Made by a program: the position numbers and the translations under genes. Below are positions 1 through 64,000 of a DNA stretch of 64,000 nucleotides, in pieces (position 1 is the stretch's first letter; the number at the start of each line of letters is the position of its first letter). Source of the stretch: Synechococcus sp. BL107 (GTDB lineage: Bacteria; Cyanobacteriota; Cyanobacteriia; PCC-6307; Cyanobiaceae); NCBI RefSeq assembly GCF_000153805.1, contig NZ_DS022298.1:628616-692615 (forward strand). Reading direction: 5' to 3'. The notes under the pieces were generated by a model, which worked only from the letters and a program-made list of their open reading frames with translations, made no database searches and was not told where the DNA came from.

Positions 1-45
1 AGTGCTAGTAGGCGCATAGCGGGTAAAACCAGTGCTGCTGCTCAT
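1..45 (-). CDS. possible 5' end of a gene cut by the window edge
   Basis: On the minus strand an ATG at 45 opens a frame that reads MSSSTGFTRYAPTST to the window edge. It lies 75 bases downstream of the rph stop and in the same direction, so it could be the next gene of that transcript. Only 15 residues are visible and no ribosome binding site stands out. The plus strand also has an open frame over 1-99 ending in TAG, so a plus-strand gene tail is the competing reading. No product can be named. Confidence 0.3.
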   Translation of the reverse strand, partial: MSSSTGFTRYAPTST

Positions 46-120
46 GGCTTGTCCGCGACTGCGCTGAAAGCTACGGATCTGTCTGGATGTGTCATGTAGC
101 GGTTATTACTCATTGGTTGT

Positions 121-852
121 TCAGTCAGAAGCCAAAGCCTCTCGCTGTGCCTGCATGAGTTGCTTGAGCCCGGGTTCAGCTAGATCCAGGAGTTCATCCA
201 ACTGGGCACGGCTGAAGGGCGCGCCTTCGGCCGTGCCCTGCACTTCGAGCAGTCGACCATCGTCCGCTTGCACCACATTGAGATCGACCTCAGCTCGACT
301 GTCTTCGCTGTAGTCGAGATCGAGTAGGGCCTGGCCATCCACTAACCCAACGGAGACTGCAGCAACTTGGCTTTGAAGAGGTGAACTCTCGAGAATTCCT
401 TGGGAAACAAGACGGCTACAGGCCCGCTGCAACGCCAGCCAGGCCCCTGTGATGGCTGCTGTTCGGGTGCCGGCATCCGCTTCAATGACGTCGCAGTCGA
501 TCAGCAAGGTTCGCTCTCCCAGCTTTGCCATATCGACCGCCGCCCGGAGGCTGCGCCCGATCAAACGTTGGATTTCTTGGGTGCGGCCAGACAGTTTCAT
601 CAACTCACGCCCCTGCCGTTGCGGTGTTGAGCCGGGTAGTAGGCGGTATTCAGCACTGAGCCACCCAAGCCCCTCGCCTCGACGCCAGCGCGGCACGTTG
701 TCATCGAGGCAAACGCTGCAGAGAACAGTTGTTCGACCGGTTCTCACAGTGACTGAACTCAAGGCGAACCCCATCGGATCCCAAGTCACAGAAAACGGCC
801 GCAGATCATTGCGACAGCGGCCATCGGCTCGGGCTCGGGATGGATCGCTCAT
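121..852 (-). CDS. rph: ribonuclease PH
   Basis: This 243-residue protein is close to the usual RNase PH length of about 240. RNase PH is a phosphorolytic 3'-5' exoribonuclease that trims tRNA 3' ends with phosphate as co-substrate. The N-terminal block RADGRCRNDLRP, the motif LLPGSTPQRQGRE with the phosphate-binding arginine, the acidic block DCDVIEADAGTRTAAITGA and the later LDLDYSEDSRAEVDLNVV are all characteristic of the single-domain PH fold. The ATG at 852 gives the full conserved N-terminus. The gene stands alone, divergent from the CobO-like gene at 994. Nothing looks truncated. Confidence 0.96.
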   Translation of the reverse strand: MSDPSRARADGRCRNDLRPFSVTWDPMGFALSSVTVRTGRTTVLCSVCLDDNVPRWRRGEGLGWLSAEYRLLPGSTPQRQGRELMKLSGRTQEIQRLIGRSLRAAVDMAKLGERTLLIDCDVIEADAGTRTAAITGAWLALQRACSRLVSQGILESSPLQSQVAAVSVGLVDGQALLDLDYSEDSRAEVDLNVVQADDGRLLEVQGTAEGAPFSRAQLDELLDLAEPGLKQLMQAQREALASD

Positions 853-993
853 GGCACAGAAGAAGTCACATCAGCCTCGCAGTTCCCTTCTCTTTGCGCT
901 TGAGCCACCATAGGTAGCGTCGGATGCCTTGTTGAATGGCATAACGCCGCTACATTCAAGGTCTTCCGGGTTGTCCCGGTGTGACCTGATCCG

Positions 994-1602
994 ATGATCG
1001 CAAGCCTGACCGACCGCCATCAATCTCAGGAGATCCGTTCTCTTGAAGGCGATCACCGTGTCACTGAACGTGGTGGTTTGTGGCCTGTTCCCGATGCTCT
1101 TGCACCGCCGCCTGCCTTGCATCTGGTTGCTCCAGAAGGTCAGCTCCAGGTGCATACAGCTTCTTATCGCGGAAGTTATTCCAGTGTGTTGAGCCAAGCG
1201 GTTCGCGCAGCAGGTCTTGGTAGCCGCGTCCTGATCAGTCAGTTTTTGAAGGGTGGTGTGCAACAGGGGCCATCAGGTCGTGTGCAGTTATGTGGGGGGC
1301 TCGTTTGGTTGCGGCCAGCTGTTCCGGCCTGTGTTGCTGAGCCGAACTTGGAAGGCTGTCGCGATGCGGTTCAAGCCGTCTGGGCGGTTTGCCGTCAACA
1401 CCTCATCACCGGTGATCTAGATCAACTTGTTCTCGATGAGATTGGCTTGGCCATCGGCTTTGGTTACATCGATGAAGCTGAAGTGCTTTCAGCTCTTGAA
1501 CAACGACCAGGCTCGATGGATGTGATCATCACTGGTCCTGCTATCCCCGCCAATGTTGTTGAGATGGCTGATCAAGTCACGGAACTACGCCGAGGTTTCT
1601 GA
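994..1602 (+). CDS. CobO/BtuR-like protein with an eroded P-loop
   Basis: The 202-residue product resembles the CobA/CobO/BtuR cob(I)alamin adenosyltransferase family. It keeps the block after the P-loop (AVRAAGLGSRVLISQFLKGG), the Walker B-like LVLDEIGLAI with D148-E149, and the family-type ending MDVIITGPAIPANVVEMADQ, where adenosyltransferases read VILTGR and VTEM. The nucleotide-binding loop expected near residues 56-64 reads ASYRGSYSS, so the glycine-rich GKGKTT sequence and its lysine are absent. Adenosyltransferase activity is therefore doubtful and I do not give a cob name. Its TGA overlaps the dcd ATG by one base, which implies translational coupling with the nucleotide gene downstream. 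Confidence 0.7.
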   Translation: MIASLTDRHQSQEIRSLEGDHRVTERGGLWPVPDALAPPPALHLVAPEGQLQVHTASYRGSYSSVLSQAVRAAGLGSRVLISQFLKGGVQQGPSGRVQLCGGLVWLRPAVPACVAEPNLEGCRDAVQAVWAVCRQHLITGDLDQLVLDEIGLAIGFGYIDEAEVLSALEQRPGSMDVIITGPAIPANVVEMADQVTELRRGF

Positions 1603-2195
1603 TGCTCAAGTGTGATCGTTGGATTACGGAACAAGCTGGGCAGGGCATGCTCGAGCCGTTTCAGTCGGGATTGGTGCGTCATCTCGACCCGGAGAAGCGT
1701 GAGAATCCTGTGCTCAGCTTTGGATGTTCGTCCTATGGCTATGACCTTCGTCTGTCATCACAAGAGTTTTTGATTTTCAGGCATGTGCCTGGCACGGTGA
1801 TGAATCCGAAGCGGTTCAATCCAGCCAATCTTGAGCCCACACCGTTGCATGAAGATGAAGATGGCCGTTATTTCATACTTCCGGCCCATTCCTATGGCCT
1901 AGGTGTGGCCTTGGAGAAGATGAAAGTCCCTCCCAACATCACTGTGATTTGTCTTGGAAAAAGTACTTATGCTCGTCTCGGGATCATCGTGAATACCACA
2001 CCAGCGGAGGCTGGTTGGGAAGGTCATCTCACCCTTGAGTTCAGTAACAGCTCAGGAGCTGATTGCCGCATTTATGCAGATGAAGGTATCTGTCAGTTGT
2101 TGTTTTTTGAAGGCGAACCTTGCGCTACGACGTATAGCGACCGCGAAGGAAAATATCAACATCAGCCTGAACGCGTTACCCTCGCAAAGGTATAA
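1602..2195 (+). CDS. dcd: dCTP deaminase
   Basis: This 197-residue protein belongs to the dCTP deaminase/dUTPase fold. The enzyme converts dCTP to dUTP, feeding dTMP synthesis. Visible family blocks are FGCSSYGYDLRLS near the N-terminus, CLGKSTYARLGIIVNTTP in the middle and the catalytic-glutamate segment HLTLEFSNSSG, followed by EGICQLLFFEGEP. The start ATG overlaps the stop of the upstream CobO-like gene (TGATG). It converges on thyX 55 bases away, so dUMP production and dTMP production are neighbours here. Whether it also hydrolyses dUTP cannot be told from sequence. Confidence 0.93.
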   Translation: MLKCDRWITEQAGQGMLEPFQSGLVRHLDPEKRENPVLSFGCSSYGYDLRLSSQEFLIFRHVPGTVMNPKRFNPANLEPTPLHEDEDGRYFILPAHSYGLGVALEKMKVPPNITVICLGKSTYARLGIIVNTTPAEAGWEGHLTLEFSNSSGADCRIYADEGICQLLFFEGEPCATTYSDREGKYQHQPERVTLAKV

Positions 2196-2250
2196 ATTGT
2201 TTGAGCTAAAAATTTAATTACTATTTAGATATAATATTTCATGTGATTGT

Positions 2251-2976
2251 TTAAGGTGCAAGTCTGGCTTTATGGAGCCTAGTTTTTTCATACCAAGCGG
2301 CAAATTCTGGCGTCCAGGCTTGAAGATGGGGCCACATTAGATCGCAAAGCTCGCGGATTTCTTGTTGAGCATCGAGTTTGGCCCTCAGATCCATGAAATG
2401 CAGGAAGGCCCGGAGGGTAAAGCTCACCACAAAATGCTGCCGATAGTCGAAAGGGAGAATCCCGCGCGCATGTTCTTCTGCGAAGCCTGCTTCGAGTAAT
2501 TCTTGGTATCGATCAGCGCTGATTTTGCAGTGATGGAGATCTTTATCCCGTTCAGCTTGGCTGTATGCATATTTCTTGCCTTGGCGGTTGCTGTATTGCC
2601 CCAACGGGCGCAAATAAAACACCTCCTCGAGGTCGAGTTCACCAGCTGCAGCCCTGCAGATGCGTTCGCCGGTATATCGCATCGACTGCACATCAAAGCT
2701 CACGCCCACCCGGTGGGTCCGCGCTTGTTGCATCACGGAATGAGGAAACCAGCCAACGTTTAAAACGATCTGGGCATGCTCCATGGGGCCGTAGTGGCCT
2801 CGCTCCCCAGCCAGCAGACGCTTGACGCAGATTTCGCCCGCTTTGGTTTCGTCGGGCCATTGTTCGCGGTCGGCTGCAACAAAACCCTCGCTGTAGTCCT
2901 GGTGCATCCCCACGTAGACGCACTGTTGGGGATTTGGGGTTGCCGCGATGAGGTCGACCCGGAAGCGGGGATCCAT
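2251..2976 (-). CDS. thyX: flavin-dependent thymidylate synthase ThyX
   Basis: The 241-residue product matches ThyX, which methylates dUMP to dTMP using methylene-tetrahydrofolate, FAD and NADPH. The family signature is usually RHR-x7-S. Here it reads RTHRVGVSFDVQSMRY at residues 86-101, that is THR followed by eight residues and S98, so the first Arg is replaced and one residue is inserted. The C-terminal FAD/dUMP-binding block LRAFLHFMDLRAKLDAQQEIR is well conserved. The gene is convergent with dcd and 58 bases upstream of it on the same strand is the TxlA-type gene. Confidence 0.93.
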   Translation of the reverse strand: MDPRFRVDLIAATPNPQQCVYVGMHQDYSEGFVAADREQWPDETKAGEICVKRLLAGERGHYGPMEHAQIVLNVGWFPHSVMQQARTHRVGVSFDVQSMRYTGERICRAAAGELDLEEVFYLRPLGQYSNRQGKKYAYSQAERDKDLHHCKISADRYQELLEAGFAEEHARGILPFDYRQHFVVSFTLRAFLHFMDLRAKLDAQQEIRELCDLMWPHLQAWTPEFAAWYEKTRLHKARLAP

Positions 2977-3034
2977 GGAGCTAGCAGATCATCATTGTGT
3001 ACTGATCATGGCGACAGAGCCGAACTCTCTCAAG

Positions 3035-3592
3035 TCAGCTGTGGCTTCGAGGACCGGTTTGCGCCACCGATGCTTGCAACGTGCTCTCACCCTCGAGGCT
3101 GCTGACGCTTCCCACGCCTCGAAATTGCGGTAGCGGTTGATCATTAATCAGTGCCGCACTTATGGCTGTTAGTTCCTCCAGTTTTCGTAGACCAATCGAT
3201 TTGCCGCGGGGTTGGCCGTCTGCCGAAAACAAATTGAGTTGGGGTATCCCATTCACTTCGTAGCGATTCACCAGGTCTTGCCAACGTGGGTTATCAACAT
3301 TCACCAAAACAACGTCAAGACGGTTTTGCGTCGATCGCTCAAGCTCCAGCATCGCTGGGGCCATTTCCCGACACACTTGGCACCAATCGGCGTAGAACTC
3401 GATCAACGTTGGTTTGCCGTTGGTGAGAGCAACCTCCGGTTCAACCGAGCGCCGCGCGAGTTGTTCCATCGGGGTTTCACTTTGGATCCCTCCCCGCATG
3501 AAGAGCAGTCCAATGGCCAGTGCGACTGCGATCACCACGAGGACAACTTGCTGAAGCCGGCCCAGCGGCATGGGCTGAGGGCTACCGGTCAT
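3035..3592 (-). CDS. txlA: membrane-anchored thioredoxin-like protein (TxlA/HCF164 type)
   Basis: A 185-residue protein with one N-terminal membrane segment (about residues 13-32, VVLVVIAVALAIGLLF) followed by a thioredoxin domain. The redox centre is WCQVC with C71 and C74, and the cis-proline region is NGIPQLNLF. This layout matches cyanobacterial TxlA and plastid HCF164. These are anchored in the thylakoid with the thioredoxin domain in the lumen, and take part in disulfide reduction and cytochrome b6f assembly. The C-terminal 30 residues are low-complexity and probably disordered. It precedes thyX on the same strand, without an obvious functional link. Confidence 0.85.
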   Translation of the reverse strand: MTGSPQPMPLGRLQQVVLVVIAVALAIGLLFMRGGIQSETPMEQLARRSVEPEVALTNGKPTLIEFYADWCQVCREMAPAMLELERSTQNRLDVVLVNVDNPRWQDLVNRYEVNGIPQLNLFSADGQPRGKSIGLRKLEELTAISAALINDQPLPQFRGVGSVSSLEGESTLQASVAQTGPRSHS

Positions 3593-3655
3593 CAGTCGTG
3601 TGCAAGTGACGTCACTTTGGCAGCTACTTCAAGGCAACGGGCTTAGCGTTAGCCC

Positions 3656-4159
3656 ATGGCTTTGTTGCGTTTGCTGAGCCTGCCGGTGCGGGCACCGTTC
3701 CTGACGTTGCTGTTTTGTGTTGCCGTGGTCTTGGGCAATCACTGGAATCTCGTCCAACCCCTGTTCAGTAACGCGCGGGGCATTAGTCCTGCAATGTTTT
3801 GGTCTCTTGAGCTGCTGCAGGTGTTCACCGTTGTAGTGGTGTGCACGATTCCGTCCCTGGTGATGCGGCAGTTTTCAATGTTGATGGCTTACAGCCGCTT
3901 CATGACCTTGGTGGTCAACCTTTTTGTTGTGGTGACCGTGGGCATTTATGTGCTGTTTCTCAACATGCTGAGTGATCTTTTGGTGTTGACCTCTGCGGTG
4001 CTTTTAGCTCGTCTTGATCTCGCACGCATTGGGATTTCCCTAAGGCCATCAACGTCGGTGTTGTTGATGGCCGTCATTGTGTTCTCTGGAATTGGTTTAG
4101 GGCATGTCTTGCCCAATCCCGTTCAGGGTTGGTTCGCAAAAACGCTTGTCCCTGCCTAG
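3656..4159 (+). CDS. conserved small integral membrane protein, function unknown
   Basis: This 167-residue protein is mostly hydrophobic, with about four predicted membrane segments (near residues 12-30, 48-68, 80-105 and 128-150). No catalytic or metal-binding motif is visible and I do not recognise the family. The start ATG at 3656 follows AGCCC, and no strong ribosome binding site is seen. Its last 63 bases overlap, tail to tail, the 3' end of the lytic transglycosylase gene on the other strand. The frame has sensible codon use and transmembrane periodicity, so I treat it as real. Confidence 0.7.
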   Translation: MALLRLLSLPVRAPFLTLLFCVAVVLGNHWNLVQPLFSNARGISPAMFWSLELLQVFTVVVVCTIPSLVMRQFSMLMAYSRFMTLVVNLFVVVTVGIYVLFLNMLSDLLVLTSAVLLARLDLARIGISLRPSTSVLLMAVIVFSGIGLGHVLPNPVQGWFAKTLVPA

Positions 4160-6151
4160 ATAGCCAAAGAAATTATCGAGAACTTTTTTGGTGTAATACC
4201 GCGTTTCTGGATAGGGAATGCGTTCTACCCACAGGGCAGGTGCATCGTTGAGGCCCTGCGTAGACCATGACCCCACAGCTCCAGGCCCAGCGTTGTAGCT
4301 GGCGATGCTTCGAAAGGGATCTCCCCGCCAATGCGAAAGCAGTTGCCGCAAGTAGGCGGCACCCAGTGCGGCGTTCTGCTTCGGCTCTCTGATTTCGTCC
4401 TCTGTAAGCGGGGCTTCAGCGACGTCTCTGGCGGTGGCGGGCATCAATTGCATCAGACCAATCGCTCCCGCAGTGGAGGTCACGCCTGACGAGAAGCGAG
4501 ATTCTTGTTTGCTCACAGCCAAGAGCAGCTCGAGAGGCAGCTGCTGCGCGCTCGCTGCTGGATGGAGGACCTCTTTAAAAATTTTCGGGTGCTGGCTGTG
4601 GTGGAGGTCGATTCGTTCACGGCAGCTAGCCGACCGCCAACGCAGGCTGAGCCACCGCAGTTGATCGAGAGCCATCCAACTGTCTCCAACCGCTAAGCGA
4701 AGCCTGCCTTCGACCAATTGTTCTGGTTTGGGTTGTGGGGTGTTGGGGTCGATCCCGCTGCGCCAAGTCTCCCAGGCCTGTCTCTTCAGCCCAAGACGCC
4801 AAAGCGTGTTGACGAAGGATTGAGCACTGTTTAAAGGGGCCCAAGACATCAGCTGCGATTGGGTTGGTGTTGGAGCTCCTGTCAGGTTTAGGGGTGTGGC
4901 GTCTCCAAGTGCTTCGCTCGCAAGCCAGTGGTAATAGCCAGGGGGGAACTGGCTGATTAGCAGCTGCCAGATCGTTCTGGCACGCTTTGGATCCCCCAGC
5001 TGTGCTTCGCTCCAGCCAAGCCAGTACAGCCGCCGGGTTTCCAGGGGATCGGGCAATGCTTGTGCGCTTGGTTCACGGGTCAGGATGGTTTTGGCTCGAT
5101 CCCAGTTCGCCGATAACAGGGCCTCTCTGGCAAGGTCCCATTGCAGTTGCCAGACGTCTGGATCATCCGGCCAGCGCTGCAGAACGTCCTCGCCACCCTC
5201 CCCGTTGGCTAGTCGAACGCGTGCTGCCGCCAGGGCCCCGGAACGATTTTGAACGGATACCGGAATGGCATCGAGCACCTCAGGCGAAGGTCGTACAGGT
5301 TCACTCAGTAGTCGCGCGGCTTCAACGCTGGCCGAAGCCTCCGGGAGATTACGCGTCAAGTTCAGGAGAAGTTCCGTCCCCTCTTCGGTATGTCCGCCTC
5401 GAAGTAAGGCTTGTCCAATCGCGAGTTGTGTGGAGGGTTCACTTGAAGGTTGGGAGGTTGACCCAGGTTGTTGGTGTTGAAGGCACTGCAGTGCTCCAGG
5501 GCCATCCCCAAGGCTGGCTAATCCCCGAGCAAGCCATTGGCGATCTTTTGTCGTTGGCGCGATTGAACTGTGGTCGTTGCATGCCTGGCTGATGCGCTTG
5601 AACGCACCTGGCCAACGCGCTCCCCAACGGGCAAGGTGAATCGCTCCCTGATAGCCGATTGTGGAATTTGGAACCATCGATTCCGCCACACTCAGCGCCG
5701 CAGGATGGCTTGGCTGTTTCTTCAGTAGGTCTTGATGCAGTGCTGGGTTTTGGTCCCCTAGAACGCGTCGAGCCGATGCGGATGCAGCTGAATGTGGGAA
5801 TCGTTTGAGCAGGTCGTCCCAGAGCTTCCGGGAATGGCTTTGGTCTCCCCGTCTGGTGGCCGTTTCCGCCTCGAGTTCTAGGGCCACCGCTCCGAGCGGG
5901 CTCGTTCCCCAAGCCTGGCTTTGCAAGACGTCGTAGGAGCCAGTTTGTGCAGCCATCAACAGCGCGGCTTCCCGGCGCTGCTGGGGATCGATCGCCCAGC
6001 GGTAGGTCGTCCAGAGTTGCGCTGCCGATCGATCCGGCGTTAGGGGCTGATGCCTCTCCACCAGAAATTTCTGCCCACCCCAGGCTGCAAAGCCACTGAG
6101 GGCGGTGGTCCCTATTAACAGAAGGGTCCCAAGTCGGGGGCCTGTGTTCAA
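4097..6151 (-). CDS. slt: soluble lytic murein transglycosylase (Slt family)
   Basis: A 684-residue periplasmic muramidase-like enzyme that cleaves peptidoglycan between MurNAc and GlcNAc with formation of 1,6-anhydroMurNAc. An N-terminal signal or anchor (LGTLLLIGTTALSGFAAWGG) is followed by a long helical repeat region of TPR type. The catalytic SLT domain fills the last 140 residues: SKQESRF carries the catalytic Glu (E550), followed by GAIGLMQLMPATA and SYNAGPGAV. The TPR-rich superhelical part plus C-terminal SLT domain is the Slt70 architecture. It faces glmM across a 261-base divergent region, a neighbourhood of cell-wall genes. The 3' end overlaps the plus-strand membrane-protein gene. 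Confidence 0.92.
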   Translation of the reverse strand: MNTGPRLGTLLLIGTTALSGFAAWGGQKFLVERHQPLTPDRSAAQLWTTYRWAIDPQQRREAALLMAAQTGSYDVLQSQAWGTSPLGAVALELEAETATRRGDQSHSRKLWDDLLKRFPHSAASASARRVLGDQNPALHQDLLKKQPSHPAALSVAESMVPNSTIGYQGAIHLARWGARWPGAFKRISQACNDHSSIAPTTKDRQWLARGLASLGDGPGALQCLQHQQPGSTSQPSSEPSTQLAIGQALLRGGHTEEGTELLLNLTRNLPEASASVEAARLLSEPVRPSPEVLDAIPVSVQNRSGALAAARVRLANGEGGEDVLQRWPDDPDVWQLQWDLAREALLSANWDRAKTILTREPSAQALPDPLETRRLYWLGWSEAQLGDPKRARTIWQLLISQFPPGYYHWLASEALGDATPLNLTGAPTPTQSQLMSWAPLNSAQSFVNTLWRLGLKRQAWETWRSGIDPNTPQPKPEQLVEGRLRLAVGDSWMALDQLRWLSLRWRSASCRERIDLHHSQHPKIFKEVLHPAASAQQLPLELLLAVSKQESRFSSGVTSTAGAIGLMQLMPATARDVAEAPLTEDEIREPKQNAALGAAYLRQLLSHWRGDPFRSIASYNAGPGAVGSWSTQGLNDAPALWVERIPYPETRYYTKKVLDNFFGYLGRDKRFCEPTLNGIGQDMP

Positions 6152-6412
6152 GCGGGTCCTGGCACTGCTGTCATTCTGTGGGTTCTAATCAGCGGGTTCT
6201 ACTCAGCGCAGTGATCCTGTCGTGTCATCCAGGGTGCTGGCAGCGAAGCCGCACCTGGTTGGCGGCGCTGGTTTTTGGAGTGGTGTGGGGGGTTTCTGAG
6301 TCTTCTGATTTGGATTGCACGAGAGCACATCGTTTTGCTTTGCCTCCCCGGTCCTTGGCGTTAGACCTATTGAAGGAGTGAGGGTGGCGTTTCCGTAATC
6401 TGCTCTCCACGA

Positions 6413-7816
6413 TTGACACCCATGGTTCAAGCGGCGTTTTCTCCTGCTGGTCCGACCCTTGGAGATGCCATCCCTGGTTTCGGGACTGATGGTATTCGCG
6501 GTCGCGTGGGCAGCGTCGTGACACCCGCCCTTTGCTTGCAAGTGGGTTACTGGGTTGGACGGGTGTTGGCCGTCGAGGGGCCTGTGTTGATCGGGATGGA
6601 TTCACGCACGAGCGGCAGCATGGTTGCGTCAGCGTTAACCGCTGGCCTCACCGCCGCTGGGCGTGAGGTGTGGAATCTGGGTTTGTGTCCTACCCCTGCC
6701 GTGCCGCTGTTGATCCGCAAGTTTGGAGCAGCAGGCGGTCTGATGGTTTCTGCGAGCCACAACCCACCAGCGGATAATGGCATCAAGGTGTTTGGAGCGA
6801 ACGGGGCGAAGTTGACCCCCGAGCGTCAGGCCCGGATCGAGGCTGGTCTGCGTGGTGAGATCGACCATTCCGACCATGACCACTCGATTTGTGGAGGCCT
6901 GCGGCAGAGCTCCGATCTCTTGTCGGATTATCGATCAATGCTTCTCTCTGCTGTTGGCACCCACCGACTCGACGGGGTTCCGATCGTGCTCGACCTTTGT
7001 TGGGGCTCTGCCACGGCTTGTGGGGCTGAAGCATTTCAGGCCCTTGGCGCTGATCTGACTGTTTTGCATGGTGAGCCCGATGGCTCCCGAATCAATGTGG
7101 GTTGTGGCTCAACGGCGTTAGGCCCCCTACGAGATGCTGTGAAAGATCGAGGCGCTGTGATGGGTTTTGCCTTTGATGGCGACGCGGATCGGATGTTGGC
7201 CGTGGATGGCAGCGGCCGGATCGTGGATGGCGATCACGTGATGTTCCTCTGGGGATCCGTGCTGCAGGACCAACACGCGTTAACCGATCAACGACTTGTT
7301 GCCACCGTGATGTCGAACCTTGGCTTTCAACGTGCGTGGGAAGAGCGGGGCGGCATCCTCGAGCGCACGCCTGTTGGAGACCAGCATGTCCATGCTGCGA
7401 TGGTGGCGAGTGGAGCCGCCCTTGGCGGAGAGCAATCGGGTCACATCCTTGCGGCATCCCATGGCCTATGTGGGGATGGGGTGCTGACCGCCTTGCAACT
7501 CTCCACCTTGTGTCATGCCCAGGGCATCACGCTGAGCGATTGGTTGGATCGCAGCTTTCAGCCTTTCCCGCAGAAGTTGGTGAATGTCACGGTGCAAAGC
7601 CAAACTCGACGCAAGCAGTGGTCCAGTTGTGAGCCACTCATGGCGGCGATCAGGTCTGCTGAGGAAACCATGGGCTCAGACGGCCGTGTTTTGGTGCGGG
7701 CGAGCGGCACGGAGCCCTTGGTGCGAGTGATGGTGGAGGCTGCTGATATGTCCCTTGTTGAATACTGGGCTAACCACCTGGCATCCGTAGTGGACCAATC
7801 CCTCAACGCTGCTTAA
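6413..7816 (+). CDS. glmM: phosphoglucosamine mutase
   Basis: This 467-residue alpha-D-phosphohexomutase converts glucosamine-6-phosphate to glucosamine-1-phosphate for UDP-GlcNAc synthesis. All four family loops are present: the phosphoserine loop VSASHNPPADNG (S115), the metal-binding loop FDGDADRM, the sugar-binding segment GEQSGH, and the phosphate-binding loop RASGTEPLVRV. The frame can start at a TTG (6413) or at an ATG three codons later (6422). The ATG is equally plausible and loses nothing conserved. The GTDGIRGRVG start of the fold lies about 20 residues in. Its 3' end overlaps the GlcNAc-kinase-like gene by 14 bases, tail to tail. Confidence 0.95.
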   Translation: MTPMVQAAFSPAGPTLGDAIPGFGTDGIRGRVGSVVTPALCLQVGYWVGRVLAVEGPVLIGMDSRTSGSMVASALTAGLTAAGREVWNLGLCPTPAVPLLIRKFGAAGGLMVSASHNPPADNGIKVFGANGAKLTPERQARIEAGLRGEIDHSDHDHSICGGLRQSSDLLSDYRSMLLSAVGTHRLDGVPIVLDLCWGSATACGAEAFQALGADLTVLHGEPDGSRINVGCGSTALGPLRDAVKDRGAVMGFAFDGDADRMLAVDGSGRIVDGDHVMFLWGSVLQDQHALTDQRLVATVMSNLGFQRAWEERGGILERTPVGDQHVHAAMVASGAALGGEQSGHILAASHGLCGDGVLTALQLSTLCHAQGITLSDWLDRSFQPFPQKLVNVTVQSQTRRKQWSSCEPLMAAIRSAEETMGSDGRVLVRASGTEPLVRVMVEAADMSLVEYWANHLASVVDQSLNAA

Positions 7817-8741
7817 CAACGCGTTCTTGGGCCATCACCAAAGCGCCGTGACAGGCATCACCTGCGGCCGGCATCCAGTGGCTGGATGGGAGAACGGTCT
7901 GAACTGCTGTTTTCACCAAACTGCTGAAGCCATCGAGATGCTCGAGGGCTCCACCATGGCCCACCAGATCTGGATGATCGAGCTGGAGCTTCATAGCCAC
8001 TGTGTGGATAGACGTCGCTAAGGCCAGGGCTGATCGCTCAAGAATGCAGCGGGCTTCGCCCAGTTCTTGCATCGCAGCTGCGGTGACAAAAGGGGCCAGC
8101 GCGGCAAAACCTGAAGCACCAAAGTTTGGCTGCACCACCTTGGCTTTCACTGCTGCGCTGGTTGTACAACCCAGGGCTGTCCAGATTTGGTTGCGCAATG
8201 GATGGTCGGGTCTCCTCCCATCTGCCATTTGGAGAGTCAGTTGAAGACCCTGGTGACCAATGTCAAAGGCTGAGCCAGCCCCATCCAACAGCCAGCCCCA
8301 CCCTCCGCAGCGATGCTCCATACCTTGATCAGTTCGCCCTAGGCAGATCATTCCCGTGCCACTGATCACAACGATGCCGGCATCGTTGGGGAAAGCGCCC
8401 CGTAGGGCCGTCCGTTCATCGCCGGTGGCCAGCACCTGAGGCGTTGGTAGGGCCAAGGTTTTGGCGAGTAGATCCGTTGCCTGCTCTTGGACGACGGATC
8501 CTTGCTCGATGCCGCTAGCGCCGATCACGGCACCATCGAGGGCTAAGTCCGGGTGATGATTCATCGCTTCCGAGCTACTACAGCGGATGGCTTCCCGGAA
8601 ACGCTCCACACCTCCGGCTGATGCCAGGTGAGAAACGCCGGGGCCATCACCATCACTGATCGGCTCCCAGCGACCGTCTTGCCAGCGACTGATTCGGCAA
8701 CGCGTCTTGGTTTGTCCGGCATCAAATCCTGCGAGCAGCAT
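7803..8741 (-). CDS. N-acetylglucosamine kinase-like protein (BadF/BcrA ATPase family)
   Basis: A 312-residue ASKHA-fold kinase. The phosphate-1 loop FDAGQTKTR sits at the very N-terminus, and later come GTGMICLGR, GGWGWLLDGAGSAFDIG and GHGGALEHLD, which match the N-acetylglucosamine kinase group of the BadF/BcrA/BcrD family. I place the start at the ATG at 8741 because it puts the phosphate loop at residue 6. It also overlaps the ictB stop by one base (TAATG); a longer frame to 8876 would run inside ictB. Position beside glmM suggests amino-sugar or cell-wall recycling, but the substrate is inferred. Confidence 0.82.
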   Translation of the reverse strand: MLLAGFDAGQTKTRCRISRWQDGRWEPISDGDGPGVSHLASAGGVERFREAIRCSSSEAMNHHPDLALDGAVIGASGIEQGSVVQEQATDLLAKTLALPTPQVLATGDERTALRGAFPNDAGIVVISGTGMICLGRTDQGMEHRCGGWGWLLDGAGSAFDIGHQGLQLTLQMADGRRPDHPLRNQIWTALGCTTSAAVKAKVVQPNFGASGFAALAPFVTAAAMQELGEARCILERSALALATSIHTVAMKLQLDHPDLVGHGGALEHLDGFSSLVKTAVQTVLPSSHWMPAAGDACHGALVMAQERVVKQR

Positions 8742-10069
8742 TACGCCTCCTTGGACTGATCGGTTTGGCTGGATAGGGTCGCTAGGGCAAACCAGCCAGT
8801 GAGTTGGACTTCCGGACGAAAGAAGATCGTGTCGGTGATGCCTTGCACCAACATTCCACTGATGGCAGCCAGGCAAGCAATGCCTGCTAAGGCTTCTGGG
8901 CGATCGAGGTGAAGGCTTGCCAAGCCTTTGCGCACTGCAGCATTGAGAAGTCCCAAGCAGGCAATTAGCCCTGGAACCCCCATCTCCACCAGGATCTCGA
9001 GGGGCACCGAATAGGCGCTGAGGGCGTTGAACTTGGGTTGCTGATACAGCGGATAAATACTGTTGAAGGCGGCATTGCCAGGACCAATGCCCAGCCAGGG
9101 ATGGTCGCGAACTATTTCAGCTGCAGCGAACCAAACATTGATGCGGAAATTGTTGGAGCTGTCCCCACGACCGGCCAGAAGACTGCTGATTCTTGTGCGG
9201 ATGGGCTCGAATTGAGTGGTGGCGACAACGAGCACAACAACACCAAGGAGTAAAACGGCTGGCGGGAGTAACCGTCGCCAGATCAACGGCCACGTTTGTG
9301 TGCTGCGCACCAAGAGCAAAAGCACAACAACGGCGAGGCCTGAGATCAGCCCTAACCAACCTCCGCGGCTGTAGGTGAGCACCGTGGCGACGGTGGTAAG
9401 CACCAAGGTGACACCTGCAAAGAGCCGACAACCAAAACCTTTCCAGCGCAATAGGGCGATCGCCGCGAACGGCAGTAAGGGCAGCAAGTAGCCGGCTAAA
9501 AGATTTGGGTTGCCCAGTGGTCCGTAGATCCGGATGGTGCCAGCACTCATGGAGTTCGGATCAGCCCAACCCGCCAGTTCTTCAGTGCTGGCATAAAGCT
9601 GCCTGAGAGCCAAAACACTGCTGAGGAGTCCACCACAGAGCAAGCCAGCCAGGAGGCGATCCCACCACCTCTGGTGATGGATCAGAAGCTTGTGAATCAA
9701 CGCAAATACCGTGAGGTAGCTCAGCAGTTTCAACAGTCCTTTTGTCGCTGCGATCGGTACAGGTGAAACCCCCGTGGCCAGAACGGCCACTCCCAAAATG
9801 ATCAGGAGCCAGGTTGTGATTTTTTCGATCGGAGCGGCTGGTGTAACGAGGCTCCAAATCACCCAGAGAAGGCCGCTGCTCAACATCAAAAGGGTCAGTC
9901 CCGAACGCGTGAAGAACGGCAGACCGCCGAGCAGAACGATCAAAAGACAGCCCGCTAACAGCTCCAATCTGTGCAAAGTGGCAGGGCTTGCCCTTAGGAG
10001 GCCCTGCCAGCGCGACAGCATTGGTATCGAGCGACTGGAGACATGACTGGACACATCCGTTGCGGGCAT
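8741..10069 (-). CDS. ictB: IctB-family O-antigen ligase-like membrane protein
   Basis: A 442-residue polytopic protein with about ten membrane segments and the Wzy_C/O-antigen ligase domain. The periplasmic-loop landmarks YGPLGNPNLLAGYLLPLLP, TYSRGGWLG and DHPWLGIGPGNAAFNSIYP are typical of cyanobacterial IctB. IctB was named for a proposed role in inorganic carbon accumulation, but its family is that of glycan polymerases and ligases. Here it is translationally coupled to a GlcNAc-kinase-like gene, with glmM and slt nearby, and that context favours a glycan role. It lies three bases downstream of the trmB stop, probably in one transcript. Confidence 0.88.
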   Translation of the reverse strand: MPATDVSSHVSSRSIPMLSRWQGLLRASPATLHRLELLAGCLLIVLLGGLPFFTRSGLTLLMLSSGLLWVIWSLVTPAAPIEKITTWLLIILGVAVLATGVSPVPIAATKGLLKLLSYLTVFALIHKLLIHHQRWWDRLLAGLLCGGLLSSVLALRQLYASTEELAGWADPNSMSAGTIRIYGPLGNPNLLAGYLLPLLPFAAIALLRWKGFGCRLFAGVTLVLTTVATVLTYSRGGWLGLISGLAVVVLLLLVRSTQTWPLIWRRLLPPAVLLLGVVVLVVATTQFEPIRTRISSLLAGRGDSSNNFRINVWFAAAEIVRDHPWLGIGPGNAAFNSIYPLYQQPKFNALSAYSVPLEILVEMGVPGLIACLGLLNAAVRKGLASLHLDRPEALAGIACLAAISGMLVQGITDTIFFRPEVQLTGWFALATLSSQTDQSKEA

Positions 10070-10072
10070 CCT

Positions 10073-10783
10073 TCAGGCTTCTGGCATTGGAGCACTACCT
10101 GGATTATCGATCTGCTGCCAGCGCTGCTCTAGCGCTTCGATGGGAGGTTGATTGGTGTGATTGCGACGGAAGAGCACCCGATACACGGGAAGCTGCTGAT
10201 CCATCACATAACGCTCCCGCTCAGTTGGCACCGATAACGGGTTCGTTTTGCGCCACGGGTGCGCATCACCGTCAGGGCGGTCGAAACAACCAGACAGTTC
10301 CGTGAGGATCACCATCGGATCAATCACCTCCCGCACATCACTCTGGATAAAAAAGTCTTTCCCGGGCTGAAGGGCCGAGGCGATTGCCATGAGGAGGCGG
10401 GGTTGCAAGACCCGCCGTTTGCGATGGCGTCGCTTGAACCAAGGGTCTGGAAACTGAATGGACACCCGCTGGAGGCGATCCTTGGGCAGTGTTTCCATCC
10501 ACCCTTCGAGGCTGATATTGGCGTTGCAAAACAACACCCGCACGTTCCCATGGGGGCTCTCAAGAGCTTCGCGATCGGCAGGGATCACCAAGGGGCGCCG
10601 AATTTCGACCCCAATGTGGTTCCAATCCGGATGACGGTCGGCCAAACCCAGAATGCATCGACCCCGTGCGCATCCGATGTCGAGATGGATCGGGTGCTCG
10701 GGGTGAGCGAATAGGTCGTTTGGTGGGGGCAACCGTAGAGGCAGCTGAAACGAACGACTGAGGGGATTGACGTGCTGTCGCAA
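10073..10783 (-). CDS. trmB: tRNA (guanine-N7-)-methyltransferase
   Basis: SAM-dependent methyltransferase that makes m7G46 in tRNA. The motifs are [16 protein letters not shown] (SAM loop), [11 protein letters not shown], and the TrmB-specific [20 protein letters not shown] conserved N-terminus in related picocyanobacteria begins at (M)RQHVNPLSR. Here that segment is preceded by TTG at 10783, four bases after the stop of the FIST gene, and I take this as the start (236 residues). An ATG at 10819 overlapping the FIST gene by 32 bases is the alternative, adding 12 residues. A still longer frame to 10903 would bury its start deep in the upstream gene and is unlikely. Confidence 0.9.
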
Positions 10784-10787
10784 GGGC

Positions 10788-12065
10788 CTATCGGTTGCTC
10801 GAGCTTGAGACGGGGGCATGACGGAGGAGCCCCCAGCAGGCGGTATAGCCATGCAAGTGGGTGGTTCCCGCGACGGGGCCGATTTCACCGTTGCAGAAGG
10901 CACCCGCCATGGGTAGGTCAGGCATCACACTGCGACCCAGCTTCACATCACCGTCAGGTGATCCGAAGAGGCCTTGGCCGCGGCCGAGGCAAGCCATAAG
11001 AAGTCCGAACGTGATCGGTTGCTCCACCGCATCGACGTGTTCGTTGAGCAGGGCAAGGGCCTCTTGACGGGAGGCTTCGGCTTCCCTCAAATGAAACTGG
11101 ACGTTTTGGCCAGCACGCACCCGCTCGGCGACAGCCACAGCACCATTGTTGGGGTCGACACCAATCAAGTTGCGAATCAAAAAAGCGCTGTCTTTGGGTT
11201 GCCCTTCTGCGGTTGGAAGTTGAAGGTTGCGACGCTCAATACCAAGAAACAGCGAGTGCCGCACCAACTCGCGTTCCGATTCGCTCAGGCCGGCAAGAAC
11301 CCGTTGCAGACAGGCCACTGGAGTCGACGTTGTGGTGCCGTCGTTGAGCTCGAGTAACACGTTGCGCTGCACTTGTTCGATGGCGAAGACTGGCCCGATC
11401 GGACGGCATCCTTGGGCGACCACGGTGTCGAACACCCAGTCACCGCCGATTGAACAGACTGCTGCACCCGTCACCACGTTTTGGTCGACCAGAAGGGAGC
11501 CATGGGGGGCGTTGTGGGGAGCTGCGATGCCGCCGATCTTTTCGGCTTCTGGGTAGGCGTAATCCAAACCACTAATCAGGTCGTTGATGCCCCGGCAGCT
11601 GGGATCGATCAGAACGATTTGGCTGCGGCTTGCATCGGGACGAATGCCAACCCAGTCCTGCCAGTTGATGGAGGCTCCATCGAGGTCTGGCAATTGATCA
11701 GTACTGAGAACGCTGGTTTGAATGTCGGCTCCCGGGAGACACATCAGCGTCACGCTGAGGGCCGGCCCCTGTTCGAGCTCGGAGGCACTGCCAGCCGCGT
11801 TGGTTCCGACTACTCCTCCGCCTGCGCATCCAAACCAATGTTTGGCGCGGAGACCGTTCTGGAGCATCGGCAGCAAACGGGGCAAGTCGCTGGCGTAGCC
11901 AGTCGAAACGAAGACGAGGGCTAAATCCGCCTCTCCACGGCGTCCCACTTGATTCACGACATCACGAACCGCCTCATCCAGAGATGGTTTGGATGACAAG
12001 CCAGTGCGGCATTGGGGCGCTGGGGAACCGCCTTGCAACCAGCTGAAGGGAGAAAACGTCGGCAT
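10788..12065 (-). CDS. FIST-domain protein (FIST_N plus FIST_C)
   Basis: The 425-residue protein has an N-terminal FIST_N domain ([18 protein letters not shown], then [10 protein letters not shown]) and a C-terminal FIST_C domain ending [19 protein letters not shown], the most conserved block of the family. FIST domains are proposed sensory modules that bind small ligands, perhaps amino acids, and are often fused to or beside signalling proteins. This copy is stand-alone, without a kinase, GGDEF or methyl-accepting domain. It probably heads a transcript with trmB, ictB and the kinase-like gene, since the gaps are short. Function is not known. Confidence 0.85.
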
Positions 12066-12134
12066 GGTTTGGACCTTATCAATCCTGCAGGGCAGCCGGG
12101 CGCGTCGATAATGGCGCCAACTTGAACCCCATCT

Positions 12135-12746
12135 GTGAACGAGCTGTCTTACCGCGCATTGGTGTGGCTGACTTACCGGCTGGCCGCCACGTTTGCGGTG
12201 GGTCTTCCCCTCGTCTTATTGATTTGGTCTGCATGGCGGCGTGACGCCATGGTTGTGCGTCTTCTTGGGCTGTACTGGAAAGTGGCCAGCCTCATGGGAA
12301 TCAGTGTGCTGCTGCTGGTGGACGAGCGGCCGCTCGGATACCTCACGGCAGTTGTTGCTCCGGTGCTGATGGTGGTGAGTGTGTGGTTCTGGGTGGATCT
12401 CAATGAAGAGCTTGCTGATCAGCCAGCTTGGAAAGCTTTGCCGCTCACCGTTCGCTTATGGCGCTGGGCGTTGAGTGGCTTTGCTGTCATCAGTGTGGCG
12501 ATGACCACCACTGGCCTCAGCTGTCTACAAGGGGGGCAAACGGCGAACTGTTTGGCATGGCTGGAGGCGCCTCAGGGTTTGCATGGATTTGCGGCCACGG
12601 TGTTTGATTTCATTTTTGGAGGGCAGTGGACTGAAGCGTTTGCCGCCTTTGTGGGCTACGTGGCTTTGGTGGCTTACCTGGCTGGCTTCCTGCAGTGGTT
12701 GTTGATTCGCCTACCGCGTTATGGGCGCGTTGCAGGGGATTTTTGA
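12135..12746 (+). CDS. DUF3177-type integral membrane protein
   Basis: This 203-residue protein starts at GTG (12135) and has about five membrane segments. It resembles the cyanobacterial DUF3177 family, but I give that name from memory of the overall pattern and not from a motif with known chemistry. A short conserved stretch SCLQGGQTANCLAW holds two cysteines that could form a disulfide in a non-cytoplasmic loop. Its TGA overlaps the ATG of the next gene by one base, so the two are translationally coupled. No function is assigned. Confidence 0.75.
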   Translation: MNELSYRALVWLTYRLAATFAVGLPLVLLIWSAWRRDAMVVRLLGLYWKVASLMGISVLLLVDERPLGYLTAVVAPVLMVVSVWFWVDLNEELADQPAWKALPLTVRLWRWALSGFAVISVAMTTTGLSCLQGGQTANCLAWLEAPQGLHGFAATVFDFIFGGQWTEAFAAFVGYVALVAYLAGFLQWLLIRLPRYGRVAGDF

Positions 12747-13039
12747 TGACCGATGTCGAACTGGTTTTTCAGCTGGAAGAGCGCAGTCGGAACCATGGTG
12801 ATCGGGTATTGCGCCTGGTGGGTGTCGTGGGAAATGAGCCCTTTGAACTGCTTATTTTTCGTGGTTTTAGTAGCAGTACAACCCATCCCACACGATTTGA
12901 TCCCGATGCTTCGGTGCTTCCGGATGGCACCGTCCTTGATCGCGCAGAGCTGTTGATGGGGCCGATCATGCCTGGCGATGAACGCGTCTTGGCAGGACCG
13001 ATGCCTCCGGCTGAGTTGCTGACTCAGGCCAGTTGGTAA
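12746..13039 (+). CDS. small conserved protein coupled to the DUF3177-type gene
   Basis: A 97-residue soluble protein beginning [18 protein letters not shown]. The start at 12746 sits in a TGATG overlap with the upstream stop; a longer frame to 12695 would run inside that gene and has no support. The sequence has the look of a small beta-rich domain ([20 protein letters not shown], then [20 protein letters not shown], which introduces the sequence as instruction-like strands and turns). It has no catalytic motif I can recognise. Its 3' end overlaps the end of ileS by 16 bases, tail to tail. Confidence 0.7.
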
Positions 13040-15945
13040 TCCCTTCTATTCAGCACTTCAATGCAACGCCCGCACAGATCGGGATGGTCGGAGTGCTGAC
13101 CGACGTCCGCTTCGTAATGCCAGCAGCGACTGCATTTGCTGCCACGGGCATGGGCCACTTCAATTAAAGCTTGCTCGTTGTCTTGGCTGGCCAAGAGTTC
13201 TGCCCATGGTTCTCCGCCGATTTGGAGTTGAGAAACCAACAGCCAATCGCGCAGGCCATCAACTTCAGCATCGCCGTGCTCATCGAGCCATTGGAGAGCC
13301 GCGATGAGTTCCGGGCTGTGGGCTTCCAAACGGACGGCTGCTTCCAGAGAAGCACCGAGTTCCTGTTGGTTGCGGCAGTCCTCCAGCACTTTGTTCACCG
13401 CTGTTCGGAGCTGGCGAAGCTGCTGAACTGGAGATGTCAGTGCGGGGTCTCGCCAATCGGCAGGAACACTGGGCCAACCGTTTTGGAAAACCGACGTATG
13501 GGCCACTGGATAGGGAATGTTTTGCCAAATGTCTTCTGCCATGTGGCATAGGACCGGAGCGATCATTCCAGCCAGGCGTTCAATAATTAAGGCCATGACT
13601 GTCTGACAGCTTCGCCGGCGACGATCACCAGGGGCGCTCACATAGAGACGATCCTTGGCGATATCCAGATAGAAGTTAGATAAGTCGGAAACGCAATAGT
13701 TCTGGAGTAATTGAAAGAAGCGATAAAACTCATAACTTTCAAATGCTGCATTGATGTCGTCCATAACTTCGGCTGAGCGTTGCAGCATCCAGCGATCGAG
13801 TAACGGCAGTTCACTCACTGGAATCGCGTCACGACTTGGATCGAAATCATGCAGATTTCCGAGTAAATAGCGACTGGTGTTGCGGACTTTTCGGTATACA
13901 TCAGCCAGCTGCCGCAGGATTCCTGCTCCAATGGGAACGTCGGCCGAATAATCCACTGAACTCACCCAAAGACGCAAGACATCTGCGCCGTATGGGGGGT
14001 CTTGTTTTTGATTTTTACCCCCAGCAATGATCACCATCGGGTCCACCACATTCCCCAATGATTTGCTCATTTTTCGACCTTTCTCGTCCAGGGCGAAGCC
14101 ATGGGTGAGAACGCGTTGATAAGGGGCATGGCCATTGACGGCCACAGAGGTGAGCAGAGAGCTCTGGAACCAGCCACGGTGCTGGTCGGACCCCTCTAAG
14201 TACAGATCTGCTGGGTAGCTGAGGTTGTCGCGTTGGCTTGCAACAGCGGCCCAACTGGAGCCTGAGTCGAACCACACATCCATCGTGTCCGTTCCTTTTC
14301 GCCAATCGCTGGCTTCGCTGGCGTAGGCCGCTGGGAGGAGCTCCGACTCGTCTTTTTCCCACCAAACATCTGCGCCATGGGCGGCAATGAGGCTCTGAAT
14401 GTGAGCCAAGGTTTCGGCGTTGAGTAAGACCTCCCCATTGGTGCGGTTGTAGAAGACCGGAATCGGAACGCCCCAGGTGCGCTGGCGGGAGATGCACCAG
14501 TCTCCGCGCTCCTTCACCATCGATTCGATTCGGTTTCGACCCGATGCAGGCGTCCAATTCACTTTGTCGATGGCGTTGAGTGCTTGGTCACGAAAACCAT
14601 CGACGGAGGCGAACCACTGCTCGGTGGCTCGAAAGATCGTTGGTTTTTTTGTGCGCCAGTCGTAGGGGTAGCGATGGCCGTAGGGCTCATGCTTAAGCAG
14701 GGCATCAGCCTTCTCCAGGGCTTCGATGATGGCTGGGTTGGCATCTTTCAGTACGTTGAGTCCGGCAAACGCCCCGGCTTCGTCGGTCAAGGTGCCTGCC
14801 TCGTCGACAGGACAGAGCACAGGTAAGCCATGCTTTTGGCCGGTATGGAAGTCATCCACGCCATGGCCCGGCGCGGTGTGCACGAGGCCAGTCCCTGATT
14901 CAGTCGTGATGTATTCGCCGCCAATCACGACGGGGCTTGTCCGGTCCAGGAGGGGGTGGCGATAAATCAGGCCAGCCAACAACGAACCTTTGACGGTGGC
15001 TTTTTGCGTTAGAGGAAGGCCGAGGGTTTTACTCAGAGACTCAATCAGATCTGCTGCAACGAGCAGTAGACGACCGTTGCCGTTATCGGCGAGGGCGTAG
15101 TCGAGGCGCTCGTTGACGGACACCGCCAGGTTTGCGGGGAGGGTCCAAGGGGTTGTGGTCCAGATTGCAACGTGGAAGGCGTTGCCCAGTTCCTCCGCTT
15201 CGCTGGGGAGAACGATCCCTTCCTTTTGCAAGGCATCGCGCAGGGCCGCTGGAAGTTCGACAGCGGGGAACGCCGCGTAAACACTCGGACTGATATGGCC
15301 ATCGGGATATTCCAGCTCCGCTTCGGCGAGGGCTGTGCGGGAGCTGGGGCTCCAGTGCACAGGTTTCAAACCGCGATAAATGTGCCCTTTCAGCACCATG
15401 TCACCGAAGACTCCGATCTGAGCGGCTTCGTATTCCTTTTGAAGACTGAGGTATGGCTGATCCCAGTCGGCCCAGATTCCCCAGCGCTGAAAGCCTTTCA
15501 TTTGGCCATCCACTTGCTTTCGGGCGTAAGCAGCAGCCTTTTTGCGCAGCTTGATCGGAGTTAGTGCCTTGCGTTGCTCCTGATCCATCGACTGCAGCAC
15601 TTTCAGTTCGATCGGTAGGCCATGGCAGTCCCAACCAGGGACAAACCGAACGCGGCGCCCCTTCAAAATTTGGTGCTTGTTCACGATGTCTTTAAGCACC
15701 TTGTTCAGGGCGTGGCCCATGTGCAAGGCGCCATTGGCATAGGGAGGTCCGTCGTGGAGGGTGAAGGTCGGCCCTGTGTTGGTGAGGCCCAGCTTGAAAT
15801 CAATCCCGTGTTCCGCCCAAAAGCTCTGAAGTTCAGGCTCCCGGGTGACGGCATTGGCACGCATCCCGAAGCTGGTTTGCAGCAAGTTGAGGGTGTTTTT
15901 GTAAGAGGGACGTTCCTCAGCGGCACCGCGTGTTTCTTTATTCAC
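13024..15945 (-). CDS. ileS: isoleucyl-tRNA synthetase
   Basis: A 973-residue class I synthetase that charges tRNA-Ile and edits misactivated valine. The HIGH-type motif is HMGH at residues 75-78 and the second signature is KMSKS at 625-629. The CP1 editing domain lies between them with [12 protein letters not shown]. Near the C-terminus a four-cysteine zinc site ([13 protein letters not shown] and LCGRC) is intact. This corresponds to the bacterial type of IleRS with a C-terminal zinc domain. The ATG at 15945 gives a 30-residue lead before the first conserved block, normal for the family. It lies 27 bases downstream of the small membrane-protein gene. Confidence 0.97.
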
Positions 15946-15972
15946 AGGCTCTCTGGTCTGATTGAAGAATTA

Positions 15973-16512
15973 TCAGGCTTCGCCTTCACTCTCTGGCGCG
16001 CTTGTGGCCGGTGTGGTTTCAGGTGTTTCTTCGGACTGGCCTTCAGAGGAGGTGGTGGGTCCAGGCTCAGCTTCAGCATCGTTGGAGGCTTCCAGCTCGG
16101 GTCGAACCCATTTTTTTGAGGTGACTCCTGATTTTCCGGCTGGTTTGAGTTGTTTGACGATCCCTGTCAGGCCTTCTCCCAGGCTTGCCATAGCGGAGCC
16201 AAGTTGCTGCAGGTTGTTGCGCCAGTGATCTGCAGATCCAAGTTTTGTTTGCTCTTCATCGCTTAAGGCGCGCCACCGGGATTGCCCGACTTCGGCACTG
16301 AGGCGGCTGATCAAGAGGCTTCCACAAAGCACGGCAAGCATGGGGGCTCCCCGCATCCGATCGCTGCTGGTGACCAGCACAAGGCCGAGGATCAGCACAA
16401 CCGCTCCCCACACCCCGTCTCGAGGGCGACTGAGCTCTACAGCGAGCAGTGGAAGGAGAAGTAAGGCGAGGCCGAACAGCAGGCAAATGTCTCCGCTGAG
16501 GGTTGCGAGCAT
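15973..16512 (-). CDS. two-segment membrane protein with acidic tail, Ycf66-like in layout
   Basis: The 179-residue product has two hydrophobic N-terminal stretches (residues 9-26 and 34-70, including GAPMLAVLCGSLLI). A helical region follows, and then an acidic Ser/Thr/Glu-rich tail (ASNDAEAEPGPTTSSEG) that is probably disordered. The general arrangement recalls the Ycf66 family of cyanobacteria, but the resemblance is weak and I would not transfer the name. It sits directly upstream of ileS on the same strand and just after tRNA-Leu on the opposite strand. No function is proposed. Confidence 0.65.
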   Translation of the reverse strand: MLATLSGDICLLFGLALLLLPLLAVELSRPRDGVWGAVVLILGLVLVTSSDRMRGAPMLAVLCGSLLISRLSAEVGQSRWRALSDEEQTKLGSADHWRNNLQQLGSAMASLGEGLTGIVKQLKPAGKSGVTSKKWVRPELEASNDAEAEPGPTTSSEGQSEETPETTPATSAPESEGEA

Positions 16513-16570
16513 GGTTCGACGATGCGAATCGCTTCCCCCATTCTGCGGCGCTCCTTAAAGTGTGTGAACT

Positions 16571-16652
16571 GCCCACCTGGCGGAATTGGTAGACGCGCTG
16601 GTTTTAGGTACCAGTGACTTCGGTTGTGCGAGTTCAAGTCTCGCGGTGGGCA
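16571..16652 (+). tRNA. tRNA-Leu (anticodon UAG)
   Basis: A class II tRNA of 82 nt. The acceptor arms GCCCACC (16571-16577) and GGTGGGC (16645-16651) pair fully, with A at the discriminator position. The anticodon stem CTGGT/ACCAG encloses loop TTTAGGT, giving anticodon UAG, which reads CUA. A long variable arm and the TTCAAGTC T-loop region are present. The 3' CCA is not encoded. crtR begins 54 bases downstream on the same strand. Confidence 0.96.
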
Positions 16653-16706
16653 TTTCTTACCTACGTTGTGTGCGAGGAAAGTTTTCATGCGTTGCCTGAC
16701 CACTGA

Positions 16707-17738
16707 ATGACCCAGACCCCTGCTCAACAACAGGAGAGGCGTCTGGCAGGAGCTGGGTACCGCTCTGTTCCTCGCGAATATGTTGATCCTCCCTCTGCTT
16801 GGAACCCCACGGTTGGGTTGTTTTTTGGCGGATATGCCCTTGCCGCTCTCACGATTTGGGGCTGGTTCTTAGGGGGTTGGCCCTTGCCCCTGTTGCTTTG
16901 TACAGGCTTTTTAGCCCTGCACCTTGAAGGCACGGTCATCCACGACGCCTGCCACAACGCAGCCCATCCGAATCGTTGGATTAACCAACTGATGGGCCAT
17001 GGCTCTGCATTGCTGTTGGGTTTTAGTTTTCCTGTTTTTACGCGCGTCCATCTTGAGCATCATTCCCATGTGAATGATCCCCATAACGACCCTGATCACA
17101 TCGTCAGTACGTTTGGCCCTCTTTGGCTTATTGCCCCTCGTTTTTTCTATCACGAATGGTTTTTCTTTCAGCGTCGTCTTTGGAAGCGCTGGGAGTTAAT
17201 GCAATGGGGCTTTGAACGCAGCATCTTTTTGGTAATTGTTCTGGCTGCGATACGTTTTGATTTCCTGCCCTTTGTTTTTAATTGCTGGTTCGCTCCAGCT
17301 CTCATGGTGGGCGTCACTCTTGGTCTTTTCTTTGACTATTTGCCTCACCGACCCTTTACATCTAGAAATCGCTGGACCAACGCGAGGATTTATCCTGGTC
17401 AACTCATGAATTGGTTGATTATGGGACAAAATTATCACTTAGTCCATCATCTTTGGCCTTCTATTCCCTGGTTTGAATACAAGCCGGCCTATGAAGCTAC
17501 TAAGCCGCTTCTGGATTCAAAGGGATCACCTCAGCGTTTGGGAATTTTTGAAACCCAGCGAGATGGATATAACTTTCTTTATGACATTTTAGTTGGTGTA
17601 AGAAGCCATAAAACTCGCCGAGGAAAGATGCGTCGAGTTGCAAAAGTGCTGCCAGCTCGTCGTTTGCAGCGGGGCTGGCTTTCATTTGTCGATTCACTGG
17701 CGATTAAAACTGAACCAAAGCGCTGGAAGTCGTTTTAA
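16707..17738 (+). CDS. crtR: beta-carotene hydroxylase (CrtR type)
   Basis: A 343-residue membrane di-iron enzyme of the fatty-acid-desaturase superfamily. CrtR hydroxylates the beta rings of carotenes to make zeaxanthin and related xanthophylls. The three histidine boxes are HDACHNAAH, HLEHHSHVND and NYHLVHHLWP, and PHRPF adds a further histidine of the CrtR type. Hydrophobic segments flank the boxes as in other desaturases. The start ATG at 16707 follows tRNA-Leu by 54 bases. The gene converges on gatC with only eight bases between stops. Codon use becomes less GC-rich toward its 3' half. Confidence 0.88.
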   Translation: MTQTPAQQQERRLAGAGYRSVPREYVDPPSAWNPTVGLFFGGYALAALTIWGWFLGGWPLPLLLCTGFLALHLEGTVIHDACHNAAHPNRWINQLMGHGSALLLGFSFPVFTRVHLEHHSHVNDPHNDPDHIVSTFGPLWLIAPRFFYHEWFFFQRRLWKRWELMQWGFERSIFLVIVLAAIRFDFLPFVFNCWFAPALMVGVTLGLFFDYLPHRPFTSRNRWTNARIYPGQLMNWLIMGQNYHLVHHLWPSIPWFEYKPAYEATKPLLDSKGSPQRLGIFETQRDGYNFLYDILVGVRSHKTRRGKMRRVAKVLPARRLQRGWLSFVDSLAIKTEPKRWKSF

Positions 17739-17746
17739 GGGTTTAA

Positions 17747-18040
17747 TCAGTCCGCCAAAATTTTTGGTACACGAAAAAAATCACCCTCGCGCTGTGGAGC
17801 TTGATTCAGAATCTCTTCGCGTACAGGTGTTGGATCCACGCCATCTTGACGCGTCACATTGGTGACTTCCACAGCCCGCGTAGTTTCTGGCACGCCAGTC
17901 GTGTCGACTTGTTCGAGTTGGCTCACGTACCCCAGGATGGATTCCAGCTGCCCTGTGTAAGTGGCGATCTTGTCGTCTGGAAGGTTGAGGCGGGCCAATT
18001 TGGCGACCTTACGGACATCGTCGGCGGAGATCCGGCTCAT
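17747..18040 (-). CDS. gatC: aspartyl/glutamyl-tRNA amidotransferase subunit C
   Basis: A 97-residue protein of the GatC family, the small subunit of the GatCAB complex that converts Glu-tRNA(Gln) to Gln-tRNA(Gln). The N-terminal helix block [17 protein letters not shown] and the C-terminal [20 protein letters not shown] are diagnostic; the latter is the part that wraps around GatA. Length is standard. Its start overlaps the stop of the creatininase-family gene by four bases (ATGA), so the two genes are co-translated. gatA and gatB are not in the window. Confidence 0.95.
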
Positions 18041-18825
18041 GGGTCGCTCAGAAAACTACGAAGATCTTCGCTCAACGCGGTGGCAGCTGTCTCGATGATG
18101 GACGCTCCATGGTCTGCTGTTGCCAACGATGGGTGGGATCCCATGCGGCCATCGGGATGGCGGCGACGAAAGTCATCAGGACCGTGGATGGGTCCAGCGG
18201 GTGCTGGATCTTCCAAGTCGCGCTGTTTGCTTTGCAAGCTGGGTTCCACCTGAAGTGTGACGGCGATTTCACTTGGTGTGGCGTGATGCCCTTCTTTGTC
18301 GCCGTAAAGATCACGGGCTTGCCGCATCACTGGGCCCGCCATAAACCAATTTGAGAGGCGACAGCGTAGGTGTGGTGATGCAGGCAGCCCGCGACTTGCT
18401 GCTGTGCCATGGGCCTGAGCAAAGGCCGCTTTGGTCGTAGCAATGTTTCCACCGTGGCCATTGATCACGAAAACCCGTTCAAAGCCATGGCGCGCTAAGG
18501 ACAAAACGAGGTCTTGCATGACCGCCAGAAGTGTGGCGGGTTGCAAGCTCATGGTTCCGGCGAACCCCAGGTGATGTTCAGCCATGCCAAAAGCTTGCGC
18601 TGGTGTGACAAGAACACCGGTCCGCCGACCGACTTCGAGGGCGATGGCTTCCGCCGTTAACGCATCAGTTCCAATCGCCCCCGTTGGACCGTGTTGCTCC
18701 GTGGATCCCAACGGAATAATCACGCCTTTGCAGGTTTGGAGATAGGTTTCCACCTCAGGCCAACTCCGCAGTGCCAGGCGGATGTCTTCCGTACTGTCAG
18801 CAGGGTTGGGAAGCGAGGCAGGCAT
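18037..18825 (-). CDS. creatininase-family amidohydrolase
   Basis: The 262-residue product matches the creatininase/creatinine amidohydrolase family of metal-dependent hydrolases. Metal-ligand motifs are visible as [10 protein letters not shown] (Glu and His), IGTDALTAE, and VINGHGGN. Family members include creatininase, FAPy deformylases and riboflavin or mycofactocin enzymes, so the substrate cannot be read from this. The gene is upstream of gatC with a four-base overlap. Creatinine degradation is not expected in a picocyanobacterium, so a housekeeping hydrolase role is more likely. Confidence 0.85.
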
Positions 18826-18878
18826 CTCAAAGGGTGGTGTCGTGTTGATCGATCGGGTTGCTAGACCCTGAAATGCAT

Positions 18879-19022
18879 CTAGTGCGCAGTTCCGTTCCCG
18901 TCGTACTTATCGGTGTTGTAGTAACCGCCTCGGGTGCCAAAGAACAAGCAGGCCAAGGGAAACAGCACAATGCTGGCTAAGAGCACTGTTCCGAGATTGA
19001 AGCCGGAAAGAGCGGCATCCAT
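18879..19022 (-). CDS. 47-residue single-span membrane protein
   Basis: An ATG at 19022 opens a frame beginning MDAALSGFNLGTVLL and ending with TAG at 18879. It contains one clear membrane segment (about residues 8-29) followed by a tyrosine- and glycine-rich tail, FGTRGGYYNTDKYDGNGTAH. The size and layout resemble small subunits of thylakoid complexes such as photosystem II or NDH-1 (NdhP is of this kind), but I cannot assign it to one. The clean frame, the fit between two minus-strand genes and the ordered hydrophobic/polar pattern make it likely real. Confidence 0.65.
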   Translation of the reverse strand: MDAALSGFNLGTVLLASIVLFPLACLFFGTRGGYYNTDKYDGNGTAH

Positions 19023-19078
19023 GGTGGTCTTGTTCCGTTAACAACAGCTTGGCGCTTCAGTAGCGGCACTGCAGGAGT

Positions 19079-19849
19079 TCAGTTCGCTTCCGTGGTGACT
19101 TGCCGATCATTGATGGAGGGCGTTAGTAGCTCCACTCCGTCTCCAGGGATATCGAGCCATCGACGCAGCCAGCCCGTGAGCCAGATGAAGGGCAACGTAT
19201 CGGCCAGGGCAGCCAATACTTTGAACAAATATCCGCCCACGATGAAGCTGCCGAGTTGCGGAACGAGTGGACTCTCCGGATCGATGGGCAGAACATGGGC
19301 TCCGTAATGGCTGATCAACACCACGGCTGTTGTATCGACGAGTTGACTCACCAGGGTGGAGCCGTTGTTGCGGAGCCAAAGTGCTTTGCCGTTCGTGAGC
19401 TGCTTCCAAAAATGAAACAGGCGCACATCAATAAATTGGGCCGTCAGGTATGCCGCCATGGAAGCCCCGATCGCGCCAAAGCTGAGTTCTTGGATGGTGC
19501 GGAAGGTGCTGTCGTCGCTGCCTGGTAAACCCGGTAATAGGCCTCCAAGCCAGAGGATGAGCACCACCCAGCCATTGAGCAGTAACCCCACCCACACCAA
19601 CTGGTTGGCTTTCTCTTCTCCCCACAACTCACTGATCAGGTCTGTGCAGAGAAACGTGATTGGGTATGGGAGTGCACCAATGGCTACCACGATTGGCCAG
19701 GCACCGATGTGCCCGAGTTGGAGGAAGCGCGTGAGTCCCAGGATGTTCAGCATCCCTAGCGTTCCTAAGAACAGTCCGGCTAGCACTAAAAACGTGCTGT
19801 CCCGCCGGGCTTGCAGTTGTCTGGACGCGTGATCGGTTGAGGCGGGCAT
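19079..19849 (-). CDS. VUT-family (YhhQ-like) queuosine precursor transporter
   Basis: A 256-residue integral membrane protein with about six to seven membrane segments. The VUT/YhhQ family pattern is seen in PYPITFLCTDLISELWGEEKAN, split here by its conserved TD, and in the later LVSQLVDTTAVVLISHYG and PFIWLTGWLRR. Characterised relatives import queuosine precursors (preQ0/preQ1). Substrate here is by family only. The N-terminal 20 residues are polar and the start ATG at 19849 is reasonable. It is followed on the same strand by the 47-residue membrane protein 56 bases away. Confidence 0.8.
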   Translation of the reverse strand: MPASTDHASRQLQARRDSTFLVLAGLFLGTLGMLNILGLTRFLQLGHIGAWPIVVAIGALPYPITFLCTDLISELWGEEKANQLVWVGLLLNGWVVLILWLGGLLPGLPGSDDSTFRTIQELSFGAIGASMAAYLTAQFIDVRLFHFWKQLTNGKALWLRNNGSTLVSQLVDTTAVVLISHYGAHVLPIDPESPLVPQLGSFIVGGYLFKVLAALADTLPFIWLTGWLRRWLDIPGDGVELLTPSINDRQVTTEAN

Positions 19850-19960
19850 GCGCTCGGAGAGTTAGAAGGGCGTCGTGTCTGAATCGCTGGTTGCCCCAAC
19901 GCCATTGTGTTCTTCAAAAAACATTGATCCAACGTTTGTGCTGACTTCCCCTTTGCACAG

Positions 19961-20629
19961 ATGTTTATTTTTAGAGGTGGACCGGTCGGATTCGGCATCG
20001 TTAATCAGAGCGACATCTCGCAAGCTCTCCCGTCTTCATTTTTCTCCCGTGCAGCCGAACTGGTCGGACCGGATCTCGTGGGCTGCAGGTTGGTCAAACG
20101 GCAGCTGGATGGAAGTTTGTTGTCGGGTGTGATTGTGGAAACGGAGGCGTATTCGCAGGACGAGCCTGCCTGCCACGGCTACCGCCGCCGCTCACCGCAG
20201 AACGAAACGCTGTTTGGTGAGCCTGGTCGGTTTTATGTGTATGTGAGCTATGGCATTCATCACTGCGTGAATGTGGTGACGGATCGCTCTGATTGGGCCA
20301 ATGGTGTTTTGCTTCGGGCGATCGCGATGCCAGGTGAGCTGGAGCGGGTGGCAGCTGGCCCAGGTTTGCTGGCTCGGCGTTTTGGTCTTGATCGGGGAGA
20401 TGACAGTTGTCCGGTGACGGGCGAACATGACGTGTGGCTGGCACCAAGACCGGCATCCCTCGCTAGCCCAGTGCTTGTGACCACAACGCGAATTGGAATC
20501 TCTCAGGGGCAGGAGCTCCCATGGCGTTGGTATTTGCAGCTGAGTCGCAGCATCAGTCGTCGTGCCATGGGGGATCGCCAACCATCGCTTGATCAGGCGT
20601 GGTCACCGTGTGATGAGGGGGCGTTATGA
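19961..20629 (+). CDS. DNA-3-methyladenine glycosylase (AAG/MPG family)
   Basis: This 222-residue protein matches the alkyladenine glycosylase family, which removes 3-methyladenine and other alkylated purines in base excision repair. Visible landmarks are [20 protein letters not shown], the catalytic [17 protein letters not shown] with its general-base Glu, the [17 protein letters not shown] hydrophobic strand pair, and [13 protein letters not shown]. Length fits the family. The first 20 residues before PSSFF are not conserved, so the exact start is uncertain. Its stop overlaps the pyrB start (ATGA), giving an unusual pairing of DNA repair with pyrimidine synthesis. Confidence 0.9.
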
Positions 20630-21675
20630 GCGGTTGGCAGCACCGCCACATTCTTGATCTTGCTTCCTTTTCTCGGGACGATTTTGCTTCGATCCTTGAA
20701 CTGGCTCAACGGTTTCGATCCCTTCCGGTAACAGGCGTTCGCAAGTTGCCGGCGCTGCAGGGACGTCTTGTGGCCACGCTGTTTTTTGAACCCAGCACCC
20801 GCACGCGGAGCAGTTTTGAGTTGGCGGCAAAGCGGCTTTCAGCCGATGTGATGAGTTTTTCTCCCTCCAGCAGTTCGCTGAGTAAGGGAGAAAGCGTTTT
20901 GGATACCGCCCGCACTTACGTCGCTATGGGCGCGGATGTGCTGGTGGTTCGTCATCGCTCCACATCCGTTCCTCAGCAACTCGCCGCTGATTTAGATCAG
21001 CTGGGGGAGCGCACCGTGGTGCTGAATGGAGGAGATGGTCTTCATAGCCATCCAAGTCAGGGTTTGTTGGATCTTCTAACCCTGGCCCGTCACTTCGATG
21101 CCCAGAAGCCAACGCCTCAATCTTTAGACGGTAAAAAAATCGTGATTGTCGGCGACATCCTGCATTCCCGTGTGGCCCGCTCCAATCTCTGGGCACTGAC
21201 TGGATGTGGCGCGGATGTGGTGCTGTGTGGACCACCGAGTTTGTTGCCAGATGACTTTGCTGCGTTTGTGGATGCCCCACCGCCCGGGCAGTCCTGCGAT
21301 CCCATTGCGCAGCGCGGCAAGGTCACCATTGAACGCCGTCTTGAACAAGCGTTGCCGGGTGCCGATGCCGTGATGACACTCCGACTGCAGAAGGAACGCA
21401 TGACACAGCAGTTGTTGACCAGCCTTAAGCGCTATCACCGGGACTATGGGTTGAGCCATGCGCGCCTTCAGTTGTGTGGACGGAACGTTCCCGTCCTTCA
21501 TCCTGGGCCTGTCAACCGTGGCGTGGAGATGACGAGCCGCTTGTTGGATGACCCATCCATGTGCCTTGTGGAAGAGCAAGTCAGGAACGGGGTTCCTGTT
21601 CGCATGGCGCTGCTTTACTTGATGGCAGCAGCTGAGTCCGCTGCGGAATCCCCATTGGTGTCGATCAGCTCTTGA
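20626..21675 (+). CDS. pyrB: aspartate carbamoyltransferase catalytic subunit
   Basis: A 349-residue transcarbamoylase that condenses carbamoyl phosphate with aspartate in UMP synthesis. The carbamoyl-phosphate loop [13 protein letters not shown], the [14 protein letters not shown] block with the 80s-loop lysine, the [11 protein letters not shown] helix and the late [11 protein letters not shown] are all intact. It is co-translated with the upstream glycosylase gene. The 3' end overlaps the type II NADH dehydrogenase gene by 61 bases, tail to tail. The last steps of the same pathway (PyrF-PyrE) are encoded at 34829-36355. A pyrI regulatory subunit is not seen. Confidence 0.96.
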
Positions 21676-23168
21676 GTGTTCGTCTTTTGAGTGATCGATA
21701 TCCCTGAGATTTCCTTGGAGTAGTACTCCATGGCTGCTTGCAAAGCCGCATCTGGGGAAGCAATTGATGGCCCAAGACCGGTTTGCATTGGAAAGTGGGC
21801 GTCCGCTGCATTGAGCGCGATGTGCTGGCTGGGCATGCCCGTCAGCAACATGGATGCTCGCTGACGGGTGATCAGAGCAAAAACCCACTTTGTGGCGAGG
21901 GAGACCCGTTGCTGCATGTCATGGATGAGCCCTAAGTGCACTCCTGCCCAAAGCAGCACTCCAATCAGTCCTGAGAATTTGAGGCCTCGCAAATCGGCAA
22001 CGGCGCTCGACCCATCGACAATGGCCATGCTCCCTAGATCTAAATAGCGAAACGTCGGGCGTGGACGACCGGCCACCACGGCGGCAATGTCTTTGCCGAT
22101 GAAACTGCCCGCCTGTTTGGCGGGTGCTGCCATGCCAGGGAGGGGTTGACCATCGTTGGTGTGGCTGTAGCTGCAGAGATCACCAGCGATGCGAATCTCA
22201 GGATGGTTATAAATAGAAAAGTCAGGTTCCACCACAACGCGTCCGCCGCGATCCAGGCTGCAACCGGTTGTGGCTTCTAACGCTTGTCCTAGGTGTGAGG
22301 CACGGACACCTGCGGTCCAGATCACGGTGGCGGCTCGAATGCATTGCTCTCCATTTGGAGTGCTCACCACCACTTCCCCTGGGCGCATGCTTTGCACACG
22401 ACTTTGCTGCAGGAATTCCACGCCCGCTTTTTGCAGTGCTTGCAGGGCTTCCTTGGAGAGCTCCTTAGGCATGCTTCGTAGCACTTTCTCACCCGGGTCA
22501 ATGAGAAGAATTCGGGTTTGGGTTGGATCGAGCTGCTGGTAGGCATCCTTCAGGGACCAGCGCAGCATTCGAGAGGCGGCGCCTGCCATCTCGCAGCCGC
22601 TCGGACCACTGCCGATCACAACAACGGTTTGAAGAAATTGCCGTGCTTCGGGATCAGGAGTCTGCTCCGCTTGTTCCATCGCCATGAGTAGGCGTCTGCG
22701 GATTTCTTCGGCGTGCTCAAGGATTTTCATGGGTGGCGCAAAAGTGCGCCATTGGTCTTGACCGAAAAAGCTGCTGCCAGATCCCGTTGCGAGCACGAGA
22801 TGGTCGTAGCTGAACGTTTTTCCGTTGAACACGATCTTGTGTTCATCGGGGATCAATTGAGTGACTTCGCCGAGCAGGATTTGCACGTTTGGTTGTTTGC
22901 CCACTAGCTCGCGCAGGGGTGTTGCGATGTCGCCGCTCGCGACCAATCCCGTTGCTACTTGATAAAGCAACGGCTGGAACAAATTGAAGTTGCGTTTGTC
23001 GATCAGGGTGATCCGCACCTCTGATTGAGCTAAGGCACGACAGGCTTGAATTCCAGCAAATCCGCCACCAACAATCACCACATGGGGGGCATGGCGAAGC
23101 CGCTCTTCAGGCGGTTCCAATTCCAAGAAATAGTGATCGCCAGCCATGAATGGCAGCAGAGGAGCCAA
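21615..23168 (-). CDS. type II NAD(P)H dehydrogenase (NDH-2)
   Basis: A 517-residue flavoprotein that oxidises NAD(P)H and reduces quinone without pumping protons. The first nucleotide-binding fold is [17 protein letters not shown] and the second is [15 protein letters not shown]. The quinone-side block [17 protein letters not shown] and the C-terminal [19 protein letters not shown] are family features. A hydrophobic C-terminal stretch ([18 protein letters not shown]) likely anchors it to the membrane. Start could be the ATG at 23168 or an in-frame ATG eight codons on. The last 45 residues are low-complexity and overlap the end of pyrB. Confidence 0.92.
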
Positions 23169-23222
23169 TTCGAAGGCTATGGAGCTCCCGTGGATTTGTC
23201 TGCGTAAACGACTTATGCGCCG

Positions 23223-23555
23223 TTAAATCAGCTTGAACGCCTCAAGAAAGAGCCCATATAGAAAGCCGATTCGGCTGAGGTCTAGCAGTTGTTCCGGGAG
23301 CGTCCATGAGCCTCCCGACCTGCGAACGCGACGCAGAGTGAATTCGGTTCCAAGAACCACAATGAGCGAGGCCACGGGATCCATTTGGGAGAGAACACCC
23401 GCGACGGAGGTCACAGCACTACCCAACAAAAAGCCACTGAGGAGGGCAATGGCGAGAAGCGACAACCTTCTCCATGGATTTTGGGTCCAAAGCTCAAGAC
23501 GATTGATTGCTTCGCCCCATTGGGATTGCAGGCGAGTGGATTGGAGTCGTCGCAA
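23223..23555 (-). CDS. Ycf20-like (DUF565) membrane protein
   Basis: The 110-residue protein has the Ycf20/DUF565 pattern. The basic NPWRRLSLLAIALLSGFLLG is followed by a second hydrophobic stretch (PVASLIVVLGTEFTLRRVRR) and a C-terminal LLDLSRIGFLYGLFLEAFKL. Plastid and cyanobacterial relatives have been connected to thermal dissipation of light energy, but the biochemical role is unclear. The gene lies 54 bases upstream of the NDH-2 gene on the same strand. Length is normal for the family. Confidence 0.8.
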   Translation of the reverse strand: MRRLQSTRLQSQWGEAINRLELWTQNPWRRLSLLAIALLSGFLLGSAVTSVAGVLSQMDPVASLIVVLGTEFTLRRVRRSGGSWTLPEQLLDLSRIGFLYGLFLEAFKLI

Positions 23556-23693
23556 GGTTCACACTCCCGATTCAGATGAAGCCAATGAGCCAGGAACCAG
23601 GGATCTCCATCACCCGGCCAATGTTTCGACCCCTGTTTACCTCAAACGTCAGGACCTGACCGGTTTTATGCCCTACGAAACGCCAACCCCACC

Positions 23694-23719
23694 AAAAAAG
23701 CCCAGGTGTGACCTGGGCT
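23694..23719 (-). terminator. intrinsic terminator after the 66-residue protein gene
   Basis: On the minus strand a perfect 8-bp stem (arms at 23711-23718 and 23700-23707, GCCCAGGT/ACCTGGGC) with a three-base loop is followed directly by six T. It lies 24 bases past the stop of the gene at 23743-23943 and points the same way, so it should end that transcript. Confidence 0.85.
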
Positions 23720-23742
23720 CGAGGATCGGTATGCGTCTGGAT

Positions 23743-23943
23743 CTATTTGGATTCAGCTTTCGCTTTGCGGGATGATTTGCCCTCAAGGAGCTCCAAGAGA
23801 GCCTCCATTTGTGCCATCACCCCTCGAACTTCTCCTGCTTCAGGCAAGAGACCGTCTTCCATCACGCCTTGGTGCATCTCACGAAGCTCCTGCCGGATGT
23901 AGCGCAGGTGGCTTACGACCTGTTCGCGTTTCGACTGCGACAT
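23743..23943 (-). CDS. small helical protein, function unknown
   Basis: A 66-residue, highly charged protein (MSQSKREQVVSHLRYIRQ at the start, ending SSRKAKAESK). It should form two amphipathic helices, with no cysteine and no membrane segment. It is followed by a strong intrinsic terminator and preceded by a G/C-run hairpin at 23952-23971, so it looks like a distinct short transcript end. I do not recognise the family. Both the terminator and the regular helical pattern support it as a real gene. Confidence 0.65.
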   Translation of the reverse strand: MSQSKREQVVSHLRYIRQELREMHQGVMEDGLLPEAGEVRGVMAQMEALLELLEGKSSRKAKAESK

Positions 23944-23951
23944 CGATCACA

Positions 23952-23971
23952 GGGGGGGATAGTTACCCCCC
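23952..23971. promoter_or_regulatory. G-run/C-run hairpin between two small genes
   Basis: A run of six to seven G (23952-23958), a seven-base loop and a run of six C (23966-23971) can pair perfectly. On the plus strand it is followed by TTTTA, so it could act as a terminator against plus-strand transcription. On the minus strand it falls just upstream of the ATG at 23943 and would hold the leader of the 66-residue gene in a stem. Confidence 0.5.
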
Positions 23972-23988
23972 TTTTACCCCATAGGGGG

Positions 23989-24129
23989 TTAGTGCCGGCG
24001 AATTTGTTTTTGACCAACAGCCCAAGCCATGGCCAGTGCTGTGAATGTCAGCAGTGCTGCGGGACGGGCCAAGGTGCTCAGGAGAACCACAGAACCGAGC
24101 GCCAGCAGAAGGGGGATGTGGCATCGCAT
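23989..24129 (-). CDS. possible 46-residue membrane peptide just after tRNA-Ala
   Basis: An ATG at 24129 opens a frame reading MRCHIPLLLALGSVVLL through a second hydrophobic stretch (LLTFTALAMAWAVG) to a basic end, QKQIRRH. Two short hydrophobic helices or one hairpin are likely. The ATG lies five bases after the end of tRNA-Ala, so a separate ribosome binding site would have to fall inside the tRNA; the frame may instead be translated without a leader or not at all. No family is recognised. Confidence 0.4.
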   Translation of the reverse strand: MRCHIPLLLALGSVVLLSTLARPAALLTFTALAMAWAVGQKQIRRH

Positions 24130-24134
24130 TTGAG

Positions 24135-24207
24135 TGGAGAATAGGGGACTCGAACCCCTGACCTCTGCGGTGCGATCGCAGCGCTCTACCAGCTGAGCTA
24201 ATTCCCC
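24135..24207 (-). tRNA. tRNA-Ala (anticodon CGC)
   Basis: A 73-nt class I tRNA on the minus strand. The acceptor GGGGAAT pairs with ATTCTCC and includes the G3-U70 wobble pair that is the identity element of alanine tRNA. The anticodon stem CTGCG/CGCAG encloses loop ATCGCAC, giving anticodon CGC for codon GCG. The T arm GGGGTTCGAGTCCCC is perfect. CCA is not encoded. Confidence 0.96.
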
Positions 24208-24257
24208 GCCACCAAACGCTAGCTGTCAGGGATTGCGTCAAACTGGAGCATGGCGCT

Positions 24258-24470
24258 TTGCGAAAGCTGATGGTTACGCCGGAACAGCTCGAAGCATTTG
24301 ATGACGCCACGACGGCGGAGCTGGCTCGGCGTCTTGAAGAAGACGATTACCGCACTCCCTTCGACAGCCTTACGGATTGGCATCTGTTGCGAGCCCTGGC
24401 CATTCATCGGCCTGAGTTGACCCTTCCGTATCACCATCTTGTGGATCAGGAACCTTTCGATGAGGACTGA
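24258..24470 (+). CDS. DUF2555-type small protein
   Basis: A 70-residue acidic protein whose central block LARRLEEDDYRTPFDSLTDWHLLRAL recalls the cyanobacterial DUF2555 family; I quote only its most telling parts, EEDDY and DWHLLRA. The start is either ATG at 24258 or the in-frame ATG at 24270, the latter giving MVTPEQLEAFDD. The gene ends five bases before the coaBC start and so probably forms an operon with it. No catalytic residues are evident and function is unknown. Confidence 0.75.
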   Translation: MRKLMVTPEQLEAFDDATTAELARRLEEDDYRTPFDSLTDWHLLRALAIHRPELTLPYHHLVDQEPFDED

Positions 24471-24474
24471 TTCA

Positions 24475-25764
24475 ATGCCTGGTCCGTTGGTTGGGCGCCA
24501 TGTGCTCGTGGCAGCTAGCGGCAGCATTGCTGCGGTGAAAACACCGTTATTAGTGAGTGCTCTGGTGAAAGCTGGAGCTGTGGTGCGCTGTTTGGTCACC
24601 CCCAGTGCTGAACGCTTAGTGAGCGCAGTGGCCCTCGCAAGCTTGAGCCGCCATCACTGTTACTGCGATGGCGATCAGTGGGATCCGTCGAGAAGCCGAC
24701 CACTGCACATTGAATTGGCTGAATGGGCCGACTTAGTCGTTGTCGCTCCGATGAGTGCCAGCACGCTGAGCCGTTGGTCACAAGGATCAGGAGAAGGATT
24801 ATTGGCCAGCGTGCTTCTGGCAACTGAGGTGCCTGTTTTGGTTGCCCCAGCGATGAATACGGCCATGTGGCATCACCCCGCTGTTCAGCAAAATTGGCGA
24901 GTCGTTCAGTCTTTCCCGGGGGTTGTTCCCCTTCTCCCTGCGTCTGGGTTGCTGGCTTGCGATCGCCGCGGTGATGGCCGAATGGCGGATCCAATGTTGA
25001 TCGAGTTGGCAGCGGCAGCCTTGTTCAGTCGGAGCGAGGAGGGTGCCATTGCTGATCGTGATTGGGAGGGCAAACATTTAATGGTCTCTGCCGGGGCCAC
25101 CCATGAGCCCATTGATCAAGCCAGGGTTCTCACCAATCGAAGTACGGGGCATATGGGGGTCTTGCTGGCCCAGGTTGCGCGTTTGCGCGGAGCCACTGTT
25201 CAACTGGTGCATGGACCGATATCCGTCCCAGAGCCATGGTGTGAGGGGATTGAGTGCATCCCTGTCACCACTGCTGATGAAATGCAGCGCGTCTTGAGCG
25301 ATCGACAACCATCGCTGGATGCAATAGCGATGGTGGCTGCTGTAGCTGATCTGCGCCGTGCGGAGCGTTTAGAAACCAAAGTTTCGAAACAGCAGTTGCC
25401 CGAATTGCTGGCCTCGGGCTGGAGTCAGGTTCCAGACTTGTTGGCGGCGCTTTCGAAGCATCGCCCTCGCGGACAAACCCTGCTTGGTTTTGCTGCGTTG
25501 GCAGGCGAGGACGCAGCCCTGATTGCCCAAGGCAAGGCCAAGCTTGATGCGAAGGGGTGTGATTTGTTGATGGTGAATCCCATTGATCGCCTCGGCCAGG
25601 GCTTTGGTGACCAGGCCAACGGTGGTTGGTTATTAGGTCATGACTGGACGCATGAAATGCCATTGATGTCCAAATTGACGATGGCCCATCAGCTGCTCGA
25701 TGCGATGTATCAGTCCCATATCGCCGCGGCGGCTGCGGCCGATGGTCGTAACGAGAGCTGGTAA
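24475..25764 (+). CDS. coaBC: bifunctional phosphopantothenoylcysteine decarboxylase/synthetase
   Basis: The 429-residue protein performs two steps of coenzyme A synthesis. The N-terminal flavodoxin-like CoaC half shows VLVAASGSIAAVK, the active-site histidine in RPLHIELAEWADLVVVAPMS, and the substrate clamp PAMNTAMW. The C-terminal CoaB half shows VSAGATHEPIDQARVLTNRSTG for the CTP-dependent ligase and later AAVADLR. I start it at ATG 24475 (MPGPLVGRHVL); an ATG at 24460 overlaps the upstream gene and adds five residues. Both halves are complete. Confidence 0.95.
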   Translation: MPGPLVGRHVLVAASGSIAAVKTPLLVSALVKAGAVVRCLVTPSAERLVSAVALASLSRHHCYCDGDQWDPSRSRPLHIELAEWADLVVVAPMSASTLSRWSQGSGEGLLASVLLATEVPVLVAPAMNTAMWHHPAVQQNWRVVQSFPGVVPLLPASGLLACDRRGDGRMADPMLIELAAAALFSRSEEGAIADRDWEGKHLMVSAGATHEPIDQARVLTNRSTGHMGVLLAQVARLRGATVQLVHGPISVPEPWCEGIECIPVTTADEMQRVLSDRQPSLDAIAMVAAVADLRRAERLETKVSKQQLPELLASGWSQVPDLLAALSKHRPRGQTLLGFAALAGEDAALIAQGKAKLDAKGCDLLMVNPIDRLGQGFGDQANGGWLLGHDWTHEMPLMSKLTMAHQLLDAMYQSHIAAAAAADGRNESW

Positions 25765-25880
25765 TTAAACAAGTTGTTGAGACCTGCAAAAGCTGGCTCT
25801 GGCCTCAGTTTCATGGCCTGTAAGATCGAGAATCGACGGCATTGCCGTTCCTAATAGCGTTAAGTCGTCAGGCTCCTCCC

Positions 25881-26708
25881 ATGCGCATTCGTTCCCTGCT
25901 GGCCGTAGTGCTGGCCTTATGCCTCACCTTTTTCACTACGGCTTGCAGCGGTGGCAATGATGCAAACCGTGGCGAGTCCAACGTCACCTACGACGACATT
26001 CGCAACACTGGTAAAGCCAATGATTGCCCCACAATCGGCGACGCCGCCCGTGGTTCCATCCCACTGACCGCCGGTCAGAAGTATGAGCTTCGCGGGATTT
26101 GCATGCATCCCGTACAGGTGTATGCCAAGGAGGAGCCCAAGAACATTCGCCAGCAGGCTGAATTTGTTGAGGGCAAAATTCTTACCCGTTACACCTCAAG
26201 CCTCGATGAGGTGTATGGCGATCTAACGGTCACCGAATCTGGCCTTCAGTTCCAGGAAAAAGGCGGGATCGACTTCCAGCCCATCACGGTTCTTGTTCCC
26301 GGCGGTGAAGAATTTCCGTTCTCGTTCTCCAGTAAGTCTTTGAGTGCCACTGCTGATGGTTCAGCGATCACAACCAGCACGGATTTCGAAGGCACCTATC
26401 GAACTCCGAGCTACCGCACGAGCAACTTCATTGATCCCAAGGGGCGTGCACTCACCACCGGCGTTCAGTACGCCCAAGGTTTGATTGCCCTCGGCGGCGA
26501 CGAGAAAGATCTCGAGAAAGACAACAACAAGCGCTACATCGATGGGGTTGGCACGATGAGCATGTCGATCACCAAGGTGGATCCCGAAACCGGTGAGTTC
26601 GCAGGTGTCTTTACAGCGATTCAGCCCTCCGACTCCGACATGGGTGGCCGTGAGGTTGTTGATATCAAAGTGGTTGGCGAACTTTATGGCCGCTTAGAAG
26701 AAGCTTGA
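25881..26708 (+). CDS. psbO: photosystem II manganese-stabilising protein PsbO
   Basis: A 275-residue lumenal extrinsic subunit of photosystem II that stabilises the Mn4CaO5 cluster. The ATG at 25881 is chosen because it gives a proper signal sequence, MRIRSLLAVVLALCLTFF, ending at a cysteine (TTACSGG). The mature part has the conserved NDCPT and GICMHP cysteines that form the structural disulfide, and the DLTVTESGLQFQEKGGIDFQP block, of which GGIDFQP is the strongest landmark. It is monocistronic, closed by a strong terminator at 26735-26760. A longer frame to 25842 adds residues before the signal and is not needed. Confidence 0.97.
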   Translation: MRIRSLLAVVLALCLTFFTTACSGGNDANRGESNVTYDDIRNTGKANDCPTIGDAARGSIPLTAGQKYELRGICMHPVQVYAKEEPKNIRQQAEFVEGKILTRYTSSLDEVYGDLTVTESGLQFQEKGGIDFQPITVLVPGGEEFPFSFSSKSLSATADGSAITTSTDFEGTYRTPSYRTSNFIDPKGRALTTGVQYAQGLIALGGDEKDLEKDNNKRYIDGVGTMSMSITKVDPETGEFAGVFTAIQPSDSDMGGREVVDIKVVGELYGRLEEA

Positions 26709-26734
26709 TCACTGGGTTTGATCAATCAATCTTG

Positions 26735-26760
26735 GGGGGGCGAGAGCCCCCTTTTTTTTT
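26735..26760 (+). terminator. intrinsic terminator after psbO
   Basis: A G-run and C-run stem closed by a GAGA loop (GGGGGC/GCCCCC) is followed by nine T at 26752-26760. It starts 26 bases after the psbO stop and fits a factor-independent terminator isolating psbO from sat. Confidence 0.93.
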
Positions 26761-26816
26761 GGGGCTGGGCGTATCAGCGTTCATCTGTGAGAATCGCGCG
26801 GTCTTAGTGAGTTTCC

Positions 26817-27989
26817 ATGACCGCCAGTGCTTCTGCCTCAGCCCAGAGATCCGGAGTGATTGCTCCCTATGGCGGCACGCTGGTGGATCTAATGGTGCCA
26901 AGCGCTGAGCATGCTGCGCTCAAGGCATCTGCAACCAAAACGCTGGAATGCTCCGACCGCAACGCCTGTGATGTGGAGTTGCTGGTGGTTGGCGGGTTCT
27001 CCCCCCTTCGCGGCTTCATGCACCAGGAGGACTACAACGCTGTGGTCTCTGGTCATCGCACCTCAGCAGGCCATCTCTTCGGTTTACCAATCGTGATGGA
27101 CACCGATCGCGACGATGTGGTGGTGGGAGACAAACTTTTGCTGACCTACAAGGGGCAAGAGCTTGCTCTCCTCGAGGTTGAGGACAAGTGGGAACCCAAC
27201 AAAGTGGCTGAGGCCCAGGGGTGTTACGGCACGACATCGCTTGAACACCCCGCTGTGCGCATGATCGCGATGGAGCGCAAATGCTTCTACTTAGGCGGCA
27301 CGCTGAAGGGCTTAGAGCTGCCAAGTCGGGTGTTCCCTTGCAAAACCCCGGCTGAAGTTCGTTCTGATTTGCCCCATGGGGAAGACGTGGTGGCCTTCCA
27401 ATGCCGCAACCCCATTCATCGCGCGCATTATGAACTGTTTACCCGGGCTTTACATGCCCAAAATGTGAGCGCAAACGCCGTGGTGTTAGTGCATCCCACC
27501 TGTGGACCAACCCAGCAGGACGACATTCCAGGTTCGGTGCGTTTTGAGACCTACGAACGCTTGGCTGCCGAAGTCAACAACGAGCGGATTCGGTGGGCTT
27601 ATCTCCCCTATGCCATGCACATGGCAGGTCCTCGGGAAGCCCTCCAGCACATGATTATTCGCCGGAATTATGGATGTACCCACTTCATCATTGGGCGTGA
27701 CATGGCGGGCTGTAAATCATCTCTGAGCGGCGATGATTTTTACGGCCCCTATGACGCCCAGAACTTTGCGAAGGAGTGTGCGCCAGAGCTCACCATGGAG
27801 ACTGTGCCATCTCTCAACCTCGTATACACGCAGGAGGAGGGCTATGTCACCGCTGAACATGCTGAAGCGCGTGGTCTCCATGTGAAGAAGCTCAGCGGCA
27901 CCCAGTTCCGAAAAATGCTGCGTGGTGGTGAGGAAATCCCCGAGTGGTTTGCCTTCAAGAGTGTCGTTGAGGTGCTCCGTTCCTCATGA
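26817..27989 (+). CDS. sat: sulfate adenylyltransferase (ATP sulfurylase)
   Basis: A 390-residue homo-oligomeric ATP sulfurylase that activates sulfate to adenosine phosphosulfate. The PUA-like N-terminal domain carries GGFSPLRGFM. The catalytic domain has the QCRNPIHRAHYE signature with the HxxH pair, and GRDMAGCKSSL. There is no C-terminal APS-kinase domain, so PAPS must be made by a separate enzyme. PAPS is the donor for the sulfotransferase encoded at 39442. The start ATG at 26817 lies 57 bases after the psbO terminator. Confidence 0.95.
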   Translation: MTASASASAQRSGVIAPYGGTLVDLMVPSAEHAALKASATKTLECSDRNACDVELLVVGGFSPLRGFMHQEDYNAVVSGHRTSAGHLFGLPIVMDTDRDDVVVGDKLLLTYKGQELALLEVEDKWEPNKVAEAQGCYGTTSLEHPAVRMIAMERKCFYLGGTLKGLELPSRVFPCKTPAEVRSDLPHGEDVVAFQCRNPIHRAHYELFTRALHAQNVSANAVVLVHPTCGPTQQDDIPGSVRFETYERLAAEVNNERIRWAYLPYAMHMAGPREALQHMIIRRNYGCTHFIIGRDMAGCKSSLSGDDFYGPYDAQNFAKECAPELTMETVPSLNLVYTQEEGYVTAEHAEARGLHVKKLSGTQFRKMLRGGEEIPEWFAFKSVVEVLRSS

Positions 27990-28034
27990 TTCCCTAACCC
28001 CGTTTAACATTCCTTCATCTTGTAGAGGCAACCT

Positions 28035-29888
28035 GTGAACAAGCGTTGGCGAAACATCGGGCTTGGTGCCCTATTGGTCTTGGCCATTGTCGTCATTGCA
28101 CCAGCCTTTTTTGGCGGCGGTGGCGGTGGTAATCAGCCCCAGGTCAACACCATTCGCTACAGCGAATTTGTTGAAGCTGTCAAAGATGACCAGATCAGTC
28201 GCGTGCTGATCGCACCCGATCAAGGCACGGCCCAAGTGGTTGAGAACGACGGTCGACGGGCGCAAGTGAACCTTGCACCCGATCGTGAGTTGCTTGGTTT
28301 GCTGACTGAACACAATGTCGACATTGCGGTCCAGCCTTCTCGTCAAACGCCCGGTTGGCAGCAGGCAGCTGGAAGCCTGGTCTTCCCTCTATTGCTGCTT
28401 GGTGGATTGTTCTTCCTGTTCCGCCGAGCCCAAGGTGGCGGTGGTGGTAACCCCGCCATGCAGTTCGGTAAGAGCAAGGCACGGGTCCAAATGGAACCCT
28501 CGACGCAAATCACCTTCACCGATGTTGCAGGCATCGAAGGCGCCAAACTTGAACTGACGGAGGTTGTCGACTTCCTCAAAAATCCTGATCGCTTCACGGC
28601 TGTCGGAGCCAAAATTCCAAAAGGTGTGCTGCTTGTCGGTCCTCCAGGCACCGGTAAGACCCTCCTGGCGAAAGCTGTTGCTGGTGAAGCAGGGGTTCCC
28701 TTCTTCTCTATCTCCGGCTCAGAATTTGTTGAGATGTTTGTTGGTGTTGGTGCAAGCCGCGTCCGCGACTTGTTCGAGCAGGCGAAGAAGAATGCACCCT
28801 GCATCGTTTTCATCGATGAGATCGATGCGGTTGGACGCCAGCGTGGTGCAGGCTTAGGTGGTGGTAACGACGAACGGGAACAAACCCTCAACCAGCTCTT
28901 GACTGAGATGGATGGTTTTGAGGGCAACACCGGCATCATCATTGTTGCTGCCACCAACCGGCCCGATGTGCTGGACGCCGCACTCATGCGCCCAGGTCGC
29001 TTCGACCGTCAAGTCACCGTTGATCGCCCTGATTATTCCGGGCGTCTTCAAATCTTGGGTGTTCATGCCCGAGGGAAAACTTTGGCGAAGGACGTCGACC
29101 TCGACAAGGTTGCGCGCCGGACTCCCGGATATACGGGTGCTGACCTTGCCAACCTCCTCAATGAGGCCGCAATCTTGGCGGCTCGCCGCGAGTTAACCGA
29201 AGTCAGCAACGACGAGATCAGTGATGCCATCGAGCGTGTCATGGCCGGTCCTGAGAAAAAAGACCGTGTCATGAGTGAACGCCGTGCACGCCTGGTGGCT
29301 TACCACGAGGCTGGCCATGCCTTGGTCGGCGCATTGATGCCTGATTACGACCCCGTTCAAAAGATTTCGATCATTCCTCGGGGTAACGCCGGCGGCCTCA
29401 CGTTCTTCACTCCAAGTGAAGAGCGGATGGAGTCGGGTTTGTACTCTCGCGCTTATCTCCAAAATCAAATGGCGGTGGCCCTGGGTGGTCGCGTTGCTGA
29501 AGAGATTGTCTACGGCGAAGACGAAGTCACTACAGGTGCTTCGAACGACCTTCAACAGGTGGCTTCCACTGCACGTCAGATGATCACCCGATTTGGCATG
29601 AGTGACGTTCTCGGACCAGTGGCCTTAGGGCGTGCCCAAGGAGGAATGTTCCTGGGGCGCGATATCGCCGCTGAGCGTGACTTCTCTGAGGAAACTGCGG
29701 CCACCATCGACCAGGAAGTCTCTGAGCTCGTTGATGTCGCCTACAAGCGTGCCACCAAGGTTTTGGTTGATAACCGCGCTGTTCTTGATGAGCTGGCGGG
29801 GATGTTGATCGAGCAGGAAACTGTTGATTCGGAGGAGCTACAGGAGCTCTTGATCAAGCGTGACGTACGGATTGCTGAATACGTCTGA
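28035..29888 (+). CDS. ftsH: ATP-dependent zinc metalloprotease FtsH
   Basis: A 617-residue thylakoid- or plasma-membrane AAA protease, starting at GTG. Two membrane segments (about 8-25 and 115-130) flank a short non-cytoplasmic domain. The AAA module has Walker A GPPGTGKT at 202-209, Walker B FIDEID with D261-E262 and the SRH block ending [10 protein letters not shown]. The zinc site HEAGH is at 424-428. Length fits cyanobacterial FtsH of the type that degrades damaged D1 in photosystem II repair, which suits a genome region with two psbA genes. Which of the several paralogues it is cannot be decided here. Confidence 0.96.
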
Positions 29889-30561
29889 TTCCAATCATTC
29901 CAAGTGGCTGGCGCGGCAGGAGGCAATCATTGCCTCACTGCGGTGCCAGCCTTTTTTATTGGTTGTGCGTCCACAGTTGGACGACCCCTTGAACTCCCAA
30001 AGGCTCCTTGATCAGCTGAAGGTTCTTCACGATGCAGGCCTTCGTCACGTTGAGGTGGCTTGGAGCTCCCACGTGGGTTGGAGACGTTTTGTGCGCGAGA
30101 TCCAAGGGTGTTGCCCCGGCTTTTATCTGGGAGCTGCTTCGGTTGTGGCGATGGAGGCTCTTCAAGACCTTCATGAGCTTGACCTTGCCTATGCGATGGC
30201 TCCCTGTTGGGATCCTTCCTTGGTTGGTGCGGCCCGGGATCGAGGACAGCTCCTTATTCCAGGAGTTTTGAGTCCCACTGAGGTGCAACAGACCACCGCA
30301 TTTGGTTGTCGTCTCGTCAAGTTGTTCCCGGCGGTAACGGTTGGTGTTACCTATTGGAAAAGGCTTGAGGCTCCCATGGGCCCGTTGCCCTTTGTGGTCG
30401 CTGCAGGTGGCCTAGCGACAAGTGATCTCTCAGGCTGGCTAGGAGCGGGCCACGACGCCGTTGCTCTTGGGCGTCGAGCCATCGGCGATCCAGCTGTCGG
30501 GGATCAAGCTGTTGATCCCGAGCTCCTCGGCTGGTTGAACTGGTCGCCGACTTCAGCTTGA
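29860..30561 (+). CDS. KDPG/KHG aldolase-family protein
   Basis: A 233-residue TIM-barrel class I aldolase of the Eda family, which splits 2-keto-3-deoxy-6-phosphogluconate or 4-hydroxy-2-oxoglutarate. The Schiff-base lysine lies in CRLVKLFPAVTVG, the family's standard KLFPA motif, and HVEVAW supplies the conserved Glu. The frame opens at GTG 29860, overlapping ftsH by 29 bases; later starts are possible because the first 15 residues are not conserved. An Eda-type enzyme would fit an Entner-Doudoroff shunt, but the reaction is inferred from the motif only. Confidence 0.85.
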   Translation: MTYGLLNTSDSNHSKWLARQEAIIASLRCQPFLLVVRPQLDDPLNSQRLLDQLKVLHDAGLRHVEVAWSSHVGWRRFVREIQGCCPGFYLGAASVVAMEALQDLHELDLAYAMAPCWDPSLVGAARDRGQLLIPGVLSPTEVQQTTAFGCRLVKLFPAVTVGVTYWKRLEAPMGPLPFVVAAGGLATSDLSGWLGAGHDAVALGRRAIGDPAVGDQAVDPELLGWLNWSPTSA

Positions 30562-30623
30562 AGGCGCCTGGGTGGTCGTAATGAGTCCGGAATGCTACAG
30601 ATGAGATAGTCGATGCATTTTTG

Positions 30624-31067
30624 ATGTCTCAGATCACGATCAAGCTCAGCGATAAAGCTGATGCTCTGATTGCTCAGCTTCAGAAGGAGATCTTCAACCG
30701 ACGCCGCAAAAAGGTCACTGCTGCAGGGGTTGTCGAAACTCTTGTGGAGAGTGGAGCCAAGTCGCAATCCGACAAGAGATTTGCAACATCCTGGACCAAC
30801 TTGATTAAAGACATCGAGAAGGCCGCCAAGCTGGCGTATGCCCACGGCAGCAAGCCCTCCACTCTCACCGATGAGGAATGGGCGTTAGTGCTGAGTCATC
30901 GCAGTCGTTCGACTGCTTCTCGTTCACGGAAGACGGTGAACAAGAAGCTCGCGACTAAAAAACCAGCACGTCGAACGCGGACGAGAAGCTCGTCTAAATC
31001 CGTTAAAAAAATGGCTGAATCCCCATCCGCAACACGCGATCAAGCTGTTGCATCGAAGGCTGGCTGA
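30624..31067 (+). CDS. small protein with a histone-like basic tail
   Basis: A 147-residue protein starting at ATG 30624. The N-terminal 80 residues look folded and mostly helical (MSQITIKLSDKADALIAQ, then VTAAGVVETLVESG), with a pattern that could be a short DNA-binding motif. The C-terminal 60 residues are very rich in Arg, Lys, Ser and Thr (SRSTASRSRKTVNKKLATKK is typical), like an H1-type tail. This suggests a nucleic-acid-binding protein, but no known family is recognised. It follows the aldolase by 62 bases and converges on aroC. Confidence 0.65.
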   Translation: MSQITIKLSDKADALIAQLQKEIFNRRRKKVTAAGVVETLVESGAKSQSDKRFATSWTNLIKDIEKAAKLAYAHGSKPSTLTDEEWALVLSHRSRSTASRSRKTVNKKLATKKPARRTRTRSSSKSVKKMAESPSATRDQAVASKAG

Positions 31068-31070
31068 CGC

Positions 31071-32165
31071 TCACCACAGGCTGCACTGGCCCTGTTGTCT
31101 GAGCAGATGATCTGCCAGCGTCAGGGCCACCATCGCTTCCACCATGGGTACGGCCCGAGGCAACACGCAGGGGTCATGACGTCCTTTGGCGGCCAGTGTT
31201 GTGGCGTTGCCATCCGAGTCGATGGTGTCCTGTTCTTTGCGAATGGTGGCGGTTGGCTTGAAGCCCACCCTGATCACGATCGGTTCCCCGTTGCTGATCC
31301 CGCCTTGGATGCCCCCGGAGTTGTTCGTGGCGGTATGGAGTCGGCCATCGTCTCCTGGGATAAAGGCGTCATTGTGTTCGCTGCCTTTCAAGAGGGTTCC
31401 ACCAAATCCTGAGCCAATCTCAAATCCTTTCGTGGCAGGGAGAGACATCACCGCCTTGGCGAGATCGGCTTCCAATTTGTCGAATACCGGCATCCCCAAC
31501 CCCATGGCAGGCTGCCTCACAACGCACTCGATCACTCCACCGCAGGAATCGCCTTCTCGACCAATTGCTTCAATGCGTTCGATCATTTGGCTGGCCACGG
31601 AGGCTTCTGGACAGCGCACAATGTTGGCTTCGATGTCTTGCATCGAAACTGTTGATGGGTCGATGCCATTGGCTTCGATTGAGTGAATCCGTTTCACCCA
31701 CGCCAGAATTTCTGTTCCTGCTGCTTTGCGTAAGAGTTGTTTGGCAATTGCGCCAGCCGCCACTCTGCCGATGGTTTCTCGGGCTGATGCTCGTCCGCCA
31801 CCGCTACGGGCTTGGATGCCGTATTTGGATTGATAAGTGGCATCTGCATGGGAGGGTCGGAACGCCACGGCCATGTCCGTGTAGTCCCCCGGGCGCTGAT
31901 CTTTATTGCGCACCAACATCGCAATGGGGGTGCCAAGGGTGGTTTTTCCGTCCAGCAAGCCACTCAGAATCTCTACCTGATCGGCTTCTTTTCTTGGTGT
32001 GGTGATGTGACTTTGTCCTGGCTTGCGACGGTTTAGTTCTGTTTGGATTTCATCTAAATCCAGTTCCAGCCTTGGAGGGCAGCCCTCCACAATCACGCCA
32101 ACGCCTCCGCCATGGGATTCACCGAAGGTGCTGATGCGGAATAGATCGCCGAAGCTGCTGCCCAT
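31071..32165 (-). CDS. aroC: chorismate synthase
   Basis: A 364-residue FMN-dependent lyase, the last step of the shikimate pathway to chorismate. Characteristic blocks are [17 protein letters not shown] near the N-terminus, the [14 protein letters not shown] segment, [19 protein letters not shown], and the C-terminal [18 protein letters not shown]. All three chorismate synthase signatures are present and length is normal. The start ATG at 32165 gives [12 protein letters not shown], the usual beginning. It converges with the basic-tailed gene three bases away. Confidence 0.97.
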
Positions 32166-32229
32166 GGCTGATAGTCGATCAATGAGAGGCTACGAAGCCG
32201 TGGACTGCTCCGCTCACCTTGTGACGGCT

Positions 32230-32688
32230 TCAGATCAGTTCTGGATGGGGCAACACCGGGCGTTTCGATTCCAATTGTTGCCGCAACATTTCAAAGTCGG
32301 CGAAGTCGAAACCTGGGCCGACACAGCAGCTCACTAAGGCATAGCAGCCGTCACATTGAGCTGCTTGCCACCATCCCCCAGGCACCACATGCACTGGATT
32401 GCCCCTGTTCAGGATGAGCTTCTGAAGTGCTGAACCATCTGGTTTGCATTGGAACAGGTTGAGATCAGCACCATCGATATAGATCCATGCTTCATCAGCG
32501 CCACAAACCCGATGCCAGCAACTGATTTCGTCTTTTGGTAAGAGAAATAAAATGGCGGTTAAACCAGGTCGTTTCGCCGCATCAGGTCGCTGGACAGTCG
32601 TTGTACTGCGGTGCAGCTCTCGATACCAACCTCCCTCTGGATGGCGTTTGAGTTGGTGCTGTTGGATCAGTTCTTCGAGGTTGGTCAT
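32230..32688 (-). CDS. cupin-fold DUF985 protein
   Basis: A 152-residue protein of the DUF985 (Cupin_5) group. The recognisable elements are HPEGGWYRELHRS, ILFLLPKDEISCWHRV, DEAWIYIDGADL and VVPGGWWQAAQC, which make a small double-stranded beta-helix with a histidine-lined pocket. The start ATG at 32688 overlaps the stop of the hydroxylase-like gene by four bases, so the two are co-translated; a longer frame to 32775 would run inside that gene. Substrate and reaction are unknown for most of this family. Confidence 0.85.
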   Translation of the reverse strand: MTNLEELIQQHQLKRHPEGGWYRELHRSTTTVQRPDAAKRPGLTAILFLLPKDEISCWHRVCGADEAWIYIDGADLNLFQCKPDGSALQKLILNRGNPVHVVPGGWWQAAQCDGCYALVSCCVGPGFDFADFEMLRQQLESKRPVLPHPELI

Positions 32689-33485
32689 CGCAACAGGGCA
32701 CGCTCGCGCATGTTTTGGAGGTGTTGCCAAATTTGAGCGACCCAGAGGAAGATCCAGCTCATTCCGATCAACCAAAACGGCTGGTCGTGCCGGAAGACAT
32801 CAAATAACAGAACCACCCGCGGTTGCTCTGAACGATTCACGGCGGAGTGGAGAAAGGTGTCATCCCAAAGGAATGCCTCGCCTTCTCGGAGGTAATACGT
32901 GACTCCATCGATCATCAGCTCACAGGATGTGGTGCTGTTCTCCAGTGTTTCCACGTACAGGGGAAGGTGAAAACGCCAAACACCCTTGAATGGACCTTTG
33001 TGCGGTCGCAATATTTTTCCAGGCGGGAACAGGCTCACCGCCGCAGACACCACATCGGGGTGGCGTTTTAAAAATGATTTGAGTGTCGGGATGAGGTCTT
33101 GATTGGCTGGGTAGTTGTAGCCGTAACCCCGCAGTGGCAGCATCCCCCAAGCTTTGCGATCAAATTCGTACAGAGTTCGTTGCTGCTCCATGATTTCGTG
33201 GTTGGCCGGCAGCCGACCGGAGAGCGCGATCTCCAACGTTTCTCGACGAATGGCGTCGTAGTTCTGGAGAAGTTCGCCATGGGCAGGAAATCCCAGATCC
33301 GAATCCACCACAGCAGGGTTTTGGAGGGATTGTTCGTAGCACCAACGGGCGATTTCTCGCCAAAAGCGATAGTGCCAAGGCCCCCAGCGAATGACACGTT
33401 CGATGGGCGACCGCTTTCGCTTTCGTCGCTGCTTGGGGGTTGTCGCGTCATTTGGCGAGGTGAGCATCGAGCGAGCGTCTGTCAT
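32685..33485 (-). CDS. aspartyl/asparaginyl beta-hydroxylase-like protein
   Basis: A Fe(II)/2-oxoglutarate dioxygenase-type protein of about 266 residues. The first iron histidine lies in LRPHKGPFKGVWRFHLPL and the second in DDTFLHSAVNRSEQPRVVL, where the Arg that binds 2-oxoglutarate follows the second His. The N-terminus is basic (KQRRKRKR) and the C-terminus has a hydrophobic stretch (FWLIGMSWIFLWVAQI) that may anchor it in the membrane, as in LpxO-type lipid A hydroxylases. I use ATG 33485; ATG 33467 is possible. The protein or lipid substrate is not known. Confidence 0.78.
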   Translation of the reverse strand: MTDARSMLTSPNDATTPKQRRKRKRSPIERVIRWGPWHYRFWREIARWCYEQSLQNPAVVDSDLGFPAHGELLQNYDAIRRETLEIALSGRLPANHEIMEQQRTLYEFDRKAWGMLPLRGYGYNYPANQDLIPTLKSFLKRHPDVVSAAVSLFPPGKILRPHKGPFKGVWRFHLPLYVETLENSTTSCELMIDGVTYYLREGEAFLWDDTFLHSAVNRSEQPRVVLLFDVFRHDQPFWLIGMSWIFLWVAQIWQHLQNMRERALLR

Positions 33486-33515
33486 CTCTGGAGCTTTGCA
33501 GAGAGTAAGCGTCAA

Positions 33516-33546
33516 CAAAAAGCCCCCGCTGTGAGGCGGGGGCTTT
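33516..33546 (-). terminator. intrinsic terminator of psbA copy 1
   Basis: A 9-bp stem (AGCCCCCGC at 33521-33529 with GCGGGGGCT at 33536-33544) with a six-base loop is followed on the minus strand by a T-rich run (TTTTTGTTG). It lies about 60 bases beyond the psbA stop and belongs to the repeated unit. Confidence 0.93.
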
Positions 33547-33604
33547 GCGATTCAGTTGATCTGAATCGTTTTGTCTGTTCCAGAAGGAACAGGTTGATTC
33601 CAGA

Positions 33605-34684
33605 TCAACCGATTGCAGGTGCTTGGAGTGCCACAGGAGTGGACTCAGCAGCTGCCAGGTCGAGGGGGAAGTTGTGAGCGTTGCGCTCGTGCATGACTTC
33701 CATGCCGAGGCCTGCACGGTTCAACACGTCGGCCCAGGTGTTCAGGACGCGGCCCTGACCATCAAGGATGGACTGGTTGAAGTTGAAGCCGTTGAGGTTG
33801 AAGGCCATGGTTGACACGCCAAGGGCGGTGAACCAGATGCCGACAACAGGCCAGGCAGCCAGGAAGAAGTGGAGGCTACGGCTGTTGTTGAAGGAGGCGT
33901 ATTGGAAGATCAGGCGACCGAAGTAGCCGTGAGCAGCCACGATGTTGTACGTCTCTTCTTCTTGGCCGAATTTGTAGCCGTAGTTCTGGGACTCGCTTTC
34001 GGTGGTTTCACGCACCAAGGAGGAGGTCACCAGTGAGCCGTGCATGGCGGAGAACAAGCTGCCGCCGAAGACGCCTGCAACACCCAGCATGTGGAAGGGG
34101 TGCATCAGGATGTTGTGCTCAGCCTGGAACACCAACATGTAGTTGAAGGTTCCAGAGATGCCCAGGGGCATTGCATCAGAGAACGAACCCTGACCGAAGG
34201 GGTAGACGAGGAAGACTGCAGATGCAGCAGCGACAGGTGCGCTGTAGGCAACACAGATCCAAGGGCGCATGCCCAAGCGGTAAGAGAGTTCCCACTCACG
34301 ACCCATGTAGGCGTAGATGCCGATGAGGAAGTGGAAAACGACGAGCTGGAAAGGACCGCCGTTGTACAGCCACTCGTCGAGTGAAGCTGCTTCCCAGATG
34401 GGATAGAAGTGCAGGCCGATGGCGTTGCTGGAAGGAACAACAGCACCAGAGATGATGTTGTTGCCGTACATCAAGGAGCCAGCGACAGGCTCGCGGATGC
34501 CATCGATGTCAACCGGAGGAGCGGCGACGAAAGCGATGACGAAGCAGATGGTGGCAGCCAACAGAGTTGGGATCATCAGCACACCGAACCAACCGACATA
34601 CAGACGGTTGTTGGTGGAGGTGACCCACTCGCAGAAGGACTGCCAGCTAGAAGCGCCGGAGCGCTGCTGGATGGTGGTGGTCAT
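33605..34684 (-). CDS. psbA: photosystem II D1 protein, copy 1 (D1:2 type)
   Basis: A 359-residue D1 reaction-centre protein with five membrane helices. Key residues are all present: Y161, D170, E189, H190, H198, H215, H252, S264, H272, H332, E333, H337, D342 and A344, after which the C-terminal extension is cut off by CtpA. Residue 130 is Glu, the form linked with high-light D1:2 in Synechococcus. The start ATG at 34684 is the normal one; an in-frame extension to 34816 is just leader sequence. The protein is identical to copy 2. Its promoter region is unrelated to that of copy 2, so expression probably differs. Confidence 0.98.
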
Positions 34685-34731
34685 GAGAACGGAAAACAGC
34701 CTGTGGGTCGAAACCCGGCGGCGAATAAGAA

Positions 34732-34749
34732 AGGTCGGAGAACCGACTT
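34732..34749 (-). promoter_or_regulatory. hairpin at predicted 5' end of psbA copy 1 mRNA
   Basis: On the minus strand AAGTCGG and CCGACCTT arms enclose a TTCT loop, giving a stem of about seven pairs (one GU). It begins five bases after the TACATT hexamer, so it would sit at the very start of the transcript. A second small stem, GGG-TTTCGA-CCC, follows closer to the gene (34705-34716). Confidence 0.6.
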
Positions 34750-34753
34750 GCGA

Positions 34754-34759
34754 AATGTA
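34754..34759 (-). promoter_or_regulatory. candidate -10 element of psbA copy 1
   Basis: TACATT on the minus strand, ending 70 bases before the ATG. Seventeen bases further upstream is GTGACG, a weak -35 match. The same TACATT occurs 67 bases before the ATG of copy 2, although the rest of the leader differs. Confidence 0.5.
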
Positions 34760-34828
34760 ACGGAAGTTTGCGAAGCCGTCACCGATTGGCCGCTGAGCCT
34801 TTCTGATCGCTCCCATCAGCTCCGCTGA

Positions 34829-36355
34829 TCACCGCCCCGTTCCTCGCAGCTCTTCCGCTTGGCTGGCGCTGATTCGTTTCGCTCCTTCCAGTACTTCGCT
34901 AATGGTTTCCAGGCTCAGCACGGCTTGGATGTTGAGCCCCTTGTCATTGAGTCGTTCTTTAGCTCGGGTGTCTTGCAGGCCGCCATGGTCCAGGAAAACC
35001 ACAACGTCGTTCACTTTCAGGCCAGATGATTCGAGCTTTGCGATGCCTTCCAGCACGCTTCCGCCGGTGATCAAGATGTCGTCGACCACCGCCACGGTTT
35101 CGCCCTCATTGAATTCGCCCTCCACTAGTCGCCGTGTGCCATGGGCCTTTACTTCTTTGCGTGGATAGATCAGTGGCTTATGGAGTTGAAGCGATAGGCC
35201 AGTGGCGGTGGGCAATGAGCCATAAGGAATCCCAGCAATACGATCAAACTTGAGAGTTCGTAAAACTTGGGCATAACAATCCAGAACGCGATGGAATAAA
35301 GCCGGATCTGAAATAATTTGGCGTAAATCCACGTAATAATTGAATATTGCTCCGCTGGCTTGTTCAAATTCACCAAATAAGAGGCATTTGATATCGAATA
35401 AATCGATGACGAGCTCTCTTAAATCTTTTTCGATTGCTATTTGTTCGATTTTGGTTTGTTCAGTTGCGTTGGCTTGATTGTTGTGGGGCCAGATTCGACA
35501 TTGTTCCGTCGGCTGTTGGCTCAAAATCTCGAGCTGAGTGTTGAGGTGCTCTTCCCTAATTGCATTGATACGAGTTTTGAGAGCAGCGGTCTGACCATTG
35601 ATGTCACTCTCATTGAGCAAGCTTTGGGGGAGTGGGAGAAGTAGCCCATCCCCAGCTTGGTTGAGGCCACTCTCGAGAAGCCGTTGCAGATTGCCTTCTT
35701 CTCCCCAGAGGGAGCGCAGCATCACAAATCGTTCTGGGGCGGCCTGGCGGACGCGTTTCAGAATGTCTGGATCGCTGGTGCCAACTTCTAATAGGAGTTG
35801 ATCCACTGTTCCCCAGCGCTGGCTTTCGCGAACCACTTGTAAGTAAAACGGTTCGTTTTCATTGGGATAGTGCTGCAGAACTTTCGCTGCGGGATTGGAG
35901 CTATGGCAGTTGATCACGACTCCTTTGCCTGGATACAGCAAAAAAGGAGCAGCGATGTCTTGTCCTGCAATCGGATTGAGGGTGACGGCGTCAGCTTGCA
36001 GCGTTTGAAAGAGGTAAGAGGCAATAGCGCTTGAGCTATTCAGATCGCCATGTTTGATATCAATAATCAGAGGAAGGTCATGCGGAAGTAGTTCACGCAC
36101 TTCCACCATCAGCTCCACTCCAGCTGCCCCCATGGCTTGATAAAAACCAAGGCTTGGTTTGTAGGCGCAGACGTGATCTGCGGTGGATTCGATGACCGAT
36201 TTGCACCAGGACCGAGCCTGACTCAAGAGTGAGCTTCCGCCTAAGCCCCGAGACGTTGCCCAGCTCCGCAGCATTTCAGGGTTGGGGTCAAGACCAGTTA
36301 CCAGAAGAGATGATCTGCTGGTCATGGCCTCGGTGAGTGCCGTGAAAAAACCCAT
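34829..36355 (-). CDS. pyrFE: single-chain orotidine-5'-phosphate decarboxylase/orotate phosphoribosyltransferase (PyrF-PyrE)
   Basis: A 508-residue fusion doing the last two steps of UMP synthesis. The N-terminal half is OMP decarboxylase: VTGLDPNPE, the catalytic D-x-K-xx-D array in IIDIKHGDLNSSS, and later VEVG and the GDGLLLP phosphate end. The C-terminal half is orotate phosphoribosyltransferase with the PRPP motif VAVVDDILITGGS and YPRKEVKAHG. The order decarboxylase-then-transferase is the reverse of animal UMP synthase and matches fusions known in cyanobacteria and trypanosomatids. The linker region (about 35200-35650) is AT-rich compared with both ends. I start at ATG 36355; ATG 36364 adds three residues. 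It lies between the two psbA copies. Confidence 0.93.
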   Translation of the reverse strand: MGFFTALTEAMTSRSSLLVTGLDPNPEMLRSWATSRGLGGSSLLSQARSWCKSVIESTADHVCAYKPSLGFYQAMGAAGVELMVEVRELLPHDLPLIIDIKHGDLNSSSAIASYLFQTLQADAVTLNPIAGQDIAAPFLLYPGKGVVINCHSSNPAAKVLQHYPNENEPFYLQVVRESQRWGTVDQLLLEVGTSDPDILKRVRQAAPERFVMLRSLWGEEGNLQRLLESGLNQAGDGLLLPLPQSLLNESDINGQTAALKTRINAIREEHLNTQLEILSQQPTEQCRIWPHNNQANATEQTKIEQIAIEKDLRELVIDLFDIKCLLFGEFEQASGAIFNYYVDLRQIISDPALFHRVLDCYAQVLRTLKFDRIAGIPYGSLPTATGLSLQLHKPLIYPRKEVKAHGTRRLVEGEFNEGETVAVVDDILITGGSVLEGIAKLESSGLKVNDVVVFLDHGGLQDTRAKERLNDKGLNIQAVLSLETISEVLEGAKRISASQAEELRGTGR

Positions 36356-36493
36356 GGCTCTCATGGATGATTGAGACCAGATTGCGATGTTATTTGGCTG
36401 AATATCGCTCTACATCCATCAATTGAATCAATTGCCATTGATGTTGTTGGTCGTTTGGTAGGAGGCTGTCGATTGAGATCAAGTAAGCGTCAA

Positions 36494-36524
36494 CAAAAAG
36501 CCCCCGCTGTGAGGCGGGGGCTTT
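36494..36524 (-). terminator. intrinsic terminator of psbA copy 2
   Basis: Same 9-bp GC-rich stem and T-rich tail as behind copy 1, part of the repeated unit. Since it lies upstream of pyrFE on the same strand it should keep psbA copy 2 transcription out of pyrFE. Confidence 0.93.
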
Positions 36525-36582
36525 GCGATTCAGTTGATCTGAATCGTTTTGTCTGTTCCAGAAGGAACAGGTTGATTCCAGA

Positions 36583-37662
36583 TCAACCGATTGCAGGTGC
36601 TTGGAGTGCCACAGGAGTGGACTCAGCAGCTGCCAGGTCGAGGGGGAAGTTGTGAGCGTTGCGCTCGTGCATGACTTCCATGCCGAGGCCTGCACGGTTC
36701 AACACGTCGGCCCAGGTGTTCAGGACGCGGCCCTGACCATCAAGGATGGACTGGTTGAAGTTGAAGCCGTTGAGGTTGAAGGCCATGGTTGACACGCCAA
36801 GGGCGGTGAACCAGATGCCGACAACAGGCCAGGCAGCCAGGAAGAAGTGGAGGCTACGGCTGTTGTTGAAGGAGGCGTATTGGAAGATCAGGCGACCGAA
36901 GTAGCCGTGAGCAGCCACGATGTTGTACGTCTCTTCTTCTTGGCCGAATTTGTAGCCGTAGTTCTGGGACTCGCTTTCGGTGGTTTCACGCACCAAGGAG
37001 GAGGTCACCAGTGAGCCGTGCATGGCGGAGAACAAGCTGCCGCCGAAGACGCCTGCAACACCCAGCATGTGGAAGGGGTGCATCAGGATGTTGTGCTCAG
37101 CCTGGAACACCAACATGTAGTTGAAGGTTCCAGAGATGCCCAGGGGCATTGCATCAGAGAACGAACCCTGACCGAAGGGGTAGACGAGGAAGACTGCAGA
37201 TGCAGCAGCGACAGGTGCGCTGTAGGCAACACAGATCCAAGGGCGCATGCCCAAGCGGTAAGAGAGTTCCCACTCACGACCCATGTAGGCGTAGATGCCG
37301 ATGAGGAAGTGGAAAACGACGAGCTGGAAAGGACCGCCGTTGTACAGCCACTCGTCGAGTGAAGCTGCTTCCCAGATGGGATAGAAGTGCAGGCCGATGG
37401 CGTTGCTGGAAGGAACAACAGCACCAGAGATGATGTTGTTGCCGTACATCAAGGAGCCAGCGACAGGCTCGCGGATGCCATCGATGTCAACCGGAGGAGC
37501 GGCGACGAAAGCGATGACGAAGCAGATGGTGGCAGCCAACAGAGTTGGGATCATCAGCACACCGAACCAACCGACATACAGACGGTTGTTGGTGGAGGTG
37601 ACCCACTCGCAGAAGGACTGCCAGCTAGAAGCGCCGGAGCGCTGCTGGATGGTGGTGGTCAT
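36583..37662 (-). CDS. psbA: photosystem II D1 protein, copy 2 (D1:2 type)
   Basis: A second 359-residue D1 protein with the same sequence as copy 1, including Glu130 and every cofactor ligand listed there. Coding sequence and 3' region are also identical at the nucleotide level as far as I can read. Only the upstream region is its own: a TACATT hexamer 67 bases before the ATG and a different hairpin-bearing leader. Having two genes for the same D1:2 protein would raise synthesis capacity when D1 turnover is fast. It is divergent from the B12-radical SAM gene (182 bases between starts). Confidence 0.98.
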
Positions 37663-37700
37663 GAGAACGGAAAGAAATGCCCCCGAGGGGACGGTTTATG

Positions 37701-37724
37701 GAAGGGACAGGAATCCCTGCCTTC
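37701..37724 (-). promoter_or_regulatory. hairpin at predicted 5' end of psbA copy 2 mRNA
   Basis: On the minus strand GAAGG-CAGG pairs with CCTG-CCTTC across a GATT loop, with a two-base bulge: nine pairs. It starts five bases after the TACATT hexamer, exactly the spacing seen for copy 1, but shares no sequence with that hairpin. A further GC-rich palindrome (CCCCTCGGGG, 37681-37690) lies between it and the start codon. Confidence 0.6.
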
Positions 37725-37728
37725 ACCC

Positions 37729-37734
37729 AATGTA
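37729..37734 (-). promoter_or_regulatory. candidate -10 element of psbA copy 2
   Basis: TACATT on the minus strand, 67 bases before the ATG. No convincing -35 hexamer is seen 16-18 bases upstream. Assigned by analogy with copy 1. Confidence 0.45.
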
Positions 37735-37844
37735 AAGCAATATTGAGTTCTGTGTTCGGAGCTTTACGAAGCATTTGTAAAGAGGCGAGTCACGCTGCTA
37801 GCGGATGCGCTTGTTAGCGTCCCAAATGCCACGCTGCAGCCGCT

Positions 37845-39422
37845 TTGTCTCCACAACCGGAACGCGTGCTGTTCGTGCGGCTTCCATGCAACCCAATTTT
37901 CCCGATCGGCCCGGTTTATCTGGCAGATCATTTGCACAAGTGTTTTCCGGAGATGCCGCAACGCATCCTGGATTTGGCTGCTCTGCCTGTACTGGACGTA
38001 CAGAGAGTGTTGCTAGCCACGGTGGATCAGTTTCGCCCCACTTTGTTGGTGTTTTCTTGGCGGGATATTCAGATTTACGCCCCGGTTGACGGTCGAGGGG
38101 GCAACCCTCTTCAAAACTCTTTCGAAGTCTTTTACGCCCGCAATCCACTCAAGCGTCTTCACGGCGCTCTTGGTGGCTTGCGATTGATGACCAGCCATTA
38201 CGGCGAGCTGCATCGCAATCAATCACTGGTGCACAAGGGCCTCTCCCATGCGCGTCGTCACCATCCCGGGGCGCGTGCCGTTCTTGGTGGTGGGGCTGTC
38301 AGTGTGTTTTACGAACAGCTCGGTAAGTCGTTGCCGAAAGGAACGATTGTTTCGATTGGCGAGGGAGAACCTCTCTTAGAAAAATTGCTCCAAGGACAGT
38401 CCCTCGAGGGAGAACGTTGTTTTTTGGTCGGTGAGTCACCCCGCTCAGGCTTGATCCATGAGCAGCCGGAGAGTCGACCTAAAACCGCTTGCGATTACGA
38501 CTACATCGCTTCCATTTGGCCCCAACTCAACTGGTACCTGGAGGGTGGTGATTTCTATGTGGGCGTTCAGACCAAACGTGGCTGTCCGCACAACTGTTGT
38601 TACTGCGTCTACACCGTGGTGGAAGGTAAACAGGTGCGCCTCAATCCAGTGCAGGAGGTGGTGAAGGAGATGCGCCAGCTTTACGACCGCGGTGTGAGGG
38701 GGTTTTGGTTTACCGATGCCCAGTTCATCCCAGCTCGGCGGTATATCGAAGACGCCAAGGAGCTGCTACGTGCGATCAAAGCCGAAGGGCTGACTGGAAT
38801 TCGTTGGGCGGCTTACATCCGAGCCGACAATCTCGATCCCGAGTTAGCCCAGCTCATGGTGGAGACGGGCATGAGTTATTTCGAGATCGGTATTACCTCC
38901 GGTTCTCAAGAGCTCGTTCGCAAGATGCGCATGGGATACAACCTGCGGACGGTGCTGGAGAGTTGCCGCATGCTTGCTGATGCAGGCTTTCGCGATCACG
39001 TGTCGGTGAATTATTCCTTCAATGTGATTGATGAGAGGCCGGAAACGATTCGACAGACCGTTGCTTATCACCGTGAGCTAGAAAACATTTTTGGTGCCGA
39101 TTTAGTCGAGCCAGCGATTTTCTTCATTGGCTTGCAGCCCCATACGCATCTTGAGCAATACGGTTTCGATCAAGGCTTGATCAAGCCTGGTTACAACCCG
39201 ATGAGCATGATGCCTTGGACGGCGCGGAAGCTTCTTTGGAATCCTGAGCCGATGGGGAGCACATTTGGACGTGTTTGCTTGGAAGCGTTTGATCGAAATG
39301 CCGATGATTTTGGCAGGACCGTTATGTCTTTTCTCGAGCGGGATTATGGCGTTGCACCCCTTCAAGAAGCCTTAAGAGCTCCAGTCGAGGGCAAGAAAGC
39401 GATTGCTAAAGCAATTGTTTGA
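37845..39422 (+). CDS. B12-binding-domain radical SAM protein
   Basis: A 525-residue protein. The N-terminal 200 residues form a Rossmann-like domain of the cobalamin-binding type (VLFVRLPCNPIFPIGPVYLA, then VLGGGAVSVFYE and SIGEGEPLLEKLL), without an obvious DxHxxG cobalamin ligand. The radical SAM core follows with its 4Fe-4S cysteines C247, C251 and C254 in RGCPHNCCYC. Relatives include BchE-type cyclases and methyltransferases, so a modification of a tetrapyrrole, lipid or hopanoid-like substrate is possible, but none is shown. It is divergent from psbA copy 2. A decayed fragment resembling residues 465-498 lies at 41824-41922. Confidence 0.85.
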   Translation: MSPQPERVLFVRLPCNPIFPIGPVYLADHLHKCFPEMPQRILDLAALPVLDVQRVLLATVDQFRPTLLVFSWRDIQIYAPVDGRGGNPLQNSFEVFYARNPLKRLHGALGGLRLMTSHYGELHRNQSLVHKGLSHARRHHPGARAVLGGGAVSVFYEQLGKSLPKGTIVSIGEGEPLLEKLLQGQSLEGERCFLVGESPRSGLIHEQPESRPKTACDYDYIASIWPQLNWYLEGGDFYVGVQTKRGCPHNCCYCVYTVVEGKQVRLNPVQEVVKEMRQLYDRGVRGFWFTDAQFIPARRYIEDAKELLRAIKAEGLTGIRWAAYIRADNLDPELAQLMVETGMSYFEIGITSGSQELVRKMRMGYNLRTVLESCRMLADAGFRDHVSVNYSFNVIDERPETIRQTVAYHRELENIFGADLVEPAIFFIGLQPHTHLEQYGFDQGLIKPGYNPMSMMPWTARKLLWNPEPMGSTFGRVCLEAFDRNADDFGRTVMSFLERDYGVAPLQEALRAPVEGKKAIAKAIV

Positions 39423-39441
39423 TACTTATTCTTGAGAGACA

Positions 39442-40086
39442 ATGATTTCATACGATAAACGTTGCATTTTTATTCATATTCCCAAGTGTGGTGGCACTTC
39501 AATTGAAAATGTAATTTGGCCGCATCCTGAAGATCTCACCGAGGCAAATCTATGGTGGGGTTTTGTCTCTCAGTATCACAATAAATATCAAACAGGAGGA
39601 TTGCAGCATCTTCTTGCTCGTCAAGTTCGTTCAGAGGTTGGTTTGGAAATTTTCAACTCTTTTTATAAATTTACTATTGTCAGAAATCCCTGGGATCGAA
39701 TCGTTTCACAATTTGCCTATATGCAAACCAGGCCAGATCTCATGGATTTTATTGGAATGCAACCAGACACAGAATTTAAGGCCTATTTAGGCTTAATTCA
39801 AAAAAAACAGCATGTGCAATGGATGCCTCAGACTGATTTCATTTTGGATCAAGATGGAACATTATTAGTTGATAAGATTGGGCGTCTCGAAAACATAGAA
39901 AAAGACTCTCATGAAGTTTTTGATATCCTTGGTGTTTGTAGGGAGCAGACTAAAAATTTTCATGCCAATCGATCAGAAAGAAAAAGTATTGATCATTATT
40001 ATGATCAAGAGTCTATTGAAATGGTGGGCGAAATCTACTCAAGTGATATTAATTATTTGAATTATAGTTTTGATTCGATAGCTTGA
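39442..40086 (+). CDS. sulfotransferase-family protein
   Basis: A 214-residue protein with both PAPS-binding motifs of the sulfotransferase fold: the 5'-phosphosulfate loop HIPKCGGTS at residues 12-20 and the 3'-phosphate motif RNPWDRIVSQF from residue 81. This is the Sulfotransfer_2 type, which transfers sulfate from PAPS to a hydroxyl or amine, often on sugars. The gene is strongly AT-rich compared with its neighbours, uses many AAT, TTT and ATT codons, and probably came by transfer. It converges on a sulfatase gene with 16 bases between stops. The acceptor is unknown. Confidence 0.85.
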   Translation: MISYDKRCIFIHIPKCGGTSIENVIWPHPEDLTEANLWWGFVSQYHNKYQTGGLQHLLARQVRSEVGLEIFNSFYKFTIVRNPWDRIVSQFAYMQTRPDLMDFIGMQPDTEFKAYLGLIQKKQHVQWMPQTDFILDQDGTLLVDKIGRLENIEKDSHEVFDILGVCREQTKNFHANRSERKSIDHYYDQESIEMVGEIYSSDINYLNYSFDSIA

Positions 40087-40102
40087 AAGTTCTCTTAGGG
40101 AT

Positions 40103-41515
40103 TTAGTTCCATGGGCTTTTCCAGCAAACTGAAGACCCTAAGCCAGTTTTTTTAACATGTTCACTAAGTCGAAACTGCTCAATGATTTGATGGCTCGTTT
40201 GGAACCTGTCCCCAGTCACTTTGAGTTTCTGGTGAAGGAGGTCGTCTAAATCTGTTAGTAATCCGTTTGCATTGTTCGATGATTGTATGAGATTATCTTT
40301 TTGATAGGGATCATTGTAGTTGTCAAATAAAAGCCAAGGTCCCTGCTCATTCCGTACGTAGGTATGTCGCATGGTTCGAACTCCGCGATAGGCCTTCATT
40401 CCGTAAAGTTGTAATGGACCGGAACAAACTGCTGCATTGAGTAGGCCTACATCTGTATCGCTCAGGGTTTCTTCCCCGCGAATGACTGGAGCCCAATTGC
40501 GTCCTTCTGTATGACTACTTTGTTTAAGATTGGCAAGCCCAAGTAAAGTGGGCATGACATCTGGCGCATCAATCGGTGCATCACATGTTGTGCCGGCTTG
40601 ATGTTGAAGATCAGGATCTCGAAGGACGAATGGAATTCGAACTGATTCTTCAAATGGATAAAGTTTTCGTGTTAATCCTTGGCTGAATAACATGTCTCCA
40701 TGGTCTGAAGTCACAACCACAAGTGTGTTCTTCTCCAGTGCGCTCCTCTTTAAGCACTTCATGATTATTTTTAGACATCGATCCAGTGCTGATATGTGAG
40801 AGTAATAACCACGCAATTGATTGTGTGCTTTTTCTTGATGCTCTTCGGGTACATTTTCTGGAATTTTAATGTCTATTTCTTTGTATAAATCTTTAAATTT
40901 ATCTGGGGCTGTGTGATAAGGATCATGGGGCGGGCCCCATGAGAGCATTAATAAAAATGGTTGGCTTTTGGATGAAAACTTTTTAATTAATTTTCGAGCC
41001 ATTTTTGTCTGAGCGAAAGCATCATATCCATCCCAAGTTTGCTGCGTAGTATGATTATTTAAATAGTATGGTGATTGATTATAATTGTGATTACACTCAT
41101 TGCCCTGCCAATAATCAAACCCTAGCCTATATTGACTGGGTATTGGAGAATTTCGATGATCAAATCCCCCGCTAGGTGAGCCGTAGACATGCCATTTCCC
41201 GATGTATGCAGTTTTATAGCCATTTGATTTGAAGGCTTCAGCAATTGAGTTATGCCTGGGTGAAAGGGTTGAATCGTTAACGAGGACGCCATGGCTTAGT
41301 GGATAAAGTCCTGTTAATAATGAGCCTCGATAGGGTGAGCATTGGGAGCATCCAGAAATGGCATTTCTAAAATTTATCCCTTGATTTTTTAGCTTATCTA
41401 GACTTGGCGTCAGGCATTGTGAAATATCGGGTGTGCCACGCCATTGGTCTGCGAAAATAAAAATAATATTTTTTAGTGAAGGCGTCGTTGCCACATCTCT
41501 AATATTGGCTGTCAC
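40103..41515 (-). CDS. type I (formylglycine) sulfatase
   Basis: A 470-residue alkaline-phosphatase-fold sulfatase. The metal-binding start is IFADQWRG (D23, Q24). The cysteine to be converted to formylglycine is C59 in CSPYRGSLLTG, fitting C-x-P-x-R although Tyr at the fourth place is uncommon. IGKWH, WGPPHDPYH and TSDHGDM supply further active-site residues. No signal peptide is seen, so a cytoplasmic location is likely. It hydrolyses a sulfate ester, but the substrate cannot be read. A formylglycine-generating enzyme is not in the window. Base composition is AT-rich as in the neighbouring sulfotransferase gene. Confidence 0.9.
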   Translation of the reverse strand: MTANIRDVATTPSLKNIIFIFADQWRGTPDISQCLTPSLDKLKNQGINFRNAISGCSQCSPYRGSLLTGLYPLSHGVLVNDSTLSPRHNSIAEAFKSNGYKTAYIGKWHVYGSPSGGFDHRNSPIPSQYRLGFDYWQGNECNHNYNQSPYYLNNHTTQQTWDGYDAFAQTKMARKLIKKFSSKSQPFLLMLSWGPPHDPYHTAPDKFKDLYKEIDIKIPENVPEEHQEKAHNQLRGYYSHISALDRCLKIIMKCLKRSALEKNTLVVVTSDHGDMLFSQGLTRKLYPFEESVRIPFVLRDPDLQHQAGTTCDAPIDAPDVMPTLLGLANLKQSSHTEGRNWAPVIRGEETLSDTDVGLLNAAVCSGPLQLYGMKAYRGVRTMRHTYVRNEQGPWLLFDNYNDPYQKDNLIQSSNNANGLLTDLDDLLHQKLKVTGDRFQTSHQIIEQFRLSEHVKKTGLGSSVCWKSPWN

Positions 41516-41823
41516 GAGTCTATGGCATGAATGTGAAGCATATGTTCGTTCGCGTAAATCAATAAGGACGACTCTCTGATTGTGCGCGAATAATCCTTGC
41601 TCATGTCATCCACTCCTGCTTTTGCTTGGTCTTCGCAGTATCAAGGAATGAGCTATGTTTTGTATTTTTCAAGTAAAGCCTAGATTATAGTTTTGTGATA
41701 GAGCCAAGCATTGGCTAGAAGAGATTCATTTTAATATTAGTTTGGCTTCAAATATCTTCGCTGTTTCTTTCTTCTAGAGCAGTCGTCTGCAGTTATAAAG
41801 CTTCGATCTGGTCTTCATCAAGC
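41516..41823. other. gene-free AT-rich stretch beyond the sulfatase gene
   Basis: Part of the only stretch over 300 bases without an intact gene (41516-41935). It should hold the sulfatase promoter, though I see no convincing pair of hexamers. Short frames here are full of stops. A short segment near 41698 reads VIEPSIG in the plus frame and could be a further trace of the radical SAM relative (its counterpart reads LVEPAI), but this match alone is too short to trust. No terminator, tRNA or repeat is seen. Confidence 0.5.
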
Positions 41824-41922
41824 TGGGATCCAGACGCGATGGGCCAAGGCTTAAGGGCTTTGTCTGGAAGCTTGTTTCGTGCCCATGGAGATTTTGGACG
41901 CACGGTGATGGAGTTGTTCGAG
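41824..41922 (+). pseudogene. remnant of the 3' end of a radical SAM gene
   Basis: In the plus frame this stretch reads WDPDAMGQ and, further on, HGDFGRTVMELFE. The same arrangement is found near the end of the B12-radical SAM protein at 37845-39422: WNPEPMGS (from residue 465) and then ADDFGRTVMSFLE, with the same distance give or take one residue. Upstream the frame loses similarity and soon meets a stop; downstream it runs into the end of the CPBP gene. It is best explained as the leftover 3' end of a second, diverged copy of that gene. Confidence 0.6.
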
Positions 41923-41935
41923 CTATTTCTCCTTC

Positions 41936-42817
41936 TTAGGAGGCGTTGCGATGTTCAGTTTTGGTGAATAGGGATTTGTTGAAAGCCGTTCGCTGAAGCC
42001 AGAGCAACAATGTCAGGGCGCTAATTGCGACAAGTCCACCCATCGGATTGGGATTGCTTCCGCCCGGTCCGATCAGCCATGCAGGGGCGTCTGCAGACAG
42101 TAGAAGAGCGTTTTTCTCCAGGAGAAACCAGCCGCTGATCAAGCCGCCATGTAAGCCAACACATCCCCAAAGCGAGCCATGGTCGAGCCGGCGACGCAGG
42201 GCCAGGACCAGGCCCAAGAGGAATAGCCCGCTGAGGAGCCCCAACATTGGCCAGACACCCATGTTGAAACGGGCGTGAACAAGGCTAAAAATCGCAGCCT
42301 GACTGATGACTCCAGCTTTCGCTCCAAGCAGGCGGTTCAGCTCCTGCCAAAGCCAACCACGAAAGAGTATTTCTTCAGCCAACCCAACACCGAATAACAG
42401 CACGAATGCATCCAGCAGAAGGCGAACTGAGTCTGTTCTTTGGAACTGTGCCCAATGTCCCAGTAGCAGCGGCAGCATGATCAGTGCGAGCAGAAGGACT
42501 GACCACAACAGCCCGCGTAAGAGGACTGCAAAAGATGATCGCTGATGAGCCTCCATGCCTCGGAGCCCTAAAGCAACCCAGGGTCGCTTGATCTGCCAGC
42601 GCAATCTGATCCAGCGTGGCATCAGTAGGAGAAACAGCAGAAAGCTGAATACTGTCCCGACCAGCGAAACAGCACTAGTGGGCAACCCCACCAACGTGAG
42701 CAGTTGGGCTTTGCTCCAGCCGATCAGGTACAAAACTGGAATCAAGACGAACACCGGAAGCCAACGCGGGGTTAGCAGGATCAGCCAATTCAGCCCGGCG
42801 TTGATGGTGCGGATCAA
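41936..42817 (-). CDS. CPBP-family intramembrane metalloprotease
   Basis: A 293-residue polytopic protein with the Abi/CPBP domain. The family motifs are EEILFRGWLWQEL (catalytic Glu-Glu and Arg), HARFN and the late VGLHGG histidine. About seven membrane segments are visible. Members are related to type II CAAX prenyl endopeptidases (Rce1) but most bacterial ones have unknown substrates. The frame starts with TTG at 42817, directly adjoining the clpS stop (TGA TTG), which implies coupling with clpS. It ends close to the radical SAM remnant. Confidence 0.85.
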   Translation of the reverse strand: MIRTINAGLNWLILLTPRWLPVFVLIPVLYLIGWSKAQLLTLVGLPTSAVSLVGTVFSFLLFLLLMPRWIRLRWQIKRPWVALGLRGMEAHQRSSFAVLLRGLLWSVLLLALIMLPLLLGHWAQFQRTDSVRLLLDAFVLLFGVGLAEEILFRGWLWQELNRLLGAKAGVISQAAIFSLVHARFNMGVWPMLGLLSGLFLLGLVLALRRRLDHGSLWGCVGLHGGLISGWFLLEKNALLLSADAPAWLIGPGGSNPNPMGGLVAISALTLLLWLQRTAFNKSLFTKTEHRNAS

Positions 42818-43132
42818 TCAGTCTTCCGGTTCGATCGTGCTGGTGAGCCCCTTGGATTTCAACGTTTCGCAGTAAAACTCAGCTGGCTCGATGTCGCAGA
42901 CGATCACCAGTCCGATGCCAGTGTTGTGGGCTTCCAACATGACGGCCATCGCGTCTTGTTCACTCAGCTGAGGAACCACTTGGCGCAATGTCGCCATGAC
43001 GTACTCCATGCTGTTCACGGGGTCGTTGTGAAGCAGCACCTTGTATCGAGGTGACCGCTTCCGTACACGCTCAGGCGCTTTGTCGAGCACCGCAGCCCCT
43101 CCTGGACTACGGGTTGGTGTCTCCTCTGCCAT
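42818..43132 (-). CDS. clpS: ClpS adaptor protein
   Basis: A 104-residue adaptor that delivers N-degron substrates to the ClpAP/ClpCP protease. The core shows YKVLLHNDPVNSMEYVM, with the HND region that reads the N-terminal residue, then VMLEAHNTGIGLV and ETLKSKGLT. The N-terminal 30 residues are extended and flexible as usual. I use ATG 43132 (MAEETPTRS); ATG 43147 adds five residues. Cyanobacteria often have two ClpS types; which one this is was not determined. It is co-directional with and abuts the CPBP gene. Confidence 0.93.
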   Translation of the reverse strand: MAEETPTRSPGGAAVLDKAPERVRKRSPRYKVLLHNDPVNSMEYVMATLRQVVPQLSEQDAMAVMLEAHNTGIGLVIVCDIEPAEFYCETLKSKGLTSTIEPED

Positions 43133-43183
43133 CACTCGGCAACTCACTGGTTGAAATGTAAGGGAAATTGGATCACGGCCGTT

Positions 43184-44407
43184 TCAAAGAGATTTGATTC
43201 GTGCCATGGCTTCATTGACGTTCTTGCGGCTGTTGAAGGCAGAAAGACGGAAATATCCTTCACCAGCAGCACCAAAACCGCTTCCTGGCGTGCCCACCAC
43301 ATTGGCCTTGTTGAGAAGGTGATCGAAGAATCCCCAGGAATCCATGCCATTTGGGGTTTTGATCCAAACGTAAGGGGCGTGTTCGCCGCCGTAAATCTGC
43401 AAACCACAAGCAGTGAGCTCTTGGCGAATGATGGATGCGTTCTCCATATAGAAACTCACAAGAGCCTTCACCTCGGCTTGACCTGCTGCGGAGTAAACCG
43501 CTTCGGCACCACGTTGAATGATGTAGCTAACGCCGTTGAACTTGGTGCTCTGGCGTCGGTTCCATAAGCCCCAAAGTTCCACGAGTTCTCCATTCGCTGC
43601 GGTCCCTTTCAACCCTTTGGGGACCACGGTGAAAGCACAGCGAGTTCCCGTGAAGCCAGCATTTTTTGAGAACGAACGGAATTCGATCGCACACTCTCGA
43701 GCTCCTTCAATTTCAAAAATTGAATGCGGCAGCTCTGGGTCTTGAATGAAGGCCTCGTAGGCGGCATCAAACAAAATCAGTGCGTTATGGCTGCGGGCGT
43801 AATCGACCCATGCTTTGAGTTGCGCCCTTGTCGCGACGGCACCGGTGGGGTTGTTCGGGAAGCAGAGGTAGATCAAATCCACCGGTTCGCTGGGGATTTC
43901 TGCTGTGAAGTTGTTGTCTGCGCTGATAGGTAGATAGGTGAGTCCGGCGTAGCGCCCCTCGGCACCAGCATCACCGGTGCGGCCAGCCATCACATTGCTA
44001 TCGACGTACACCGGGTAAACCGGGTCTGTCACGGCAACTCTGTTGCCTTCACCGAGGATGTCGAGGATGTTGCTGCTGTCGCATTTCGAGCCATCAGAAA
44101 CAAAAATCTCGTCGGCATTGATCTCGCACCCACGGGATTGGAAATCTTGCTGAGCGATTGCTTCTCTGAGCCAGGCATAGCCCTGTTCTGGTCCATAGCC
44201 ATGAAAGCCCTCTGCCGTGCCCATGGCGTCGATGGCCGTTTTCATTGCCTCGCGACAGGCCAGGGGGAGCGGTTCGGTGACATCACCAATTCCGAGACGG
44301 ATTAGAGCTGCGTCAGGGTTAGCTGCGCTGAATGCTTTTACCCTCCGTCCGATCTCGGGGAAGAGATAGCCCGCCTTGAGCTTGAGGTAATTGCCGTTGA
44401 CCTTCAC
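43184..44407 (-). CDS. dapL: LL-diaminopimelate aminotransferase
   Basis: A 407-residue PLP enzyme that converts tetrahydrodipicolinate directly to LL-diaminopimelate for lysine and peptidoglycan synthesis, the route used by cyanobacteria and plants. I start at the GTG at 44407 because it gives [19 protein letters not shown], the family's usual beginning; a longer frame to 44485 adds non-conserved residues and overlaps the divergent gene. PLP-site landmarks are [24 protein letters not shown], and the lysine in [13 protein letters not shown]. It is divergent from the large radical SAM gene. Confidence 0.95.
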
Positions 44408-44463
44408 CACGGACCGGAGGGGGTTTCTGTCGATGCATTTTGCCGTGTCGACAGCTCCATACG

Positions 44464-47118
44464 ATGAAGCAAGGAGCGAGGTCATCGTCTGTGGTCGTAT
44501 CTGCTGTGGACCACCCAGTTGATTTTCACGCTTTGGTTGATCAAGGCATCAACAAGCCTGCCCGGTATATGGGGCACGAGTTGGGGGTGGTTCCTCGCGA
44601 CTGGGACCAGGCTTGTGTGCGCTGGGCCTTGACCTATCCAGAAATTTATGAGGTGGGTTCCAGCAATCTGGGGCACATCATTTTGTATTCGATCCTCAAT
44701 GCCGTTCCTGGGCAATTGTGTGATCGGGCTTATTTACCTGCACCGGATTTGGCAACGCGTTTGCGGGAACGCGAGCAACCGTTGTTTGCCGTCGAAAGCC
44801 GTCGCCCCTTGTTGGCGTTTGATGTTCTTGGTTTCAGCCTCAGCTACGAGCTAGGGGCCACCAACATTCTTGAAATGTTGGACCTCTGTCAGGTTCCAAT
44901 TCATGCGGCCGATCGTGCTGATTTGCCCCTGAATGACCCGGCATCAGTTCCGTTGATTTTTGCGGGCGGTCCCACCGCCACAAGTAATCCAGAGCCCTAT
45001 TCGCCTTTTTTCGACTTCATCGCTTTGGGGGATGGAGAGGAGCTCCTCCCAGAGATTGGTTTGGTGGTGGCGGAGGCAAAAGCAAGCGGTTGGCGTCGAT
45101 CCCAGCTGTTGAGGGATTTGGCCCAGGTGCCAGGGGTTTATGTGCCATCGCTTTATGGCTTGGCCGCTGATGGGGTGTCGTTGGAGCCCCTGTTTTCAGA
45201 ATTGCCCCAACGGGTGATTCGTCGCGTTGCGACCCCGATGCCCCATTACGCCATGGGCCTTGTTCCCCACGTTGAAACGGTGCATGACCGTCTCACGGTC
45301 GAAATTCGACGGGGCTGCACCCGTGGCTGTCGGTTTTGCCAGCCCGGAATGCTCACTCGCCCCGCAAGGGATGTGGAGCCTGAAGCTGTGATCGAGGCCG
45401 TGGAGACGGGGATGAAGCAGACGGGCTACAGCGATTTTTCGTTGCTGTCCTTGAGCTGTAGCGACTATTTGGCCTTGCCCGCCGTTGGCGTTGAGCTGCG
45501 TAATCGACTGGCCGATCAGAACGTCACCCTGCAGCTACCTAGCCAACGGGTGGATCGTTTTGATGACGACATTGCTCACATTCTTGGAGGGACACGCCAA
45601 TCCGGTCTCACCTTCGCTCCGGAAGCAGGCACGCAGCGCTTGCGCGACATCGTGAATAAGGGGCTAACCGATGACGATCTTTTGAAAGGCATCCGTGTTG
45701 CGATGCAAAACGGCTATCGGAAAGTGAAGCTCTATTTCATGATCGGATTGCCCGGTGAAACGGATACCGATGTTGTTGGAATCGTAGAAACCTGCACGAT
45801 GTTGCAGCAGAGCTGTCGTGATTTGGGACGGCTCAATTTGAACATCACCATCAGTAATTTCACGCCGAAACCGCATACACCGTTTCAGTGGCACAGTGTC
45901 TCGACGGCAGAGTTTCAGCGCCGTCAAGAGCTTCTTCGTGGGGCGTTTAAGCGTCTGCGCGGTTTGAAAGTGAACTTCACGGATGTGCGTCTCTCCGCGA
46001 TGGAGGATTTTGTCGGCCGGGGCGACCGTCGCCTCGCTCCTGTGATTGAGGCTGCCTGGCGAGCTGGTGCTGGGATGGATGCTTGGTTCGAATCTCTCGA
46101 TCGCACCCATGCGGCTTGGACGGGTGCGATTTCCGAAGCCGGTCTGGAAGGTCGATATCGGGAGATGGAAGTTGGCAGCTGGAGTGCGGTGAATGCGTTG
46201 GATCCCAAGGATCTCGAGGTGTTCTGTCGGCAGCCCTTGCCTTGGGATCACATCGATACCGGAATCGACAAAACATGGCTGATGGAAGATCTGCAACGGG
46301 CTTTGGCTGCCTCCGTTGTTCCCGACTGTTCCTTTCACGGTTGCAGCAGTTGTGGAGTGTGTGGGCCTGAGCTTGGTCACAACGTTGTAGTGCAAGCGCC
46401 TGTGGTGCCTCCGCAGGTACCCACGCAAGCTCCTCCAAGTGAACGGGTGTGTCGACTGCGAATTCAGTTTTCAAAAACTGGGTCGATGGCGCTGCTCAGT
46501 CACCTCGATCTCATGCGGATGTTGGAGCGAGCTCTACGCCGAAGTGGGCTTCCCATCAGCTTTACGGGTGGATTCCATCCGTTGCCCAGAGTTCAAATCG
46601 CTTTGGCGTTGCCGTTAGGGGCAGAAGCGGGAAGTGAATGGATGGATATGGAATTCACCGAAGCCCTGGATCCAGGTCAATTGCAGCAAGGTTTGCAGCC
46701 GCTGCTGCCGCCAGGCATCACCTTGCTTTCCGTGGGTGAGGTGCCTGTGAGCGGACCGAGTTTGTCCCAAGAGATTCGAGCCGCTGTGTGGAGTTTCGAT
46801 CTGGAACTGGAAAGCGGCCTCACGATCGATTGGTCTCCAGCTATTTCTGCTCTTTTGGCCGCGGATCAATTGATGTGGCACGACACAGATAAAAAAGGAC
46901 GTCCCCGCTCCCGTGATTGTCGATCGGTGCTGCGTCGTCTCGATGTGGTGTCTGAAAACGAGAGTCCTCGATTGCGTTTGCGGTTAGAGGCTGACGTGGA
47001 CGCCATGGGACGAAGTTTGCGCCCCTCTCAGATTCAGCATTGGTTGGAGGAGCAAATTTCGGCTCCCATCGCTTTGCAGTGCTTGAAACGGGATCGCTTA
47101 GAGCTTGCTCAGTGTTAA
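44464..47118 (+). CDS. two-domain radical SAM protein (TIGR03960 type with DUF2344)
   Basis: An 884-residue protein. The N-terminal two thirds is a radical SAM enzyme with an [14 protein letters not shown] cluster motif and an [16 protein letters not shown] block typical of the TIGR03960 group. The C-terminal part (from about [20 protein letters not shown]) is the DUF2344/TIGR03936 domain, present as a separate gene in many bacteria. The pair is commonly found directly upstream of rne/rng and ribosomal protein genes, as here, which suggests an RNA or ribosome modification, still undefined. I start at ATG 44464 (MKQGARSSS); the ATG at 44440 is possible. Confidence 0.88.
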
Positions 47119-47368
47119 ATTGATCCCAGATAGCCAAAGCAATTCCAGCCTTGGTTGATCTCGGTCTTGTCTGATCCTTCATTGGATATCGAGGTCCAAT
47201 GCTCGCGTGTCGGTTCCACTAGAACCCCGAGCCCATTTTCAGAGGAGTTTCGACTCCGCATCATTTCCGTCCTTTTAGGACACTCCAATTCACCAAACAC
47301 CCCGATGCAGGTTGCCGGCTGGCGTCTGATCGGATCAGAGCCTCGAGTGGGCTCATGCCTGTTCTTTT
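47119..47368 (+). promoter_or_regulatory. leader region upstream of rne
   Basis: These 250 bases hold no gene I can support. Their length and their place before rne fit a long 5' untranslated region, which in many bacteria is the site where RNase E controls its own mRNA. I can find no clear -10/-35 pair or strong hairpin, so this stays an inference from position. Confidence 0.35.
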
Positions 47369-49324
47369 ATGTCCCAACAAATTGTCATTGCGGAACAGCT
47401 GCGTATTGCAGCTGTGCTCACCGATGAGAGAGTCGATGAGCTCATCGTTGCGCAAGGTCGATATCAGATTGGTGACGTTTATTTAGGTACGGTTGAGAAC
47501 GTTCTTCCAGGGATTGATGCGGCCTTTGTCAATATTGGTGAAAGTGAAAAAAATGGTTTTATTCATGTCACAGATCTTGGCCCGTTACGTCTAAAAAAAG
47601 GATCTGCTGGAATTACTGAATTACTTGAACCTCGCCAGAAAGTTCTGGTGCAGGTGATGAAGGAGCCAACGGGTACCAAGGGCCCACGACTCACCGGAAA
47701 TCTTGCGCTTCCCGGCCGTTATTTGGTTCTTCAACCCCACGGTTTGGGGGTGAACATCTCCCGCCGGATTAGTGCCGAAGCGGAACGCAACAGGCTCAGA
47801 GCTTTAGGAGTTCTGATTAAGCCTCCCGGCGCTGGTTTGTTGATTCGAACGGAAGCGGAGGGCATTAGTGAAGAGCTTCTGATCGATGACTTAGAGGCTC
47901 TATTGCGTCAGTGGGAGGCTATCCAACAGGCGGCAGAGACCTCCGTTCCGCCGGTGTTGTTGAATCGCGATGAGGACTTCATTCATCGCATTCTTCGCGA
48001 TCACATGGGTCCAGACTTGGCTCGTGTCGTCGTTGACGACCCAGCAGCGGTTTCAAGGGTGGGAAGTTTCCTTGGCTCCGAGCACGGAAACGTTGTGGTG
48101 GAGTCCCATGACGAGTCCACGGAATTGCTCGAGCATTACAAGATCAACGCTGCGATTCGTGATGCATTAAGACCCAGGGTGGATTTGCCTTCGGGTGGCT
48201 ACGTGATTATCGAGCCCACGGAAGCACTCACCGTGATTGATGTGAACTCTGGCTCATTTACCCGATCAGCAAATGCTCGGGAGACGGTGCTTTGGACCAA
48301 CGTCGAGGCGGCGATCGAAATTGCAAGGCAGTTGAAATTGCGCAATATCGGTGGCGTGATCATCATCGATTTCATCGATATGGACTCCCGCCGTGATCAG
48401 CTCCAATTGTTGGAGCACTTCACAACGGCGACGCGAGATGACTCTGCTCGTCCACAGATTGCCCAACTCACTGAGCTAGGCCTTGTGGAACTCACCCGGA
48501 AGCGCCAGGGTCAAAATATCTATGAATTGTTCGCTCGTGCCTGCCCCAGTTGTGGTGGCCTCGGACATGTGGCTGTTTTGCCTGGCAAGGATCTTTCATC
48601 ACCAATGGCAGCCGAAACAGGGTTGGTGCGATCCGTTGCTTCAGCCCGTTCCGAAGTTGTTTCACCTGGTGATACCGCCGCCAACAACGGTCGTCGCCGA
48701 CGGGGTGGTGGCCGGGGCCGGACGATTTCAGAGGGAGAATCTCCGCTCGTTGAACTCACTCCTGAAAGTGAAGCTCCCCAGGTTTCAACGGAAGAGGCCC
48801 ATGAGCCAGCGATTGCCCGCCGTCAAGATCCGGAGCTCATTGCAGTGTCGATGACGGATGAACAGCAGGAGGTGTACAGCTGGCTTGGGTTAAACCCGGC
48901 ACTGCTGTTAAGCGAACCGCCTGAATCGGACAATGTTGTTGTGCGCGTTGTCCGTCCTGGTGAGGATGAGGCCGAGGTTCTTGATGAAGCACGCCAGCAA
49001 TTGGCCGCCAGTGCTGGACGTCGCCGCCGTCGCGGTAGCCGTGGTGCGGGGGGGCGAAGTGTGGTCCGTGCTGAGGTGACGCAGCCCGAGCCCATTCCCG
49101 TTTCCTTAAAGCCTGAAGTCGATCGCTCTCGGCAGCGAGAGGATTCGCAACCCCTCATGGTGGAGATCACGCCCTTGGAAAGCGTCTCTCCTGCCACCGT
49201 CGTTCTGGATCAAGAGCCCGTTGATGAGCTCGTTGATGAGCTCGTTAAGTCCAAGCAACCGGCTGAGGATGTTGAGGAGCCCCGCCGCCGCCGTCGGCGT
49301 TCATCGGCTCCATCGTCGAATTGA
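47369..49324 (+). CDS. rne: ribonuclease E/G
   Basis: A 651-residue endoribonuclease central to mRNA decay and rRNA/tRNA processing. The S1 domain covers about residues 35-110 (YLGTVENVLPGIDAAFVNIG), followed by the 5'-sensor and the DNase I-like catalytic domain. The catalytic metal aspartates lie in TVIDVNSGSFT and IIIDFIDMDSRRD. The zinc-link CPSCGGLGH is present. The C-terminal third is acidic and disordered, with an RRRRGSRG patch and a final RRRRRRSSA. That basic nonapeptide is known in cyanobacterial RNase E as the contact with polynucleotide phosphorylase. rnhB follows directly. Confidence 0.96.
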   Translation: MSQQIVIAEQLRIAAVLTDERVDELIVAQGRYQIGDVYLGTVENVLPGIDAAFVNIGESEKNGFIHVTDLGPLRLKKGSAGITELLEPRQKVLVQVMKEPTGTKGPRLTGNLALPGRYLVLQPHGLGVNISRRISAEAERNRLRALGVLIKPPGAGLLIRTEAEGISEELLIDDLEALLRQWEAIQQAAETSVPPVLLNRDEDFIHRILRDHMGPDLARVVVDDPAAVSRVGSFLGSEHGNVVVESHDESTELLEHYKINAAIRDALRPRVDLPSGGYVIIEPTEALTVIDVNSGSFTRSANARETVLWTNVEAAIEIARQLKLRNIGGVIIIDFIDMDSRRDQLQLLEHFTTATRDDSARPQIAQLTELGLVELTRKRQGQNIYELFARACPSCGGLGHVAVLPGKDLSSPMAAETGLVRSVASARSEVVSPGDTAANNGRRRRGGGRGRTISEGESPLVELTPESEAPQVSTEEAHEPAIARRQDPELIAVSMTDEQQEVYSWLGLNPALLLSEPPESDNVVVRVVRPGEDEAEVLDEARQQLAASAGRRRRRGSRGAGGRSVVRAEVTQPEPIPVSLKPEVDRSRQREDSQPLMVEITPLESVSPATVVLDQEPVDELVDELVKSKQPAEDVEEPRRRRRRSSAPSSN

Positions 49325-49327
49325 TTG

Positions 49328-49927
49328 ATGACGCGGCTGGAGGGAATCCCGAGTGGTTCTCAGGTTGCGGGTGTCGACGAAGTGGGCCGTGGTTGTCTGT
49401 TCGGTCCGGTGTTTGCCGCAGCCGTTGTTTTGGATCAGGTCGCAGAGCAGCGACTGTGGCAAGCGGGTCTAACGGATAGCAAAAAATTGTCGGCAAAGCG
49501 GCGCGGAAGCTTGGTGCCGCTGATTGAACAACATTGTTTAACCAGTGGGCTTGGTCAAGCATCGGCTCATGAAATCGATGCTGTGGGGATTCGAAGGGCG
49601 ACAGAACGGGCGATGCTTCGCGCTCTTCAGAAATTGGAGCATTCTCCAAATGTTGTTCTCGTCGATGGAAATCTTCCCCTTCGACTTTGGAGTGGGCCAC
49701 AGAAAACGCTGGTGGGAGGAGACTCGCGTTCGGCGGCCATCGCTGCTGCCAGCGTGCTGGCAAAGGAGTCGCGTGACGCATTGATTCGGCGGTTGTCGAA
49801 TCGGTTTCCGGGCTATGGCCTTGAACGCCATGCAGGCTATGGAACGGCTCTGCATCGTGAAGCCTTGTTGGCCTTGGGCCCTACGTCCATGCATCGCCGA
49901 AGCTTTCTTCGACGGCTACTGGGTTAG
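49328..49927 (+). CDS. rnhB: ribonuclease HII
   Basis: A 199-residue RNase H type 2 that cuts RNA in RNA-DNA hybrids, including single ribonucleotides in DNA. Catalytic residues appear in [13 protein letters not shown] (Asp and Glu), [15 protein letters not shown] and ERHAGYGT. The ATG at 49328 is three bases after the rne stop region; the frame can also open at TTG 49325. Operon with rne is clear from spacing. The 3' end overlaps the DUF1997 gene by 12 bases, tail to tail. Confidence 0.95.
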
Positions 49928-50470
49928 TGCATCGGATGGAGCTGGTTGGCACCAGTCCTGGAAGTCGCTGATCAGTTGCTGGCCAACGCGCGCTTTGATT
50001 CCAATCAAAATCCCGTTCAGGATCGACTCACCGGTGGATTCCAACACTCGACGTGGAATCAAGCGGAGAAGCTGTGGTTGGCTGACTTCAACAGACAAAT
50101 GCGCATGGCCGCTTAATCCATGTCCATCGCTGATGAGCTTTGATTCCAGCGATAACTGGAAGTCGTCAACAAGCCCAAGCCCCTCCAACTCACAATCGAC
50201 CGCCTTCATGACCAACGTGTCGGATTCGGTTTCAATTTGAAGTGATACGACGGGTTTCACCTGCAGTTGAAACACCTGCAAGCTGGTGACGAGATAGCGG
50301 TAGTGCCCGGGTTTGATCTTGGTGAGTTGCCGGGAATCCAGGAGTGCTCCAAGGACCCGTTCCTCTTGCTGCAGATAGTCCGACAACCGTTCTGCGTGGC
50401 ATTGGACTGGAAGGTCCAACTTCTGACTGGCTTCGAAGGCCAGGGACATGCGCATCACTTGACGCGGCAT
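49916..50470 (-). CDS. DUF1997-type protein
   Basis: A 184-residue soluble protein resembling the DUF1997 family of cyanobacteria and plastids. Visible pattern: [20 protein letters not shown] near the N-terminus, [21 protein letters not shown], of which [13 protein letters not shown] is the most telling, and [19 protein letters not shown] near the end. The fold may be a lipid- or ligand-binding beta barrel, but no residue-level function is known. The start may be the ATG at 50470 or the downstream in-frame ATG at 50455. It is divergent from pheA. Confidence 0.78.
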
Positions 50471-50502
50471 GATCCTATCGAGTCCATGTGGCCAGGCTTT
50501 TT

Positions 50503-51351
50503 ATGCCAACACGTCTCGCTTACCTCGGCCCTACAGGGACCTATGGAGAGCAAGCCGCCCGCGCTTTGGTGCAACTCGAAGCGATGGGCGATGTTCATTA
50601 CGTTCCCTGTGTTGGCTTGCGCGCTGTTGTTGAGCAGTTGGCAAGCGGGATGTGCGATGCGGCTGTAGTGCCGATTGAGAATTCTGTTGAGGGTGGGGTG
50701 ACGGCCACCTTGGATGCGTTGTGGTCCCATCGCGACCTGTGTATTCGTCGCGCTCTGGTGTTGCCCATTCGTCATGCCCTCTTGGGCCAAGGAGATTTGT
50801 CCGGGATTAATGAGGTGTTGTCTCATCCACAGGCTTTGGCCCAGTGCAGTGGTTGGTTGGCCAAGCATGTGCCGCAAGCGTTGCAGCTCCCCACGTCCTC
50901 AACGGCGGAAGCTGCTCGATTGGTGGTGGGGAGTCATTTCCGAGCCGCCATTGCTTCCAGGGTGGCCGGAAATGAACACGGCTTGGAGGAGTTGGCATAT
51001 CCCGTGAATGATGTGGCTGGAAACTGCACCCGCTTTCTCTTGCTGAAGCGTGGTGAACGTCGTGAACAAGGCTCGGTGGCCAGTGTGGCCTTCTCACTCC
51101 ATCGAAATGCTCCAGGAGCCTTATTGGAGGCCCTCGCATGCCTTGCAGATCGAGGACTCAATATGAGCCGCATTGAGTCACGACCGTCGAAGCGGGAATT
51201 TGGTGAATATGTCTTTTTTGTTGATGTTGATCTTCCGAGTAATCGAGCCGAGGCGCTTCCTGAGTTGATCGCACAACTCGAACCTTTTTGTGAGCACCTT
51301 GCCCATTTCGGTGCTTATCCGAGCACTGAGCTCAGTGACGTTTCAACTTGA
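50503..51351 (+). CDS. pheA: prephenate dehydratase
   Basis: A 282-residue monofunctional enzyme that converts prephenate to phenylpyruvate in phenylalanine synthesis. The catalytic domain has AYLGPTGTYGEQAA, PIENSVEGGVTATLDAL and the TRF triad in GNCTRFLLLKRGE. The C-terminal ACT domain senses phenylalanine, with the ESRPSKREFGEYVFFVD block. No chorismate mutase domain is fused. I choose ATG 50503 (MPTRLAYLGP) over the GTG at 50488. Its 3' end overlaps the methyltransferase gene by 20 bases, tail to tail. Confidence 0.95.
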   Translation: MPTRLAYLGPTGTYGEQAARALVQLEAMGDVHYVPCVGLRAVVEQLASGMCDAAVVPIENSVEGGVTATLDALWSHRDLCIRRALVLPIRHALLGQGDLSGINEVLSHPQALAQCSGWLAKHVPQALQLPTSSTAEAARLVVGSHFRAAIASRVAGNEHGLEELAYPVNDVAGNCTRFLLLKRGERREQGSVASVAFSLHRNAPGALLEALACLADRGLNMSRIESRPSKREFGEYVFFVDVDLPSNRAEALPELIAQLEPFCEHLAHFGAYPSTELSDVST

Positions 51352-52264
51352 ACACGCCGAATTGCATCAGTCCGGTGGCAAAAGCCCAATGCATCAGAAG
51401 GAGTGTTGGCGTTTCCCTTAATCCCTGAACAACTGCTTTTGGCCCCAGTCCGAGCACGGCTCTCGGGCGTCGTACCCCTTCCAAGATTGAATCAATCCAG
51501 GAGGGGAGGGTTGCTTGGCTCCAGTCGTCGGTACTGATGCCACCTTGGCTGTAGTGGCTGGTTTCTAGGTTTTGTTGAAATCCAGCAATGCTGGCGAACT
51601 CGGGATGGGCCCATTGATTGAGCAGCTGGCGCATCACCCTGCGTTCTGTTTTAGTCATGGCGCCATCGGACGGGTCCCGCCGGTTCCAGTCCGCTACGGC
51701 CAGCAAGCCACCGGGCTTCAGCACTCTGAGAAGTTCGTCGGCGTAACGCTGCTTGTCAGGCATATGAGGGCCTGCCTCCACGCTCCAAACGGCGTCAAAA
51801 CTGTGGTCAGCCATCTGCAAGTCGAGCGCATCCATCACCTCGAAACGACAACTCAGTCCTTGGGTTGTTAGGTCTGTGGCCCGAGCGACTTGTGCGGGAC
51901 TGATGCTGATGCCGACGACATCCAAGTTGTAATCCCGGGCAAGGATGCGTGCACTGCCACCAATGCCACACCCCACGTCGAGAACCTTCGAACCTGCTGG
52001 GAGCTGATCGAGCCCGCTCCAGCGCACGAGTTCGTGCACGAACGCTGCTTTCGCTTCGCGGAAATCGTGATGGCGTGGTGGATCCCCGTAGTGGCCGAGA
52101 TGCACGTGGTCACCCCAAAGACGTTCGAGCAACCGGTCATCGGTCCAGGCGTCGTAAGCAGCAGCGACACTTTCAGATGACTGATATTTTCGATCACGCT
52201 TCAGCCAGAGCCAAAGTGCCAGCGCAGCAACGGCGCCAGAGAGCAGAAGCAGAAGAGCCAGCAT
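51332..52264 (-). CDS. MPBQ/MSBQ methyltransferase
   Basis: A 310-residue SAM methyltransferase with an N-terminal membrane anchor (LALLLLLSGAVAALALWLWL). The SAM loop is KVLDVGCGIGGSARILA. The SSESVAAAYDAWTDDRLLE and WGDHVHLGHYGDPP segments closely resemble Synechocystis Sll0418, the 2-methyl-6-phytyl-benzoquinol methyltransferase. That enzyme methylates the ring of tocopherol precursors and, with a solanesyl group, plastoquinone precursors. SVEAGPHMPDK and VADWNRRD also match that enzyme. The start overlaps the LON-domain gene's stop by one base (TAATG). A gamma-tocopherol methyltransferase role is less likely. Confidence 0.88.
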   Translation of the reverse strand: MLALLLLLSGAVAALALWLWLKRDRKYQSSESVAAAYDAWTDDRLLERLWGDHVHLGHYGDPPRHHDFREAKAAFVHELVRWSGLDQLPAGSKVLDVGCGIGGSARILARDYNLDVVGISISPAQVARATDLTTQGLSCRFEVMDALDLQMADHSFDAVWSVEAGPHMPDKQRYADELLRVLKPGGLLAVADWNRRDPSDGAMTKTERRVMRQLLNQWAHPEFASIAGFQQNLETSHYSQGGISTDDWSQATLPSWIDSILEGVRRPRAVLGLGPKAVVQGLRETPTLLLMHWAFATGLMQFGVFKLKRH

Positions 52265-52917
52265 TACTTCAGGTCCATCAGAACGGTGCGAGCAGCCAGT
52301 TGACGCCGGGTGTGATCAAGCATTTCGAACTGTCGATGCAGACGGTCGTGCGTGTCGGTGAGTTCAAGCAAGGTTTGTTGTTCAGCAGCGGCGCGATTAT
52401 CCAAATGCGCGCCAATCCAAAAGGACAGTTCCCTCGGAAGGTCAGGCAGGTCCTCGGGGAGTTCAACGTCTCGATTTTGTAATTTCGCAGTCAGTGTGAC
52501 CACGTCGTTGAGCGCTCCACTCACTTGATCTCTCAAGCTCGTGAGCGATTCCATGTCTGCGACTGGCCCATCTTCAATCCAGCTCACCATTGCCGTTCTG
52601 TAGGGCGTGTCACGAGTGATGTTCAGCAACCGAAAACGTTGCTGCCCGAGGGTTACGACGTAGCTCCGCCCGTCTTCACTGGTTTGATGCTGAAGAACTT
52701 CCGCGCAACAGCCAATGTCGGCCATTTCGCCCGTCTCAGGATCGATTCGGACAATGCCGAAGCGCTTATCGGACTCCAATACAGATTGGAGCAACATCCG
52801 ATAGCGCGATTCAAATATATGAAGGGGCAGAAGCTGTTGTGGGAACAACACGACGTCCGGTAGGGGAAACAGGGGAAGTTCCCTGACCGAATAATCAGAC
52901 ACGGACGCCGTGTTCAA
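52264..52917 (-). CDS. LON substrate-binding-domain protein
   Basis: A 217-residue protein made of the N-terminal LON (PUA-like) domain alone, with no ATPase or protease part. Landmarks are ELPLFPLPDVVLFPQQLLPLHIFESRYR, of which PLFPLPDVVLFP and LHIFE are the most conserved, then GCCAEVLQ and a helical C-terminal part. Stand-alone LON-domain proteins are common in cyanobacteria, with unknown clients. It is co-translated with the MPBQ/MSBQ methyltransferase gene and follows rpsJ by 42 bases on the same strand. Confidence 0.87.
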   Translation of the reverse strand: MNTASVSDYSVRELPLFPLPDVVLFPQQLLPLHIFESRYRMLLQSVLESDKRFGIVRIDPETGEMADIGCCAEVLQHQTSEDGRSYVVTLGQQRFRLLNITRDTPYRTAMVSWIEDGPVADMESLTSLRDQVSGALNDVVTLTAKLQNRDVELPEDLPDLPRELSFWIGAHLDNRAAAEQQTLLELTDTHDRLHRQFEMLDHTRRQLAARTVLMDLK

Positions 52918-52959
52918 GGATTCTCCAATCCTAGGAAGAGGTTGATCTGATCGAGGTGA

Positions 52960-53280
52960 TCAGAGCTTCACCTCAATGTCCACCCCACTGGGGAGATCCA
53001 GCTTCATCAACGCATCGATGGTTTTTGCCGATGGGCTGTAGATATCGATAATTCGACGGTGGGTTCTCGTTTCGAAGTGTTCCCGAGAGTCCTTGTCCAC
53101 GTGGGGAGAGCGCAAAACGCAATAGATCTTGCGTTTTGTTGGAAGAGGAATCGGACCGATCGCTGAGGCAGCTGTTGTATCGGCCGTTTCGATGATTTTG
53201 TCGCAGGACAGATCAAGCATTCGGCGGTCAAACGCTTTCAAGCGAATGCGGATCTTCTGCTGAGCAATTGCAGTGGACAT
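52960..53280 (-). CDS. rpsJ: 30S ribosomal protein S10
   Basis: A 106-residue S10, also known as NusE in transcription antitermination. The sequence [17 protein letters not shown], the [28 protein letters not shown] block (key part [16 protein letters not shown]) and the [20 protein letters not shown] end are typical. It closes the str operon behind tuf, as is usual in cyanobacteria. A perfect hairpin lies in the gap between tuf and rpsJ. Confidence 0.98.
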
Positions 53281-53347
53281 AAGGAAAGCGGGAACAGGTT
53301 CCGGGAGGAGCCCTGAATTCAGTTGTCGAGGTTCGAAATCAATGTAA

Positions 53348-53375
53348 GGGATGGCAGGCCGGAACCTGCCATCCC
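53348..53375 (-). promoter_or_regulatory. 11-bp hairpin between tuf and rpsJ
   Basis: Arms GGGATGGCAGG (53348-53358) and CCTGCCATCCC (53365-53375) pair perfectly around a six-base loop. On the minus strand it starts 24 bases after the tuf stop. The bases after it are not T-rich, so it is no standard terminator; an attenuator or an mRNA-stabilising or processing element is more likely. Confidence 0.7.
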
Positions 53376-53398
53376 GTTAAGGCATCAGCTGAAACTGA

Positions 53399-54598
53399 TC
53401 ACTCGATGATCTTGGACACCACACCAGCACCAATGGTGCGTCCACCTTCACGGATTGCGAAACGCATGCCCATTTCCATGGCCACGGGGCAGATCAGCTC
53501 ACCGGTCATCTGGATGTTGTCACCAGGCATCACCATTTCCACGTTGGAACCGTCTTCCGCTGTGAATGCGGTGATTTGGCCGGTCACGTCCGTTGTACGG
53601 ATGTAGAACTGCGGGCGATAGCCAGCAAAGAAAGGAGTGTGGCGACCGCCTTCTTCTTTCTTCAAGACGTACACCTGACCTTCGAACTTGGTGTGAGGTG
53701 TGATGGAGCCAGGCTTCACCAACACCATGCCGCGCTCGATGTCTTCTTTCTGAATGCCGCGAAGAAGAAGACCAACGTTGTCACCCGCCATGCCCTCATC
53801 GAGCAATTTGCGGAACATTTCCACACCGGTGACGGTGGTTTTACGGGGGTCGCGGATGCCGACCACTTCAACTTCTTCGCCAACTTTGACGATGCCACGC
53901 TCGATACGACCAGTGGCAACCGTGCCTCGGCCAGTAATGGAGAAGACATCTTCGATAGCCATCAAGAAAGGCTTATCGACTTCGCGCTCAGGCTCAGGGA
54001 TGCTTGCATCCACAGCTTCCATTAACTCATCGATTTTGGCTTCCCACTCAGCCTCTCCCTCAATGGCTTTTAAGCCAGAGACCTGAATCACGGGAATGTC
54101 GTCGCCGGGGAAGTCGTAGCTGGACAGCAGCTCACGAATTTCCATTTCCACCAATTCGATGATCTCTTCGTCATCGACCATGTCGCACTTGTTTAAGGCA
54201 ACAACCAGGGCAGGCACGCCAACTTGCTTGGCCAGGAGGATGTGCTCCTTGGTTTGGGCCATCGGACCATCGGTGGCTGCACAAACCAAGATTGCACCGT
54301 CCATTTGGGCAGCACCCGTGATCATGTTTTTCACATAATCAGCGTGTCCAGGGCAGTCAACGTGGGCGTAGTGACGCTTTTCGGTTTCGTACTCAACGTG
54401 GGCAGTGTTGATGGTGATACCGCGCTCACGCTCCTCTGGAGCACCATCAATGTCGGCGTAATTTTGAACCTGTGCTTGCCCTTTCTTGGCGAGCACATTG
54501 GTAATCGCTGCAGTCAGGGTGGTTTTGCCGTGGTCAACGTGGCCGATGGTGCCGATGTTGACGTGGGGCTTGTTCCTTTCGAACTTCTCGCGTGCCAT
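53399..54598 (-). CDS. tuf: elongation factor Tu
   Basis: A 399-residue GTPase that brings aminoacyl-tRNA to the ribosome. G motifs are intact: [10 protein letters not shown] (G1), the [13 protein letters not shown] effector region, [12 protein letters not shown] (G3), NKCDMVDD (G4). Domains 2 and 3 follow with [13 protein letters not shown] and the C-terminal [12 protein letters not shown]. The ATG at 54598 gives [14 protein letters not shown], the standard beginning. Fourth gene of the str operon. Confidence 0.98.
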
Positions 54599-54640
54599 TG
54601 GAATTAAAGAATCGAGGGTTGGATTAAAGGATTGTAGAGA

Positions 54641-56716
54641 TCAGGAATTGCCCTGATTCTTGGAGATGATGGCTTCGGCCACATTGCGAGGAACATCCTC
54701 ATAGTGGCTGAACTCCATCGAGAAAATACCCCGACCCTGGGTCATGGATCGGAGTTCGGTGGCGTAGCCGAACATCTCGGCCAGGGGCACCTTGGACGAG
54801 ACTTTTGACGTGCCATCGTCAATTGCCTGACCTTCGACCTGTCCTCGTCGGGAGGACAGGTCGCCGATGACGGAGCCAAGGAAATCCTCGGGGACTTCGA
54901 CCTCGACCTTCATCATCGGTTCAAGAAGAACAGGGTTGCACTTCCTGACCGCATCTTTGAAGGCCATGGAGCCTGCAATTTTGAAGGCCATCTCGGATGA
55001 GTCCACATCGTGGTAAGACCCATCAACCATGCTGACTTTGACGTCGATCAGTGGGAAACCAGCGATCACACCTGATTCGCAGGTTTCCTTCATTCCCTGT
55101 TCGGAAGGTTTGATGAATTCCTTGGGAACAACACCACCAACAATCTTGTTCACAAACACGAATCCGGATTCGGGTTCGCCAGGCTCCATTTCGATCACGA
55201 CGTGACCGTATTGGCCTTTGCCACCGGTTTGCCGGGAGAACTTCCCTTCGCCTTTGGATGAACCACGGATGGTTTCCCGGTACGACACCTGAGGTGCGCC
55301 GATGTTGGCTTCAACCTTGAATTCACGCATCATCCTGTCCACCAGGATCTCCAGGTGAAGTTCACCCATGCCAGCAATCACGGTCTGGCCAGTTTCTTGA
55401 TCCGTGCGAACTCTGAATGTGGGATCTTCTTCTGCCAAAGACACCAGGGCTTTGGAGAGTTTCTCCATATCACCTTTGGTCTTGGGCTCAACCGCCACGG
55501 AAATCACCGGTTCAGGGACGAACAACGTCTCAAGAACAATGGGTTCTTCGGCTGAACAAAGCGTGTCGCCGGTTGTGGTGTTTTTCAAGCCAAGCACCGC
55601 ACCAAGATCACCAGCTTGGAGTTGATCCACTTCTTCGCGATCATCCGCCTTGAGCACCACCAAGCGCGAGATGCGCTCTTTGATTCCTTTCGTGGAGTTC
55701 ATCACGTAGCTGCCCTTTTCCAGGACACCCGAATACATCCGAACGAAGGTGAGCTTGCCGTAGGGATCAGCCATCACTTTGAAGGCCAAGGCACTGAATG
55801 GAGCTTTGTCGTCTGAAGGACGCACAGCTTCCGTGCCATCAGGAAGAATTCCCTGAATCGGAGGCACATCAATGGGGGCTGGCAGGTAGTCGACGACAGC
55901 GTCGAGCACGAGCTGTACACCTTTGTTTTTAAAGGCTGAACCGCAGAGCACAGGGACCAAACCGTGCTTCACCACACCTGTGCGGATTCCGGTTTTGAGC
56001 TCGTCGTTTGAGAGCTCGCCGGTATCTAGAAATTTTTCAATTAGCGCTTCATCCGTTTCGGCAACTTTTTCCATCAAGAAAGCGCGCCATTCTTCAACCT
56101 GGTCCTTCATGTCGTCAGGCACATCGGTCACTTCGATGTCTTGACCGAGGTCGTCTTTATAAATGTGCGCCTTGTTCTCGACGAGGTCGATAATGCCGCT
56201 CAACTCACCTTCAGCACCGATTGGGAGCTGAATCGGAACGGCGTTCGCTTTTAAGCGGTCCTGGATTTGTCCGTGAACCTTGAGGAAATCCGCTCCGGTG
56301 CGGTCCATTTTGTTCACGAACACCATCCGAGGAACGGAATAGCGATCGGCCTGTCTCCAGACTGTTTCCGATTGGGGCTGAACACCGCCAACGGCGCAGA
56401 ACACGGCAATCACACCATCGAGAACACGCATGGAGCGTTCAACTTCGATGGTGAAGTCGACGTGTCCAGGAGTATCGATGATGTTCACACGGTGGTCTTT
56501 CCAGCTCGTGGAAATGGCCGCTGCCGTGATCGTGATCCCTCGCTCCCGCTCCTGGGCCATCCAGTCGGTAACAGCTGCACCGTCGTGCACCTCGCCGATT
56601 TTGTGCACCACGCCTGAATAGAACAAAATCCGTTCTGTCGTCGTGGTTTTGCCCGCATCAATGTGCGCAGCGATACCAATATTTCTTACGCGTTCCAGGG
56701 GAAAGGCGCGGGCCAC
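54641..56716 (-). CDS. fusA: elongation factor G
   Basis: A 691-residue translocase GTPase. The G domain has [30 protein letters not shown] and [11 protein letters not shown]. Domains II to V follow, with the [20 protein letters not shown] block, in which GGKGQYGHV is the domain IV landmark, and [14 protein letters not shown] near the end. Length is normal for bacterial EF-G1. It lies 89 bases after rpsG and 42 bases before tuf in the str operon. Confidence 0.98.
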
Positions 56717-56805
56717 AGGAGTACTCCGGGGGTGAAGCGTGAAAAGGCGGGCCGACTCTACATGTCAGCCATGAACAATCGTGTTGTTTGACTGGCCAAT
56801 AGGGC

Positions 56806-57276
56806 TCAGTAGCGGTAGTGGGCGAAAGCTTTGTTTGCTTCGGCCATTTTGTGCGTCTCTTCGCGTTTGCGAACAGCACTTCCCGCTTCATTGGCGGCGT
56901 CCATGAGTTCGCCAGCAAGCTTCTGGGACATGCTGCGGCCGTTACGAGCGCGTGAAAAGCTCACAAGCCAGCGCAGGGCCATCGCTGTGCCGCGCTCCTG
57001 GCGCACTTCCATAGGCACCTGGTAGGTGGCGCCACCGACACGTCTTGCACGCACTTCAACAAGGGGAGTTGCGTTCTTGACGGCAGTTTCAAAGAGTTCC
57101 AGTGGATCTCCACCGGTGCGTTCGTTAATTAAGCCAAAAGCATCAGAAAGAATGCGCTGAGCCGTTGACTTCTTCCCGTGTTGCATCAGCCGGGCAACCA
57201 TCATCGTTGCGAGCCGGCTGTTGAACTGGGGATCAGGAAGAATCGGGCGCTTTACAGCGGCGTTACGGCGGGACAT
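56806..57276 (-). CDS. rpsG: 30S ribosomal protein S7
   Basis: A 156-residue primary 16S rRNA-binding protein of the small subunit head. [18 protein letters not shown] at the start, [28 protein letters not shown] and the C-terminal [16 protein letters not shown] (with the conserved HRMA-like site here HKMA) are as expected. It follows rpsL by 48 bases. In many bacteria S7 represses its own operon mRNA; whether it does so here is not visible. Confidence 0.98.
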
Positions 57277-57324
57277 GAAAACTCAGAGCGTTGTGGTCAA
57301 AAATGGATAGAGGGTGATCTCAGA

Positions 57325-57699
57325 TCACTCTTTTGGAGCCTTGGCGCCGTACTTGGAGCGAGATTGACGACGGTCTTTGACTCCAGACGTGTCGAGGGTT
57401 CCGCGAATGATGTGATACCGGACCCCTGGCAAGTCTTTGACCCGTCCCCCTCGAATCAGCACAACGGAGTGCTCCTGAAGGTTGTGTCCGATGCCACCGA
57501 TATAAGCAGTCACCTCAAAGCCGGAGGTGAGGCGCACACGAGCCACCTTGCGAAGCGCCGAGTTGGGTTTTTTCGGCGTGGAGGTGTAAACGCGAGTGCA
57601 GACTCCGCGGCGCTCAGGGCAGGCCTTTAAAGCTGGCGATTTCGTCTTGACTTTGAGACGTGAGCGCTCAGTGCGGATCAGCTGTTGGATGGTTGGCAT
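57325..57699 (-). CDS. rpsL: 30S ribosomal protein S12
   Basis: A 124-residue decoding-centre protein, first gene of the str operon. The ATG at 57699 gives [12 protein letters not shown], the standard start; the frame stays open for another 36 codons upstream but that is leader. [17 protein letters not shown] and [14 protein letters not shown] are the two loops that contact the decoding site, where streptomycin-resistance changes occur in other bacteria; both have the sensitive-type lysines. A 74-base gap separates it from the IscA-like gene upstream. Confidence 0.98.
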
Positions 57700-57773
57700 C
57701 GAGGGTCGGTGTGCGGCCGGACACCCCGACCTAATTCGACAATCCGTCACGATACCGGTTGACGGGCCAATTG

Positions 57774-58100
57774 TTAGCGACGGGTGAAGGCACTTCCACA
57801 AGCGCACGGTTCAATTCCCTTCGCTGCCCGGATTAGAAATCCACCACCGCTGAGGTCGCCTCGGTAGTCCAGATAAAGATTTTTAAGAATTCCGACTTGC
57901 TCTTGCGGTGCATGCAGTGTGATGCCGTCGGCCCGGGCAATGGCGATGCCCTCAAGGTGGCCAGGGCGGATTCGGATGATGTGCTGAGCGCACTCCCCGG
58001 GGATGACGTCCAAGTGCATTTTCCCTGGGGTCCCAGCCACTGCAGCTTGACGCCCTAGCTCGGCAGCTGCTGCTGCGGTTAATCGCAGATTGGCAGCCAT
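57774..58100 (-). CDS. IscA/HesB-family iron-sulfur carrier
   Basis: A 108-residue A-type carrier-like protein with the C-terminal Cys-x-Cys motif [11 protein letters not shown] and a third cysteine (GECAQH) in the place of the first conserved one, though the spacing there is slightly unusual. [17 protein letters not shown] at the start and [16 protein letters not shown] in the middle fit the family fold. It could hold or pass on Fe-S clusters. I use ATG 58100 (MAANLRLT) over 58109. It sits upstream of rpsL on the same strand, so read-through into the str operon is possible. Confidence 0.85.
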
Positions 58101-58137
58101 GCAAACCAAATCAAAGATTCATCAGTTTTGCAGGTGT

Positions 58138-59907
58138 TCATGACCGTATGAGTCCAAGGCCGTTGTGAACCCTGGGGGTGCTCCCCCGCCCGTTCATGAC
58201 GGTTTGATGTCTCACCACCAGGGTTGTGGAGCTTCCCCCGTCGAGATTTAAAGCCTCAGTTAAACCAAGTTGTTGGGCTGCCAGAGCTGTTTCGAGCAAC
58301 GTCGGATCACTTGTGGCTGCACCATGCACCGTGAGCATCCACTGACCATCACGTCCTTGCCCCACCACGGTGCGAGGCGCCGTGAGACGCAGAAAATTTG
58401 GACTGAACCCTTCGCTTCGTCCGTTCAGCACAATGCGACCGTGTTGCATCAAAAGTGGCCCCCCACCCAGCACGTTGCTGTGTGTTCCGAGCGCTGAGCG
58501 AGGCCACAAAAAGAGCTTCACCCGATCGCCAATACCTGCAGGGAGTGCCGCGCCACCTCGCGAAACAATTAAATCCGTTCCCGTTGGAATGGGGACGCCC
58601 TGTCTCAGCGAGCTTTGACCCCATTCTTGTTCCACAACACCTCGACGAATGAGGAGAGCCTGCTCTTTGCCACTGAGAGCGCGGTATCTCGATCCCCAGC
58701 TGGGTGTGTAGCGGCTCAAACCTTTCTGTACATACCCACTGTTTAAAAAGCCAAGCCGCCAACGTTTAGAGCTGTTCACCTGGAGCTCTTGCAGGAGCTC
58801 AAGCCGTCCGAACTGAAGAGGGCTTTGACGGCTCCAAGCGATCACGCCACGATTCAGGATCGGCCCGGATAACCAGGTGCCATTGCGCCGCAGCGCTCCT
58901 AGGGGAAGTTGATTGATGCGGTTGAAAAACCCGCCATTGATGGCGACAAGTGCTTTGGCAGATCGAGACAGTTCTGGCAGGAAACTCAGCCCTTGCTGTC
59001 GGTCTTTTAGTGCGAGGGGTTGGAGCTTGAGGCCCAGCGCGTTGAGCCTGCCTCCAACGCGGAAGATCCGCAGTGGTTTGACGCCAACGTTGATGGTGCG
59101 TTCTTCCATCACGAGGCCCTTCTGCATAAATGGGGCCAGTGCTGGGCTGTTAATCAGAAGCTTTCCTCGTGGCTGTATGGCCACGGTTCTCCCCCCCACT
59201 CCATCAAGCACCAGTCGCCACGGCGTGGCCAAGCTCAAACTGCGCAGACGAATGGCCTGGCCGCGGAGTTTTAAAAGCCGCCCTTCTTGGAGAGGGTGCA
59301 AGCCCAGCTGCCTGAGGATGTTGCGCTGTCGAGAGGTGGTCTGTAAGGCGAAGGCCAAATCAGTCCCGATGCGTTGCGCAAAAGTCGGCCCATTGAGATC
59401 GAGAACGAGACGCTTTGCGGTGGCTCCTTTGCCCCGCCTTAAGCCTTGAAGTGCAGGCGAGGGAAGGCGAAGCATCAAGGTTCCTCCCTTGCGCTTGGTG
59501 TCCACTCCAACGCTGGTCAACCAACCGCCAACGTCGAACCCCACTTCGTCGCCGAGGGTGCGGCTGTCGAGCCGACGCAAAGCCACTGTTCGACCAAACC
59601 ATTCCAAGGCATCACCACCAGGTCTTGCCTGGCGTCTAAACCCCAACCGTGCCTCGAGAAGATCAAGTGGCAGCCAAAGCTGATCGGGTTGCTTGCTGTT
59701 GTTGCCACGCCATTCCCAAGTTGATTCGACGCGTTCACCATCAATCGCAACCGTATTTCCTCTCCTTGGCGCGACGGCACGAATTTGCGGCAGAGGCTCT
59801 GGCGGTGGAGCGATGGGGAGCATGCGTTGGTTGGGTGCGGAATGTCGCCTGCCTAGGATCGTCAAAGACGTTGGTTTCTGCAGGAGACGTCGTTGCAGTC
59901 CACGCAT
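58138..59907 (-). CDS. phosphodiester glycosidase-family (NAGPA-like) protein
   Basis: A 589-residue protein. The C-terminal 300 residues form a phosphodiester glycosidase domain, related to the uncovering enzyme N-acetylglucosamine-1-phosphodiester alpha-N-acetylglucosaminidase. Markers are KALVAINGGFFNR, SNVLGGGPLLMQHG and the final EALNLDGGSSTTLVV. The N-terminal half contains a segment (WLPLDLLEARLGF) like the copper-amine-oxidase N-domain or other wall-associated domains, and much basic sequence. No classical signal peptide is seen at the chosen start, but export would be expected. Bacterial substrates are largely unknown. Confidence 0.82.
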   Translation of the reverse strand: MRGLQRRLLQKPTSLTILGRRHSAPNQRMLPIAPPPEPLPQIRAVAPRRGNTVAIDGERVESTWEWRGNNSKQPDQLWLPLDLLEARLGFRRQARPGGDALEWFGRTVALRRLDSRTLGDEVGFDVGGWLTSVGVDTKRKGGTLMLRLPSPALQGLRRGKGATAKRLVLDLNGPTFAQRIGTDLAFALQTTSRQRNILRQLGLHPLQEGRLLKLRGQAIRLRSLSLATPWRLVLDGVGGRTVAIQPRGKLLINSPALAPFMQKGLVMEERTINVGVKPLRIFRVGGRLNALGLKLQPLALKDRQQGLSFLPELSRSAKALVAINGGFFNRINQLPLGALRRNGTWLSGPILNRGVIAWSRQSPLQFGRLELLQELQVNSSKRWRLGFLNSGYVQKGLSRYTPSWGSRYRALSGKEQALLIRRGVVEQEWGQSSLRQGVPIPTGTDLIVSRGGAALPAGIGDRVKLFLWPRSALGTHSNVLGGGPLLMQHGRIVLNGRSEGFSPNFLRLTAPRTVVGQGRDGQWMLTVHGAATSDPTLLETALAAQQLGLTEALNLDGGSSTTLVVRHQTVMNGRGSTPRVHNGLGLIRS

Positions 59908-59918
59908 TTGTCTGGTTG

Positions 59919-62900
59919 ATGTTTATGTCTGAAGCCATCCGTCCCTCAGCTTGGCCATACAGCGACAGCGCTGCTCCTGATGCCGTGGCTGGTGAAAAGG
60001 ACGCGTGCGGCGTTGGTTTTCTTGCACAGCTGTCAGGGAAAGCCAGCCATTGGGTGTTGCAACAAGCCCTGCGTGGACTTGGGTGTATGGAACATCGCGG
60101 TGGTTGTGGCGGTGATGGTGATTCCGGCGATGGCGCCGGAATCTTGTGTGGCATTCCATGGAATTACCTCAGGGCGGTTTGGCCGGAAGCCAGTGCTGCC
60201 AAGGGCCTTGGCATGATGTTCATGCCAACTAATCCGGCCAGCCGCGCCGCTGTGCGCGCCTGTTGCGATGCCGAAGCAAAAGCTTTGGGCTTGTCGCCTT
60301 TGGGATGGCGTGAGGTGCCGATTGACCCATCGGTTTTGGGGGAGTTGGCACGGCAGACCGCCCCCGCTATTGAGCAGTGGGCGTTGGGGGGAACGGAGGA
60401 TGGTGATGCCCTTGAAGCTCTCTTGCTCCGCCTTCGCAGGCGAGTTGGTGCTCGGGTTCGTCAGGAGTTGGCCCCCGACTCAGTTCAGGATTTTTATGTC
60501 ACCTCCTTGAGTAGCCGCACCGTTGTGTACAAGGGCATGGTGCGTTCAGAGGTGTTGGCGCGTTACTACGCCGACCTTCGCGACCCGCGCTTTGAAGTGA
60601 GCTTTGCGGTGTACCACCGTCGCTTCAGTACAAACACTCTTCCGCGTTGGCCGCTGGCGCAGCCCATGCGAATGCTGGGTCATAACGGTGAAATCAATAC
60701 CCTCCTGGGGAATCTCAATTGGGCGAAAGCATCGGAAGCCAATCTCCACAACGTTTGGGGTGAGGCGTCGGCTGATCTGATCCCCGTCGTGAACCCCTCG
60801 TTCAGTGATTCGGCGAACCTTGATGCAACGTTGGAGCTGATGGTTCGCAGTGGTCGCTCCATCACCGACAGCCTGATCACGTTGGTGCCGGAGGCTTTCC
60901 GCAATCAGCCGGATCTCGATCAACGTCCTGATGTGACGGCGATGTATGAGTTCAACGCGGGGATTCAGGAGCCCTGGGATGGCCCTGCATTGCTGGTGTT
61001 TGCCGATGGCAAACGGGTGGGAGCAACGTTGGATCGCAATGGTTTAAGACCGGCGCGTTGGTGCACAACAAATGATGGTTTCGTGATCATGGGATCAGAA
61101 ACTGGTGTGGTTGATTTAGGCGGCAAAACCATTGTCCAAAAGGGTCGCTTGGGCCCTGGGCAAATGTTGGCCGTCGATTTAGAGACCGGCCAACTCCTCG
61201 ATAATTGGGCTGTTAAGGAAGACGCTGCCCAACGTTTTCCTTACGCCGACTGGTTGCGCCAACATCGCTCCTCCGTATCAGCGCTGCCTTGGGTTGAGGC
61301 GCGCCGCATGGGAGAGCTCGATCTGTTGCGTCTGCAGACGGCGATGGGCTTCACCGCCGAAGACCTCGATCTGGTGATCGAAGACATGGCTGGCCTCGGC
61401 AAGGAGCCCACGTACTGCATGGGGGACGACATCCCATTAGCAGTTCTGTCTGACCGCCCCCACTTGCTGTACGACTACTTCAAGCAACGTTTCGCACAGG
61501 TCACGAACCCGCCCATTGATCCGCTTCGCGAGAAGTTGGTGATGAGTTTGGAAATGCATCTGGGTGAGCGTCGCCCGGCCTTGAAGCCTGAGGCCAAGGC
61601 TGCTGCGGTGATTCACCTCGATAGCCCAGTGCTCAATGAAACTGAGTTGGCAGCCCTGTCTCAGCAAGGCCTCCCGCTCAAGAAGTTGTCCACGCAAGTG
61701 GCCGTTGAAGCCTGTGCTGGCGGATTAGGTACCGCTCTAAACGACCTTTGCAACAGCGCTGAACAGCTCGTGCGTGATGGGGCACAAGTGTTGGTGTTAT
61801 CGGATCGTGTTCGGGCGGATGGCCAACCTTCAGAGCTCAGTGCCACAACGGTGGCGATGCCCGCCCTCTTGGCCGTTGGAGCGGTGCATCACCATCTGCT
61901 GCGCCAAAAGCTGCGGTTGCAATGTTCTTTGGTTGCCGATACGGCTCAATGTTGGAGCACGCATCACATGGCCTGTTTGATCGGCTATGGGGCGAGTGCT
62001 GTTTGCCCATGGCTCACATGGGAAACGACCCGCCATTGGTTAGAGCATCCCAAAACTCAAAAGCGGATTGAGCAGGGCAAACTTCCCTCCCTTGACGCTG
62101 TCAAAGTTCAAGAGAACGTGCGCATCTCACTGGAAAATGGCTTGCGCAAGATCCTTTCAAAGATCGGGATCTCCCTGCTAGCGAGTTATCACGGTGCACA
62201 AATTTTTGAGGCCATCGGCCTCGGTGCAGACGTGATTGAGATGGCGTTTTCCGGCACGACCAGTCGTGTGGCAGGAATGACCCTTGCGGAACTAGCCAAC
62301 GAAACCCTGTCGTTGCATGCCAAGGCTTTCCCCGAACTCAACCGCAGCAAGCTCGAATTTATGGGTTTTGTGCAGTACCGCTCGGGTGGTGAATTCCACC
62401 TGAACAGTCCAGATATGTCGAAGGCGCTGCACGCTGCAGTTAAAACTGGACCTGGATACGACCACTTCTCCACGTACAAAACACTGCTGGAGAACCGTCC
62501 AGTCACTGCGTTGCGTGATTTGTTGGAGTTCAAGATCGCTCCGACTCCGCTTCCCCTCGATCAGGTGGAAAGCGTGGAAAGTTTGTTCAGCAGATTTTGC
62601 ACTGGTGGGATGAGTCTTGGTGCCTTGTCGAGGGAGGCCCATGAGGTTCTTGCTGTGGCGATGAATCGCATCGGTGGCAAGAGCAATAGCGGTGAAGGTG
62701 GAGAAGATCCAGCCCGTTTCCAGGTCTTGAGTGATGTTGATGCGGAAGGAAGGTCCGCTGCATTTCCCAGCATCGGAGGTTTGCGCAATGGCGATACCGC
62801 AAGTTCGGCGATTAAGCAGATCGCATCCGGACGGTTTGGGGTCACGGCTGAATACCTCCGTAGTGCCAAACAGTTGGAGATCAAGGTGGCTCAAGGGGCC

Positions 62901-64000
62901 AAGCCGGGTGAAGGGGGCCAGCTCCCAGGTCCGAAGGTTGATAACTACATCGCCTGGTTGCGCAACAGCAAACCGGGAGTGGCGTTGATCTCCCCGCCTC
63001 CCCATCACGACATTTATTCAATTGAAGACCTGGCTCAACTCATTCATGATTTGCACCAAGTGCATCCCAAAGCTCCAGTCAGCGTCAAATTAGTTTCGGA
63101 AATTGGCATCGGCACCATTGCTGCTGGCGTGGCGAAAGCCAACGCCGATGTAATCCAGATTTCTGGCCATGACGGCGGCACAGGAGCGTCACCTCTCAGT
63201 TCGATTAAGCACGCCGGTAGCCCTTGGGAACTTGGCCTCACGGAAGTGCATCGCTCTCTGTTGGAAAACGGATTGCGTGATCGAGTTCTGCTTCGGGCCG
63301 ATGGCGGCCTGAAAACGGGTTGGGACGTTGTGATCGCAGCGATGTTGGGTGCCGAGGAATTCGGCTTTGGCTCGGTGGCGATGATTGCTGAGGGCTGCAT
63401 CATGGCCCGCGTTTGCCATACCAATAATTGCCCGGTCGGTGTTGCGACTCAGAAAGAAGCACTCCGAAAACGCTTTAAGGGAGTGCCTGAGCATGTGGTG
63501 AACTTCTTTTGGTTTGTCGCCGAGGAGGTTCGCCAGCTGCTGAGCCTTTTGGGGATGGCCAAGCTTGAGGATTTGATCGGTCGAACCGACCTATTGCAGA
63601 CCCGCGCCGTTGATTTGGCGAAAACCAGCTGTGTTGATCTCTCCAGCCTCTTGGCTCCCATTACCGGTTCTGAAGATCGCTCTTGGCTCACCCATAGCGC
63701 TACGGCCCACGGCAATGGCCCCATCCTCGAAGATGATTTTCTGGCGGATCGTGAGTTGATGGCGGCCGTTGAGAGCCACAGCGATCTGAGTCGTATCACT
63801 GAGATCATTAATACCGATCGCAGTGTCTGTGCTCGTTTGGCTGGGGAGTTGGCGCAGCGCCATGGCAATCGTGGTTTTAAAGGCCAGCTCGATCTCACAT
63901 TCCGTGGAGCTGCCGGACAAAGCTTTGGTGCTTTCCTCGTTCAAGGGATGAATGTGCGTCTCGAAGGAGAAGCCAACGATTATGTGGGGAAAGGGATGAA
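59919..64000 (+). CDS. gltB: ferredoxin-dependent glutamate synthase, 5' part (runs off the window)
   Basis: The frame is open from ATG 59919 or 59925 to the window edge (about 1360 residues). It begins MSEAIRPSAWPYSDSAA and reaches a nucleophilic cysteine in EKDACGVGF, C28 from ATG 59925, which must be exposed by removal of a propeptide. The class II glutamine amidotransferase domain follows (HRRFSTNTLPRWPLAQP). Next come the central domain and the FMN barrel (VKLVSEIGIGTIAAGVAKA, then ISGHDGGTGASPL). The 3Fe-4S cysteines are in CIMARVCHTNNCPVGVAT. The C-terminal beta-helix domain is cut by the edge. Ferredoxin as donor is expected for cyanobacteria; the NADPH-type gltD is not in the window. 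Confidence 0.96.
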   Translation, partial: MFMSEAIRPSAWPYSDSAAPDAVAGEKDACGVGFLAQLSGKASHWVLQQALRGLGCMEHRGGCGGDGDSGDGAGILCGIPWNYLRAVWPEASAAKGLGMMFMPTNPASRAAVRACCDAEAKALGLSPLGWREVPIDPSVLGELARQTAPAIEQWALGGTEDGDALEALLLRLRRRVGARVRQELAPDSVQDFYVTSLSSRTVVYKGMVRSEVLARYYADLRDPRFEVSFAVYHRRFSTNTLPRWPLAQPMRMLGHNGEINTLLGNLNWAKASEANLHNVWGEASADLIPVVNPSFSDSANLDATLELMVRSGRSITDSLITLVPEAFRNQPDLDQRPDVTAMYEFNAGIQEPWDGPALLVFADGKRVGATLDRNGLRPARWCTTNDGFVIMGSETGVVDLGGKTIVQKGRLGPGQMLAVDLETGQLLDNWAVKEDAAQRFPYADWLRQHRSSVSALPWVEARRMGELDLLRLQTAMGFTAEDLDLVIEDMAGLGKEPTYCMGDDIPLAVLSDRPHLLYDYFKQRFAQVTNPPIDPLREKLVMSLEMHLGERRPALKPEAKAAAVIHLDSPVLNETELAALSQQGLPLKKLSTQVAVEACAGGLGTALNDLCNSAEQLVRDGAQVLVLSDRVRADGQPSELSATTVAMPALLAVGAVHHHLLRQKLRLQCSLVADTAQCWSTHHMACLIGYGASAVCPWLTWETTRHWLEHPKTQKRIEQGKLPSLDAVKVQENVRISLENGLRKILSKIGISLLASYHGAQIFEAIGLGADVIEMAFSGTTSRVAGMTLAELANETLSLHAKAFPELNRSKLEFMGFVQYRSGGEFHLNSPDMSKALHAAVKTGPGYDHFSTYKTLLENRPVTALRDLLEFKIAPTPLPLDQVESVESLFSRFCTGGMSLGALSREAHEVLAVAMNRIGGKSNSGEGGEDPARFQVLSDVDAEGRSAAFPSIGGLRNGDTASSAIKQIASGRFGVTAEYLRSAKQLEIKVAQGAKPGEGGQLPGPKVDNYIAWLRNSKPGVALISPPPHHDIYSIEDLAQLIHDLHQVHPKAPVSVKLVSEIGIGTIAAGVAKANADVIQISGHDGGTGASPLSSIKHAGSPWELGLTEVHRSLLENGLRDRVLLRADGGLKTGWDVVIAAMLGAEEFGFGSVAMIAEGCIMARVCHTNNCPVGVATQKEALRKRFKGVPEHVVNFFWFVAEEVRQLLSLLGMAKLEDLIGRTDLLQTRAVDLAKTSCVDLSSLLAPITGSEDRSWLTHSATAHGNGPILEDDFLADRELMAAVESHSDLSRITEIINTDRSVCARLAGELAQRHGNRGFKGQLDLTFRGAAGQSFGAFLVQGMNVRLEGEANDYVGKGM

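Follow-up and report, generated by a model that had tools for sequence, protein, structure and literature searches.

The window, the whole 64-kb stretch of DNA analysed here, contains a short islet made up of two convergent genes: a sulfotransferase gene (ST; 39442–40086, plus strand, 214 aa) and a Cys-type sulfatase gene without a leader (40103–41515, minus strand, 470 aa). Their stop codons face each other across 16 bases, as the initial annotation had described, and both genes look intact and both lack a leader. Upstream of the sulfatase lies an AT-rich spacer (41516–41785), defined by its sequence and assigned to no strand. The islet is walled on the left by an slr0320-type radical-SAM gene (37845–39422, plus strand) and on the right by a gene for a CPBP (Rce1-like) intramembrane protease (41936–42817, minus strand; PF02517, 50.4 bits). 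Between the spacer and the protease gene, and extending into the latter, is an insertion scar, the degraded remains of a duplicate radical-SAM 3′ end, detected with nhmmer (41786–41996, plus strand). This decayed 3′ end, at about 41786–41996, is the right edge of the feature, which is therefore wider than first drawn.

The AT-richness noticed at the outset was borne out by measurement. GC content over 39423–41785 is 0.395, against a mean of 0.559 (sd 0.017, minimum 0.524) for same-size windows elsewhere in the 64 kb; since every other such window reaches at least 0.524, the dip lies far beyond the local range. The surroundings had been described as a core photosynthesis neighbourhood. This holds for the left flank, which carries psbA (36583–37662, by our assignment) and the radical-SAM gene, the latter matching NF045585, ‘photosystem II high light acclimation radical SAM protein’, with 975 bits. 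It does not hold for the right flank, where the CPBP-type protease gene is followed by genes that we take to be clpS and dapL. Further to the left, at 33605–37662, two psbA copies with an identical C-terminus flank a 511-aa gene, which we take to resemble a pyrF/pyrE fusion; both copies align to one single psbA of the relative G001.

ST starts 19 nt after the radical-SAM gene and the sulfatase gene lies downstream of the CPBP gene, placing them in separate transcription units. In the window the sulfatase and CPBP genes are separated by 420 bp, part of the scar included; in the two other genomes that carry the pair (G014 and G021) there is no such gap, the start of the sulfatase gene overlapping the stop of CPBP. 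Scans of the region for promoters and terminators gave scores at shuffle level only. Among ORFs of at least 80 aa lying wholly inside the islet there are only ST and the sulfatase, with no integrase or recombinase gene, and no tRNA or tmRNA gene stands at the islet border, the window’s only tRNA genes being at 16570 and 24134.

The opposite chemistry originally proposed for the two products is upheld by their Pfam assignments (PF03567 and PF00884), which predict a sulfotransferase and a sulfatase. ST matches PF03567, Sulfotransfer_2, with an E-value of 1.3e-15 and 58.7 bits (cut-off 22). It contains the motifs IHIPKCGGTS and VRNPWDRIVS, presumably the PAPS-loop motifs (5′-PSB and 3′-PB), and R81 and S89 are invariant in an alignment of 33 homologues. 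The structure model (pLDDT 91.3) has a sulfotransferase fold. It scored Z 11.3 and 10.8 against heparan-sulfate 6-O/2-O sulfotransferases and 10.1 against a SULT; small-molecule SULTs thus come within about 1 Z of the heparan-sulfate enzymes, which is a tie. The best Foldseek match of the model reached only E 0.013, and a PDB sequence search with ST returned no sulfotransferase. The whole window genome (G000; 2.285 Mb, single contig, 99.93% complete) has four PF03567 matches, a count of this one sulfotransferase family. ST matches were found in 3 of 50,697 phage records, at 27–29% identity. On the marine viral contig L258, five ST-profile ORFs occur in one stretch (4425–10323) beside genes resembling glycan functions; an ORF of this contig is 44% identical to ST over residues 1–210.

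The sulfatase matches PF00884, Sulfatase, with an E-value of 2.8e-49 and 168.5 bits (cut-off 25), and more weakly PF01663, type I phosphodiesterase. In an alignment of 31 rows, D23, Q24, P61, R63, K107, H109, H197, H272 and K284 are invariant, residues which we take to be metal/sulfate ligands, while C59 and D271 are kept in at least 90% of the rows. The C-x-P-x-R signature, CSPYR at C59 in the window, is intact in all three carriers (G000, G014 and G021). The model of the protein (pLDDT 86.1) is nearest to chondroitin/dermatan endo-4-O-sulfatases over its whole length (Foldseek E 3.3e-34). The reported lack of a signal peptide was confirmed by inspection: the N-termini of the three homologues start right before the domain. 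Because it is leaderless, the sulfatase probably acts on a cytoplasmic substrate, as judged from its sequence.

In a scan of genome contigs, the nearest sulfatases outside Synechococcus, at 79 of the 80 loci compared (from 109 found), are 40–48% identical and belong to Planctomycetota, Bacteroidota, Lentisphaerae, Hydrogenedentota and others. A crude pattern recognised a hydrophobic N-terminal stretch in 61 of 81 relative sulfatase ORFs, a set that includes that of G014 itself; several of the N-termini look twin-arginine, and some of the 20 relatives lacking the stretch have over-long predicted starts. Viral contigs scanned with sulfatase peptide patterns gave no match, and the sulfatase matches in 30 phage records are all below 60% identity, the ten listed being at 24–30%. 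The window genome also encodes a second Cys-type sulfatase (L116 6075–9346, genome C1 about 274–277 kb), with CVPAR and no evident signal peptide. It sits in an AT-rich stretch among sulfotransferase-like and glycosyltransferase-like genes, as named from reading.

A full-length radical-SAM gene is present in 27 of 34 genomes of the genus, and the sites to its right were compared in all 27, the window’s included. The ST–sulfatase pair occupies three of them (G000, G014 and G021), which makes the presence of this foreign-looking islet patchy. Four others (G001, G010, G013 and G022) hold a different protein of 560–733 aa on the opposite strand, and 20 hold no gene. At 16 of the 27 the radical-SAM and CPBP genes share 52 bp at their 3′ ends, and four geneless sites (G003, G005, G007 and G029) have gaps of 56–410 bp. 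Three of these gaps cannot accommodate an ORF of 60 aa, and the longest, the 410 bp of G029, has none lying entirely inside it; the 166-bp gap of G007 contains no clear remnant of the pair. Identity between the window CPBP and its 26 relatives does not exceed 69%, and the adjoining walls are 85–98% identical.

Pfam detects TPR repeats in three of the four alternative proteins and none in that of G010, which contains unread bases. The C-terminal part of these TPR-type proteins resembles the sulfotransferase family in profile–profile comparison (probability 93.4, E 2.5e-7, 166 columns), a result that was significant with the 33-row ST alignment and not with a three-row one. They also have sequence motifs resembling both presumed PAPS loops. 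The Pfam sulfotransferase match is under the cut-off in two of the four and silent in the other two, so the likeness is a distant one. A sulfotransferase or sulfotransferase-like domain is therefore carried at 7 of 7 filled sites, although these do not represent seven independent events, because the four TPR-type proteins may go back to a single origin. The view that the site is an exchangeable sulfotransferase slot, with the islet as one of its alleles, is well supported, as is its anatomy with the scar. As for the left wall of the slot, a Synechocystis slr0320 mutant is described as growing poorly in high light (PMC8065906). If the slot is indeed swapped together with its walls, it would offer a clean natural experiment on sulfation in an abundant ocean phototroph.

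The scar was found with a profile of the radical-SAM 3′ end, which located a second copy at 41823–41996 (E 2.8e-8) and a weak piece from 41786 (E 0.044). With a profile that left out the window’s own gene it scored 27.4 bits, whereas 2000 dinucleotide shuffles gave no more than 2.4; the part outside CPBP alone scored 18.7 bits, the shuffles no more than 1.9. The best 8 of 27 local alignments show 71–82% identity over 118–188 aligned bases. The last 61 bases of the scar lie under the CPBP 3′ end, and the scar ends at the position of the CPBP/radical-SAM overlap in the 16 insert-free genomes. The profile search was required, since a blastn comparison of the radical-SAM ends with the gap next to each returned only a weak piece of the scar (E 0.09). 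At the other 26 sites no scar copy was detected (best E 1.1), which confines it to the window genome. For the six other genomes with a filled site, the alignment of CPBP breaks off 18–28 residues before the end.

At ClpS and DapL the nearest relative of the window genome is G001 (97–98%). DNA identity between the two is about 98–100% in psbA, falls to 71–85% across the radical-SAM gene (200-base bins), is lost in the islet and CPBP, which are unalignable, and returns to about 90% from 42813. The radical-SAM tree pairs G001 with G013 and leaves G000 outside (support 0.97), while the CPBP tree pairs G000 with G007 (0.999). The collapse of identity over radical-SAM gene, islet and CPBP, together with these trees, therefore indicates that a block at 37750–42813 (the left border being approximate) was replaced as a unit by homologous recombination. 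This replacement took place in one of the lineages, most simply in that of G000. Patchy presence, odd composition and conflicting trees of the surrounding genes, the marks of a horizontally exchanged islet, all occur here. In the simplest insertion history, incoming DNA would have recombined in the radical-SAM gene by flanking homology, and the resident radical-SAM 3′ end would have been displaced to the far side, surviving as a decayed relic. The whole block may later have been exchanged between lineages by homologous recombination, in what we infer to be the order of events.

Both genes are under purifying selection, as coding-sequence comparison shows. Between G014 and G021, dN/dS is 0.24 for ST, 0.11 for the sulfatase and 0.05 for the radical-SAM gene, and dS is 0.49, 0.59 and 0.52, respectively. 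Since the dS values agree, the pair is about as old as the radical-SAM wall in these two genomes. A recent gain by the window strain alone is ruled out, ST dS being close to radical-SAM dS in all pairs of G000, G014 and G021; for G000 against the other two, dS is 1.38–1.41 for ST and 1.53–1.55 for the radical-SAM gene, the sulfatase being saturated. Both profiles were run on 400 genomes of the family, sampled from a larger group. With the sulfatase profile three genomes reach 1003 bits or more and the runner-up 107.5; with the ST profile these same three reach 435 bits or more and the runner-up 79.4. High-scoring ST or sulfatase alone was found in 0 of the 400. This co-occurrence could reflect hitch-hiking, because just three genomes carry the pair.

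The best single reading of the locus, put forward tentatively, is that the leaderless pair acts as a cytoplasmic writer and eraser of glycan sulfation housed in an exchangeable slot. The two proteins would work in one compartment. ST would use PAPS to sulfate a cytoplasmic glycan intermediate, such as a lipid-linked repeat unit awaiting export. The sulfatase, most of whose relatives elsewhere seem to bear signals for export, would take that sulfate off, so that the pair would set the amount of sulfate reaching the cell surface. Such a function is suggested by the linkage of the genes, their leaderless N-termini and the resemblance of the modelled folds; a shared substrate is suggested by co-occurrence, and we infer its glycan nature and the regulatory role. 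Cyanobacterial sulfotransferase genes occur for the most part within clusters for exopolysaccharides, and the synthesis of repeat units takes place on the cytoplasmic side (PMC8205485). The substrate had been guessed to be either a sulfated surface sugar or a sulfated signal or toxin-like compound. The sugar is favoured, because the folds are nearest those of glycosaminoglycan (GAG) endo-4-O-sulfatases and of heparan-sulfate sulfotransferases, the latter tied with SULTs; nothing was found to favour a signal or toxin. Against the writer and eraser reading, no glycan-assembly gene stands next to the pair among the window ORFs.

It is less likely, though worth serious weight, that these are two unrelated accessory genes brought in by one entry event, ST decorating a surface glycan and the sulfatase scavenging or detoxifying small cytoplasmic sulfate esters, with no common substrate. 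Their separate transcription units, one behind the radical-SAM gene and one behind CPBP, would suit this. So would the finding that a search with the ST profile at the 80 loci of the sulfatase relatives matches L118 alone, which is G014 itself; since no other of these loci has ST, the pairing is not ancient. However, the tail-to-tail pair has been kept at one site over about 35–39% protein divergence, both genes show dN/dS well below 1, and neither occurs alone at high score in the 400 family genomes. An origin of ST in a marine virus, with the slot serving phage-receptor variation, is very improbable. The slot is polymorphic among close relatives, and the best ST relatives found outside the three carriers, in searches whose bacterial genomes were those of the family, are viral (44%, L258), some of them clustered, with as many as five such ORFs in one stretch. 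However, 40 viral loci contain no sulfatase, no viral contig carries the sulfatase peptide patterns, and the islet ORFs include no evident integrase or other phage gene.

The preferred writer and eraser reading supposes an active sulfatase, and this raises the question of how its cysteine is matured. The expectation that a sulfatase-activating enzyme would be encoded elsewhere in the genome failed, no formylglycine-generating enzyme (FGE) and no anSME being recognised in the complete window genome. The initial annotation had coupled the absence of such an enzyme with a dead active site as grounds for refutation; the absence was found, but the active-site residues are kept. As an FGE candidate, the sole PF03781 match was rejected: it is EgtB (TIGR03440, 507 bits), adjoins EgtD, and is without the C-terminal Cys pair, presumably catalytic, that is present in the FGE-type proteins of other strains. 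This EgtB beside EgtD (L115 7203–9346, genome C1 about 0.241 Mb) represents the ergothioneine pathway. The sole TIGR03942 match was likewise rejected as an anSME, being GrrM (TIGR04261, 610 bits; anSME only 163 bits, cut-off 349) with a GrrP-type protein nearby. Here (L117 47–2634, genome C1 about 2.054 Mb) a GrrM radical-SAM/SPASM maturase and GrrP enclose a Gly/Ala-rich ORF, as in a GRRM-type peptide system.

Across the genus, PF03781 reaches at least 240 bits in 4 of 34 genomes (G006, G018, G021 and G030), and in each the FGE-type gene adjoins a sulfatase of about 800 aa with a lipoprotein-like or Sec-like N-terminus. The roughly 400-aa PF03781 matches of relatives were called EgtB by length and score, the TIGR03440 check being made on that of the window genome alone. 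Some sulfatase match occurs in 11 genus genomes, none of which (0 of 11) has an anSME above the cut-off, and seven of the 11 also lack a 240-bit FGE. Only three of these seven genomes (G000, G004 and G020) are assembled as single contigs with a completeness of 99% or more, and C-x-P-x-R is intact in each. G004 is a weak case, having an FGE-like domain (92.5 bits) inside a 2214-aa protein; such domains in giant proteins occur in G004, G005, G009 and G018. G014 carries the pair without an FGE, which is weak evidence because its genome is 87% complete, and G021 has both the pair and an FGE.

A third sulfatase-maturation system was reportedly proposed by Benjdia et al. in 2007 from E. coli aslB/ydeM deletion mutants. 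It is conceivable, though on balance doubtful, that selection maintains leaderless Cys-type sulfatases in marine Synechococcus genomes where neither FGE nor anSME is recognisable; these would either be matured by a hypothetical third system of the aerobic cytoplasm or work naturally with an unmodified cysteine, and one of them would here serve an intracellular writer and eraser pair housed in the exchangeable slot. With its two Cys-type sulfatases and no known maturase, this complete genome would be a compact place to seek such a system. More improbable again is a sulfatase without formylglycine, or one acting on phosphate or phosphonate esters, that is, a slow or promiscuous hydrolase with little to do with sulfation. 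The lack of a recognised FGE or anSME in a complete genome and the weaker PF01663 match point that way, and unmodified choline sulfatase retains slow multiple turnover (PMC6189696). Against it, the top fold matches are polysaccharide sulfatases, C-x-P-x-R is intact in all three carriers, and G021 has the pair plus an FGE. The paper on choline sulfatase also states that E. coli modifies such cysteines by machinery that had not been identified when it was written (PMC6189696).

Titles and the beginnings of abstracts in the literature searched hold no description of the ST–sulfatase pair or of the slot, subscription papers having been mostly outside reach. Several known systems are nevertheless comparable in part. 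The xss/synechan system of Synechocystis 6803 likewise comprises cyanobacterial sulfotransferase genes whose products probably act on cytoplasmic glycan intermediates (PMC8205485). Glycosyltransferases, Wzx/Wzy and regulators belong to that system, whereas the islet, located beside psbA, combines a single sulfotransferase with a sulfatase and lacks assembly genes. The GAG endo-4-O-sulfatases of Bacteroides and relatives (PDB 6j66, 6s21 and 8di0) share with the islet sulfatase the whole-length fold, at a TM score of about 0.8, and the signature; the islet sulfatase is only 26–28% identical to them, and the Synechococcus proteins are without an export signal. The FGE-linked sulfatases of G006, G018, G021 and G030 belong to the same superfamily and have the cysteine C-x-P-x-R, but they are about 800 aa long, with a lipoprotein- or Sec-like N-terminus and an FGE neighbour, none of which applies to the islet sulfatase. 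Finally, the small flexible islets and genomic islands of marine picocyanobacteria consist, like this islet, of patchy, AT-rich, laterally exchanged genes that lie between conserved ones. Unlike such islets in general, the one described here has one fixed junction, sulfotransferase-type cargo in every filled case (seven of seven) and, as its scar, a duplicated gene end.
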